Assembly: GCA_017513095.1 (NCBI GenBank)
Contig: JAFWDJ010000032.1
Coordinates: 1 to 39,813, forward strand
Length of the DNA: 39,813 bases
DNA from: Clostridia bacterium
Lineage (GTDB): Bacteria > Bacillota > Clostridia > Oscillospirales > RGIG577
Reading direction: 5' to 3'
Below are positions 1 to 39,813 of the stretch, in pieces. Below the pieces are notes generated by a model. It was not told the DNA's origin and ran no database searches. It saw nothing but the letters and a program-made list of their open reading frames with translations. The position numbers and the translations under genes are program-made. The number at the start of each line of letters is the position of its first letter. Position 1 is the stretch's first letter.

Positions 1-91
1 CCCCTGACGCCTCCGCGTGTCTCAGCCGTGTTTTCACGGAGGCATGAAGGCATGCCTCCCTACGGGCGCACGATTGATAACTCAATGCACA

Positions 92-427
92 AATAAGCTT
101 CACTTTTAAGCTTTTAACCTATCTTTCCTTATATTCTAAGCCTCTTGTTCTGCTTCAACACAATTCTTTTTTAGAACTCCGTTCTAAAGACTTTGGTCTC
201 CTGCCGGAGGGGCCTACTTTTGGAAACAAAAGTAGCAAAATTTCCGGAGGAAATCGGCTGAGGCTCGCGGGGCTTGAGGTAAATGCAGGCTTCCTGCAGC
301 GCTTAGCGCCGATTTCCCCCCGTCCCCTTTGATTTTACAGCCTCGACGTCATTCATCATCGGAAGATGACGCAATCAAAATCAGGCGGGCGCACGATGCG
401 CCCGACACGGCTTGGCCGATGGGGCTG
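92..427. repeat. Intergenic repeat family, copy 1 (short form)
   Basis: This gene-free stretch begins with a conserved end (AATAAGCTTCAC, then a TTTAACCT motif). It then carries a hairpin TTTAGAAC/GTTCTAAA (172-190), a hairpin with a GAAA tetraloop (CTACTTTTG/CAAAAGTAG, 215-236), the long-range pair of AAATCGGC and GCCGATTT (251-314) and the hairpin CGGGCGCA/TGCGCCCG around 386-404. The same modules in the same order recur at 9062-9831 and, inverted, at 1972-2302 and 39225-39813. Copy 1 stops just after CCGATGG and lacks the interior and second arm of the long form. Bases 1-91 upstream hold only small hairpins. Confidence 0.85.
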
Positions 428-439
428 CTTTTTATCTAC

Positions 440-464
440 AAAAAACCTTCCCCCGAGGGGAAGG
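440..464 (-). terminator. Intrinsic terminator after rlmH
   Basis: Read on the minus strand, an 8-bp stem CCTTCCCC/GGGGAAGG with a 3-base loop is followed by six T. It lies about 30 bases beyond the rlmH stop and probably ends the walJ-rlmH transcript. Confidence 0.75.
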
Positions 465-493
465 CTTCATGGGCCTCCTGCGGAAGTGCGGCC

Positions 494-970
494 CTACTTA
501 TGGTACCTTTCGTGCGCGTTTATCTTAAACGCGCGGTAAATCTGCTCAAGCAGCACCACGCGGCAGAGCTGGTGCGGCAGCGTCATCTGCGACACCGACA
601 GGCGAAGCGCGCACTTCTGTTTAATGCGCGCGTCGAGCCCGTGCGACGAGCCTATGATAAAATTCACGCGCGACTCGCCGTCCGTCATGAGTGCGCCGAG
701 CTTCTCTGCGAACGCCTCGCTCGAAAGGCCGCGCCCCTCGACGCAGAGCGCGATATTTACGCCCTTCGCCATATGCTTCTCTATCTGCTTCGCTTCGGAA
801 GAAAGCGCCGCGCGCACGGCGGCGGGCGAATCCTCGTCGGTCACGCGCGCTTCGGGAAGCTCGATTACGCTGACCTTGCAGTAGGCCGAAAGGCGCTTTT
901 CGTATTCGCGCGCGGCCTCGGCGTAAGCCTTCTCGCTCATACGGCCGAGCGCGATTATATTAACGTGCAT
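494..970 (-). CDS. rlmH: 23S rRNA (pseudouridine1915-N3)-methyltransferase RlmH
   Basis: RlmH is a small SPOUT-class SAM-dependent methyltransferase that methylates pseudouridine 1915 in helix 69 of 23S rRNA on the assembled 70S ribosome. The 158-residue product has the family length and signature: an IIGSSHGL segment (SAM-binding knot), then the C-terminal run from SVSQMTLPHQL to EQIYRAFKIN, ending in the family-typical YHK. The start chosen is the ATG at 970, which overlaps the walJ stop in TGATG, giving the normal N-terminus MHVNIIALG; a TTG one codon upstream is possible but less likely. The overlap implies translational coupling to walJ, an arrangement common near walRK in Firmicutes. 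Confidence 0.96.
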   Translation of the reverse strand: MHVNIIALGRMSEKAYAEAAREYEKRLSAYCKVSVIELPEARVTDEDSPAAVRAALSSEAKQIEKHMAKGVNIALCVEGRGLSSEAFAEKLGALMTDGESRVNFIIGSSHGLDARIKQKCALRLSVSQMTLPHQLCRVVLLEQIYRAFKINAHERYHK

Positions 971-1761
971 CAAACCGTTATCGCCTCGCTTTTATATGAT
1001 GCGGGCGCAACGTATAGACGCACGTCCTCGCCCGCGTTTATTCCGCTTTCACGCAGTACATTTATTCCCGTATCGTACGCGAGACGCGGCAGGTTGTTCT
1101 CCCTCGACAGGTGGCCGAGCATCGCCTGCGTCGTGCCCATTTGGACGCTGTGCGCGAGGAACGCGGCGCAGTCGTCGTTTGAAAGGTGGCCGTTTCTACC
1201 GGCGACGCGGCGTTTTAAATAGTCGGGGTAGCGTCCCGTCAGAAGCATTCCCACGTCGTGGTTCGATTCTATGTAGAGCGCGTCGCAGCCCGACAGCGCC
1301 GAGGAGACCTCAACGCTTACGTGGCCTAAATCGGACGCGAAGCCGAGCCGCTTTCGCGTCTTTTCGTCGCGGAATACGAAGCCCAGCGGATCGGCCGCGT
1401 CATGCGGCGTGGAAAACGGCGCAATCTCTATATCGCCTACGGCAAACGGCGCGTTTTTTCGGATTATCCGCGCCGATTCGGCCGCCTTCGGCGAAAGCGC
1501 CATATCGTGAAGCGTATATTCGTTTGCGTAGAGCGGAATGCCGTATTTGCGGCATAAAACGTCGACGCCCTTTACGTGGTCGATGTGCTCATGCGTTATG
1601 AGGAGCGCGTCGACGGCGGCGGCGTCCTCGCCCAGTGCGCGAAGCGCCTCGGATATGCGCTTGCAGCTCACGCCCGCGTCGATGAGTATGCGCGTGCGGC
1701 CGTCCGTTATGAATGAGCAGTTTCCCGAGCTGCCGGAAAACAGCGTTGTAAATTTAAGCAT
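970..1761 (-). CDS. walJ: WalJ/YycJ-type metallo-beta-lactamase-fold hydrolase
   Basis: A 263-residue MBL-fold protein of the WalJ (YycJ) family, the usual distal member of the walRK cluster. WalJ is linked in Firmicutes to coordination of cell division with replication, and the fold suggests a zinc-dependent nuclease or phosphodiesterase; the substrate is not settled. The zinc motif HEHIDH sits at residues 57-62 (H57, H59, D61, H62), after an N-terminal LFSGSSGNC stretch typical of the family; later ligands are seen in SNHD and GHLS segments. The ATG at 1761 is preceded by an AGAGGT ribosome site and a leader hairpin. It is separated from murA by a repeat copy, so it may have its own promoter within 1762-1971. 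Confidence 0.88.
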   Translation of the reverse strand: MLKFTTLFSGSSGNCSFITDGRTRILIDAGVSCKRISEALRALGEDAAAVDALLITHEHIDHVKGVDVLCRKYGIPLYANEYTLHDMALSPKAAESARIIRKNAPFAVGDIEIAPFSTPHDAADPLGFVFRDEKTRKRLGFASDLGHVSVEVSSALSGCDALYIESNHDVGMLLTGRYPDYLKRRVAGRNGHLSNDDCAAFLAHSVQMGTTQAMLGHLSRENNLPRLAYDTGINVLRESGINAGEDVRLYVAPASYKSEAITV

Positions 1762-1778
1762 ATGTACCTCTGTTCCTC

Positions 1779-1801
1779 CCCGCCTTACGGCGGGCTTTTT
1801 A
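1779..1801 (+). terminator. Terminator-like hairpin in the walJ leader
   Basis: CCCGCC/GGCGGG with a TTAC loop is followed on the plus strand by five T, so it is shaped as a rightward terminator although no rightward gene lies to its left. On the minus strand it is a stem just upstream of the walJ ribosome site and could affect walJ translation. Confidence 0.45.
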
Positions 1802-1847
1802 CCGCCGCCTCCCGGCGGAGCGTTCTTTTGTTTGCGTTTACCTAAGC

Positions 1848-1912
1848 CTTCCCCTCGGGGGGAAGGTGTCTGCGAAGCAGACGGATGAGGGGCAGCGCCG
1901 GCGGCGCGTGCG
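1848..1912 (+). repeat. Clostridial-type paired-hairpin repeat
   Basis: A CCTTCCCC/GGGGAAGG-type hairpin, a second hairpin GTCTGC/GCAGAC, then GGATGAGGGGCAGCGCC. The same module is found at 8849-8916 and 39060-39105 and, in the other orientation, at 2337-2430. Confidence 0.8.
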
Positions 1913-1971
1913 TCCTCTATATGTTAAGCTGACAAGCAGCTTGTACGTTATCTTTTTCCGCCTTGCCTTCT

Positions 1972-2302
1972 CCATCGACCGCGCCGTGTCGGGCGCATCG
2001 TGCGCCCGTCTGATTTTGATTGCGTCATCTACTGTTGATGATTATGTCGAGGCTATATAATCAAAGGGGGACGGGGGGAAATCGGCGCTAAGCGCTGATG
2101 TGAGCTTGCCTTTAGCACAATCCCCGCGCGCCTCAGCCGATTTCACCCGGAAATTTTGGTACTTTTGTTTCCAAAAGTACCCCGCGCCGGGCAGGCGACC
2201 AAAGTCTTTAGAACGGAGTTCTAAAAAGACAATATGTCAAAGCAGAATGCCATGGCGTAAGCAATCGCGAAGATAGGTTGAAAACTTTTCAAAAATGCTT
2301 CT
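1972..2302. repeat. Intergenic repeat family, copy 2 (short form, inverted)
   Basis: An inverted copy of 92-427, with the same modules in reverse order: TGCGCCCG hairpin, AAATCGGC/GCCGATTT long-range pair, GAAA-loop hairpin (GGTACTTTTG/CAAAAGTACC), and TTTAGAAC/GTTCTAAA hairpin. It stops at the same internal point as copy 1 (next to CCATCG), so the short form has a defined boundary. Copies 1 and 2 face each other across rlmH and walJ. No gene is visible in 1762-2517. Confidence 0.85.
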
Positions 2303-2336
2303 GCATGCGCAGCGTATGCGACCATGCAACGCAGCG

Positions 2337-2462
2337 TCACTCCCTCAGTCTGCTTCGCAGCCAGCTCCCTCGGTGAGGGAGCCAAGACGGGGGACGCACG
2401 CGCCGTGGCGGCGCTGCCCCTCATCCGCCCTGCCCGCAGACACCTCCGCCGCCCGGCGGGAG
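2337..2462 (-). repeat. Paired-hairpin repeat modules
   Basis: Two modules in the orientation opposite to 1848-1912: CCCTCAGTCTGCTTCGCAG with GCTCCCTC/GAGGGAGC, followed by CTGCCCCTCATCCG with a CTCCGCCGCCCGGCGGGAG-like hairpin. Confidence 0.7.
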
Positions 2463-2478
2463 AAGGCTTTATCTGCGC

Positions 2479-2506
2479 AAAAACGGGAACGCCCGAGGCG
2501 TTCCCG
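2479..2506 (-). terminator. Intrinsic terminator of murA
   Basis: On the minus strand CGGGAACGCC/GGCGTTCCCG (10-bp stem, 3-base loop) is followed by five T, starting 12 bases past the murA stop. Confidence 0.85.
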
Positions 2507-2517
2507 CTTAGTCATCC

Positions 2518-3807
2518 TTACAGCGCCTTCTCGTAAGGCGGCGATGTAGGTACGATTATCTTCTTTATATCCGCGCCGAGTGAGCGGAACTTGGCCACAA
2601 AATCCTCGTATCCGCGCTCGATATGCGAAATATCCTCTATCTCCGTCGTGCCGGAGGCGCAAAGACCCGCGATTATCATAGCCGCGCCCGCGCGCAGATC
2701 GCACGCCTTCACCTTCGCGGCCGTGAATTTGCCCACGCCTTCTATAACGGCAACGCGGCCGTCCACCTTAATGCGCGCGCCCATGCGCTTTAATTCGTCG
2801 GTATAGCGGAAACGGTTGTCCCACACACTCTCGCTTATCACGCTCGAGCCCTCCTCGGCCAGGCACAGAAGCACCGCCGCCTGCGGATTCATATCCGTGG
2901 GGAAGCCGGGATACGGCAGGGTCTTTATATTTACCTTCGAAATCGGCTTCGTGCGCGTAACGTATACGGCCTCGTCGTATTCCTCGACCTCGACGCCCAT
3001 CTCCATGAGCTTCGCCGTTATCGACTCAAGATGCTTGGGAATTACGTTCTTTATAAGCACGCTGCCCTTCGTCGCGGCGGCCGCCACCATGAACGTGCCC
3101 GCCTCTATCTGGTCGGGTATTATCGTATAATCGCCGCCGTGCATCGACTTTACGCCGCGTATCTTTATACTGTCCGTGCCCGCGCCCGAAATCTGCGCGC
3201 CCATGGAATTTAAGAAGTTCGCAAGGTCAACAATATGCGGCTCCTTTGCCGCGTTCTCGATTATCGTCGTGCCCTCGGCGCGCGTCGCCGCGAGCATTAT
3301 ATTTATCGTAGCTCCGACGGATACGACGTCGAGATATACGGACGAGCCCCGAAGATGCTCCGCCTTTGCGCACATAAGTCCGTACTTTACGTCAATTTTC
3401 GCACCCAGCGCCTCAAAGCCCTTGAGATGCTGGTCTATCGGACGGGGGCCCAGATCGCAGCCGCCCGGCATAGATACGCTTGCCTCGGAAAAACGCGAAA
3501 GCAGCGCGCCCATAAGATAATACGAGCCGCGCATTTTTTTAACGAGATCATAATCAACCACCGAAGATGTTATACGCGAGGTATCTATTTCAACGCAGTT
3601 TTTATTTATCATTCTGACGTCTGCGCCCATCTGCATCAGTATTCGAAGTATTATATCGACGTCGCTTATATTGGGGACGTTTTCTATACGGCAAACGCCG
3701 CCGACTACGATAGTCGCGGGAATTATCGCCACAGCCGCGTTCTTCGCGCCGCTTATGGTAACTTCTCCCTTTAATGGGCTTCCCCCGTTAATTACCAGCT
3801 TGTCCAC
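2518..3807 (-). CDS. murA: UDP-N-acetylglucosamine 1-carboxyvinyltransferase, MurZ-type
   Basis: MurA transfers enolpyruvate from PEP to UDP-GlcNAc, the first committed step of cytoplasmic peptidoglycan synthesis and the fosfomycin target. The 429-residue product has the family length. The PEP-binding catalytic cysteine is present (C117 in MPGGCDLGPRPIDQH), so fosfomycin sensitivity of this enzyme is expected from the family. The DQHLKGFEALGA and YLDVVSVGATINIMLAA segments resemble the second Firmicute paralog (MurZ/MurAB) more than MurAA. It starts at the ATG at 3807 behind GGTGGTGAGG. It sits directly downstream of the walRK-yycHI genes but has its own promoter and terminator, so it can be transcribed alone or by read-through. 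Confidence 0.96.
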   Translation of the reverse strand: MDKLVINGGSPLKGEVTISGAKNAAVAIIPATIVVGGVCRIENVPNISDVDIILRILMQMGADVRMINKNCVEIDTSRITSSVVDYDLVKKMRGSYYLMGALLSRFSEASVSMPGGCDLGPRPIDQHLKGFEALGAKIDVKYGLMCAKAEHLRGSSVYLDVVSVGATINIMLAATRAEGTTIIENAAKEPHIVDLANFLNSMGAQISGAGTDSIKIRGVKSMHGGDYTIIPDQIEAGTFMVAAAATKGSVLIKNVIPKHLESITAKLMEMGVEVEEYDEAVYVTRTKPISKVNIKTLPYPGFPTDMNPQAAVLLCLAEEGSSVISESVWDNRFRYTDELKRMGARIKVDGRVAVIEGVGKFTAAKVKACDLRAGAAMIIAGLCASGTTEIEDISHIERGYEDFVAKFRSLGADIKKIIVPTSPPYEKAL

Positions 3808-3845
3808 ATCCTCACCACCCTTTTCATGTAGACATAACTACAAAT

Positions 3846-3873
3846 ATTATAACATGTTTTTTTCGAATGTAAA
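3846..3873 (-). promoter_or_regulatory. Promoter of murA
   Basis: Minus strand: TTTACA, 16-base spacer, TATAAT preceded by TG (extended -10). It lies in the AT-rich gap between yycI and murA. Confidence 0.75.
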
Positions 3874-3932
3874 TGAATAATCGGTCATTCTTTACAAAAA
3901 GAATGTGTACGAATTGTAAACTTTTCGGGTTA

Positions 3933-4727
3933 TCACTTTATTCTCTCGCCCGTTTCGGCGTCGAAAAAGTAATTATAGCCGTTTTCATCCGTTATGCGGT
4001 ACGCGGGACGAAGGCCCGAGCCGCTTATCTTCTTTTCCGCGATAAAGCAAAGAGACAGGTCCTTGACCTCGCGGCTTTGCGTGTCCTGCGACAGGAATTT
4101 TAAGAGCACGTCAAGAGGCTCGCTGTAGCTTTTGCCCGCCGACGGAAGCACCGGCGCGTAGATATACGTGCCGTCCGCAGAGAGCCTGCCGCCGCTTACC
4201 CTTACGGTAAGGCGCGCGCCCTCGACCTCGAGCGAGTCGATATACTGGCCGAACACGAAAAGTCCCGCCGCGTCGTTTCGCTCCAGAAGCTCGTGCGTGC
4301 TTACCTTCCCGTCGAGCGCGGATACGAACGCCTCCGCCGCCTCGAGCGCATCGCCCTCGGCGCTCATGCCGCCGCATGAGACGGTTATGCCGCCCGAAAG
4401 CATGACGTAAGCGCCCGTGTCGGCGACGTACATTCCGCTTTGATACGTAAGCTCCGAAATGCTTTTGCCCAGAAGCTTCTCCGTCAGCCGCTTCTCCGTA
4501 TCCGGCACGTTCACTATCGCGAGCGGCGCTATTTTCTCCTTATAATTCGGTATAAGCGAGCGCGCGACGTCCACGCCGCCGTTTTTCATAACGGCGACCG
4601 TCTTTTCGGAAAGCTCCGGCGAGATATGCACCTTCATATAGTAAGTATATGATGTGTAAAGCAGAAGAAAAATATTCGTAATGAGAAACATCACGATAAA
4701 AATTGATTTTATTGCGCGTCCGCTCAT
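3933..4727 (-). CDS. yycI: YycI-like regulatory protein of the WalRK system
   Basis: A 264-residue protein with one N-terminal membrane segment (about residues 7-29, SIFIVMFLITNIFLLLYTSY) and a large extracytoplasmic part. In Bacillus and Staphylococcus, YycI and YycH are bitopic proteins that contact WalK and tune its kinase activity. Sequence conservation is low in this family, so the call rests on size, topology, the C-terminal pattern of repeated beta-rich segments (YRITDENGYNYFFDAETGE) and position. It starts at 4727 and overlaps the yycH-like stop by four bases (ATGA), so the two are probably translated together. Confidence 0.7.
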   Translation of the reverse strand: MSGRAIKSIFIVMFLITNIFLLLYTSYTYYMKVHISPELSEKTVAVMKNGGVDVARSLIPNYKEKIAPLAIVNVPDTEKRLTEKLLGKSISELTYQSGMYVADTGAYVMLSGGITVSCGGMSAEGDALEAAEAFVSALDGKVSTHELLERNDAAGLFVFGQYIDSLEVEGARLTVRVSGGRLSADGTYIYAPVLPSAGKSYSEPLDVLLKFLSQDTQSREVKDLSLCFIAEKKISGSGLRPAYRITDENGYNYFFDAETGERIK

Positions 4728-6139
4728 ACGATGCCCTCCGTCTCAATGGAATAGCCCGCGATATACTGCGTCCTGTCCTCCGACTGCGTATAAAGGAACC
4801 TCACGGCGGAAACGTCCCCGCTGCCGCCGAGCTCTATCGCGCAGAAGAGCATATCGCGCGAGAGCGCGCGAACGCGCGCCGTATCCTCGCGGATAACGTC
4901 GGAGACGAGCTTTGCGTATACTATCTCGCCGCGGTCGTTTATGTCTATCACCGCGCCGTAGCCCTTTATCGCGCCGTCCTTGCAGAGCGCGACGCCGCCG
5001 CAGAGATAATCGAAGTATACGCGGACGGTATTCGTCTGCGCGTTTCGCTCCATGCCCGCATACGAGGCCGAGATGGCGTTGTCGGGCAGCGCCGACGAAT
5101 ATACCGACGAGACGAGCGTAGCCGCCGTGCCGATTATGCGGCCGCGGTCCAGAACGGTAAAGTCGGACGTGTCCGCGGGCGTAAAGCCGCGCTCGGAATT
5201 TAATGCCCTGTATTCAAAAAAGCCGTCGTACGTAAGGCTCAAAGTCGCGTAGTCGGAAATATACGAAAGCGAGTCCTCGTCCTCGTACCAGCGTCCCGAG
5301 GAACGGTTGAAGCCGAACGGCTTTAAGAGCTTTTCGGCCTTTCTGATCTTTTCCTGCCCCTCCTCAACGGGCGAAATGTACGGATAAGACGTAAGCCGCG
5401 GCGCACTTACCGCGTCGCGCGGCAGAAGGACGTATTCGGGCAGGCCGAACGAAAGCCCGTCCGAAAGCTCCCAGCCGAAATCGCACGGCAGAAACGACGA
5501 CGTATCCGAAAAAAGCGCGGCGTACATGGCCGATACGCGCCCGTCGGCGGGCGCCGATACGCTTATGCCCTCGCCCGTATCCTTTAAAAAGAAGTATACA
5601 AATATGCGGTCGTCCGCGGGCGAGATCGCGAGGCAGTCAAAGCCGCCGTACTGCGAAAAGCGGTCGGATATTAGTCCGAGGTACTTTTCATAGAGCATAA
5701 AATCGAGCGTATAGCCGTATGAGAAGCAGAGGCTGTCTTTCGCTATCGCGGCCTTTATATCGCCCTCCGGAGCGCTCTCGACCGACGCCTCGTCCGAGGA
5801 CAGAACGGCGCCGATGAGGTTTGAGGCCGCGGCGTTCAAATTCTCGCGCGTGCCGAAGTCGAACGGCGGCATGAGCCCCTGCCCGCTATCGTCGTGGATC
5901 GCCATGTCGAGCGGGTATATAAGGGAGCTTTCTATGATAACGCTTTCGCGCGCGCTCTCGGGCACGTCCGAAAAAACGCCGTACTTTATGCCGTTTTCCA
6001 TGCGCGTTATAAAGCGCGGCAGCGCCGCCTCGGGCGAAAGCATACCCGTATCGAACGCCCACACCCTTATCGTAAGGACGGCCGCGCTTATAATGAGTAT
6101 AACAAGCAGTACGTTTAAAAAAAGGTCTTTCTTTTTCAC
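4724..6139 (-). CDS. yycH: YycH-like regulatory protein of the WalRK system
   Basis: A 471-residue protein with a single N-terminal membrane segment (about residues 7-26, FLNVLLVILIISAAVLTIRV) and an extracytoplasmic body of about 440 residues, the usual YycH size and topology. YycH proteins bind WalK in the membrane with YycI and modulate signalling. It follows walK by 48 bases and overlaps yycI, the canonical order walR-walK-yycH-yycI. The primary sequence is divergent, so the name depends largely on context and topology. Confidence 0.72.
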   Translation of the reverse strand: MKKKDLFLNVLLVILIISAAVLTIRVWAFDTGMLSPEAALPRFITRMENGIKYGVFSDVPESARESVIIESSLIYPLDMAIHDDSGQGLMPPFDFGTRENLNAAASNLIGAVLSSDEASVESAPEGDIKAAIAKDSLCFSYGYTLDFMLYEKYLGLISDRFSQYGGFDCLAISPADDRIFVYFFLKDTGEGISVSAPADGRVSAMYAALFSDTSSFLPCDFGWELSDGLSFGLPEYVLLPRDAVSAPRLTSYPYISPVEEGQEKIRKAEKLLKPFGFNRSSGRWYEDEDSLSYISDYATLSLTYDGFFEYRALNSERGFTPADTSDFTVLDRGRIIGTAATLVSSVYSSALPDNAISASYAGMERNAQTNTVRVYFDYLCGGVALCKDGAIKGYGAVIDINDRGEIVYAKLVSDVIREDTARVRALSRDMLFCAIELGGSGDVSAVRFLYTQSEDRTQYIAGYSIETEGIV

Positions 6140-6187
6140 GTGTTCTTCCTTAATTTATATATAAAATAGGATATATCGCGGACGGCT

Positions 6188-7966
6188 CTAATTCGTTACG
6201 GGGGCGGTAAGCTTGCACGGCAGGTTTATCGTCACCTTCGTGCCATGGTCAAGCTCGCTTTCAATGCCGATGGAGCCGCCGTGCGCGGATACGATCTCGC
6301 GCGCGATGGCAAGGCCGAGTCCCGTACCGCCGCGCTCGCGCGAGCGCGCCTTATCGACGCGGTAGAAACGCTCGAAGAGGCGGGGCAGGTCCTTTTTCGG
6401 TATGCCTATGCCGTTGTCCTCAACGATCATCGTTATCGTATCGTCCTTTCGCTCGGCCGAGATCTCTATGCGGCCGCCGTCGGGCGTATATTTCATCGCG
6501 TTGGACACGATATTTACGATTACCTGCTCTATGCGCTCCTTGTCGCCCGTCATGGTGCCGAGCTCGTTCTTAATGTCGAGCGTGATCTCGTGCGAATGCT
6601 TCTTCGCGTCCATGAGCACGGCGTCGTAAGTGTTGCGCAGTGTAAATTCGGGATAAAAGCGCGAGAACTTCCAGTCCATGCGGTTGTTGTCGAGGCGCGA
6701 AACGACTAAAAGGTCCTTAACTATGCGCGCCATGCGGTCGGCCTCGTTTACTACGATGCCGAGGAACTTGTGACGAAGCTCCGGCGGGATGTCGTCGCTT
6801 TCGAGCACCGTTTCGGTGTAGCTTTTTATATTCGTAAGCGGCGTTCGAAGCTCATGCGAGACGTTCGCGATAAATTCGCGGCGCGAGGTGTCAAGCTTCT
6901 GCTGCTGAGTAACGTCGTGGATTATCGCGAGTATGCCGCCGTCCTGATTGTCGGGGTCGAAGCGGGCGAAGATGATCTCTAAGAACTTTTCGTTCAGTTC
7001 AACGTCGTAAATGAGCGTCTTTTCGCGTTCGAGCGACAGCACCTCATTGAATGCCACGCCGATATCCGTCTTTGAGAAAAGCTCCTCGAACGTCACGTCG
7101 TCGCCGTAAACGCCGAACATATCGCGGCAGATGTTGTTTATATGAAGCAGGCCGCCGTCGGGGTCGAAGGCCACTATGCCGTCGGTCATATATAGAAACA
7201 GCGTTTCAAGCTTGTTCTTCTCCTGATTTATCTCCTCCATCGTCTCGTTTATAACGCCGGCCATCGAGTTGAAGGCCTCGGTGAGCACGCCTATCTCGTC
7301 GTTCGACGTAACGTCGAGGCGGTAGCCGAAATCGCCGTCGGAGAGCTTTTTCGCGCCGCGCGTTATATTGCCTATGGGCGCGGTTATCGTGCGCGCAAGC
7401 GGGAAGCTGAGACCCACCGCGATGATAAGGCCCAGCATCATGGCCTGAACGATAACGGCGAAGATCATCCATAAAACGTCCTGCACCTGCTGCTTTGTAT
7501 CCTTTACGTATACGATATATTTCACGCTGCCGTCGTCGGAGAATACGGGCACGGCGTAGTCCATATACTCCGATACGGTGGAGACGCTTTTGCCCACCTC
7601 GCCCGAGAGCGCCGTTATGATATTCGGCGTGCGCGTAAGCTGCATGCCCTCGTCGGGGTTCGTGCCCTCAAGAAAGCGGGCGTTGCGGCCGTCGAGGATA
7701 TAATAATTGCGGTAAGCCGTAACGCCTATCTGCGCCGAATAGGCCGAAAGCAGGCTGTTTATGGCAACATAGGCGTTCTCGCCCTGCGCCTGACGCGAAA
7801 GCGTTTCGACCGTCTCGTCGGTGAATACGGTATTCATTTTTGTGGTGAAGTCGCGTATATAAAACGAAGTCGTGCCGTGCAGTATGAAGGTGCCCACGAC
7901 CATCATTATGCAGACGATGAGCAGTATGAGCACGAAGGTCATACGCATCTGAAGGCTTTTGAACAT
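6188..7966 (-). CDS. walK: Sensor histidine kinase WalK
   Basis: A 592-residue membrane sensor kinase. Domains in order: TM1 (about 9-31), an extracytoplasmic sensor of about 130 residues, TM2 (about 165-190), HAMP (191-245), PAS (about 250-355), HisKA with the phospho-acceptor H371 in ANVSHELRTPL, and a HATPase domain with N box (NAMKYTPDGG), DNGIGIP and GGTGLGLAIA motifs. This TM-Cache/PAS-TM-HAMP-PAS-kinase layout is that of WalK, which senses cell-wall state and phosphorylates WalR to control autolysins and wall synthesis. It lies 42 bases downstream of walR and upstream of yycH/yycI-like genes. Confidence 0.94.
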   Translation of the reverse strand: MFKSLQMRMTFVLILLIVCIMMVVGTFILHGTTSFYIRDFTTKMNTVFTDETVETLSRQAQGENAYVAINSLLSAYSAQIGVTAYRNYYILDGRNARFLEGTNPDEGMQLTRTPNIITALSGEVGKSVSTVSEYMDYAVPVFSDDGSVKYIVYVKDTKQQVQDVLWMIFAVIVQAMMLGLIIAVGLSFPLARTITAPIGNITRGAKKLSDGDFGYRLDVTSNDEIGVLTEAFNSMAGVINETMEEINQEKNKLETLFLYMTDGIVAFDPDGGLLHINNICRDMFGVYGDDVTFEELFSKTDIGVAFNEVLSLEREKTLIYDVELNEKFLEIIFARFDPDNQDGGILAIIHDVTQQQKLDTSRREFIANVSHELRTPLTNIKSYTETVLESDDIPPELRHKFLGIVVNEADRMARIVKDLLVVSRLDNNRMDWKFSRFYPEFTLRNTYDAVLMDAKKHSHEITLDIKNELGTMTGDKERIEQVIVNIVSNAMKYTPDGGRIEISAERKDDTITMIVEDNGIGIPKKDLPRLFERFYRVDKARSRERGGTGLGLAIAREIVSAHGGSIGIESELDHGTKVTINLPCKLTAPVTN

Positions 7967-8008
7967 AGATTATCTTCCTATAACAATAGTCTTATAATAA
8001 TATCCCTT

Positions 8009-8704
8009 TTAAAAATCGAAATAATAGCCCGCGCCGCGTTTCGTTACGATATAGCGCGGCTGCTTGTCGTTGTCCTCTATTTTTTCCCTGAGGCGGCGTA
8101 TCATAACGTCGACGGTGCGCCCGTCGTCCGCGGAAACGGCGTATTCGTAGCCCCAGACTTCTTTTAAAAGCTCCTCGCGGGAATATACCTTCTTCGGCTG
8201 CGCCGATAAAAATTTCAAAAGCTCAAATTCGCGCAGCGTAAGGTTTACGGTCTCGCCGCGCTTTTTTACCTCGAAGTTGTCACGGTCTATGATAAGATCG
8301 CCGAAGACCGTCTGACTCTGAAGCGCCGCGCGGTCGGTAAGGCTCTGGCGGCGCAGATTGGCCTTTACGCGGGCGATGAGCTCCTTTATCGAGAAGGGCT
8401 TCGTTATATAGTCGTCCGCGCCTATTTCAAGGCCCGTCACCTTGTCCGACTCCTCCTCGCGCGCAGTAAGCATGATTACGGGAGTCGTGCTCTTCTCTCT
8501 GAGGCGGCGGCATACCTCGAAGCCGTCGAGCCCGGGCAGCATAACGTCAAGAAGTATCAAATCGAAGCCGCCCGAAAGCGCCTTTTTCAGGCCGTCCGTT
8601 CCGTTATATGCCGCGTCGGTCTCAAAGCCCTCTTTCTTTAAATTGAAGTCAAGTATATCGACGATATACGATTCGTCCTCGACGATCAGTATTTTATGCG
8701 CCAT
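8009..8704 (-). CDS. walR: Response regulator WalR (OmpR family)
   Basis: A 231-residue response regulator with an N-terminal receiver domain (acidic pair E9/D10, phosphorylated D53 in LLDVMLPGLDG, K102-region TKPF) and a C-terminal winged helix. The C-terminus (RTVDVMIRRLREKIED, then TKRGAGYYF) closely follows WalR (YycF), the essential regulator of cell-wall metabolism in low-GC Gram-positives. It is first in its operon and starts at the ATG at 8704 behind GGAGGTGT. Transcription starts from the promoter at 8743-8772. Confidence 0.95.
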   Translation of the reverse strand: MAHKILIVEDESYIVDILDFNLKKEGFETDAAYNGTDGLKKALSGGFDLILLDVMLPGLDGFEVCRRLREKSTTPVIMLTAREEESDKVTGLEIGADDYITKPFSIKELIARVKANLRRQSLTDRAALQSQTVFGDLIIDRDNFEVKKRGETVNLTLREFELLKFLSAQPKKVYSREELLKEVWGYEYAVSADDGRTVDVMIRRLREKIEDNDKQPRYIVTKRGAGYYFDF

Positions 8705-8742
8705 ACATACACCTCCGATGACCTTTTCGTCTATAATATTTT

Positions 8743-8772
8743 ATTTTAGCATGAAGTATGCGCACAGGTCAA
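8743..8772 (-). promoter_or_regulatory. Promoter of the walRK operon
   Basis: Minus strand: TTGACC, 18-base spacer, TAAAAT, about 40 bases upstream of the walR start codon. A TATTAT lies slightly nearer the gene as an alternative -10. Confidence 0.65.
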
Positions 8773-8848
8773 GCCGGGGTATCTTTGCCGCCCTTCGCGC
8801 GGCGCGGATGATGTGCGCCGCCGCCATCGGCGCGCGCGCCCCCCGTAT

Positions 8849-9031
8849 TGCCTTCCCCTCGGGGGGAAGGTGGCCGCCGTGCGGCCGGATGAGGGGCAGC
8901 GCCATCGGCGCGTGCGTCCTTATTGGCTCCCTCCCTGAGGGAGCTGTCTGCGAAGCAGACTGAGGGAGTTGCGCCCCCCAAAGGCTCCCTTGTGTAAAGG
9001 GAGCTGTCAGCTCTGCTGACTGAGGGATTGT
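8849..9031 (+). repeat. Three tandem paired-hairpin repeat modules
   Basis: Three different modules follow one another: 8849-8916 (CCTTCCCC hairpin, GGCCG hairpin, GATGAGGGG), 8931-8975 (GCTCCCTC/GAGGGAGC, GTCTGC/GCAGAC, TGAGGGAG) and 8981-9029 (GGCTCCCTT/AAGGGAGC, GTCAGC/GCTGAC, TGAGGGA). All share the plan hairpin, smaller hairpin, TGAGGG. No gene is visible in 8773-9061. Confidence 0.8.
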
Positions 9032-9061
9032 CACCGCATTGCTCTAATTATACTTTAAGCT

Positions 9062-9831
9062 CAAAATAAGCTTCACCGCCAAGCATTTAACCTACCTTCC
9101 CCCATGCTCACACCTTCCCGTCCTGCTTCAACATCTATTCTTTTTTAGAGCTTTGCTCTAAAAACTCAAATCGCCTCCCGCGGGGGTTCTTTTGGAAACA
9201 AAAGAACCAAAATTTCCGGGGGAAATCGGCTGAGGCTCGCAGGGCTTCTTCTAAATGCAAGCTCTCATCAACGCTTAGCGCCGATTTCCCCCCCGTCCCC
9301 CTTTCTGCCACCCCAAAAAATCCGCAAGCGTATTTTTCGGGGGCCCCGGTTTGCCGCCGTCGGCAACATCGCATCATCGGAAGATGACGCAATCAAAATC
9401 AGACGGGCGCACGATGCGCCCGACACGGCGCGACCGATGGAGCTGCTTTCAGCGGGCGCGAAGTCTTGGAGCGGCTCGGCCGCGGAATCTGATTGGACGC
9501 GAAGATATCTCGAATGATGCCTCATGTCGAGGCAACTATAAGTATAAGCGTAAATTGCGCATTTTTGCCGTGGGAGAAGGCAAAAGCTATTGCGACGTAA
9601 CGCCGAGCGGAGAGGCCCGCGTGAGCGTGGCCGGGAGCGAGGGGCGGAGAGACGGAGAGGCGGCAGCCTCTCGGAAATTTTGCTGCTTTTGTTTCCAAAA
9701 GCAGGCCCCTCCGGCAGGAGACAAAAGTCTTTAGAACGGAGTTCTAAAAAGAATAGATGTTGAAGCAGGACGCGAAGGCGTAAGTATAGGGGAAGGTAGG
9801 TTAAATACTTGAAAGTGAAGCGTTTTTTAAG
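9062..9831. repeat. Intergenic repeat family, copy 3 (complete long form)
   Basis: Both arms are present. The left arm (9062-9220) has the TTTAACCTACCTTCC end motif, hairpin TTTAGAGC/GCTCTAAA and GAAA-loop hairpin GGTTCTTTTG/CAAAAGAACC; the right arm (about 9660-9831) is its inverted relative, with CTGCTTTTG/CAAAAGCAG, TTTAGAAC/GTTCTAAA and the end motif GGAAGGTAGGTTAAA. The interior holds GGAAATCGGC (9221-9230) paired with GCCGATTTCC (9280-9289), the GGGCGCA/TGCGCCC hairpin and a segment shared with 39225-39813 that keeps one reading frame open (see findings). No transposase is encoded, so it resembles a non-autonomous element. Confidence 0.85.
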
Positions 9832-9866
9832 CTTTTTGGACGCACCTCATCCGTCACGGCGCCCAT

Positions 9867-9899
9867 AAAAAAGAAGCGCCGGAGAAGGCGCTTCTTTTT
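9867..9899 (-). terminator. Terminator of the activase gene (bidirectional shape)
   Basis: GAAGCGCC/GGCGCTTC stem (8 bp) with runs of A on the left and T on the right, so it works in either direction. It sits about 10 bases past the stop of the leftward gene. Confidence 0.8.
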
Positions 9900-9908
9900 A
9901 ATTCTTCC

Positions 9909-12900
9909 CTATTCCCTTTGTGCTGCGGCGTGGGCCGGGGCTTCGGCGGGGGTATTGCCGCTTTGGGCGGCCTCGTTATTTTTGAACGCCGTCGAGAGCA
10001 TGAGGCGGATGCGGTTTAACTGATTTACCGTACTTGCGCCGGGGTCGTAGTCGATGGCGACGATATTCGCCTTCGGCTCCTGGCGCTTTATCTCCTTCAT
10101 TATGCCCTTGCCCGTGACGTGATTGGGCAGACACGCGAACGGCTGCATACAGATTATATTCGTCACGCCCTCCTCAACGAGCTCTATCATCTCGCCGGTA
10201 AGCAGCCAACCCTCGCCCGAGATGTTGCCGAGCGACACGACGGAGCTTGCCGCCTTCGCCGTTTCGTTAATATGCCGCGGATAGCCGAACTTCGTACCCT
10301 TTAAGGCGTCGATCATGGGCTTGCGCACCTTTTCGAGAATGCCTATGAGCGCGTTCTGCACCGTGCGCGCCTTCTTCGAGCCGTCTAAAAGCTCGTACTT
10401 CTCGTTCGCGTGATGCATAACGTAGAAGAAGAAGCCCGCGAGATCGGGCACCACGGCCTCCGCGCCCTCCGCTTCGACGATGCCGACGAGGTCGTTGTTC
10501 GCGCCGGGGTGATATTTTACGAGTATCTCGCCCACGAGCCCGACTCTGGGCTTGTTCATCTCATGGACGGGCAGCTCGTCGAATTCGCGCACGATGGCGC
10601 GCAAATTGCGCTTGTATTCGCTAAACGAGCCGCGCCGGAGCGACTCCTTGCAGATGGCGTTCCACTTCTCATAAAGTCTGTTCGCGCTGCCCGGCTCCAC
10701 TTCGTACGGGCGCACGCGGTAAAGCACGCGCATAAGAAGGTCGCCGTATAAAATCGCCTGAACGCCGCGCTTTATAAGCCCGAGGCTTACCTTGAAGCCC
10801 GGCTGCTTGTCGAGACCGACGAAGTTGAGCGACAATACCGGAATCTGTGTAAGTCCCGCGTCGCGAAGCGCCTTCTTTATCATTGAGATATAATTCGTCG
10901 CACGGCATCCGCCGCCCGTCTGCGTAATAACGACGGCGGTCGTGTCGAGGTCGTAATTGCCGGAGTTAAGAGCGTGCATGATCTGGCCTATCGTAAGTAT
11001 AGACGGATAGCACGCGTCGTTGTTTACGTACTTTAGGCCCTCCTCGACTATCGCGGGGTCCTCGTGCGGAAGTATTACAAGGTCGTAGCCCGATATCCTG
11101 AAGGCCTCCTCGATGAGCCTGAAATGTATGGGCGACATCTCCGGCGCGAGTATCGTATAGCGCTTCTTCATTTCCTTCGTGAATATCACGCGCTCCGGCT
11201 GGGGACGCGGCTTTTTCACGACGTTTAAGCCCTTCTTGTCGCGCACGCGCGTAACAGACATGAGCGAACGCATACGAATGCGCGCCGCGCCCAGGTTATT
11301 TACCTCGTCAATCTTTAAGGACGTATATATCTTATCGGATGCCTCAAGTATCTCCTTTACCTGGTCGGTCGTTATCGCGTCGAGGCCGCAGCCGAAGGAA
11401 TTGAGCTGCACGAGCTCTAAAAAGTCGGTGCCCCTTACGAACGTCGCCGCCGCGTAAAGGCGCGTGTGGTACATCCACTGATCGACTACTCTTATCGGGC
11501 GGTCTATCTTGCCCATGTGCGCGACCGAATCCTCCGTGAGCACGGCGAAGCCGTAGGAGTTTATCATCTCGGGTATGCCGTGGTTTATCTCGGGGTCGAT
11601 GTGGTACGGACGTCCCGCGAGCACTATGCCCTTCTGACCCGTGGCGCGAAGCATCTCTACGACCTCGCGTCCCTTGTCGCGTATATCCTTCTTAAAGCGC
11701 TTATCCTCGGCGTACGCCTCGTCTACGGCGTGCTGCATTTCCTCCCTCGTCACGCCGAAATCGGCAAATTCCTCATAAAGGCGCTCCACCATGCGCGAGG
11801 GCGTATTATAGGGAAGGAACGGATTCATAAAGCGGATGTTCTTCTCCCGAAGCGCGTCCACGTTCGCGCGGATCACCTCGGCGTAGGTGCACACGATGGG
11901 GCAGTTGTAGTGATTGTCGCCGCCCAGCCCCTCGTCCTGCTCGTAGGGCAGGCAGGGATAGAATATGAAGTTGTGCCCCTTCTTTATGAGCGCCTCGATG
12001 TGTCCGTGCGCGAGCTTCGCGGGGTAGCAGGCCGACTCGGACGGCATCGTCTCGATGCCCATGTCGTATATCGCGCGCGACGAGCGCGGCGAAAGCTCAA
12101 CGCGAAAGCCTAAATTCGTAAACAGCGTAAACCAGAACGGGTAATTTTCGTACATGCCAAGCACTCGCGGTATGCCTACCGTGCCGCGGCGCGCCTCCTC
12201 GCTTTTTAACGGCCTGTAATAGCCGAAGAGCCTCTTAAACTTATAGTCAAAAAGATTGGGCAGCTTCGACTTCGGCGCGTCGCTCTGATTGCCGCCGCGT
12301 TCGCAGCGGTTCGAGGAGATGTACTCCTTGCCGTCGGGGAATTTCGTTATCGTAAGCAGACAGTGATTCTGACACTTTTCGCATCTTCTCGCCGACTTTT
12401 CGGCGGTAAAGCCCATAAGCGAATCCGGCCCGAGTATCGTCGAGCGCGAGCCGCATACCCACGACTGCTGCGCTATAAGCGCGCAGCCCAGCGCGCCCAT
12501 AAGCTCGGCGCGGTCGTATCTTACGACCTCGCGTCCCGAGATTATCTCGAACGCGCGCAGTACGGCGTCGTTCTTGAAGGTGCCGCCCTGCACGATTATC
12601 TTTTTGCCCATCTGCTGGGGGTCGCGTATGCGTATTACCTTAAAGAGCGCGTTCTTAACTACGGAATACGAAAGTCCGGCCGAGATGTCGCCTACCTCGG
12701 CGCCCTCCTTCTGGGCCTGCTTTACCTTCGAGTTCATGAAAACGGTGCAGCGGGAGCCGAGATCCACGGGATTCTTCGCGTCGCAGCCGAGCGCCGCGAA
12801 CGCGGGCGCGTCGTATCCCACGGCGTGCGCGAACGTTTCGATGAACGAGCCGCAGCCCGACGAGCAAGCCTCGTTTAGAAGCACGTTTTCAATAACGCCG

Positions 12901-14195
12901 TTCTTTATCTGCATGCACTTCATATCCTGTCCGCCGATGTCCAAAACGAAATCGACGCCCGGCAGAAGATAATCCGCCGCGGTGTAGTGCGCTATTGTCT
13001 CTATTTCGCCGTCGTCCACCTTTAAGGCGGCCTTTATTAGGTTTTCGCCGTAGCCCGTGACCATCGCGCGCGCGATGTATGCCTCCTCGGGCATGCAGGC
13101 GTAAAGCTCCTTTAATATCCTGATTACCGAATCGAGCGGATCGCCGTGATTAGAGCCGTACCACGAATATAAAAGCCTGCCCTGCGCGTCGATGAGCGCG
13201 GCCTTCGTCGTCGTGCTGCCCGCGTCGAGTCCCAAAAAGCACTCGCCCTTGTGAACGGAAAAATCGGCGCATTTTACACGGTCGCGCCCGTGGCGCTCGT
13301 CGAACGCGCGCCTCTCCTCGGGCGTCTTAAAGAGCGCGGGAAGGTGCTCGACCTCCTTTACCTCCACGTTCTTAAGCTTATATATCGACTCCGAAAGCTC
13401 GAGCACGCTCTGTACCTTTGCCTTTTTCGAGGCAAGAGCCGCGCCCATAGCCGTAAAGAGCTGTGATTTTTCGGGCACGATGGTCTGCTCGGGCGTAAGA
13501 TGCAGCGTCTCGATAAAGCGGGCGCGAAGCTGGTCTATAAAGTGGAGCGGACCGCCCAAGAACGCCACGTTTCCGCGAATCGGCTTGCCGCAGGCAAGGC
13601 CCGATATCGTCTGATTTACGACCGACTGGAATATCGAGGCCGCGATGTCGGCCTTCGCCGCGCCGTCGTTTAAAAGCGGCTGAATGTCGCTTTTTGCGAA
13701 AACGCCGCAGCGCGACGCGATGGAATATATCGTCTTTGCGTCCTTCGCAAGCTCGTTTAAGCCGTCGACGTCGGTCGCGAGCAGCGTTGCCATCTGGTCA
13801 ATAAAAGCGCCGGTGCCTCCGGCGCAGGTGCCGTTCATGCGCTGTTCGAGCCCGCCGGTGATGTATGTTATCTTCGCGTCCTCGCCGCCGAGCTCTATGG
13901 CAACGTCGGTCTGCGGGATAAAGCGCGTTATGGCCTCAACGCCCGCCACGACCTCCTGTATGAATTCAACGTCGAGCCAGGTCGAGACGGATATGCCGCC
14001 CGAGCCCGTTATCATCATCGTTATCTCCGCGTCGCCCAGATGCTCCAGCGTATCCGTAAGCACGTCGGCTATCGTGCGGCGCACGTCGGAATTATGGCGC
14101 TGATAGCGGTCGAATACGAGCTTGTCGTTTTCGTCGAGCACCGCGGTCTTTACCGTGGTGGAGCCGACGTCAAGTCCTATATGATATCTGTTCAT
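9909..14195 (-). CDS. Acyl-CoA dehydratase activase-family protein, tandem ATPase domains
   Basis: A 1428-residue protein of the large clostridial family that fuses two BadF/BadG/HgdC-type ATPase domains to regions resembling the DUF2229 and 2-hydroxyacyl-CoA dehydratase families. ATPase domain 1 begins with [12 protein letters not shown] (residues 7-18) and keeps cluster-type cysteines C124 (GTCAGGTG) and C163 ([10 protein letters not shown]). Domain 2 begins near residue 320 ([12 protein letters not shown]), with NEACSSGCG and SRCTVF. A cysteine group CEKCQNHC follows near residue 640. HgdC-type activases use ATP and a [4Fe-4S] cluster for low-potential electron transfer; the partner of this fused form is unknown. 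The ATG at 14195 has a strong GGAGG 13 bases upstream. The gene stands alone, with its own promoter and terminator. Confidence 0.87.
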
Positions 14196-14325
14196 TTATA
14201 TATTAACCTCCAAAACCGGGAACCCCGCCCCGTGCGGGGATGAATCGGACATTTCGTTTTATGAAAAAGCGGCTTTCATGCGAAAACGGCCGCAGTAACC
14301 TTATTATATAATAGGTTATTATAAT

Positions 14326-14354
14326 ATTTTAACCGTTAGGCATATGAATGTCAA
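14326..14354 (-). promoter_or_regulatory. Promoter of the activase gene
   Basis: Minus strand: TTGACA, 17-base spacer, TAAAAT. A near-palindrome AACCTTATTATATAATAGGTT-like sequence (14297-14317) lies just downstream, where an operator would sit. Confidence 0.7.
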
Positions 14355-14444
14355 TTAAAACGCTTTTGCCAATTTGTCCGTTTTGTATAAAAACGCGGCT
14401 TTTTATTTTCGCAAAAAACTCACGTCCGCGACCCCTGTTCATTA

Positions 14445-14473
14445 TTGCCATTCCTTCGGCGCTATATTATAAT
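14445..14473 (+). promoter_or_regulatory. Promoter of the PP2C phosphatase gene
   Basis: TTGCCA, 17-base spacer, TATAAT, about 100 bases before the start codon. With 14326-14354 it forms a divergent pair in the 380-base gap 14196-14575, in which no gene is seen. Confidence 0.7.
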
Positions 14474-14575
14474 AGATATTAAAGCATCGTTTGCGCGCGC
14501 CGCAGCTTCGCAGCGAATCTTAAAGACGGCATCGTTTTAAACGCATCGCCGCTGAATCGAGAGGAAAATGATCTC

Positions 14576-16723
14576 ATGAAAAAGAATAAATCGCTCGGAA
14601 GAAAAATACAGAACGCGATGATATGGCTCGTTATCGCCCTGCTTTTGGCGGGCGGCGTCATCTTCGCCTTTACGATGGTGAACGTGTCTGATACGCTCGT
14701 CTCATCGAACAGGAGCTTAAGCGCGACCATCGAAGAAAACTCCTCGGCTATCATGGCCGAGCAGTCGCAGCAGAGGATACTCGAGCTTGCGGGCGAGAAG
14801 GCAAAGATCGCGGACGAGCTCTTTTCCGAGTTCCGGCGGGACGTATGCATCACGGCGGCAGTCGCCGAACACATCTACAATAACCCCGGCCTCTACTCCG
14901 CGCGCTCCGCGCCGCTGCCCGACCCGGCAAACGAAGGGACGCTCACGGTCCAGACGCTCTTCGCCCGGGAGACCGACCCCAGGGACCCGAAGATAAAAAG
15001 GGAGCTTGAGCTCATCGCCAATATTCAGGACCTGCTTTTTGCCATAAACGAGAGCCGCGACAGCATGCCCTCCAACTACGTTGCGACGGAATCGGGCATT
15101 ATGGTGCTGGCGGACTATATTTCCGACAAAAAGTTCGACGAAGCGGGCAATCTCATGCCGCTCGACGCGAGGGAGCGCCCCTGGTACATCGGCGCGGCCG
15201 AGACGGGCGAGCCGTATTTCACGCCCGTAACGAAGGACGCGCATACGCCGCGTCTCGGCATAATGTGCGGCGTGCCGATATACGTTGACGGCAAACTTAA
15301 GGCCGTTGCGGGCGCGGGCATGGCTCTTGACGACATGGAGACGCTCGTAAAAAGCGCGGACCTGAGCGGCGGCGGAAACGCCTGCATTTTAAACGAGAAC
15401 GGTCAGGTGCTCTTTTCGACTTACGAGGAAGGCACACTCGCCGCGGTCATAGACGCCGCGGACCTTCGCGAAAGCGAAGACGGGGCTCTCGCAGCCATGG
15501 CAAAGGCGGCCGTAGGCGGCGAGTCGGGCGTAACGCAGCTCTCCGTTGACGGCGCCGCAAGCTACGCGGCGTATTCCCCGATGAAGACCGTCGGCTGGTC
15601 GATAGTGATAATCCAGTCACAAGAGGTCGTGGAGGCGCCGACGAAGCAGCTTCTTTCAAATATCGGCGTCATAACGGACCGTTCGTATAACGACACGACG
15701 GGCCTTCTTCAGAACGCGGCCTATATGCTGCTTGCGCTGCTCGCCGCAGCAATAGTGATAACGTTCGCGGTATCCTTCGTGCTTTCGCGCCGCATCGTAA
15801 TGCCGATACGAAAGCTCACCGAGGAGGTGGGCGCGATGGAGGGCGAAAAGCTCGACTTCGAATGGGACCTCGACACGGGCGACGAAACGCAGCTTCTCGC
15901 AAATTCATTCCGCTCGCTTACGCTTCGCATGAAGGACTACATCCGCGACATAGAGACCATAACGGCGGAGAAGGAGCGCATCGGCATCGAGCTGTCGCTT
16001 GCCACGCGCATTCAGGCCGACATGCTTCCGAACACCTTCCCCGCTTATCCCGAAAGGCCCGAGTTCGACATATACGCCTCGATGGAGCCCGCGAGGGAGG
16101 TAGGCGGCGACTTTTACGACTTCTTCCTCATTGACGACGACCACCTGTGCATGGTCATGGCGGACGTTTCGGGCAAGGGCGTGCCCGCGGCGCTCTTTAT
16201 GATGGCCGCAAAGATCATACTTAAAAACAACGCCATGACAGGAAAGAGCCCCGCGCAGATACTTACCGACACGAACTCCGCGATTTGCGACAACAACCAG
16301 GAGGATATGTTCGTCACCGTATGGCTCGGAATACTCGAAATAAGCACGGGGCGGCTCACCGCGGCCAACGCCGGTCACGAATACCCCGTATTTATGCGCG
16401 ACGGAAAATTCTCGATAATGAAGGATAAGCACGGCTTTGTAATAGGCGGCATGGAAGGCGTAAAGTATAAGGAATACGAGGTCACATTAAGACCCGGTGA
16501 AAAGGTATTCCTCTATACCGACGGCGTGCCCGAGGCAACGGACGCCGAAAAGCGCCTCTTCGGTACGGACAGAATGCTTGAGGCATTAAACTCCGACCCG
16601 TACGCGCCGCCGGAGGGCGTTTTGAGTGCGATACGCACCGCCGTGGACGATTTCGTGCGCGACGCGGAGCAGTTCGACGACCTTACTATGCTGTGCGTCG
16701 AATACAAAGGAAACAACGCCTGA
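14576..16723 (+). CDS. Membrane Cache-HAMP-PP2C (RsbU/SpoIIE-type) serine phosphatase
   Basis: A 715-residue membrane-bound sensor phosphatase. Order of parts: TM1 (about 16-36), an extracytoplasmic double-Cache-like sensor (about 40-370, with the typical RPWYIGA at 201-207), TM2 (about 378-404), HAMP (405-455), a short coiled segment, and a SpoIIE/RsbU-type PP2C domain (about 490-712). Metal ligands are recognisable in GGDFYDFF (D512, D515), MADVSGKG (D530), YTDGVPEAT and DDLTML. Such proteins dephosphorylate anti-sigma-factor antagonists or other partner-switching proteins in response to an external ligand. No anti-sigma or antagonist gene is nearby, so the target is unknown. It starts at the ATG at 14576 behind GAGAGGA. 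Confidence 0.9.
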   Translation: MKKNKSLGRKIQNAMIWLVIALLLAGGVIFAFTMVNVSDTLVSSNRSLSATIEENSSAIMAEQSQQRILELAGEKAKIADELFSEFRRDVCITAAVAEHIYNNPGLYSARSAPLPDPANEGTLTVQTLFARETDPRDPKIKRELELIANIQDLLFAINESRDSMPSNYVATESGIMVLADYISDKKFDEAGNLMPLDARERPWYIGAAETGEPYFTPVTKDAHTPRLGIMCGVPIYVDGKLKAVAGAGMALDDMETLVKSADLSGGGNACILNENGQVLFSTYEEGTLAAVIDAADLRESEDGALAAMAKAAVGGESGVTQLSVDGAASYAAYSPMKTVGWSIVIIQSQEVVEAPTKQLLSNIGVITDRSYNDTTGLLQNAAYMLLALLAAAIVITFAVSFVLSRRIVMPIRKLTEEVGAMEGEKLDFEWDLDTGDETQLLANSFRSLTLRMKDYIRDIETITAEKERIGIELSLATRIQADMLPNTFPAYPERPEFDIYASMEPAREVGGDFYDFFLIDDDHLCMVMADVSGKGVPAALFMMAAKIILKNNAMTGKSPAQILTDTNSAICDNNQEDMFVTVWLGILEISTGRLTAANAGHEYPVFMRDGKFSIMKDKHGFVIGGMEGVKYKEYEVTLRPGEKVFLYTDGVPEATDAEKRLFGTDRMLEALNSDPYAPPEGVLSAIRTAVDDFVRDAEQFDDLTMLCVEYKGNNA

Positions 16724-16873
16724 CACACCGCCCGCCGCGCCGCAGTTTTACATAAATCAGGGCAAAAAATCACACCCCGGGCAGCGCCGTTTATAAAATT
16801 TATACAATATGCACAAATGAGAATATCATAAGTGCTATACAGTGTTAAAAATGCAATATTTAAAAATAGACTG

Positions 16874-16902
16874 TTGAAATCAAGCGAAAAAAGACATATA
16901 AT
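16874..16902 (+). promoter_or_regulatory. Promoter of pyc
   Basis: TTGAAA, 17-base spacer, perfect TATAAT, in an AT-rich leader. The untranslated leader would be about 75 bases. Confidence 0.75.
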
Positions 16903-16985
16903 TAAGATAAACTCTTTTAAAAATGAATAACGCCCAAGCGCTCCTTGCAAAAAGGGGCGCGAGCGAGAAAAGGAAAGGGAGCGTC

Positions 16986-19900
16986 ATGAAAAAAATACAA
17001 AAAGTATTGGTGGCAAACAGAGGCGAGATCGCCATACGTGTCATTCGTGCATGTCACGAGCTTGGTCTGAAAGCGGTAGCAATCTACTCGAAGGAAGACG
17101 TATACAATCTGTTCAGAACAAAAGCGGATGAAGCGTATCTTGTAGGCGAGGATAAGAGTCCTCTGGGCGCATACCTCGATATCCCCGGAATAATCGCCAT
17201 AGCGAAGGAGAAAAACGTAGACGCGATACACCCCGGCTACGGATTTTTAGCGGAGAACGCGGAATTTGCCAAGGCGTGCGAGGACGCGGGCATAATCTTC
17301 GTGGGCCCCCCTTCGGATGTGCTTGCGCAGATGGGCGACAAGCTTATGGCAAAAGAGATAGCAAAGCGCTGCAACGTAAAGACTATCCCCGGTACGGAAA
17401 AGCCTCTTGCATCGCTTGAGGAAGCAAAGAAGACGGCAGCCGAGTTCGGCTATCCCGTAATATTAAAGGCAGCAGCGGGCGGCGGCGGCCGCGGCATGAG
17501 AAAGGTTGACGAGGAATCCGAGATGGAGAGCGCGTTCAACCTCGTTAAGAACGAATCGAAGAAGGCATTCGGCAGCGACGACATCTTCCTTGAGAAGTTC
17601 CTCGTTGAGCCGAAGCATATAGAAGTACAGGTAATGGCCGACAAGTACGGCAACATCGTACACCTGTTCGAGAGAGACTGCTCCGTACAGAGACGTTATC
17701 AGAAGGTCGTAGAGTATACTCCGGCGTTCTCCGTACCCGAGGAGGTAAGAAAGGCGCTCTATGAGGACGCAATAAAGATCGCGCGCGAGGTAAACTACGT
17801 AAACGCAGGTACCGTTGAGTTCCTCGTTGACAAAAACGGCGGCCACTACTTCATAGAGATGAACCCGCGCATCCAGGTTGAGCACACCGTAACCGAGATG
17901 GTAACGGGCGTTGACCTCGTTCGCACCCAGGTGCTCGTGGCAGACGGCGAAAGACTCGATTCGCCCGAGATAAACATCCCCTCGCAGGATGCTTTAAAGC
18001 TTAACGGCTGCGCGATCCAGTGCCGTGTTACGACCGAGGACCCCGACAACAACTTCGCTCCCGACACCGGCAAGATCACGGCATACCGTTCGAGCGGCGG
18101 CTTCGGCATAAGACTTGACGCGGGCAACGCGTACACCGGCGCAGTTATTTCGCCGTATTACGACAGCCTTCTCGTTAAGGTGACGGCGTTCGACCGCACG
18201 TTCATCGGCGCTATAAGAAAGGCCGTAACGGCTCTCGGCGAAATAAGAATCCGCGGCGTAAAGACCAACGTTGCTTTCGTAAACAACGTGCTTCGTCATC
18301 CTACGTTCAAGGAAGGCCAGTGCCATACGAAGTTCATCGACGAAACGCCCGAGCTCTTCAACACGAGACATTCTCAGGACAGAGCTACGAAGGTTCTTAA
18401 ATACATAGGCGACAAGATTATAAACGCTCCCGGCGAGATACCGGAGTTCGAAAGCCCCAAGGCTCCCGAAGGCTTCGACACCCCGAAGCAGGAGGGCGTA
18501 AAGCAGATACTCGACCGCGAGGGCCCCGAGGGCTTAAAGAAGTGGGTACTTGCCCAGAAGAAGCTTCTTCTCTGCGACACCACGTTCCGCGACGCTCATC
18601 AGTCGCTGCTCGCAACGAGAGTAAGAAGCTCCGACATGGTACGCATCGCAAAGGCTACCTCGAATATACTTGGCAATGCGTTCTCGCTCGAGATGTGGGG
18701 CGGTGCTACGTTCGACGTGGCTCTTCGCTTCCTCCACGAGTGCCCGTGGGAGAGAATAGACGAGCTTCGTAAGTGCATCCCGAACATCCCGTTCCAGATG
18801 CTGCTTCGCGGCGCGAACGCCGTAGGCTACTCTAATTATCCGGACAACGTGATCCGTGAATTCGTAAGAGTATCGGCCGAGGCGGGCATCGACGTATTCC
18901 GCGTATTCGACTCCTTAAACTGGGTACCCGGCATGGAGATAGCCCTCGACGAGGTCGTAAAGCAGGGCAAGGTGGCAGAGGCTACCATCTGCTACACCGC
19001 GGACGTTCTGGACGACACTCGCGACAGCTACGGCTTAAACTACTACCTCAATCTTGCGAAAGAGCTTGAAAAGCGCGGCGCGCACTTCCTTGCAATAAAG
19101 GATATGTCGGGCGTACTTCGTCCGTACGCGGCGTTCAAGCTCGTAAAGGCATTAAAGGAAAACATCGGAATGCCCGTACAGGTCCACACGCACGACACGA
19201 GCGGCAACCAGGTGGCAACGGCCATCATGGCTGCACAGGCAGGCGCGGATATCGTGGATACGGCTATCGCAAGCATGTCCTCGCTTACGGCTCAGCCTTC
19301 TCTGAACGCAGTCGTTGCTGCATTGGAGCATACGGAGCGCGACACCGGCATAAAGGTACACGACCTGCAGCCGCTTCACGAATACTGGGCAGTTGCAAGA
19401 AAGATATACTGCGAGTTCGAGTCGGATATGAAGACTCCGGCTACGGACGTTTACCGTTACGAGATCCCCGGCGGCCAGTACACGAACTTAGGCCCGCAGG
19501 TCAAGAGCCTGGGTCTCGGCGACAGATTCACCGAGGTAAAGGAAAAGTACAGAGACGTAAACTATATGCTCGGCGACATCGTAAAGGTTACGCCGTCCTC
19601 CAAGATGGTAGGCGACCTTGCGATATTCATGGTACAGAACGACTTAACGCCCGAGAACATAAAGGAAAAGGGCAAGAACCTAAACTTCCCGGATTCCGTT
19701 GTAAGCTACTTCAAGGGCATGATGGGTCAGCCGTCGTGGGGCTTTGACAAGGAGCTTCAGAAGATAGTATTAAAGGGCGAGGAGCCCATCACCTGCCGTC
19801 CCGGCGAGCTTTTAGACGACGTTGACTTCGAGACCGTAAGAAAGCACATCGCCGAGCTCGGCGCAGAGCCCACCGACCGCAACGTGATGAGCTGGTGCAT

Positions 19901-20402
19901 GTATCCGAAGGTATACGAGGATTACTTAAAGTTCAAGGAGGAGTTCAGCGACCTTACGAATCTTGAGTCGAAGGTATTCTTCTGGGGCATGAGACCCGGC
20001 GACGAGACGACGATAGACATCGAAGAGGGCAAGGAGCTCGTAATCAAGTTCATAAACCGCGGCGAACAGAACGACGACGGCACGCGTGAGATGATATTCG
20101 AGCTCAACGGCGCGCGCCGCGAGATAGCCGTAAAGGATAAGACGATAGTTACGGCTTCCGACAACGTTGTATTCGCGGACGCAAGCGACGACTTCCAGAT
20201 CGGCGCGTCCATCCCCGGCATGGTATCGAAGGTACAGGTCAAGGAAGGCGACAAGGTGGAAAAGAACCAGGTAGTCGCTATCGTCGAGGCCATGAAGATG
20301 GAGACGAGCGTCGTTGCCAAGGTAGACGGCACGATAGAAAAGGTATACATCAAGGAAGGTCAGTCCGTAAAGGCGGGCGAGCTTCTCATCCAGATGGCGT
20401 AA
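16986..20402 (+). CDS. pyc: Pyruvate carboxylase
   Basis: A biotin enzyme that carboxylates pyruvate to oxaloacetate with ATP and bicarbonate, feeding the TCA branch and gluconeogenesis. It is a single-chain form of 1138 residues: biotin carboxylase (about 1-460, starting VLVANRGEIAIR), carboxyltransferase (from about 525, LLCDTTFRDAHQSL), allosteric linker, and C-terminal biotinyl domain with the biotin-accepting K1104 in EAMKM. The start is taken at 16986, which has GGAAAGGGAG just upstream and the family N-terminus MKKIQKVLVA; an in-frame ATG at 16923 lacks a ribosome site. Codon use differs from neighbours (many AGA and CGT arginines), as in highly expressed genes. Confidence 0.97.
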   Translation: MKKIQKVLVANRGEIAIRVIRACHELGLKAVAIYSKEDVYNLFRTKADEAYLVGEDKSPLGAYLDIPGIIAIAKEKNVDAIHPGYGFLAENAEFAKACEDAGIIFVGPPSDVLAQMGDKLMAKEIAKRCNVKTIPGTEKPLASLEEAKKTAAEFGYPVILKAAAGGGGRGMRKVDEESEMESAFNLVKNESKKAFGSDDIFLEKFLVEPKHIEVQVMADKYGNIVHLFERDCSVQRRYQKVVEYTPAFSVPEEVRKALYEDAIKIAREVNYVNAGTVEFLVDKNGGHYFIEMNPRIQVEHTVTEMVTGVDLVRTQVLVADGERLDSPEINIPSQDALKLNGCAIQCRVTTEDPDNNFAPDTGKITAYRSSGGFGIRLDAGNAYTGAVISPYYDSLLVKVTAFDRTFIGAIRKAVTALGEIRIRGVKTNVAFVNNVLRHPTFKEGQCHTKFIDETPELFNTRHSQDRATKVLKYIGDKIINAPGEIPEFESPKAPEGFDTPKQEGVKQILDREGPEGLKKWVLAQKKLLLCDTTFRDAHQSLLATRVRSSDMVRIAKATSNILGNAFSLEMWGGATFDVALRFLHECPWERIDELRKCIPNIPFQMLLRGANAVGYSNYPDNVIREFVRVSAEAGIDVFRVFDSLNWVPGMEIALDEVVKQGKVAEATICYTADVLDDTRDSYGLNYYLNLAKELEKRGAHFLAIKDMSGVLRPYAAFKLVKALKENIGMPVQVHTHDTSGNQVATAIMAAQAGADIVDTAIASMSSLTAQPSLNAVVAALEHTERDTGIKVHDLQPLHEYWAVARKIYCEFESDMKTPATDVYRYEIPGGQYTNLGPQVKSLGLGDRFTEVKEKYRDVNYMLGDIVKVTPSSKMVGDLAIFMVQNDLTPENIKEKGKNLNFPDSVVSYFKGMMGQPSWGFDKELQKIVLKGEEPITCRPGELLDDVDFETVRKHIAELGAEPTDRNVMSWCMYPKVYEDYLKFKEEFSDLTNLESKVFFWGMRPGDETTIDIEEGKELVIKFINRGEQNDDGTREMIFELNGARREIAVKDKTIVTASDNVVFADASDDFQIGASIPGMVSKVQVKEGDKVEKNQVVAIVEAMKMETSVVAKVDGTIEKVYIKEGQSVKAGELLIQMA

Positions 20403-20413
20403 ACGTTATATTG

Positions 20414-20441
20414 AAAGGGCGGCTTTCGGCCGCCCTTTTTT
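20414..20441 (+). terminator. Terminator of pyc
   Basis: GGGCGGC/GCCGCCC stem (7 bp, 5-base loop) followed by six T, immediately after the pyc stop. Confidence 0.88.
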
Positions 20442-20461
20442 CATGTAAAGGGGACAAAGAA

Positions 20462-20977
20462 ATGGCACGAAATCTTATAATATACTATTCCCGCGCGGGC
20501 GAAAATTACTTCGGCGGCGAGATTAAGAACCTCGAAAAGGGAAATACAGAGCTCGTGGCCGAATATATCCGCGACGCGGCCGACGGCGAGACGTTTAAAA
20601 TAGAGCCCGCCGAGGATTACCCCGCCGATTATAACGAGACGGCGAAAAAGGCGAAGGCCGAGCTTAAAGCGGGCGCGCGTCCCGCGCTTAAAGCATACCT
20701 TTCGGATATAAGCGGCTTCGACAACATATTCGTATGCGGCCCGTGCTGGTGGGGCACGTATCCGTGCGTCGTCTTCTCGCTTCTCGAACGCCTCGACTGG
20801 AAGGGGAAGCGCGTATTCCCCGTTATCACGCACGAGGGAAGCGGACTCGGCAGCGCGCCGAAGGATTTAAAAAAGATATGCCGCGGCGCGAAGATTGAAA
20901 AGGGCCTTGCCGTGGAGGGCAAGAGCGCGGCCGAAGCCTCAGACGAGGTAAAAGCGTGGGCGAAGGCGCAGATTTAG
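20462..20977 (+). CDS. Flavodoxin
   Basis: A 171-residue flavodoxin-fold protein (Flavodoxin_4-like). The N-terminal phosphate-binding region reads IIYYSRAGENY followed by GNTELVAEYI, and FVCGPCWWGTYP is the second FMN-contact region. Flavodoxins carry single electrons at low potential between redox enzymes in the cytoplasm. The ATG at 20462 follows AAAGGGGAC. Only 20 bases separate the pyc terminator from the start codon and no promoter fits there, so expression probably depends on read-through from pyc. Confidence 0.85.
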   Translation: MARNLIIYYSRAGENYFGGEIKNLEKGNTELVAEYIRDAADGETFKIEPAEDYPADYNETAKKAKAELKAGARPALKAYLSDISGFDNIFVCGPCWWGTYPCVVFSLLERLDWKGKRVFPVITHEGSGLGSAPKDLKKICRGAKIEKGLAVEGKSAAEASDEVKAWAKAQI

Positions 20978-21006
20978 CGCGTCCGCGGTACCGCGTCAAA
21001 TAAAAT

Positions 21007-21035
21007 TTGCATTTTATCAAAAGTTATGTTAATAT
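21007..21035 (+). promoter_or_regulatory. Promoter of the ftsK/spoIIIE gene
   Basis: TTGCAT, 17-base spacer, TAATAT, ending 37 bases before the start codon. Confidence 0.65.
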
Positions 21036-21072
21036 ATTGATTATTACACTTGAGTCGGAGGTTCACTTAAAT

Positions 21073-23847
21073 ATGGCTCAGAGCAATCAGAAGGCTCAAA
21101 AGAGTACCCGCTCTTCAACCGCGGCGCGCTCTTCAAAGGCGGCGCGCTCCCCGGGCGCAAAAAAGCCCGTTTTAAAGGCGGAGCATAAAACTGCCGCAAA
21201 ATCGTCGGGCACGTCGTCGGCGTCGAAGAAGCGCACAACGAAAAAGAATAAGGATCAGACGAAGCAGCTTGCCATGCGTGCGCTTCGCGGCGTTCTTCTC
21301 ATAATCATAGGCGCGTTCATTCTTCTGTGCCTGTTTATCGACTCCATGGGCGCGGTAGGCAGCACGATAAAGACCGTGCTTATGGGCATCACGGGCGGCG
21401 CGGCGTATACGATACCGTTCTTCCTCATATATTCCGGCATACTGCTCATCATGCGCGAAACGCATAAGGGCATACGCGTAAAGACCGTGGCGTTCATAAT
21501 AATAGTATGCATGCTCGCCGCGTTCATACATAACTTTACGCCGTATTCGGAGCTTACGGGCACGTTCGGCGAACGCGCCGCGGCATATTACGCCTCGGGC
21601 GGACGCGGCATATCGGGCGGCTTTATCGGCGGCATCATCTCGGGCGAGATATTCATGCCGCTCTTGGGCAAAACGGGCTCCGTCATCGTTGTCGTGATAA
21701 TCCTTATCGTTGCGCTTATGCTGCTTACCAACGTGACGCCCGTCACGATATATAAATTCATAAAGCAGCGCGGCGAAAAGAAGGCTATACGCGACCGCGA
21801 GGATATGGAGATAATAAAGCGCCGCGAGGCCGAAAAAAAGGAGCGCGAAACGAAAGCCGAGATAAGGCGGCGCGAGGAGGCGGCCGTAAGACCGCAGCGT
21901 CCCCAGCCGCAGGCGCGCATATTTCACAGAAAGCAGACAAAAAGGCCGCAGATAGATATCGGCCTTGAGGACGACTATAAATTCACGCCCCTAAGCGACG
22001 AGATGGTCGAGGCCGTAAAGCGCGACAGGAACGTGGGCGGCGAAGAAAAGCCGAAGCATAAGTTCACCAATCTCTCCACCGAGGAATTTGACGCAAAGGT
22101 CGCGGAATTTTCAAAAAAAGCGGCTGAGGCAAAGAAAATAGAGGCAATGGAGAGCGAGCTTGCGGCGCGCGAGGCGCAAAGCGAGCTTGAGGCGGCGGCT
22201 CACCTTTCGGGCGCGTCCGCGACGGCACAGGACGGCGCGGCTCTTAAGGAAACAAAGCCCGCCGAGGCCGAAAAGCCGAAGGCCGTCTCCCCCGCTCCCG
22301 CAGCTCCCATAGCAAACCTTAAAGAGAACGGCGCGCAGCCGGAGGCTCCCCCCGCGCCCGTATACGTTTACCCGCCGATAACGTTACTCAAGCAGGACCT
22401 GTCGCAGAGCAGCCACGACGTATCGGCCGAGCTTCGCTCCACCGCGACGAAGCTTGTCGAAACGCTCAACAGCTTCAACGTATCGACGCAGATAGTCGAC
22501 GTTTCGCGCGGCCCTACGGTCACGCGGTACGAGCTTCAGCCGAACGCGGGCGTTAAGGTGTCGAAGATAGTAAATCTTTCCGACGACATCGCGTTAAATC
22601 TCGCGACGGCGGGCGTGCGCATCGAGGCGCCCATCCCCGGCAAGGCCGCCGTGGGCATAGAGGTGCCGAACCGCGTAACGTCGAACGTGTACCTTCGCGA
22701 CATCATAACGTCGCCCGAGTTCATACAGCAGAAAAGCAGGCTTACGTTCGCGCTCGGCAAGGACGTTTCGGGCAGCGTAATGGTGGGCGACATTGCGAAA
22801 ATGCCGCATATGCTCATTGCGGGCTCTACGGGCAGCGGTAAATCCGTATGCATAAACTCAATGATAATGAGCCTTCTTTACAAGTCCACGCCCGAGGAGG
22901 TAAGGCTGCTTCTCATCGACCCGAAGGTGGTTGAGCTCGGCGTATACAACAGCATCCCGCACCTTATCATCCCCGTCGTTACCGACCCGAAAAAGGCGGC
23001 CGGCGCGCTTCGGTGGGCGGTAAACGAGATGCTCGGACGGTACAAGCTCTTCGCGGAGAACAACGTGCGCGACTTAAAATCGTACAACGAAGCGATAGCG
23101 AAAAAGGGAGACCCCGCTTTAAAGCCGCTTCCGCGCATAGTCATAATCATAGACGAGCTTGCCGACCTCATGATGGCGGCGCCCAACGAGGTCGAGGATT
23201 CGATATGCCGTCTCGCGCAGATGGCGCGCGCGGCGGGAATGCATCTCGTCATCGCTACGCAGCGTCCGTCCGTCGACGTTATCACGGGCCTTATCAAGGC
23301 CAACATAAACTCGCGCATCTCGTTCGCCGTATCGAGCCAGATAGACAGCCGCACGATACTCGACATGGGCGGCGCGGAGAAGCTTTTAGGCAAGGGCGAC
23401 ATGCTCTATCTGCCGATGGGCGCGCCCAAGCCGGTGCGCATACAGGGCTGCTTCGTAAGCGACGAGGAGATCGAGGCGGTAGTCGATTTCATAAAGCAGT
23501 CGCAGCAGAAGGAAGTAACGTACGACCAGACGATCCTCGACGACATCGAGAAGGAGAGCATAATAGGCCAGAAGGGCAAAGGCGGCGCGCATCAGAGCGG
23601 CGGCGAGGACGGCGACGACGCCGACGAAATGCTCGAAGCCGCGATAGAGATAGTCGTAGAGGCGGAGATGGCCTCCGTATCGCTTTTGCAGCGCAAATTG
23701 AAGCTCGGCTACGCGAGAGCGGCGCGCATCGTCGATCAGATGGAGCAGCGCGGCGTCGTCGGCCCCTACGAAGGCTCGAAGCCGCGAAAGGTGCTTATGA
23801 CGAAGCAGGAATTCATGGAAAAGAAGATGGCAAACAACGATTGGTAA
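21073..23847 (+). CDS. ftsK: DNA translocase FtsK/SpoIIIE
   Basis: A 924-residue septal DNA pump that moves chromosomal DNA through the closing division or sporulation septum. Parts in order: a basic, Ser/Ala-rich tail (1-70), about four membrane helices (75-230), a charged and Ala/Pro-rich linker (240-450), the RecA-like motor with Walker A GSTGSGKS (about 585-592) and Walker [12 protein letters not shown], and the C-terminal gamma winged helix ([17 protein letters not shown]) that reads polar guide sequences. The start at 21073 follows GGAGG with an 11-base gap; an upstream TTG/ATG extension (21007) overlaps the promoter and is rejected. A terminator follows. Confidence 0.95.
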
Positions 23848-23851
23848 GATT

Positions 23852-23884
23852 AACGCCGCGGGGATACCCTGCGGCGTTTCTTTT
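23852..23884 (+). terminator. Terminator of ftsK
   Basis: AACGCCGC/GCGGCGTT stem followed by TTTCTTTT. It sits between ftsK and the ygiQ ribosome site. Confidence 0.75.
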
Positions 23885-23903
23885 AAGACAAGGAGGCATG
23901 GGG

Positions 23904-25757
23904 ATGGCTTTTTTACCCGTGACAATGAAAGAGCTTCGCGACGCGGGCAGATATTACTGCGACTTCGTCGTGGTGACGGGCGACGCCTACGTCGATCATC
24001 CCTCGTTCGGCGCGGCGATAATCTCGCGCCTTTTGGAGGCGCAGGGCTTCACCGTCGGCATGATCGCGCGCCCCGACTATAAGTCGGCCGAGAGCTTTAA
24101 GGCTTTGGGGCGGCCGCGCTACGCCTTCATGGTCACGAGCGGCGCGATAGATTCAATGGTGTCGAATTATACGGCGGCGAAAAAGGTGCGCCGCGACGAC
24201 GTATACGCGCCGGGCGGCAAGGGCTTCGGCCGTCCCGACCGCGCCGTCATAGTCTACTCAAACAAAATACGCGAGGCGTATCCCGACGTGCCGATAGCGA
24301 TAGGCGGCCTTGAGGCGTCGCTCAGACGTTTCGCTCATTACGACTATTGGGACGACCGCGTGCGCCGTTCCGTGCTCATTGATTCCGGCGCGGACCTTCT
24401 CATGTACGGCATGGGCGAAAAGCAGATACTTGAGATCGCGCGGCGCGCAAAATCGGGCGAGAGCGTGCGCGATATGGACGGCATACGCGGCACGTGCGTC
24501 GTGCGCGCGTCGGCTCCGCCGGCGTCGGAGAGCGTCGTATACTGCGATTCTTTCGAGAAGGTGTCGTCGGACAGGCGCGCCTACGCGAAGTCCTTCAAGC
24601 TCCAGTCGGACGAACACGACCCCGTGCGCGGACGCACAGTCGTGCAGAAGCACGACAAACGCTTTCTTATACAGTATCCGCCGCAGCCGCCGCTTACGAC
24701 AGAGGAGATGGACGCGGTCTACGCGCTGCCCTACGAGCGGACGTATCATCCGATGTACGAGGCTGCGGGCGGCGTTCCCGCGATAAAAGAGGTGGAGTTC
24801 TCGATAACGGTAAACCGCGGCTGCTTCGGCGCGTGCGCCTTCTGCTCTCTTGCCTTTCATCAGGGGCGCATGATCCAGACGCGCTCCGACGAGTCGGTCA
24901 TCGCGGAAGCGAAGTCGTTCTTGAAGAATCCGCGATTCAAGGGGTATATCTCCGACGTGGGCGGCCCCACGGCCAACTTTCACGAGCCGTCGTGCGAGCG
25001 TCAGAAGGAGCACGGCATGTGCAAGGACCGCCGCTGCCTTACGCCGAAGCCGTGCCCGAACCTTAACGTCACTCACAGGCGATACAACGCGCTCCTTGAG
25101 AAGCTGCGCGCCATCGACGGCATAAAAAAGGTGTTCATCCGCTCGGGCATCCGCTTCGATTACCTCATGCTCGACCACGACGGCCGCTTTTTCGAGAATC
25201 TCGTAAAGTATCATATAAGCGGCCAGCTAAAAGTCGCGCCGGAGCATTGCAGCGACCGCGTGCTTATGTGCATGGGCAAGCCGCCTTTCTCGGTCTATGA
25301 ATCGTTCGTCGCCGAATACGAGCGGCTCAACAAAAAGTTCGGCAAAAATCAGTACCTCGTGCCGTATCTCATGTCGTCGCACCCGGGCAGCGAGCTTTCC
25401 GACGCGGTGGCCCTCGCGCTTTATCTTAAAAAGAAGCATATGTCGCCCGAGCAGGTGCAGGATTTTTACCCCACGCCCGGCACCATGGCCACGGCGGCGT
25501 ATTACTCCGGCATCGACCCGATGACGGGAAAGGAAATCTTCGTCCCGAACTCGCGCGAGGAAAAAGAGATGCAGCGTGCGCTTTTGCAGTTCTCGCGCGA
25601 GGAAAACCGCGAAAAGGTCATCGCGGCCCTAAAGCGCGCCGGCAGATACGACCTCATCGGCACCGGCCCCGGGGCCCTCGTCTCCCCCGAGCCTTCAAAG
25701 CGCAGCTATAAGGACAAAAAGGCGCATCCCGCCAAAAAGCATAAAAAAAAGCAGTGA
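23904..25757 (+). CDS. YgiQ family radical SAM protein
   Basis: A 617-residue protein of the YgiQ (UPF0313) radical SAM family: an N-terminal YgiQ domain (KELRDAGRYYCDFVVVTGDAYVDHPSFG), a radical SAM core with the cluster motif C307-x3-C311-x2-C314 in NRGCFGACAFC, and a C-terminal DUF3362-like part. The reaction is unknown. Of two close ATGs (23898 and 23904) the second is chosen, because AAGGAGG ends 8 bases before it but only 2 before the first. The lysine-rich tail (KKAHPAKKHKKKQ-like) is non-conserved. It lies just upstream of the tRNA-Leu promoter and downstream of the ftsK terminator. Confidence 0.92.
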   Translation: MAFLPVTMKELRDAGRYYCDFVVVTGDAYVDHPSFGAAIISRLLEAQGFTVGMIARPDYKSAESFKALGRPRYAFMVTSGAIDSMVSNYTAAKKVRRDDVYAPGGKGFGRPDRAVIVYSNKIREAYPDVPIAIGGLEASLRRFAHYDYWDDRVRRSVLIDSGADLLMYGMGEKQILEIARRAKSGESVRDMDGIRGTCVVRASAPPASESVVYCDSFEKVSSDRRAYAKSFKLQSDEHDPVRGRTVVQKHDKRFLIQYPPQPPLTTEEMDAVYALPYERTYHPMYEAAGGVPAIKEVEFSITVNRGCFGACAFCSLAFHQGRMIQTRSDESVIAEAKSFLKNPRFKGYISDVGGPTANFHEPSCERQKEHGMCKDRRCLTPKPCPNLNVTHRRYNALLEKLRAIDGIKKVFIRSGIRFDYLMLDHDGRFFENLVKYHISGQLKVAPEHCSDRVLMCMGKPPFSVYESFVAEYERLNKKFGKNQYLVPYLMSSHPGSELSDAVALALYLKKKHMSPEQVQDFYPTPGTMATAAYYSGIDPMTGKEIFVPNSREEKEMQRALLQFSREENREKVIAALKRAGRYDLIGTGPGALVSPEPSKRSYKDKKAHPAKKHKKKQ

Positions 25758-25767
25758 CCGCGGGCGC

Positions 25768-25796
25768 TTGACAGCGCCCGCCCGTCATAGTAAAAT
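25768..25796 (+). promoter_or_regulatory. Promoter of tRNA-Leu
   Basis: Consensus TTGACA, 17-base spacer, TAAAAT, 10 bases before the mature tRNA 5' end. Confidence 0.88.
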
Positions 25797-25806
25797 CGTA
25801 TCATAC

Positions 25807-25889
25807 GCGGGTGTGGTGAAATTGGCAGACACGCAAGATTTAGGTTCTTGTGCCCACGCGTGCAGGTTCAAGTCCTGTCACCCGCACCA
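25807..25889 (+). tRNA. tRNA-Leu (anticodon UAG)
   Basis: An 83-base class II tRNA. The acceptor stem GCGGGTG pairs with CACCCGC, the anticodon stem CAAGA/TCTTG encloses TTTAGGT with TAG at 25841-25843, a long variable arm follows, the T arm has GGTTCAAGTCC, and CCA is encoded. Its 3' end is the integration target of the element that follows; because the element restores the acceptor and T-arm sequence, the gene stays intact. Confidence 0.97.
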
Positions 25890-25890
25890 A
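25876..25890 (+). other. attL, left attachment site in tRNA-Leu 3' end
   Basis: The 15-base core TGTCACCCGCACCAA, identical to 32591-32605. It covers the acceptor 3' strand and CCA of tRNA-Leu. Confidence 0.88.
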
Positions 25891-25922
25891 AAACGGCAGT
25901 TTTTTAACTGCCGTTTCTTTTT
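25891..25922 (+). terminator. Element-supplied terminator for tRNA-Leu
   Basis: AAACGGCAG/CTGCCGTTT stem followed by a T-rich tail. It lies inside the element, just past attL, so after integration the element provides the tRNA's transcription stop. Confidence 0.85.
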
Positions 25923-25934
25923 CTCAAAGTGCCC

Positions 25935-26032
25935 AAAAGTCAGTGTTTATGCGGGTTTTTGGCGTTTTCGGCGTGATGTTAAATACTGTTAAATCAAGCT
26001 AAAATACCGTTCGGTAGCACACGGTAGCACAC
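25935..26032 (+). promoter_or_regulatory. Left integrase arm-type repeats
   Basis: This holds AAAAGTCAGTGTTTATGCGG (25935-25954, continuing GTTTTTGG), AAATACTGTTAAATCAAG (25981-25998) and two tandem GGTAGCACAC (26013-26022, 26023-26032); a third GGTAGCACAC is at 26091-26100. All but the last have counterparts at 32489-32576. Probable Int/Xis arm sites of the attP region. Confidence 0.7.
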
Positions 26033-26148
26033 TAAAAAACACGGCACAACGCGAGGCGTCAAGCGGCTTTTTCGGGCATAAAAAATCGGCGGTAGCACAC
26101 TTTTAGACGGCAAACGCATAATTGCCCCCAAAAACCCGTATTTTTGTA

Positions 26149-26188
26149 ATAAACAAAACGGCGGCAGACTTTTTTACGGTCTGCCGCC
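26149..26188 (-). terminator. Terminator of the leftward element operon
   Basis: GGCGGCAGAC/GTCTGCCGCC stem (10 bp) with T-rich sequence on the minus-strand 3' side (GTTTTGTTTATT). Confidence 0.65.
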
Positions 26189-26551
26189 TTCGTTCATATC
26201 TGCCTCGATTTACGCCTGTCACGACGTCGCGGGAAGCTGTCGCCTCATGTCCGAGCTTCCCTTGTATTGCGTCCGCGCCCGCGTCCGAAAAGCCGACTCA
26301 TGCGTCCGCGTCCGCCCTGCATCACTCCTGCCCTCAGGCGATATATCCCTCTCGTCCTCCCTGCATCGAGCCTGTTAGCAGGGAGAAAAAACGCCCTCAA
26401 TTTACGTCTGCGGCCGGTTTCGCACCGGTATTTAGGTATGCGTCCCACTGTTATGTCCACTGTTATCAGCGGGACGCGCCGCCCCCCTGAAACCGTTTTT
26501 TTCACCGTTTTAAAACCGTTTTATCGGTGGACGCCCGCATACCCGACTCCC
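26189..26551. other. Stretch without a convincing gene
   Basis: Between the operon terminator and the sigma-like gene. Open frames exist on both strands, but none has a ribosome site or a recognisable protein. Three spaced ACCGTTTT-type repeats lie at 26489-26524. It may be a decayed coding region. Confidence 0.4.
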
Positions 26552-27376
26552 TCACGGGCGATCGTGCGCGTCAAACGCATCGCCCGACGCCTCGCGGCTC
26601 ATAAAGCGGTCATACGCGGCCTTCATCATGGCCTGCCGCTTCCCGTAGGACAAATACCGCGCCCGTGACTCCCGTGCAATCTCGCGGCGCACCGCAGCCG
26701 CTTCCGCCGAAAGGCCGAACATATCCGTCGACTGCCAAAGCGCGCCGTCGTGATAATGCCTTCCGTAATCCTCATACAGCCCGCGAAGCTCCCGCGCGCT
26801 CCTCAGCTTGCGCATCGCCGCACTGTACTGCGCCGCGATATCGGAACGGTCTGCGCCGCATAACGCCGCGATCTCACAAAACGACGCGCCGCGCCAAAAT
26901 CGAAGCTCTATAATATGCCTCTGCGTCTCGGTAAGGCCAAGCATCGCCGCGCGTATGCGCTCCTGCACGTCGGAAAGCTCCGCCGCCCTGTATGCGTCCG
27001 AAGCCCTCTCATCGGCCACCGTATCAAAGAGCGTTATGCTCTCGTCCTCGTCAATGTACGCATCGCCGCTCACCTCACGGTACGCGCCGCCGTGACGCGG
27101 CAGCCCCGATTGTCTTACGGCGGCATTGCGCAAATGATAGCCAAGATACGTCGCGAACGCAAAGCCCTTTTCGGGATCGTACGCCGCCACCGCGTCAAGA
27201 AAGCCGAAATACGCGCACTGCGTTATATCCTCGGCGTCAATCCAATTCGGAAGCCTGAGCCGCCGCGCAAATTCCCGCATAAGCTTAATGCAAAGCCCCT
27301 GCACCTCCTCCCACAGCGGCGTTAAATACTCCGTATGCCCCGCCCGTGCCATAAGTGCCATGTGTTCTCTGTCCAT
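26552..27376 (-). CDS. Sigma-70 family RNA polymerase sigma factor-like protein
   Basis: A 274-residue protein with a sigma region 2-like segment (about 44-90: DAEDITQCAYFGFLDAVAAY, then FATYLGYHLRNA) and a region 4-like helix-turn-helix (about 147-195: LTETQRHIIELRF, then CEIAALCGADRSDIA). A tail of about 80 basic residues has no recognised domain. Such proteins occur in clostridial prophages and integrative elements, where they are thought to direct late or accessory transcription. The ATG at 27376 has GGAGG 8 bases upstream. It is the last gene of the leftward operon. Confidence 0.8.
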   Translation of the reverse strand: MDREHMALMARAGHTEYLTPLWEEVQGLCIKLMREFARRLRLPNWIDAEDITQCAYFGFLDAVAAYDPEKGFAFATYLGYHLRNAAVRQSGLPRHGGAYREVSGDAYIDEDESITLFDTVADERASDAYRAAELSDVQERIRAAMLGLTETQRHIIELRFWRGASFCEIAALCGADRSDIAAQYSAAMRKLRSARELRGLYEDYGRHYHDGALWQSTDMFGLSAEAAAVRREIARESRARYLSYGKRQAMMKAAYDRFMSREASGDAFDAHDRP

Positions 27377-27425
27377 GCCGCGCCCCTCCGTGTTATAATA
27401 CTGTCGGAGGAGCGCGGCGCATCGG

Positions 27426-27602
27426 TCATCGGAGCTTGCGTGAAGCCGCTTCGGCCTTTTTCTGCAAGGAGCGAATACGCACTTCTTCGCCTACGAGCAT
27501 ACAGAAGTATTTGAAGTCCACGTATCCCTCGCCGTAACAGCGTTCTATCTGCGCCGCTTTCCTCTCTGCGGCCTTTACGGCGTAATAATAATCATTAGTC
27601 AT
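27426..27602 (-). CDS. Small hypothetical protein (58 aa)
   Basis: A 58-codon frame starting at an ATG with AAAGGGG 7 bases upstream, 13 bases after the dnaB stop. The product begins MTNDYYYAVKAAERKAAQ and ends with a basic, charged helix-like stretch (SLQKKAEAASRKLR). It has no recognised family. Ribosome site, tight spacing and orientation support it as a real operon member. Confidence 0.65.
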   Translation of the reverse strand: MTNDYYYAVKAAERKAAQIERCYGEGYVDFKYFCMLVGEEVRIRSLQKKAEAASRKLR

Positions 27603-27615
27603 ATCGTTTCCCCTT

Positions 27616-28878
27616 TCACTCGATTATCCCCGTAGCGGGGAACATCTTCATAAAGACGTCGCCGCACTTGCCGTGCCTGTGCTTCGCCACGTTAAAAGAA
27701 ATCCCCTTGAACTCACCGAGCTTGTTCGTCCCCTCGGTCTCCGTCTCCGACAGGAGAATAACGCCGTCGGCATCCTGCTCCAAATTGCCGCTGTCGCGCA
27801 GATGAAATACCTCCGGTGCGCCCTTTGCCGCTTCACGGTTAAGCTGAGCGAGGCACAGCACGGGGACGCCGAACTTTAATGCCATCTGCTTTAACTCCCG
27901 CGAAAAGTCGCTTATAACGTCGTAGCGCGAGCGCGTATCGCCCGCCTGACGCGACAAAAGCCCGATGTAGTCTATTACCACAAACTCCGGCTTGTCCTTC
28001 ATGCGGCGTATCTGCGCGCTTATCTGAGCCGTCGTCGCTCTCCCCGAAATACTGCGGAAGCGGCTTGTTTTGAGCCGCGATATCGCCTCCGTGACGCGGC
28101 GGCGTTCCTCGTCGTTCATTTCGCCGTTTAAGACCTTCGTATACGTCACGACGGCTTCTCGCGCCACACGGCGCGCCGCTATCTGCTCTGCGGTCATCTC
28201 CATGTTCACGTACATGACAGTCTTGCCGCGCGTCGCCACGTTCTGAGCTACCGAAAGCGCGACCGTCGTCTTTCCCTTGCCTGGACGCCCCGCCAATATG
28301 TAAAGGCCGCCCTCTACAAATCCGCCGCCCAAAATGCGGTCAAGGGGGGCAAAGCCCGTGGGGACGCGCACCTGTCCGCCTTCCGCAAGACTGCGGGCAA
28401 GCGCGATAAGGTCTGAATTATAAAAGACGTCGTTCGCCTTCGCGCCCTTTTCCTTTGCCGCTTCAAGCGCATTGAGTACATCCTCCGTTATCTCGTCTAC
28501 GTCCCTGCCCGTTGCGATATCCTCGTGCACCCGAAGGGCGAGTTCATTAAGACGATTGCGCGCCGCCTTCTCTCTGAGCCCTGCGCAGTAATCGGGCAGA
28601 GCCGCCACACTCCCCACGGCCTCCATAGCCGCAAGCCACACGGCCTTGTCTGCCGCCTTGCCGTTCTTTTCAAGCAGAGCCATTACCGTAAGATGATCGA
28701 TATTCGCTCCCTCGTCGGACAGCGCACACGCGGCCTCGAACGCATCCCTGTATTCGGAAGTCGTGAAGTCCTCGGCGGCTATCAGTCCCGCTGCCGTTAT
28801 TAAGGCGTCTTCATCACCGAGAAGGATAGCCCCGATTATCGCTTGCTCAATATCCTGAGCATCAAAATTATTTATCAT
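27616..28878 (-). CDS. dnaB: Replicative DNA helicase DnaB
   Basis: A 420-residue hexameric 5'-3' replicative helicase. The N-terminal DnaB domain (about 1-105) starts QDIEQAIIGAILLGDEDA, and the RecA-like C-terminal domain has Walker A GRPGKGKTT (197-205), MEMTAEQIAARR, Walker B VVIDYIGLL and the LRDSGNLEQDADGVILL motif of the family. It is shorter than chromosomal DnaB (about 440-450) and is coded by the element, next to a replication initiator-like gene, so it probably serves element replication after excision. The start codon overlaps the stop of the upstream 51-residue gene. Confidence 0.94.
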   Translation of the reverse strand: MINNFDAQDIEQAIIGAILLGDEDALITAAGLIAAEDFTTSEYRDAFEAACALSDEGANIDHLTVMALLEKNGKAADKAVWLAAMEAVGSVAALPDYCAGLREKAARNRLNELALRVHEDIATGRDVDEITEDVLNALEAAKEKGAKANDVFYNSDLIALARSLAEGGQVRVPTGFAPLDRILGGGFVEGGLYILAGRPGKGKTTVALSVAQNVATRGKTVMYVNMEMTAEQIAARRVAREAVVTYTKVLNGEMNDEERRRVTEAISRLKTSRFRSISGRATTAQISAQIRRMKDKPEFVVIDYIGLLSRQAGDTRSRYDVISDFSRELKQMALKFGVPVLCLAQLNREAAKGAPEVFHLRDSGNLEQDADGVILLSETETEGTNKLGEFKGISFNVAKHRHGKCGDVFMKMFPATGIIE

Positions 28879-29023
28879 GCTCTATATCCTTTCTTAAGTT
28901 TTTTGTCGCTTTAATTTCGGCAATTGCTTTTTTGGCAATCTCATGACAAGGCTTTCTCTCCATTATGCCGTCAGCGACTTGATCGGCGACAGCCTCCAAC
29001 CAATTATTTGAATTATTATTCAT
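28868..29023 (-). CDS. Small hypothetical protein (51 aa)
   Basis: A 51-codon frame whose end overlaps the dnaB start by 11 bases, with AGAGG 6 bases before the ATG. The product (MNNNSNNWLEAVADQVADGI, then a lysine-rich half) has no recognised domain. Overlap with dnaB suggests translational coupling; a role in helicase loading can only be guessed from position. Confidence 0.65.
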   Translation of the reverse strand: MNNNSNNWLEAVADQVADGIMERKPCHEIAKKAIAEIKATKNLRKDIEHDK

Positions 29024-29101
29024 TGTTTACCTCTGTTCTTAATTGGCGGGGAGCGCGCTTTTCGCGGCGCGCCCCCGCCTGTTTTATTATTTAGTTTTAT
29101 C

Positions 29102-29503
29102 TTATGTTTTTAATGCGTCACCTTTTTGGACTACGCTGTCGTCACCTTTTTGGACTACGCTGTCGTCACCTTTCTGGACTACGCTACCTTCACCTTTAGG
29201 TAACGGTACGGCTGTGTTCGTGAGCTTGTAGCGCGTTGGGTTTTTCCCGTTCGTTTTATAATCCAGAATGCCGTGATTAAAAAGCTCGTCGCGTGCGCGT
29301 ATTATAGTTTCTTTCTTCAAACCCGTATAGTCTCTTAAATAATCCAGCGTAGCGAGAAACCATTCTGGCCAGTACGCCGAATTGTCCACCTCTATCAGGC
29401 ATAGCCACAATAAACGCGCCCTTGGGCTTAATTTAAGTTTTCGGGAGAACGCAATGGCATGTCTCATCTCCGATATGTAGTTTCTTGAATTACTTTCGCT
29501 CAT
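29102..29503 (-). CDS. Replication initiator-like helix-turn-helix protein with 8-residue repeats
   Basis: A 133-residue protein. The N-terminal 100 residues (ISEMRHAIAFSRKLKLSPRA to LFNHGILDYKTNGKNPTRYK) look like the winged-helix part of phage and element replisome-organiser proteins. The C-terminus is three tandem repeats of the type GDDSVVQK, coded by a 24-bp DNA repeat at 29117-29188. Related proteins are often longer, so this one may be shortened after the repeats. It lies upstream of dnaB. The start at 29503 follows GAGGAAAG. DnaD-like or O-protein-like function is inferred, not proven. Confidence 0.7.
   Translation of the reverse strand: MSESNSRNYISEMRHAIAFSRKLKLSPRARLLWLCLIEVDNSAYWPEWFLATLDYLRDYTGLKKETIIRARDELFNHGILDYKTNGKNPTRYKLTNTAVPLPKGEGSVVQKGDDSVVQKGDDSVVQKGDALKT
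29117..29188. repeat. Three tandem 24-bp repeats inside the initiator-like gene
   Basis: The unit GTCACCTTTTTGGACTACGC plus TGTC occurs at 29117-29140 and 29141-29164 (identical) and 29165-29188 (few changes), with a degraded fourth start at 29189. In-frame; resembles origin iterons placed in an initiator gene. Confidence 0.9.
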
Positions 29504-29681
29504 TTTGGCACTTTCCTCTTGTCAAGGCCGTGCCTTGAGTGATAAAGTATAAATATAGGATTACCCGCTTCGGCGGGACTTGCATACTTCTATTCCGGCG
29601 CACCGCCAAGTGAAAAGTCGGGATAGAAGTATTTTTTTGCCCCGATGCCGCTCGCCACAAAGGTGGCTCTCTTGCTGTCAT
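29490..29681 (-). CDS. Possible small protein (63 aa)
   Basis: An open frame with an excellent ribosome site (GAGGAGG, 7 bases before the ATG at 29681), starting 15 bases after the excisionase stop and overlapping the next gene by 14 bases. The product (MTAREPPLWRAASGQKNTSI and on) shows no recognised family, and the frame runs across a strong inverted repeat. It could equally be a translated leader or non-coding. Confidence 0.35.
   Translation of the reverse strand: MTAREPPLWRAASGQKNTSIPTFHLAVRRNRSMQVPPKRVILYLYFITQGTALTRGKCQNERK
29585..29638 (+). terminator. Strong hairpin with T-run, opposite to the surrounding genes
   Basis: TACTTCTATTCCG (29585-29597) pairs with CGGGATAGAAGTA (29619-29631) with one mismatch, followed by seven T on the plus strand. 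It has the form of a rightward intrinsic terminator inside a leftward operon. Confidence 0.6.
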
Positions 29682-29695
29682 GGTCACACCTCCTC

Positions 29696-29899
29696 TCATA
29701 CGTGCTTCTCACGGCACCACGCTTCGAAGGCGCGACGCTCAACTTTGTAATTCTTACCCACACGGATTACAGCCGGCCCATCCTTTCTGTAGAACAGCTT
29801 ACGTGCCGTGGGGATCGAGCAGCCAAGCATTTGGGCAATATCCTTTGTTGTGTAAAAAATCAGTCTCTCGTCATTCTGGTCTGCAGTTTTATCTATCAT
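29696..29899 (-). CDS. Excisionase-type helix-turn-helix protein
   Basis: A 67-residue MerR/excisionase-like DNA-binding protein: YTTKDIAQMLGCSIPTARKL is the helix-turn-helix, followed by the wing and RRAFEAWC. Such proteins direct integrase towards excision or regulate the operon. The start at 29899 is chosen because AAGGAGG lies 8 bases upstream; an in-frame ATG at 29917 lacks a site. It overlaps the upstream gene by 11 bases. Confidence 0.85.
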   Translation of the reverse strand: MIDKTADQNDERLIFYTTKDIAQMLGCSIPTARKLFYRKDGPAVIRVGKNYKVERRAFEAWCREKHV

Positions 29900-30209
29900 G
29901 GATAAGACCTCCTTCATTAATATCTTTGCGTCTGCGCGCGGCGGCGAAATTGAGCTTCGCCCGCGCGCTTAATTTACGCCGCGTTTCCTCGCTTATTTTA
30001 CGAGGCTTTTTAACCCCTATAAGCTTCTTGGTGAAAGTATACGTCCTTGAGTGTTCGTCCTCGGAAATAAGGGTAACTGTCGAGGATTTTGCCCTCATTT
30101 CGTCGAGTATACGCATGAGCCGCCTGTCGTGCGTATAGCAGACGGCGTTTTCCTCGCCCTCGTTATACGTGATAACGGTCTCCTGCTCGACTTTTGATAA
30201 TCGCGCCAT
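29889..30209 (-). CDS. Conserved element-associated hypothetical protein (106 aa)
   Basis: Starts at the ATG at 30209 behind AAAGGAG. The product begins MARLSKVEQETVITYNEGEE, has a middle part HDRRLMRILDEMRAK, and ends with a basic segment (KKPRKISEETRRKLSARAKL). From memory, similar VEQET-starting proteins are frequent next to excisionases in clostridial integrative elements; their function is not known to me. A role in early regulation or DNA binding is inference from charge and position. Confidence 0.75.
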   Translation of the reverse strand: MARLSKVEQETVITYNEGEENAVCYTHDRRLMRILDEMRAKSSTVTLISEDEHSRTYTFTKKLIGVKKPRKISEETRRKLSARAKLNFAAARRRKDINEGGLIHDR

Positions 30210-30223
30210 GTAATGCTCCTTTC

Positions 30224-30379
30224 TCACGCCTTGCCTTCGGCCTGAAGTTTCTTTTCCGCCTTGCGCTCCCAATAACGCTTGTTATTTTCGGCGATGCGTG
30301 CCTTGTTCTTTCGGCGGTATTCACGGTAATACTCTCGCTTGGTTTCTTTGACCGTCTTTTCAAGTTCGGAACGCTTCAT
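30224..30379 (-). CDS. Small basic element protein (51 aa)
   Basis: Starts at the ATG at 30379 after a GGGGGGTG site. The product is strongly charged and probably helical (TKREYYREYRRKNKARIAEN, then NKRYWERKAEKK). It is the first gene of the leftward operon, 15 bases upstream of the 106-residue gene. An upstream in-frame ATG (30484) would cross the promoter and is rejected. Function unknown; short proteins of this YYREYRRKN type are common in phage early regions. Confidence 0.7.
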   Translation of the reverse strand: MKRSELEKTVKETKREYYREYRRKNKARIAENNKRYWERKAEKKLQAEGKA

Positions 30380-30410
30380 TAGTTCACCCCCCTTTGTTTT
30401 TATTTTTCTC

Positions 30411-30439
30411 TTGACTTTGTTTGGGAACAATGATATTAT
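30411..30439 (+). promoter_or_regulatory. Rightward promoter (repressor-integrase)
   Basis: TTGACT, 17-base spacer, TATTAT. Its -10 overlaps the -10 of the leftward promoter. Confidence 0.7.
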
Positions 30440-30462
30440 AATTGTGACAAAATAAAAGTCAA
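30435..30462 (-). promoter_or_regulatory. Leftward promoter (excision-replication operon)
   Basis: Minus strand: TTGACT, 16-base spacer, perfect TATAAT at 30440-30435. The two promoters share the -10 region on opposite strands. Confidence 0.7.
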
Positions 30463-30508
30463 GCCAAAAACAAAAATATGTCATGTCAAATTAAACTTTG
30501 TGACAAAA
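30442..30508. promoter_or_regulatory. Candidate repressor operators
   Basis: The palindrome TTGTGACAA, each time followed by AA, occurs at 30442-30452 and 30498-30508. The first copy lies in the leftward promoter's spacer; the second lies between the rightward promoter and the repressor start. A spaced form TTGT-N6-ACAA is at 30417-30430. Confidence 0.5.
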
Positions 30509-30536
30509 ATCAAGAATGAAAATGGGAGGTCTTCCT

Positions 30537-31310
30537 ATGAGTGACAAAAAAACTATTGAGAATGTTATTGATCTGGATAGATTGAGAGCACTTATCGATA
30601 AGGAAAAGGCGAGGCAAGTCATTGCCGATAAAATCGGATGTAACGTGTCGTTGATAACGCGCCATTATAATGCACAGAAAATTGTAACCGTTGATTTCCT
30701 GAAAAAGTATGCCGAATACTTTAACGTATCCGCCGATTACTTATTAGGCTTGACCGATGCGCCGACGAACGACAAAGATTTACGCTTCGTATGCGACTAT
30801 ACGGGCTTGAGTGAAGAAGCGGTCAAGAGTATCAAATACGCCGAGAAAAATACGCTGCTTTCCGCAGGATATAATTTGCTTGACATAAACAAAGTGGATA
30901 AATATATAGACCAAGCGCGTCCGATTATATCTCATATACTCTCAAACAAGCAGTTTTACGGTTTGATTGCGAAGCAGCTGATTATTAGAGCGAACAAATT
31001 GCGGCAGATTGAAATACTGTATGAGTTTGATAAGGCTTATGACACCGTTTTCTCAAATGAAGGCAAAACTCCGACAGAGAAGGATATAGGATATGTGCTG
31101 AAGGCAAACGATGAGGTTTTGAAATTATATAGCGAAACGAAAGCGTATGCCTATGATATGCAGGAGGATTTAAAAGTAATCTTTCCGTTTTTCAACGATT
31201 TACCAAGCAGAGATAAAATAGACAAGCTGCGAGAGGTTGTCCACAGGTGGACTTACGTAAGAGCATTGGAAAAAGCGAATGACAACACGGGAGGTGCAGA
31301 CAATGGCTAA
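30537..31310 (+). CDS. Cro/CI-family repressor
   Basis: A 257-residue protein with an N-terminal Xre-type helix-turn-helix (about 10-70: LRALIDKEKARQVIADKIGC, then SLITRHYNAQ, ending FNVSADYLLGL, a typical Xre C-cap) and a helical C-terminal part with no peptidase motif, so it is not a LexA-like self-cleaving repressor. It is clearly more AT-rich than the flanking genes. The ATG at 30537 follows GGGAGGT. It overlaps the integrase start by eight bases, so lysogeny control and integration are co-expressed. Confidence 0.85.
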   Translation: MSDKKTIENVIDLDRLRALIDKEKARQVIADKIGCNVSLITRHYNAQKIVTVDFLKKYAEYFNVSADYLLGLTDAPTNDKDLRFVCDYTGLSEEAVKSIKYAEKNTLLSAGYNLLDINKVDKYIDQARPIISHILSNKQFYGLIAKQLIIRANKLRQIEILYEFDKAYDTVFSNEGKTPTEKDIGYVLKANDEVLKLYSETKAYAYDMQEDLKVIFPFFNDLPSRDKIDKLREVVHRWTYVRALEKANDNTGGADNG

Positions 31311-32478
31311 GAAGAACGCTAACGGCGACGGCGGCATATTTTACAGCAAGTCTCAAAAGCTGTGGCGCGGTCAGATAACCATAGGCTACGACGAGAACGG
31401 CAATCAGAGACGCAAGAGCGTTTCGGGCAAGAACCCGCAGGAGGTCAGGCAGAAGCTCAAGCAGATCGAGTACGGCATATTCTCCGGCGAATTCGTCGAT
31501 AAGAGCAATATAACGATATACCACCTTGCAAAACAGATGATCGTCGACAAGTACAATCTGAACGAGATAAAAGAAAACACGTATCTTACTCACATTTCGA
31601 CGCTGAAGCGGCTGCAGCCCATATACAATACGCCGCTTCAGAAGGCGAACGAAACGCAGATCAGGGCTTATCTGCAGGGACGGATAAATAAATCGAACTC
31701 CATACTGAAAAAGGACTTTCAGCTTCTCAACGCGACGTTCAAAGAAGCAATTAAGCGCGAAATAATCACAAAAAACCCGATGGATCATATAAAGCAGCCG
31801 AGGTCAAAGCAGAAGCGCGAGAAGGTAAGAGCCTTCACACTCGACGAGCAGAACAAGCTTCTCTTTGTCCTTCTGAACGTGGATATAAAATACAGCCGGC
31901 AGATGCTTCTGTCCATGTTTACGGGAATGCGCATGGGCGAAGTCAACGCCCTGACGAAGCGGGACGTAAATCTTATATTCAATACGATAAGCGTAAACAA
32001 GACGATCTCACGCGGCGAGAAGGGCAAGGCCGTTTTGGGCGATACGGCAAAGACCTACGCGGGCAACAGGACGATTATAATGACCGAGGACGTTCGGACG
32101 ATACTTTCGGAGTGCATGGAATACGCCGAAGGCGATATGCTCTTTACGACAGAAAGCGGCGGCCTCGTTACGAGCAATCAGGTGAACATGGAGCTTTCGC
32201 GCGTCCTGAAGAAATATAAGATAGTCGACGAGACGGTACGCGGGAAGGTGTCGTGCCATTCTCTTAGGCACACATACGCCACAAGGATGATTGAAGGCGG
32301 TATGCAGCCGAAGGTATTGCAGAAGCTCTTAGGGCATACGGATATAAGAATAACGATGGACACATACTGCGACGCCTTCGATAAATTCCAAAGCGAGAAC
32401 ATCGCCGCCGCGAATGAATATCTTCGTCAAAACGGCCTCACATTACAGCCTTCCAAACAGGCTTCCGATGCCGTATAA
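31303..32478 (+). CDS. int: Tyrosine recombinase (integrase)
   Basis: A 391-residue phage-type integrase. It has an N-terminal arm-binding domain (GDGGIFYSKSQKLWRGQITI), a SAM-like core-binding domain (about 70-165) and the catalytic domain with R210 (TGMRMGE), H319-x2-R322 (CHSLRH), H345 (LLGHTD) and the nucleophile Y355 (TMDTY). It catalyses recombination between the tRNA-Leu core and the element's attP. The start at 31303 has GGGAGGTG upstream and overlaps the repressor gene. The right arm-type repeats and attR lie just downstream, a normal int-att layout. Confidence 0.96.
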   Translation: MAKKNANGDGGIFYSKSQKLWRGQITIGYDENGNQRRKSVSGKNPQEVRQKLKQIEYGIFSGEFVDKSNITIYHLAKQMIVDKYNLNEIKENTYLTHISTLKRLQPIYNTPLQKANETQIRAYLQGRINKSNSILKKDFQLLNATFKEAIKREIITKNPMDHIKQPRSKQKREKVRAFTLDEQNKLLFVLLNVDIKYSRQMLLSMFTGMRMGEVNALTKRDVNLIFNTISVNKTISRGEKGKAVLGDTAKTYAGNRTIIMTEDVRTILSECMEYAEGDMLFTTESGGLVTSNQVNMELSRVLKKYKIVDETVRGKVSCHSLRHTYATRMIEGGMQPKVLQKLLGHTDIRITMDTYCDAFDKFQSENIAAANEYLRQNGLTLQPSKQASDAV

Positions 32479-32488
32479 AAACGCTGAC

Positions 32489-32576
32489 AAATACTGTTAA
32501 ATCAAGTTGAAAATACGATGCGTAGCACACGGTAGCACACTAAAATTTAAAAAAGTCAGTATTTATGCGGGTTTTT
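32489..32576 (+). promoter_or_regulatory. Right integrase arm-type repeats
   Basis: AAATACTGTTAAATCAAG (32489-32506), GTAGCACAC twice (32521-32540) and AAAAGTCAGTATTTATGCGG (32551-32570, continuing GTTTTTAG) match the left-end repeats at 25935-26032 with only a few differences. Confidence 0.7.
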
Positions 32577-32590
32577 AGGGGGTATTGTTT

Positions 32591-32605
32591 TGTCACCCGC
32601 ACCAA
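32591..32605 (+). other. attR, right attachment site
   Basis: TGTCACCCGCACCAA, identical to attL. It is the original tRNA-Leu 3' end left outside the element after integration. Confidence 0.88.
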
Positions 32606-32646
32606 GCCGCCGTCTTGCCCCATTCGGGGTGAGGCGGCGGTTATTT
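32606..32646 (+). terminator. Displaced original terminator of tRNA-Leu
   Basis: GCCGCC/GGCGGC with an inner GCCCC/GGGGT pairing and a T-rich tail directly after attR. Before integration it would have followed the tRNA CCA end directly. Confidence 0.65.
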
Positions 32647-32649
32647 ATT

Positions 32650-32789
32650 GTGACAGGACTTGAACCTTAAGAAGGCGGGCGCCGTTAAGAAAACAGTCCG
32701 GTGGACTGTTTTTAGGCGGCCGGAGCGCAGGCGGCTGTGCCGACAAGCTCGGCATATGCAAAGCATATGCGGTCCTGTCACCCGCACCA
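32650..32789 (+). repeat. Structured unit carrying a second tRNA-Leu 3' end
   Basis: GTGACAGGAC (32650-32659) and GTCCTGTCAC (32772-32781) form perfect 10-bp inverted ends, which are themselves T-arm/acceptor sequence of tRNA-Leu; TGACAGGACTTGAACC (32651-32666) is the exact complement of the tRNA stretch 25865-25880. Inside are hairpins AAAACAGTCC/GGACTGTTTT (32690-32712), GCCG/CGGC (32739-32753) and GCATATGC/GCATATGC (32752-32770). It ends in GTCCTGTCACCCGCACCA (32772-32789), an 18-base match to the tRNA 3' end. Confidence 0.75.
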
Positions 32790-32797
32790 TGAAAGGC

Positions 32798-32845
32798 AAA
32801 TCCGAACCCTTCGCCAATCGGCCCGGGTTCGGATTTGTTGTTTGT
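32798..32845 (+). terminator. Terminator-like hairpin after the second tRNA 3' end
   Basis: AAATCCGAACCC (32798-32809) pairs with GGGTTCGGATTT (32825-32836), followed by a T-rich tail. It could also stop leftward cinA transcripts. No gene is seen in 32846-32934. Confidence 0.6.
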
Positions 32846-32934
32846 TTCTAATATCCGAAATTTAATCTCAAAAATGCAAAAGCGGAAAGCGGAAGACGTT
32901 AAAGACGCATATTTCTTGCCGCCTTTCCCCCATG

Positions 32935-34191
32935 CTACCTCATCTGCGCGGCTCTCCTTAACATATCCAACGCATAATTTGCCGTAATCAGGCGCACCAT
33001 TTCGCGCACGGTGTACGAAATATTGAGCTTGCGCGTCTTTACTTCCGTGCCGTCGTAAAGCGCGATGTACACAAGGCCCGCGGGCTTCTGCTCGCTTTGG
33101 CCGGGGCCCGCGACTCCCGTCACGGCGAGGCCGAAATCGGCGCCCGACGCCTCGTATATGCCCTTCGCCATTGATATGGCGCACTCCTCGCTTACGGCGC
33201 CGTGCTCCTTTATTATCGCCTCGTCTACACCGAGAAGCTTCATCTTCGCCTCGTTCGAGTACGCGACTACGCCCATGCCGAACACGTCGGACGCGCCGGG
33301 GATATCCGTTATGCGCTTCGCGATAAGGCCGCCGGTGCAGCTCTCCGCGAACGCCGCGCGAAGTCCCTTCTCCTTTAACAGCTTCACGATGGCGTTCTCT
33401 ATCGTGCCGACGTCGACGCCGTAAATATAATCGCCTACGCGCTCTCTCACTTTTTCTATCGCCTCGTCGATGAGCCGCTCGGCCTCCTCCTTCGTCTTGC
33501 ACTTCGCCGTAACGCGCAGAATGCATTCGCCCTCCTTCGCGTAGGGCGCGATGGTCGGATTCGTCGACGTCGTCATCATATCGTAGAGCCTGTCCTCGAG
33601 CGTCGACTCGCCTATACCGGCCGTGTAGATCGTCTTCGACGCGATTATCGAATCGCAGAACTGCGAAAGATAGTCGACGACCGAATTTTCGAACATCGTC
33701 GTCATCTCTCTGGGCGGGCCGGGCAGCATGATCGCGATCTTCCCGTTGTCGTCCTCCACGGCGCAGCCGGGAGCCGTGCCCATCTTGTTCTCAAAGATGA
33801 CCGAGCCCTCGGGCATAAGCGCCTGCTTTAGGTTGTTCGGCGTCATTTCACGCTTTATCTTCTTGAAAAAGCCCTCGATGCGCGCCCGCGACGGCTCGTG
33901 CATAACGAGCTTCCTGCCGAAATTGCGCGCTATCGTCTCCTTTGAAAGGTCGTCGTAGGTGGGACCGAGTCCCCCCGTCGTAATGATGATATCGGCGCGC
34001 GACTTCGCAAGCTCCAGCGCGCGTTCGAGCCTGTCGGGGTTGTCGCCCACGGTCGTCTGATAATATACGTCGATGCCCATCTGCGACAGCTTCTCGGATA
34101 TATACTTCGCGTTCGTGTTTAAGATATTTCCCAAAAGCAGCTCCGTGCCTATGGAGATAAGCTCCGCGCTCTTTTTACTCGTCTTTTCCAT
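32935..34191 (-). CDS. cinA: CinA family protein (competence/damage-inducible; NMN deamidase)
   Basis: A 418-residue protein. The N-terminal MoCF/COG1058 domain (about 8-175: ELISIGTELLLGNILNTNAK, TTGGLGPTYDD, LPGPPREM) is joined to a C-terminal PncC-type domain (about 260-415: AESCTGGLIAKRI, TGVAGPG) that in characterised members deamidates nicotinamide mononucleotide to recycle NAD. Full-length CinA is typical of Firmicutes. It follows thiI by 18 bases on the minus strand and is probably co-transcribed with nifS-thiI. Confidence 0.95.
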   Translation of the reverse strand: MEKTSKKSAELISIGTELLLGNILNTNAKYISEKLSQMGIDVYYQTTVGDNPDRLERALELAKSRADIIITTGGLGPTYDDLSKETIARNFGRKLVMHEPSRARIEGFFKKIKREMTPNNLKQALMPEGSVIFENKMGTAPGCAVEDDNGKIAIMLPGPPREMTTMFENSVVDYLSQFCDSIIASKTIYTAGIGESTLEDRLYDMMTTSTNPTIAPYAKEGECILRVTAKCKTKEEAERLIDEAIEKVRERVGDYIYGVDVGTIENAIVKLLKEKGLRAAFAESCTGGLIAKRITDIPGASDVFGMGVVAYSNEAKMKLLGVDEAIIKEHGAVSEECAISMAKGIYEASGADFGLAVTGVAGPGQSEQKPAGLVYIALYDGTEVKTRKLNISYTVREMVRLITANYALDMLRRAAQMR

Positions 34192-34209
34192 ATTGTCCCC
34201 CTCGTGTAT

Positions 34210-35391
34210 TTATTCCCGCTCGTCCGGGTTTATACGTATTTTCACTATGCCGAGCATGGCCTCCTCGATGAGCGGCGCAAAGTCGAACATCGCCTCTGCC
34301 TCTTTGACCTCCTCGACGCTCGGCCGCGTCTTCGGATGCTTCGGCGTAAATACCGTGCAGCAGTCCTCGTACGGCAGTATCGACGTTTCAAACGCGCCGA
34401 TCTTTCGCGATATTTCAACTATCTCGGTCTTGTCCATGCCTATAACGGGCCGCAGCACCGGCATTGTCGCCGCCGAATCCGTCGAGGCCAGCGCGTGCAT
34501 CGTCTGACTTGCCACCTGGCCTATGCTTTCGCCCGTCACAACGGCCAGCGCGCCCACGCGCTCGGCCTGCGCGCACGCTATCTCCATCATGATGCGGCGC
34601 ATGACGAGCGTTGTAAGCTCGTCGGGGCAGTATTTCTTTATATGCTCCTGTATCGTCGTGAACGGCACGACGTAGAGGTTCATGCGCCCCGCGTAGCGCG
34701 AGAGTATGTGCGCAAGCTCCTTTACCTTCTCAAGCGCCTGATTAGACGTGTACGGATAGCTGAAATAATGTATGCACGACAGCTCCACGCCGCGCTTCGC
34801 GGCCATGTATCCCGCCACGGGACTGTCAATGCCGCCCGAGAGCATGAGCATCGCCTTGCCGTTCGTGCCGACGGGCATTCCGCCCGCGCCCTTTATGCGT
34901 CCCGCGTGAACGTAGGCCATCTCGTCGCGTATCTCGATATTGACGATGACGTCGGGCGAATGAACGTCCACCCGAAGATGCGGGAATTTTTCGAGAAGAT
35001 ACCCGCCCGCCTCGGCCGCGATCTCGGGCGACTTTAACGGGAACTGCTTGTCGGAGCGCTTCGACTCCACCTTAAAGGTGCGCGCGCGCGACAGCTCGCC
35101 GCGGCAGTAATCGGCCGTAAACGGCAGTATCTTTTCCATATCCTTTTCGCATTCCCCCGCGCGAGAAAGCGACGCTATGCCGAAGACGCGGCAGAGCGCC
35201 TCGACTGCCCGGTCCATGTCGCAGTCGCCCTCGGGTGTGACGTAGACCGCCGACTGCGCGTGAGTTATCGTAAATTCGCCGCAGGGCTTTATCACGCGGT
35301 TTACGTTCGCGATGAGCTTGTTTTCAAAGCTTTTGCGGTTTAAGCCCTTCAAAACGAGCTCGCCCATTTTAAGTAATATTATCTCTTTCAT
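34210..35391 (-). CDS. thiI: tRNA 4-thiouridine synthase ThiI
   Basis: A 393-residue enzyme that adenylates tRNA U8 and inserts sulfur to make 4-thiouridine. It has an N-terminal ferredoxin-like and THUMP region (about 1-165) and a PP-loop ATPase domain with SGGIDSPVAG (185-194). The conserved YEDCCTVFTPKHP segment is present. It lacks the C-terminal rhodanese domain of E. coli ThiI, the short Gram-positive form, which receives sulfur directly from a dedicated desulfurase. That partner is the nifS-type gene 11 bases upstream. Confidence 0.96.
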   Translation of the reverse strand: MKEIILLKMGELVLKGLNRKSFENKLIANVNRVIKPCGEFTITHAQSAVYVTPEGDCDMDRAVEALCRVFGIASLSRAGECEKDMEKILPFTADYCRGELSRARTFKVESKRSDKQFPLKSPEIAAEAGGYLLEKFPHLRVDVHSPDVIVNIEIRDEMAYVHAGRIKGAGGMPVGTNGKAMLMLSGGIDSPVAGYMAAKRGVELSCIHYFSYPYTSNQALEKVKELAHILSRYAGRMNLYVVPFTTIQEHIKKYCPDELTTLVMRRIMMEIACAQAERVGALAVVTGESIGQVASQTMHALASTDSAATMPVLRPVIGMDKTEIVEISRKIGAFETSILPYEDCCTVFTPKHPKTRPSVEEVKEAEAMFDFAPLIEEAMLGIVKIRINPDERE

Positions 35392-35402
35392 GCTTCCTCC
35401 CG

Positions 35403-36533
35403 TTATGCGTGTATGAGCGTGCGCGCGCCTTCGGTCATCCGCGCGGCGAGCTCTTCCGCCTCTTCGGGCGTGTTGAAGTCGCCAATGCTTATGCGAACGC
35501 CCGTTTTATACGTTTTTTCGTCGAATCCGGCGCGCGATAGTATGCTCTTCGACTTGTGCTTCGACGAGCAGGCCGACCCGACCGAGATATATATGCCGAA
35601 GCCCTCAAGGTAATGAAGCATCGTCTCGCTCATCACGGGCGTCGATACGTTTAAGATGAACGGGCTCGAATTTTCGGGCGAATTTATCCGAAAAAGCTCC
35701 GGATGCGCCGAAAGATTCGCGATTATGCGCTCCTTTATCATTCGCGCGTGCTCCATGCGCGCGTCGAGACGCGCGTACCCGATCTTCGCGGCCTCGGCGA
35801 ACGCCGCTATCGCGGGCGTGTTCTGCGTGCCGGAGCGAAGCCCCGACTCCTGCCCGCCGCCGAACGTTACGGCGTTTATCTTCGTGCCGCGCTTTATATA
35901 GAGCGCGCCCGCGCCCTTCGGCGCGTGTATCTTGTGCGCGCTCAGCGTCAGAATATCGGCGGGCACGGTCTTAATCGAAAATTTTATTTTAAGATATCCC
36001 TGCACCGCGTCGCAGTGGAGCGTCGCGCGCGGGCATTTTTCGTCCGCAAGCCTTTTAACGCGCGCGATATCGTTTATCGTGCCGAGCTCGTTGTTTACGA
36101 GCATTACGCTGACAAGCACGGTCTTCTCGTTTAACGCTTCCGTTAGCGCCGCGTAATCAATTTCACCCTTCGGCGAAGGGATGCATATAACCTCGAAGCC
36201 GCGCGCCTCAAGCGCCTTCGCGGTATTTTCGACCGAGGCGTGCTCGACCGAGGATATGACTACGCGGTTCCCCGCGCGCCTTTTCGCGTCCGCCGTGCCG
36301 AGAAGGCTTATGTTGTTTCCCTCCGTGCCGCCCGAGGTAAAGAATATCTCCTCCGGCTTCGCGCCGAGCGTGCGCGCGATCACGTTTCGCGCGGCCTTTA
36401 GCTCCCCCTCGGCCGCCGTGCCGAACGAATGTATGGCGGAGGGGTTCGCGTACCCCTCGCGCATCAGCGCGGCCGCCTTTTCTATGGCCGCGTCATAAGG
36501 GCGCGTCGTCGCGGCGTTGTCAAAATATATCAT
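35403..36533 (-). CDS. Cysteine desulfurase (NifS/NifZ-type) for ThiI
   Basis: A 376-residue PLP enzyme that takes sulfur from cysteine. PLP lysine is K201 in SAHKIHAPKGAGA, and the persulfide-forming C322 lies in VGSACSSKHKS; the N-terminus MIYFDNAATT is typical, so the start is set at 36533 (GGGGAG upstream) and not at an upstream in-frame ATG. Its place immediately before thiI matches the B. subtilis NifZ-ThiI pair, so tRNA thiolation is the likely main job; a general Fe-S role cannot be excluded. Confidence 0.93.
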   Translation of the reverse strand: MIYFDNAATTRPYDAAIEKAAALMREGYANPSAIHSFGTAAEGELKAARNVIARTLGAKPEEIFFTSGGTEGNNISLLGTADAKRRAGNRVVISSVEHASVENTAKALEARGFEVICIPSPKGEIDYAALTEALNEKTVLVSVMLVNNELGTINDIARVKRLADEKCPRATLHCDAVQGYLKIKFSIKTVPADILTLSAHKIHAPKGAGALYIKRGTKINAVTFGGGQESGLRSGTQNTPAIAAFAEAAKIGYARLDARMEHARMIKERIIANLSAHPELFRINSPENSSPFILNVSTPVMSETMLHYLEGFGIYISVGSACSSKHKSKSILSRAGFDEKTYKTGVRISIGDFNTPEEAEELAARMTEGARTLIHA

Positions 36534-36567
36534 GTGCCTGCTCCCCGAAAAATATTTACTAATAAAT

Positions 36568-36597
36568 AGTATACCACGCACCCGCGCGCCGTTTCAA
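36568..36597 (-). promoter_or_regulatory. Promoter of the nifS-thiI-cinA operon
   Basis: Minus strand: TTGAAA, 18-base spacer, TATACT, 34 bases before the start codon. Confidence 0.65.
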
Positions 36598-36615
36598 TCT
36601 TTTTAAACGCGCGCA

Positions 36616-36650
36616 TAAAAATATGCGGCGAAGCCTTTTCGCCGCATATA
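36616..36650 (-). terminator. Terminator after the 140-residue gene
   Basis: ATATGCGGCG/CGCCGCATAT (10-bp stem, 9-base loop) followed on the minus strand by TTTT. It separates two leftward transcription units. Confidence 0.75.
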
Positions 36651-36656
36651 TGCGTT

Positions 36657-37079
36657 TTATTCACGTGTTCCGTCCGTCTGCGAATCGTCGGGCGGTTCTA
36701 TGTCCGGCACATCGGGAAGCATATCGAGATATTCTCGCATTTTCCTTCGCCCGGCCTTTGTAAGATTATGCTTATTGGCATAATACTCGCTTTGATTGCT
36801 CATCAGCGTAATATACATTTCCGAAAGCACATCGCGGTAGATCTTTACGTATTCGCGTATTTCCGGCGGAAAATCTTCCGGGTCGATTCTTTCTTTCAGT
36901 CCCGGAAGCGACGCCCATACGGCTTCGGGAAAACCCCATCCGCTGCATTGATTCATTAGCTCCCGTTTAGCGTCGAACAAAAGCCACCCGGCCTCGGCAA
37001 TCCACCGCGGCGCTTTGTCCCATCCGTATGACCGTCTCAGTTTACTCAAATACATTTCGTATGCAGAAAGTTTTCTCAT
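36657..37079 (-). CDS. Hypothetical protein (140 aa)
   Basis: Not recognised. The product has a basic, aromatic N-terminus (MRKLSAYEMYLSKLRRSYGW), several tryptophans, no membrane segment or signal peptide, and an acidic proline-rich tail (LPDVPDIEPPDDSQTDGTRE). The ATG at 37079 has AAGGAG 9 bases upstream, and a terminator follows. It is 60 bases downstream of the peroxiredoxin gene on the same strand and probably shares its transcript. Its look (small, charged, no motif) would fit a lineage-specific cytoplasmic protein. Confidence 0.7.
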   Translation of the reverse strand: MRKLSAYEMYLSKLRRSYGWDKAPRWIAEAGWLLFDAKRELMNQCSGWGFPEAVWASLPGLKERIDPEDFPPEIREYVKIYRDVLSEMYITLMSNQSEYYANKHNLTKAGRRKMREYLDMLPDVPDIEPPDDSQTDGTRE

Positions 37080-37139
37080 GTGTGCCGACTCCTTTTTAAG
37101 CGTTTTTTATGCCGGACGCACGCTCTGCATCCCTTCGGT

Positions 37140-37601
37140 TTATTCTCCCTTTAGATACGCGATTATCTCGTCGGCGTTCGTGTCGGGCTTAGCCTTTTTC
37201 CACACCTTTTCGATAACACCCGACTCGTCGATAAGATAAGTCGTGCGCACGACGCCCATCGACGCCTTGCCGTAGAGCTTCTTCTCCTGCCATACGCCGT
37301 AAGCCTGTATCGCCGAAAGCTCCGGATCGGACAGAAGTATGAACGGCAGATCATTCTTTTCGGCAAACTTCCTGTGAGACGCCTCACTGTCTTTACTTAC
37401 TCCGATGACGGCAGCTTTGAGCTTCTCGTATTCGCCGTAGGTGCGCCCGAACGCGCACGCCTGGCGTGTGCATCCCGACGTATTGTCCTTCGGATAAAAG
37501 TATAACACGACCCTGCGCCCCTTAAAGTCCGCAAGCGACACGGCGCGTCCGTCCTTGTCGTTTAGGGTAAACTCCGGCGCCTTCATTCCCGCTTCAAGCA
37601 T
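37140..37601 (-). CDS. bcp: Peroxiredoxin, Bcp/PrxQ type
   Basis: A 153-residue thiol peroxidase that reduces hydrogen peroxide and organic peroxides. The peroxidatic C44 and resolving C49 are five residues apart (NTSGCTRQACAF), as in two-cysteine Bcp enzymes, which are recycled by thioredoxin. The full thioredoxin fold is present (APEFTLNDKDG, VVLYFYPKDNT, GVSKDS, TTYLIDESG). The start at 37601 follows AAGGAGG. It lies 38 bases after the aminopeptidase gene. Confidence 0.94.
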   Translation of the reverse strand: MLEAGMKAPEFTLNDKDGRAVSLADFKGRRVVLYFYPKDNTSGCTRQACAFGRTYGEYEKLKAAVIGVSKDSEASHRKFAEKNDLPFILLSDPELSAIQAYGVWQEKKLYGKASMGVVRTTYLIDESGVIEKVWKKAKPDTNADEIIAYLKGE

Positions 37602-37639
37602 ATTCGTCCTCCTTCTGCGGTATTATGTAAACCAAACCT

Positions 37640-38689
37640 CTACTTCGCCGCGCTCGTAAGCACGCGGCAGCCGTCCGGCGTTACGAGCACGAGGTCTTCT
37701 ATTCTTACGCCGAACTCGCCGGGGAGGTAAATGCCCGGTTCAACGGAGAAAACCATACCCTCGCGCGCGACGGCGTCGCTTGCGGCGCTCACGTCGGGCG
37801 GCTCGTGGCAGTCGAGCCCAAGCCCGTGACCGAGCCTGTGCGTGAACAAAGGCCCGTAGCCCGCGTCCTCTATTATCCTACGCGCCGCGCGGTCGATCTC
37901 GCACAGCGGCACGCCGGGACGCACGGCGGCGATACCCGCCGCATTCGCCTTTTTCACGATTTCGTAGACTTCCTTCTGCTTATTCGACGGCTCGCCGAAG
38001 AATACGGTGCGTGTCATGTCGCACCAATAGCGCGAAACAGGCGTAAACAGGTCGAATATAACGCTGTCGCCCGATTTTATCACCGTCGTGTCGCTCTCGT
38101 GATGCTCCTCGGCGCAGTGCGCGCCGAACGCGACTATCTGCGGCGTGGGAGCGTCCGCGCCGCGCGCGGAAAATTCGCGGTTTATGTCCGTCATAAGGCC
38201 CGCCTCGGTCACGCCCTCTTTAAGCGAACGTATCGCGAACGATATGACCTCGTCGTTCATCCTCGAGGCGTGTACGAGCGCCTCGATCTCGCGCTCGTCC
38301 TTTATAAGGCGCGCCGCGTCGACGGGTGCGCTGCCCACGACGGGACGGACGTCGGGGCGCTTTTCCATGAGCGAAATGAGGAATTTCGCGCTCCAGAATT
38401 TATCAATGCCGACCGTGCCGGGTTTTAAGATCTTCGCGATATCCGCCGTCGGGTCGTCGTTGTCGGTATGTATCGTCTGCGGGAACACCTGCTGATTTAG
38501 CTTAAAGAGCAGATTTCCGAAGAGCATACCGCGCCCCGTATCGTCGAGATAAAGCGCGAGCATCCGCTCGTGCGGGTCGACCCACTGACCCGTGAGGTAA
38601 TAAACGGGCGCGCTCGCCGTTACGATTATCTGGGAAAGCCCCATTGCGCGCATATTTTCGGTAACTTTTTTGATTCTCTGTTTATACAT
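37640..38689 (-). CDS. M24 family Xaa-Pro aminopeptidase
   Basis: A 349-residue metallopeptidase with a creatinase-like N-terminal domain (about 1-125) and a pita-bread catalytic domain. Metal ligands are in IFDLFTPVSRYWCDMTRT (two Asp, with an unusually long gap between them), HRLGHGLGLDCHEPP (His), SVEPGIYLPG and RIEDLVLV (two Glu). These enzymes remove N-terminal residues before proline. The start at 38689 is one base after the cupin stop, so the two are one unit. Confidence 0.88.
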   Translation of the reverse strand: MYKQRIKKVTENMRAMGLSQIIVTASAPVYYLTGQWVDPHERMLALYLDDTGRGMLFGNLLFKLNQQVFPQTIHTDNDDPTADIAKILKPGTVGIDKFWSAKFLISLMEKRPDVRPVVGSAPVDAARLIKDEREIEALVHASRMNDEVISFAIRSLKEGVTEAGLMTDINREFSARGADAPTPQIVAFGAHCAEEHHESDTTVIKSGDSVIFDLFTPVSRYWCDMTRTVFFGEPSNKQKEVYEIVKKANAAGIAAVRPGVPLCEIDRAARRIIEDAGYGPLFTHRLGHGLGLDCHEPPDVSAASDAVAREGMVFSVEPGIYLPGEFGVRIEDLVLVTPDGCRVLTSAAK

Positions 38690-38690
38690 A

Positions 38691-39020
38691 TCATTTCACC
38701 ATCACACAAACCAAAGTACATTTTTCGTCGGAACGATTCTCACAGAAGTGGCGCTCGCCCGCGGGTATCAACGTCACGTCGCCCGCCGAAACGACCGCCC
38801 GCGTCTCCCCGCTCTCGGTATAGAGCGAGCCTTCGATAAAGAACGAATATTCGTCCTCGGTATGGACGCTCTCGCCCGTTTCGGGCACGCGCACGTGCGG
38901 CTCGAACGTTATTACGGAGAATTTCACGGCCTCGCGGCCGCCCGTTTCGTTAAGTACGACGCGCATGTCGTAAAGCGGCGCGCCCACCGAAGAAAAGTCC
39001 GACAGTTTTTTAATCTGCAT
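38691..39020 (-). CDS. Cupin domain protein
   Basis: A 109-residue single-domain cupin. The first motif is FEPHVRVPETGESVHTEDE-like, with His and Glu ligands, and the second is AGDVTLIPAGERHFCEN, so a metal site is likely. Substrate unknown; small cupins of this type are sensors, isomerases or dioxygenases. The ATG at 39020 has AAGGAG upstream. It heads a leftward unit with the aminopeptidase and peroxiredoxin. Confidence 0.85.
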   Translation of the reverse strand: MQIKKLSDFSSVGAPLYDMRVVLNETGGREAVKFSVITFEPHVRVPETGESVHTEDEYSFFIEGSLYTESGETRAVVSAGDVTLIPAGERHFCENRSDEKCTLVCVMVK

Positions 39021-39057
39021 ATAAAAAACTCCTTATAAAGTATTTTAAAGCCTTCGC

Positions 39058-39211
39058 AAAGCCTCCCCCCCTCGGGGGGAAGGTGGCCGCAGGCCGGATG
39101 AGGGGTTATTGCCTCCATCTCCGAGGGAGGTGGCAGCGCCGTCGGCGCGTGCGGTTATAAGCTTGCCTCCCCTGAAAGGGGAGGTGCCGAAGCGAAGCAA
39201 GGCGGAGAGGT
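39058..39211 (+). repeat. Tandem paired-hairpin repeat modules
   Basis: Three modules of the kind seen at 8849-9031: CCCCCC/GGGGGG with GGCCGCAGGCCGGATGAGGGG, then CTCC/GGAG-type hairpin with GGCAGCGCCGTCGGCGC, then CCTCCCCT/AGGGGAGG with GCCGAAGCGAAGCAAGGC. Confidence 0.7.
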
Positions 39212-39224
39212 CGTCTCTCAAGCT

Positions 39225-39813
39225 CAAAATAAGCATCACGGTCAAGCATTTAACCTATCTTCGCGCTTATTTTAAGCCTCACATCCTGCTTTATCATTTT
39301 TCTTTTTAGAGCTCTGCTCTAAAGACTCAAATCGCCTCCCGCGGGGGTTCTTTTGGAAACAAAAGAACCAAAATTTCCGAGAGGCCGCAGCCTCTCCGTC
39401 TCTCCGCTCCTCGCTCCCGGCCACGCTCACGCGGGCCTCTCCGCTCGGCGTTACTTCGCCATATCTTTAATACTTCTCCTTCGAATAAAGGCGCAATTTG
39501 CGCTAATACTTATAGTTGCCTCGATATGAGGCATCATTCGAGATATCCTCGCGTTCAATTAAATTCCGCGGCCGAGCCGCTCCAAGTCTTCGCGCCCGCT
39601 GGCAGTTGCTTTCAGCAAAACAATGCATCCCCCATCGGCCAAGCCGTGTCGGGCGCATCGTGCGCCCGTCTGATTCTGATTGCGTCATCTTCCGATGATG
39701 AATGACGTCGACGGCGGCAAAAAACATGGGGGACGGGGGGAAATCGGCGCTAAGCGCTGATGTGAGCTTGCATTTAGAAGAAGTCCCGCGAGCCTCAGCC
39801 GATTTCCCCCTCA
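39225..39813. repeat. Intergenic repeat family, copy 4 (long form, cut by window end)
   Basis: The arm (39225-39378: TTTAACCTATCTTC, TTTAGAGC/GCTCTAAA, GGTTCTTTTG/CAAAAGAACC with GAAA loop), the interior shared with 9440-9660 in inverse orientation, the TGCGCCCG hairpin and the AAATCGGC/GCCGATTT pair are present; the second arm lies beyond the window. Compared with copy 3 it is inverted and has a 21-base insertion near 39610. Confidence 0.85.

Follow-up and report, generated by a model that had tools for sequence, protein, structure and literature searches.

A gut bacterium of the Clostridia (genome G000; 2.0 Mb, 45 contigs) carries an abundant family of long repeats, and both the repeat and the compensatory changes in its hairpins are real. 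The repeats share one architecture, lie between genes, keep their pairing with changed letters in three species, show the same strand bias in both of their arms and occupy some positions that are common to different species. We favor, with moderate confidence, the explanation that long structured repeats of modular make-up were amplified between the genes of this genus, with the outward strand folding, and that they would play a role as elements of transcripts. The window analyzed here is contig C38 of this genome, a stretch of 39,813 nucleotides.

The preliminary description had placed four copies in the window at 92-427, 1972-2302, 9062-9831 and 39225-39813, and inspection of the sequence gave the same coordinates. 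The four copies contain five arms (92-245, 2149-2302, 9062-9218, 9673-9831, and 39225-39379). The copy at 92-427, delimited from a module map and genome-wide matches, is a half element of the alpha type composed of an ARM (92-245) and the modules i (249-327) and mid (334-427), whose folding strand, read mid-i-ARM, is the minus strand. The copy at 1972-2302 is also an alpha-type half element with the plus strand as folding strand (mid 1980-2040, i 2067-2147, ARM 2149-2302). The copy at 9062-9831 is a full element. Its left ARM (9062-9218, folding strand minus) has the stems GTTC/GAAC and TTTAGAGC/GCTCTAAA in arm direction and is followed by the 5′ domain of the alpha unit (9219-9435, minus), which consists of the modules i (9219-9300) and mid (9319-9435). 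Module ii (9449-9672, plus), conserved in each of the genus's three species, is the 5′ domain of the beta unit (ii-ARM), and the right ARM (9673-9831) has the plus strand as folding strand. The hairpin GGGCGCA-CGA-TGCGCCC is located at 9405-9421 within module mid of this element. The copy at 39225-39813 on the minus strand is an incomplete full element, as the contig ends inside it (ARM 39225-39379, ii 39380-39601, mid 39643-39721, i 39729-39809). The neighbors of the window copies include rlmH (SPOUT methyltransferase) and genes for a metallo-beta-lactamase-fold protein, an EPSP-synthase-family protein, a response regulator, a BadF/DUF2229 CoA-activase, a cupin and an M24 peptidase.

In the entire genome, the repeat is far beyond chance: 77 exact TTTTGGAAACAAAA hairpins were found, compared to 0 for a control pattern read backwards. 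These hairpins fall in about 60 intergenic elements, and a single module order, ARM – i – mid – ii – inverted ARM, holds over the 60-odd loci. Full elements measure about 700-770 bp and half elements (ARM-i-mid or ARM-ii) about 330-390 bp; we refer to ii-ARM as the beta unit and to mid-i-ARM as the alpha unit, each read outward. No copy overlapped a gene called by a simple codon-based method, and an orientation bias to neighboring genes, such as a 3′-UTR element could have, was not found (tandem 14, convergent 9, divergent 7). A coding role for the ARM leader, which contains a short reading frame on the outward strand, was rejected, since the conserved block that follows is either 3 or 4 bases away, which speaks against coding.

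The outer side of nearly every arm adjoins one of four other palindromic repeats. In the window, T1 (CCTTCCCC..GGATGAGGGG) is present at 1845-1895, 8851-8900, and 39060-39105, T2 (GGGAGCTGTC..GACTGAGGGATTGTCAC) at 8935-9030 and T3 (CGGAGGCATGAAGGCATGCCTCCCTACG) at 20-62; the fourth, T4, is GAAGAATCTTAAAGC. Read outward, T1 and T2 resemble terminator hairpins. Another short palindromic repeat, CCACCCCAAAAAATCCGC..GTATTTTTCGGGGGCCCCGG, is located inside module mid (9311-9352) and elsewhere between the helices hd and he described below in about 13 arms (loci L050, L032, L079), as if there were a single insertion spot. Two stretches of 1.7-1.9 kb with 99-99.9% identity are each found on two contigs (C14/C19, loci L024/L030, and C24/C43, loci L038/L051), which are either assembly redundancy or a recent segmental duplication ending at a repeat.

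The helices were located on the plus strand of the 9062-9831 element. In module ii, helix hc (9614-9632) pairs GGCC at 9614-9617 with GGCC at 9629-9632, and helix hd (9655-9672) pairs GAGAGGC at 9655-9661 with GCCTCTC at 9666-9672. The right ARM contains the hairpin that had been noticed initially, he (9683-9704; CTGCTTTTG-TTTC-CAAAAGCAG on the folding strand), as well as hf (9709-9720; CTCC-GGCA-GGAG) and hh (9731-9747; TTAGAAC/GTTCTAA). Across species, hc reads GGCC/GGCC, GGGG/CCCC or GCGC/GTGT, while its bulge position and its GNRA-type loops on the outward strand (GTGA, GCGA, GCAA, GAGA, GGAA) are kept. Elsewhere, hd occurs as GGGGAGC/GCTCCCC and TTTGAGAGGC/GTCTCTCAAA, hf as CGCC/GGCG and CCCC/GGGG, and hh as TTAGAGC/GCTCTAA, TCAGAAC/GTTCTGA, and TTAAAAC/GTTTTAA. 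One copy (L032 1769-1956) contains hc plus flank as a tandem duplicate of 36 bp.

In helix he, the inner part TTTTG/CAAAA is nearly invariant and the lower stem covaries. All four states of its outer stem that had been reported as paired are present in the window arms, in arm direction as CTAC/GTAG (copy at 92), GTAC/GTAC (copy at 1972), GTTC/GAAC (left arm at 9062 and copy at 39225) and CTGC/GCAG (right arm at 9673), and the change in the neighboring stem was recovered as TTTAGAAC/GTTCTAAA versus TTTAGAGC/GCTCTAAA. The reported variation of a third stem (CTCC/GGAG versus CGCC/GGCG) exists too, but about half of the arms in G000, including two of the five window arms, have CCTCCCGCGGGG instead. 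Likewise, the GAAA loop described as fixed is so in the window but not across the family, in which the he loop on the outward strand is TTTC, GTTA, TTTG, GTCA or CCGT. Because the stem states in G000 are linked haplotypes (33 GTTC/GAAC, 27 CTAC/GTAG, 10 GTAC/GTAC, 3 CTAC/GCAG, and 1 CTGC/GCAG), the window alone holds only three to five independent events. The inner stem TTTTG/CAAAA was identical in 91 of 91 arms retrieved with a pattern that also permitted a CTGAG form; a few copies with a different inner sequence exist. The unpaired TTTTG ahead of the inner stem is also kept, and lower stem and loops vary. The proposal that selection had acted on the fold "rather than the sequence" was not supported in this form, as the near invariance of the inner stem CTTTTG/CAAAAG and of the preceding TTTTG means that the sequence is constrained as well. 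An invariant core on top of variable lower stems suggests a partner that may read the core, with pairing being all that the rest would need.

The sister species G001 and G002 carry ii-ARM units with about 65-80% nucleotide identity. A covariation test on a MAFFT alignment with mixed haplotypes was discarded, as it had gaps within stems and its significant pairs reflected haplotype linkage and not base pairs; it was replaced by alignment A1, which comprises 22 copies from G000, G001, and G002 and leaves out the haplotype that shifts the alignment. From A1, RNAalifold recovered hc, hd, he, hf, and hh without being given a structure, and 12 of the pairs had changes in both partners. In the named structure, 96.4% of the cells pair and 13 of 34 pairs show changes on both sides (58 cells), and sliding the partners by 1-3 columns cut the pairing to 32-52%. 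The covariation score was 0.249 compared to 0.105 in shuffled alignments, none of 500 being equally high. A home-made null model that keeps the FastTree tree and the substitutions per column gave a mean of 4.8 and a maximum of 9 both-sided pairs in 200 simulations, all of which were exceeded by the 13 observed, and 16 paired substitutions mapped to the same branch of the tree. In the tree-aware test on A1, no single pair was significant at E < 0.05, and for this reason the claim of covariation rests on the aggregate: covarying helices above a phylogenetic null, as expected of structured non-coding RNA, were found in aggregate only. The copies recombine, so that any single tree is approximate and linked blocks can mimic covariation. 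The idea that the hairpins are kept by compensatory changes thus stands across the three species, but not for the window alone, whose variants are linked haplotypes.

A stem change on one side only reads as G·T on one strand and as A·C on the opposite strand. On the outward strand, 47 one-sided changes were G·T and 8 were A·C; all eight A·C cells came from the G1/G2 haplotypes, which align poorly, and in A1 every one-sided change was G·T. For the he and hh stems, the ratio of G·T to A·C was 13 to 0 in alpha arms and 16 to 0 in beta arms; these cells cover about eight helix positions and represent a modest number of independent events. Since the one-sided changes are G·T on the outward strand and the hc loops are of the GNRA type there, this strand is the one that folds. 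The strand with the GAAA loop had been taken as the folding strand, but the bias favors the opposite, outward strand with a UUUC loop. A point against this view is that he has a loop of the GNRA form solely on the other strand. That the two inverted arms share this bias is difficult to explain by one DNA strand spanning the whole element, and two transcripts that diverge from the element would explain it more easily. The folded shape probably acts as RNA rather than as single-stranded DNA. Two promoter-like matches were found compared to 0.5 expected, which is barely above chance. G-U pairs have been used before to decide which strand folds, in the case of the L17 downstream element (PMC2864571); unlike the repeat family, this is a cis element found at one locus, that of a ribosomal protein gene.

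The model R1 of the family matched, besides the genus, 5 of 292 genomes of the order outside the genus (295 searched). In a phylum sample of 398 genomes serving as false-positive control, it matched G000 only and none of the other 397. The matches in G026, G057, G471, and G004 show the he/hf plan and were judged convincing, whereas those in G663 lack the he core and were judged chance hairpin arrays. A few further families of the order thus contain diverged relatives of the repeat. The genome G057, from another family of the order, has the invariant core on the lower stems GTAC/GTAC, GTGC/GCAC, GCCTCC/GGAGGC, and GCATCC/GGATGC. At three of its loci (L167, L169, L171), core hairpins stand in tandem, TTTTG[GCCTCC]TTTTG..CAAAA being followed by TTTTG[GTGC]TTTTG..CAAAA, with lower stems that differ and covary. 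A wide occurrence of GGTACTTTTG..CAAAAGTAC hairpins in different phyla was not borne out by pattern searches, which gave G000 only among the 398 phylum genomes. In GTDB, the exact pattern matched only in the sister genome RGIG577 from dairy cattle duodenum, which represents G002, and no match to the family was found in the plasmid and phage collections searched. On one viral contig, a structured, GC-rich stretch precedes a bare TTTTGGTACTTTTG..CAAAAGTACG hairpin (L163 10728-10757), which is not matched by R1.

Six neighbor-gene matches (72-95% amino-acid identity), which come from 5 of 17 loci retrieved for the sister species, link element loci of these species to element loci of G000, compared to one or two expected by a rough estimate from the share of the genome sampled. 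The copy at 39225 and locus L072 of G002 share the M24 peptidase gene, and in each it is the ARM that lies nearest to this gene. The family appears to be old and maintained by vertical descent.

The preliminary description knew of no named RNA family with this order of modules, and the comparison with Rfam bore this out: the copies of the genus had no match, and in the window only a tRNA reached the gathering level, next to weak sub-threshold matches. On the relative in G026, RF02937 (Clostridiales-2) scored 21.4 bits with an E-value of 0.006, compared to a gathering score of 58.6. RF02937 had no match in G000 in the phylum search, and none even at E ≤ 5 in the 9062 element and a copy at L071. 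Identity with the Clostridiales-2 RNA was rejected on the basis of the failed reciprocal search, in which R1 gave 0 matches at E ≤ 1 on 30 RF02937-type loci. The two are alike in that RF02937 is a hairpin-rich candidate sRNA of Clostridia, is multicopy (up to 11 matches per genome among the scored candidates) and has a GGGGC-GGCA-GCCCC hairpin resembling hd; it appears to be of a similar kind. At loci L172-L201, RF02937 behaves below its gathering score as an interspersed multicopy repeat in several Clostridia, unlike its label as sRNA.

With BIME/REP elements the family shares multicopy intergenic palindromic modules, a mosaic make-up, exchange between copies and units that are often back-to-back (PMC2817692, PMC3733652, PMC3116915). 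It differs from them in that its units are much longer (330-770 bp) and contain many different hairpins in a fixed order, and in that two of its three species lack a RAYT gene: G001 and G002 have no Y1 transposase gene, and the single one of G000 is IS200 TnpA-like. Those superfamilies are defined by a short palindrome with a GTAG or CGTC tag, and the hairpin of the present family is a different one; the tag is unpaired there, whereas CTAC/GTAG is base-paired here and swapped for other paired tetramers. Elements of the ERIC/YPAL/Correia type are about 100-170 bp or more in size and intergenic; their transcripts fold, and this can alter how stable the RNA is. They resemble the family as intergenic palindromic elements, but are single imperfect palindromes with inverted-repeat ends, whereas the family has several local hairpins in a row and either of two 5′ domains. 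The family is probably a new one among the interspersed hairpin-rich bacterial repeats of the BIME/ERIC/Clostridiales-2 kind and probably acts as RNA.

Three other explanations were weighed. High copy number, inverted ARMs, amplification in one genus and a nearly invariant hairpin core would also fit a non-autonomous, MITE-like transposon, whose ARMs would be ends for a trans-acting transposase, perhaps as single-stranded DNA hairpins, with the enzyme requiring the pairing. Close to copies in G000 there is indeed one Y1 transposase gene, the sole one of the genome (IS200-type, 156 amino acids, L057 2107-2577 on contig C31), while a search limited to Y1 found none in either of the two sister species that carry the family. 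This gene is located among several of the repeats and is AT-richer than its surroundings. It resembles an ordinary IS200 TnpA, and given its absence from both sister species we rejected mobilization by a RAYT. Near-identical full-length copies at different, unrelated sites, as expected of a MITE, were not found, the longest matches being redundant contigs or segments with flanking genes, and the outer ends are mosaic, without a fixed boundary, and merge into other repeats. A single-stranded DNA form of the whole element moreover predicts opposite biases in the two inverted ARMs, but both show the same outward bias, and several positions are common to different species. We consider a MITE-like origin rather unlikely.

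Pairing could also be a mutational by-product if template switching in palindromes (quasipalindrome correction) and gene conversion kept the arms complementary without selection. Palindromes are known sites of templated mutation, and the copies plainly swap blocks, their stem states being linked haplotypes. Such correction would be strand-symmetric and leave perfect palindromes; instead, up to half of the arms show G-T on one strand, the A-C form is nearly absent, the inner stem and the single-stranded TTTTG are conserved while the lower stems vary, and the hc bulge and GNRA loops persist across species, which makes this explanation improbable. Still less probable is the absence of any selection on folding, with covariation arising by chance and relatedness from a few linked haplotypes of an old repeat. 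This does hold for the window alone, it agrees with the lack of a single significant pair on the tree, and in the test on the poorly aligned set linkage pairs did come out as significant; but the aggregate count lies above all 200 tree-based null alignments, and it is opposed by the strand bias and by the recurrence of the same helices with changed letters, both in the three species and in a further family of the order.

According to the favored explanation, that of structured transcript elements, each half of an element is one unit with a variable 5′ domain (mid-i or ii) and a shared 3′ domain, the ARM with its leader and the hairpins he, hf, and hh, while hc and hd lie within ii. The outward strand folds into a chain of small hairpins, and a full element is two back-to-back units pointing away from each other. 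The folded form would be RNA, transcribed from the region's own or a neighbor's promoter. The near-invariant TTTTG, the CTTTTG/CAAAAG stem and the GNRA-type hc loops may be read by a protein or nuclease, and the lower stems might only need to pair; it is this reading of the two kinds of parts that leads to a transcript-element role. The copies could then act like ERIC/BIME-type transcript elements and affect the formation of RNA ends or RNA stability, and new copies might have arisen by duplications long ago and by recombination between copies. As a more tentative extension, the family might belong to a class of structured RNAs that is multicopy, evolves fast and extends over the whole order. 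Its recognition core (TTTTG, then CTTTTG/CAAAAG) would be invariant and its stems free to vary, and it would have spread to dozens of copies without a transposase of its own. Its back-to-back units would have one 3′ domain in common and exchange their 5′ domains, inserts and terminator-like outer repeats.

The strand bias in both inverted arms offers a cheap general test to tell RNA-like repeats from DNA-level palindromes, and the family is a clean case for asking by what means a long repeat can remain abundant while species diverge, although no transposase is obvious. A core constrained by sequence next to stems constrained by pairing only usually points to a conserved binding partner, which could now be searched for. 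Should the folded strand be RNA, a single bacterium may contain some 60 loci for structured RNAs that all belong to one family absent from Rfam.

Follow-up and report, generated by a model that had tools for sequence, protein, structure and literature searches.

Gene-less folded units behind tRNA genes of Oscillospirales have ends that follow the resident tRNA and are possible cassettes exchanged at the T-loop

What is a 140-nt segment that opens with the complement of a tRNA gene, closes with a copy of that gene's 3' end and folds in between? Such a unit lies in the window, the whole 39,813-nt stretch of DNA analysed here (contig G000:C38, within a 1.99-Mb genome of 45 contigs). It is separated from a tRNA-Leu gene by a 6.7-kb integrative element; before that element inserted, the spacer upstream of the unit came directly after the tRNA-Leu CCA. 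The features of the locus are listed below.

25807-25889, + strand: tRNA-Leu, the resident tRNA (ARAGORN, Rfam, sequence).
25864-25876, + strand: T-arm core of tRNA-Leu, positions 51-63 (ARAGORN, Rfam, sequence).
25872-25889, + strand: tRNA-Leu positions 59-76 (ARAGORN, Rfam, sequence).
25890-32604: 6.7-kb integrative element with a tyrosine integrase, a DnaB-like helicase, a sigma-like factor and its own terminator.
31279-32478: tyrosine integrase gene of that element (Pfam Phage_integrase).
32591-32604: displaced tRNA end of that element, 14 nt, tRNA positions 63-76.
32605-32649, + strand: spacer with a terminator-like hairpin, upstream of the unit (sequence; such a hairpin recurs at this place in the family).
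32655-32667, + strand: T', exact reverse complement of tRNA-Leu positions 51-63 (sequence; T' tracks the resident tRNA family-wide).
32665-32675, + strand: P2 hairpin, CCTT-AAG-AAGG (fold, covariation, tracking of position 51).
32676-32722, + strand: P3 arm (fold, covariation).
32690-32712, + strand: hairpin closing the P3 arm, AAAACAGTCC-GGT-GGACTGTTTT (fold, covariation).
32723-32751, + strand: P4 arm, of varying length among units, poorly aligned, limits approximate (folds).
32752-32770, + strand: P5 hairpin, GCATATGC-AAA-GCATATGC, directly 5' of the tRNA-end copy (folds, loop sizes).
32772-32789, + strand: T2, exact copy of tRNA-Leu positions 59-76 with CCA (sequence, family-wide comparison).
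32790-32845, + strand: terminator-like hairpin 3' of T2, arms 32797-32809 and 32825-32837, right limit approximate (sequence; such a hairpin recurs after T2).

The first-pass annotation of this DNA had placed a 132-bp unit 45 bases from the attR of the integrated element. The attR indeed ends at 32604 and the unit starts at 32650; the length of 132 holds for the inverted ends alone and becomes 140 nt through the CCA. The perfect 10-bp inverted ends were located at 32650-32659 and 32772-32781, and the 18-base copy of the tRNA 3' end is, as claimed, identical to the end of the tRNA-Leu gene. The terminator-like hairpin reported after the unit is present too, and is probably the original terminator of tRNA-Leu. 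The match of the left end to the tRNA complement is real, but was given as 16 bases: over 17 tRNA-Leu bases, GTGACAGGACTTGAACC (32650-32666) matches the reverse complement exactly, and the match of T' extends leftward to 32650, equivalent to tRNA position 68. Likewise the internal hairpins exist, but they form four arms (P2-P5) and not three. The 3' strand of P2 (AGG, 32673-32675) repeats tRNA-Leu positions 51-53, and the pairing of T2 with T' (P1) closes the fold. Predicted folding is strong both for the RNA from 32640 to 32850, terminator behind the unit included (z = -7.1), and for single-stranded DNA from 32650 to 32789 (z = -6.95), with 0 of 200 shuffles equalling it in either case. The 16-base tRNA end occurs three times in the window at up to three mismatches, against 0.17 expected.

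The unit is a member of a family, and the earlier expectation that similar units stand beside tRNAs in other Clostridia was borne out by nucleotide, covariance-model and pattern searches. Relatives were found by nucleotide search in 39 of 197 related genomes, the unit's own genome counted. A covariance model built from 16 units had matches in at least 121 of 394 genomes of the window's order and in at least 7 of 398 sampled from the whole phylum, the unit's genome again among them; 8 candidates were scored per genome in both scans, so copy numbers and occupancy are lower bounds. The genome of the window unit holds further copies behind tRNA-Leu(CAG), behind tRNA-Pro(GGG) and on another contig. 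Each ends in the 3' end of its own tRNA, and where these copies match the window unit, nucleotide identity is 87-94%. They occupy three other contigs in total, always no more than about 400 bp from a contig end. Among the matches listed in the pattern search, the named genomes are metagenome-assembled ones of Clostridia, Oscillospiraceae and Ruminococcus, for the most part from the guts of herbivores. Unit-rich genomes have about 14 to 18 matches each (G163 18, G152 14, G236 14) against 30 to 43 tRNA matches. Across the model and pattern sets, 25 tRNA anticodon types precede units, including those of Leu, Pro, Arg, Lys, Thr, His, Ser, Met, Gln, Glu, Ala and Trp.

Variants of the layout were also observed. 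At Lys, Thr, Gly and Glu tRNAs the T'/T2 framing also encloses a second type of body, AGTCCATCTTTTGC...GGGACATAAAAT (L289, L296, L298 and L299 in G236; L320 in G303), and an extra GC-rich module of about 105-110 nt lies between P2 and P3 at three loci (L008:2070-2190, L009:150-280, L331). Many tRNA genes at G236 loci L287-L306 have no encoded CCA, and several unit ends there are correspondingly shortened. Two units stand behind rpsI (gene end as read here) at L022:900-1400, where there is no tRNA; their ends resemble the rpsI 3' end and the body is reversed. Two matches to the unit pattern (L194, L239) are in a metagenome bin labelled Alphaproteobacteria (RGIG5000), which may reflect transfer or mis-binning.

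The relation between unit ends and resident tRNA was examined in two partly overlapping sets, some contigs being in both. The model set comprised 126 matches, of which 7 duplicates were dropped; 89 of the 119 distinct units had a tRNA within 450 nt upstream and 30 had none in the available sequence. The pattern set comprised 124 hits, 94 of them with a tRNA within 480 nt and 30 without, 15 of the latter having less than 300 nt of upstream sequence. T2 matched its resident tRNA with 0/18 mismatches in 64/89 units of the model set and with at most one in 72/89, compared with a median of 8.2/18 mismatches to the other tRNAs of the set, and matched at 18/18 positions in 66/94 units of the pattern set. 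The left edge of T2 is usually sharp at tRNA position 59: the length is exactly 18 in 43 of 65 model-set units with at least 17 matching bases, and in 56 of 66 in the pattern set. A second length mode of 21-22 nt, starting at position 55, is most frequent in genus g78.

T' also follows the resident tRNA. In a test of 93 units anchored on GAACC alone, agreement with the own tRNA was 0.94 at position 57 and 0.97 at position 59, against 0.54 and 0.39 with other tRNAs; the search pattern fixed GAACC and the purines and pyrimidines of P2, so that positions 52-56 match by construction. When T' was placed by best-match alignment to the tRNA (155/158 units kept, those with fewer than 8/12 matches or without GG at 52-53 being dropped), Watson-Crick agreement was 94-100% at each of positions 52-63 and fell to 60% at 64. 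Among 79 distinct units, position 51 agreed with the own tRNA at 0.99 and with other tRNAs at 0.76, position 50 showed no tracking (0.16 and 0.22), and the 3' strand of P2 repeats tRNA positions 51-53. T' is the reverse complement of resident tRNA positions 51-63, that is, the T-loop with three stem pairs on each side. Three parts of the unit follow the resident tRNA and not a fixed consensus: 51-63 as complement, and 51-53 and 59-76 as copies. Pairing of T' with the 51-53 strand of P2 and with T2 re-creates the core of the T-arm, a seven-base loop flanked on each side by three stem pairs, in which one strand is open between 53 and 59. That this pairing is important in itself is suggested by a G001 unit whose T2 has drifted from the tRNA: there the drifted T2 restores pairing with the drifted T' at two positions. 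Outside the order, T' and T2 of a unit behind tRNA-Arg (L080, G595) match each other better than that tRNA, and a unit behind tRNA-Met (L079, G671) has a damaged T2.

The body between these ends has a conserved fold. In 118 distinct aligned units 93.6% of cells pair, and double changes occur in 23/26 pairs. The alignment scores 0.490 for covariation, whereas shuffling gives 0.156 and sliding no more than 0.092; being fitted to the model, it is favoured in this comparison. Of the pairs in P2 and P3, 1.7% are G-U; for 237 tRNAs at these loci the figure is 5.9% in the acceptor stem and 14.0% in the T stem. Loops of three bases close 106/155 P5 hairpins, most commonly as C(GAA)G, and 155/190 P3b hairpins, by a hairpin finder that mildly favours short loops. 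With G-U pairs compared to tRNA stems alone, their scarcity and the three-base loops lean towards folded DNA over RNA.

An RNA with a tRNA-like 3' end was one of the earlier proposals. As developed here, a structured RNA would be read through from the tRNA and T' would pair alternately with the T-arm and with T2, acting as a switch or a decoy with a tRNA-like acceptor end. The covarying fold would suit such an RNA, as would the units within tRNA operons, where the spacer has no terminator (Arg-His in G303, Thr-Tyr in G236; also Thr-Tyr in G043). At most other loci, however, a terminator-like hairpin separates the tRNA from T' (130/143 distinct units; 1 in shuffled spacers), which together with the rare G-U pairs and mostly short loops weakens the proposal as judged from sequence. 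Occupancy also differs within one genus, and no Rfam family accounts for the units: at gathering score, tRNA was the one Rfam 15 family matched in the window, and a relaxed threshold at 12 loci gave nothing credible besides tRNA. We regard the RNA reading as unlikely, and retain it because T' is complementary to tRNA positions 51-58, which T2 does not contain, so that T' could pair with the tRNA itself. If it were correct, the units would be a new tRNA-linked RNA class.

The distribution of units suggests a mobile or exchangeable sequence. They occur as tandem arrays, and a terminator-like hairpin follows T2 in 103/126 units (3 in shuffled sequence). Comparison of the sequence after the two tRNA ends in 129 units showed nothing in common past the CCA in 57, a continuation as tandem units in 30, and in the remaining 42 a spacer common to both ends, the match stopping before, in or just after T'. 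The inserted segment is thus not uniquely fixed, because 57/129 repeat nothing past the CCA and 72/129 repeat the terminator and sometimes T'. Duplication with a single fixed right edge was rejected, as the right edges scatter across these units. Between G236 and G303, two species of one genus, occupancy differs at Arg(tct)-His, Thr(tgt)-Tyr, Lys(ttt), Arg(acg) and Gln(ctg), with exact junctions not resolvable because the flanks have diverged. The closest relative of a body is often at another tRNA: identity is 91% between the body at Arg in G205 and that at Ser in G163, and 86% between those at His in G152 and Lys in G205. Such comparisons indicate that units move or are exchanged. The first-pass suggestion of a small element with the tRNA end as its boundary is supported by a repeat family that is tandem, polymorphic among relatives and tied to tRNA 3' ends.

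Alternatively, the units may have no dedicated enzyme. They could be old repeats beside tRNAs whose shape is maintained by slippage, by template switching at hairpins and by gene conversion; this conversion would copy tRNA ends into them and homogenise bodies. Tandem copies of 97-100% identity are common, and double changes nearly without G-U intermediates fit template-directed correction of palindromes. At a tRNA-Glu gene (L121), spacer, T', P5 and T2 of the second unit are of the local kind and its middle alone is replaced by a version like one at tRNA-His, a pattern that suggests conversion of that part; in genus g1, orthologous tRNA-Leu units persist across species. Fixed edges at 51-63 and 59-76 across more than 20 tRNA types are, however, hard to obtain by such processes, and most genomes of the order and phylum have no units. 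We consider this account unlikely.

The reading that we favour, at a probability of roughly 0.45, is that the units are gene-less mobile cassettes at tRNA genes that undergo exchange in the T-loop, probably in the form of folded single-stranded DNA and with a recombinase supplied in trans. It is suggested by the edges at 51, 59, 63 and 76, fixed at many tRNA types, by the replacement 3' end and terminator, by the arrays and by the folded site; the patchy occupancy and the bodies common to different tRNAs are likewise observed. More tentative is the proposal that they constitute an undescribed cassette system, in which tRNA genes are the attachment site and cassettes with a folded site are inserted at 58|59 and stacked, repeatedly replacing the 3' end of an essential gene.

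We infer the exchange enzyme, strand and direction as follows. A single cassette would comprise the 59-76 end of the tRNA, a terminator, T' as the bottom strand of core 51-63, and the four hairpins P2-P5. Insertion at the 58|59 junction in the T-loop would give the tRNA an identical new 3' end and a new terminator, displacing the old end (T2) and old terminator downstream, and repetition would build tandem arrays. The double-stranded T-arm site would be mimicked by a fold of T', the 51-53 strand of P2 and positions 59-63 of T2, in which one strand is open at 58|59. There, strand exchange would be carried out by a putative site-specific, probably tyrosine, recombinase, the active form being single-stranded DNA, like an integron attC meeting attI. 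Bodies would spread among different tRNAs mainly via recombination among units.

Several observations count against the cassette reading. A tyrosine recombinase would need a match across the whole T-loop at both junctions, yet T2 usually starts at 59, inside the loop. Because a move to another tRNA would at first damage the 3' end of its new host, spread between tRNAs needs an extra step, gene conversion or selection, hinted at L121 alone. Arrival of the first terminator with the element is opposed by the flank of a unit-free tRNA-Leu(CAG) in G002, which resembles the relatives' first terminator and not their second. The covariation of the drifted T2 with T' in G001, the better mutual agreement of T2 and T' in G595 and the units behind rpsI also fit poorly.

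Ordinary integrative elements do use these tRNAs (the window, L009, L331, L173, L226, L282 and L284). Relatives of the window's 6.7-kb element are at Leu tRNAs in G001 and, in L009:1-480, start directly 3' of a unit's T2. T2 can thus serve as an attachment site. An element in G001 (L331) has 29 bases in common with the T-arm and acceptor of the same tRNA, so enzymes acting there exist nearby. The first-pass annotation had also offered a trace of earlier integration, and the layout of regenerated end, new terminator and displaced end is indeed that of tRNA integrative elements; the units are nonetheless a recurring folded form and not random debris. That they are worn-down elements, CIME-like attL-attR relics reduced to their ends, is very unlikely, as decay would not keep a covarying multi-arm fold across the order and the displaced copy of the window's element is 14 nt (63-76), not 18.

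We give a very small chance to a transposon-like insertion, by a MITE of an unknown transposase or an element of HUH/IS200 type, in which a staggered cut at 58|59 would duplicate the tRNA end. T2 does behave like an 18-bp target duplication in the 57 units that repeat nothing past the CCA. IS200/IS605 ends carry guide sequences next to a hairpin, which T' beside its hairpin recalls. The terminal sequences are, however, not conserved among copies as MITE ends are, and the IS200-type transposase family is missing from unit-rich G059, G152, G205 and G126. An IS200/IS605-derived repeat (REP/PATE) was rejected: eight IS200-type (Y1) loci had no BLAST similarity to units, and the Y1 family is present in 19/39 genomes. 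The IS200-type elements of these genomes (L334, L336, L337) end, downstream of the transposase, in a GGGCTATGCCC hairpin that is also found in P4 of genus g78 units, probably by coincidence.

Two further candidates were rejected. Reverse-transcriptase copying of the tRNA 3' end, stopped at m1A58, would explain the 18 nt, but the m1A58 methylase TrmI is essentially absent (weak matches, 3/39 genomes above cut-off) and reverse transcriptase is absent from most unit-rich genomes (RVT_1 in just 6/25 unit-bearing genomes tried). Against phage or plasmid carriage, the units had no match in phages or plasmids, and the unit pattern was in 0 viral contigs. The bare AAAACAGTCC hairpin is in 9 viral contigs and many non-tRNA repeats, so it is not diagnostic alone. 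The CAGTCC/GGACTG hairpin likewise occurs in many non-tRNA repeats (G303, L028-L031, L037, viral loci L040-L048), and some of these repeats away from tRNAs have a P2-like hairpin and GGGGC/GCCCC ends.

The unit is not confined to its genome, its fold is conserved and it matches no known mobile-element end, so none of the findings that the first-pass annotation had named as counting against it was made; its interpretation as a whole is partly supported. If the cassette reading is correct, widespread gut bacteria carry mobile units that match the identity of the preceding tRNA and rebuild its T-arm in folded DNA, a minimal recombination system acting on essential genes. The units would then also be a source of assembly breaks, as the copies near contig ends suggest, and their copied tRNA ends would provide other elements with attachment sites (L009). 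They also allow a clean test of the reasons for which integration so often targets tRNA 3' ends. Searches among open-licence papers other than preprints found no description of such units, an absence of little weight at that scope.

Among known systems, integron cassettes are gene-poor and arranged in arrays; their attC site is a folded single strand with two paired boxes around an unpaired spacer, exchanged at the box edge within a conserved GTTRRRY-type core. The units are analogous in their arrays and their lack of genes; their covarying fold, few G-U pairs and three-base loops would fit a site formed by one folded strand, with exchange at the edge of a box. They differ in that the partner site would be a tRNA T-arm and the boxes vary with the resident tRNA where those of attC keep to one consensus; alignments of the junction show a resident-dependent RTCC in place of the GTTRRRY-type core. 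Like MITEs, REPs and REPINs (PMC3116915, PMC10969869), the units are small, non-coding, palindromic and multi-copy. The ends of those repeats are conserved among copies, whereas T' and T2 change with the tRNA at each site, and conserved terminal inverted repeats were not found.

A parallel to the proposed exchange is class II (T-loop) integration by mycobacteriophage Ms6, for which strand exchange is reported to lie in the 7-bp T-loop; changes to the loop lowered integration, and a core matched to another tRNA redirected it there (PMC1762012). Ms6 differs in being an entire phage that encodes its integrase, uses a core of 26 bp and has no folded unit. Genomic islands and integrative elements placed at tRNA 3' ends by a tyrosine integrase (Islander, PMC4383910) resemble the units in that they are bounded by a regenerated tRNA end and a displaced fragment, have a new terminator behind the regenerated tRNA, and accrete in tandem. 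The units likewise have a regenerated and a displaced target end (exact in the 64/89 and 66/94 units above) and empty sites in relatives, namely at the five tRNA loci of G236 and G303 with their diverged flanks. Unlike such islands, they have about 185 bp between the tRNA ends, with no genes and no room for an integrase gene, a folded body with the inverted T-arm core (T') inside, and more than 20 tRNA types as hosts. The units resemble tRNA-integrated islands in their ends and integron cassettes in their gene-poor arrays, while sharing some and not all of the defining features of each.
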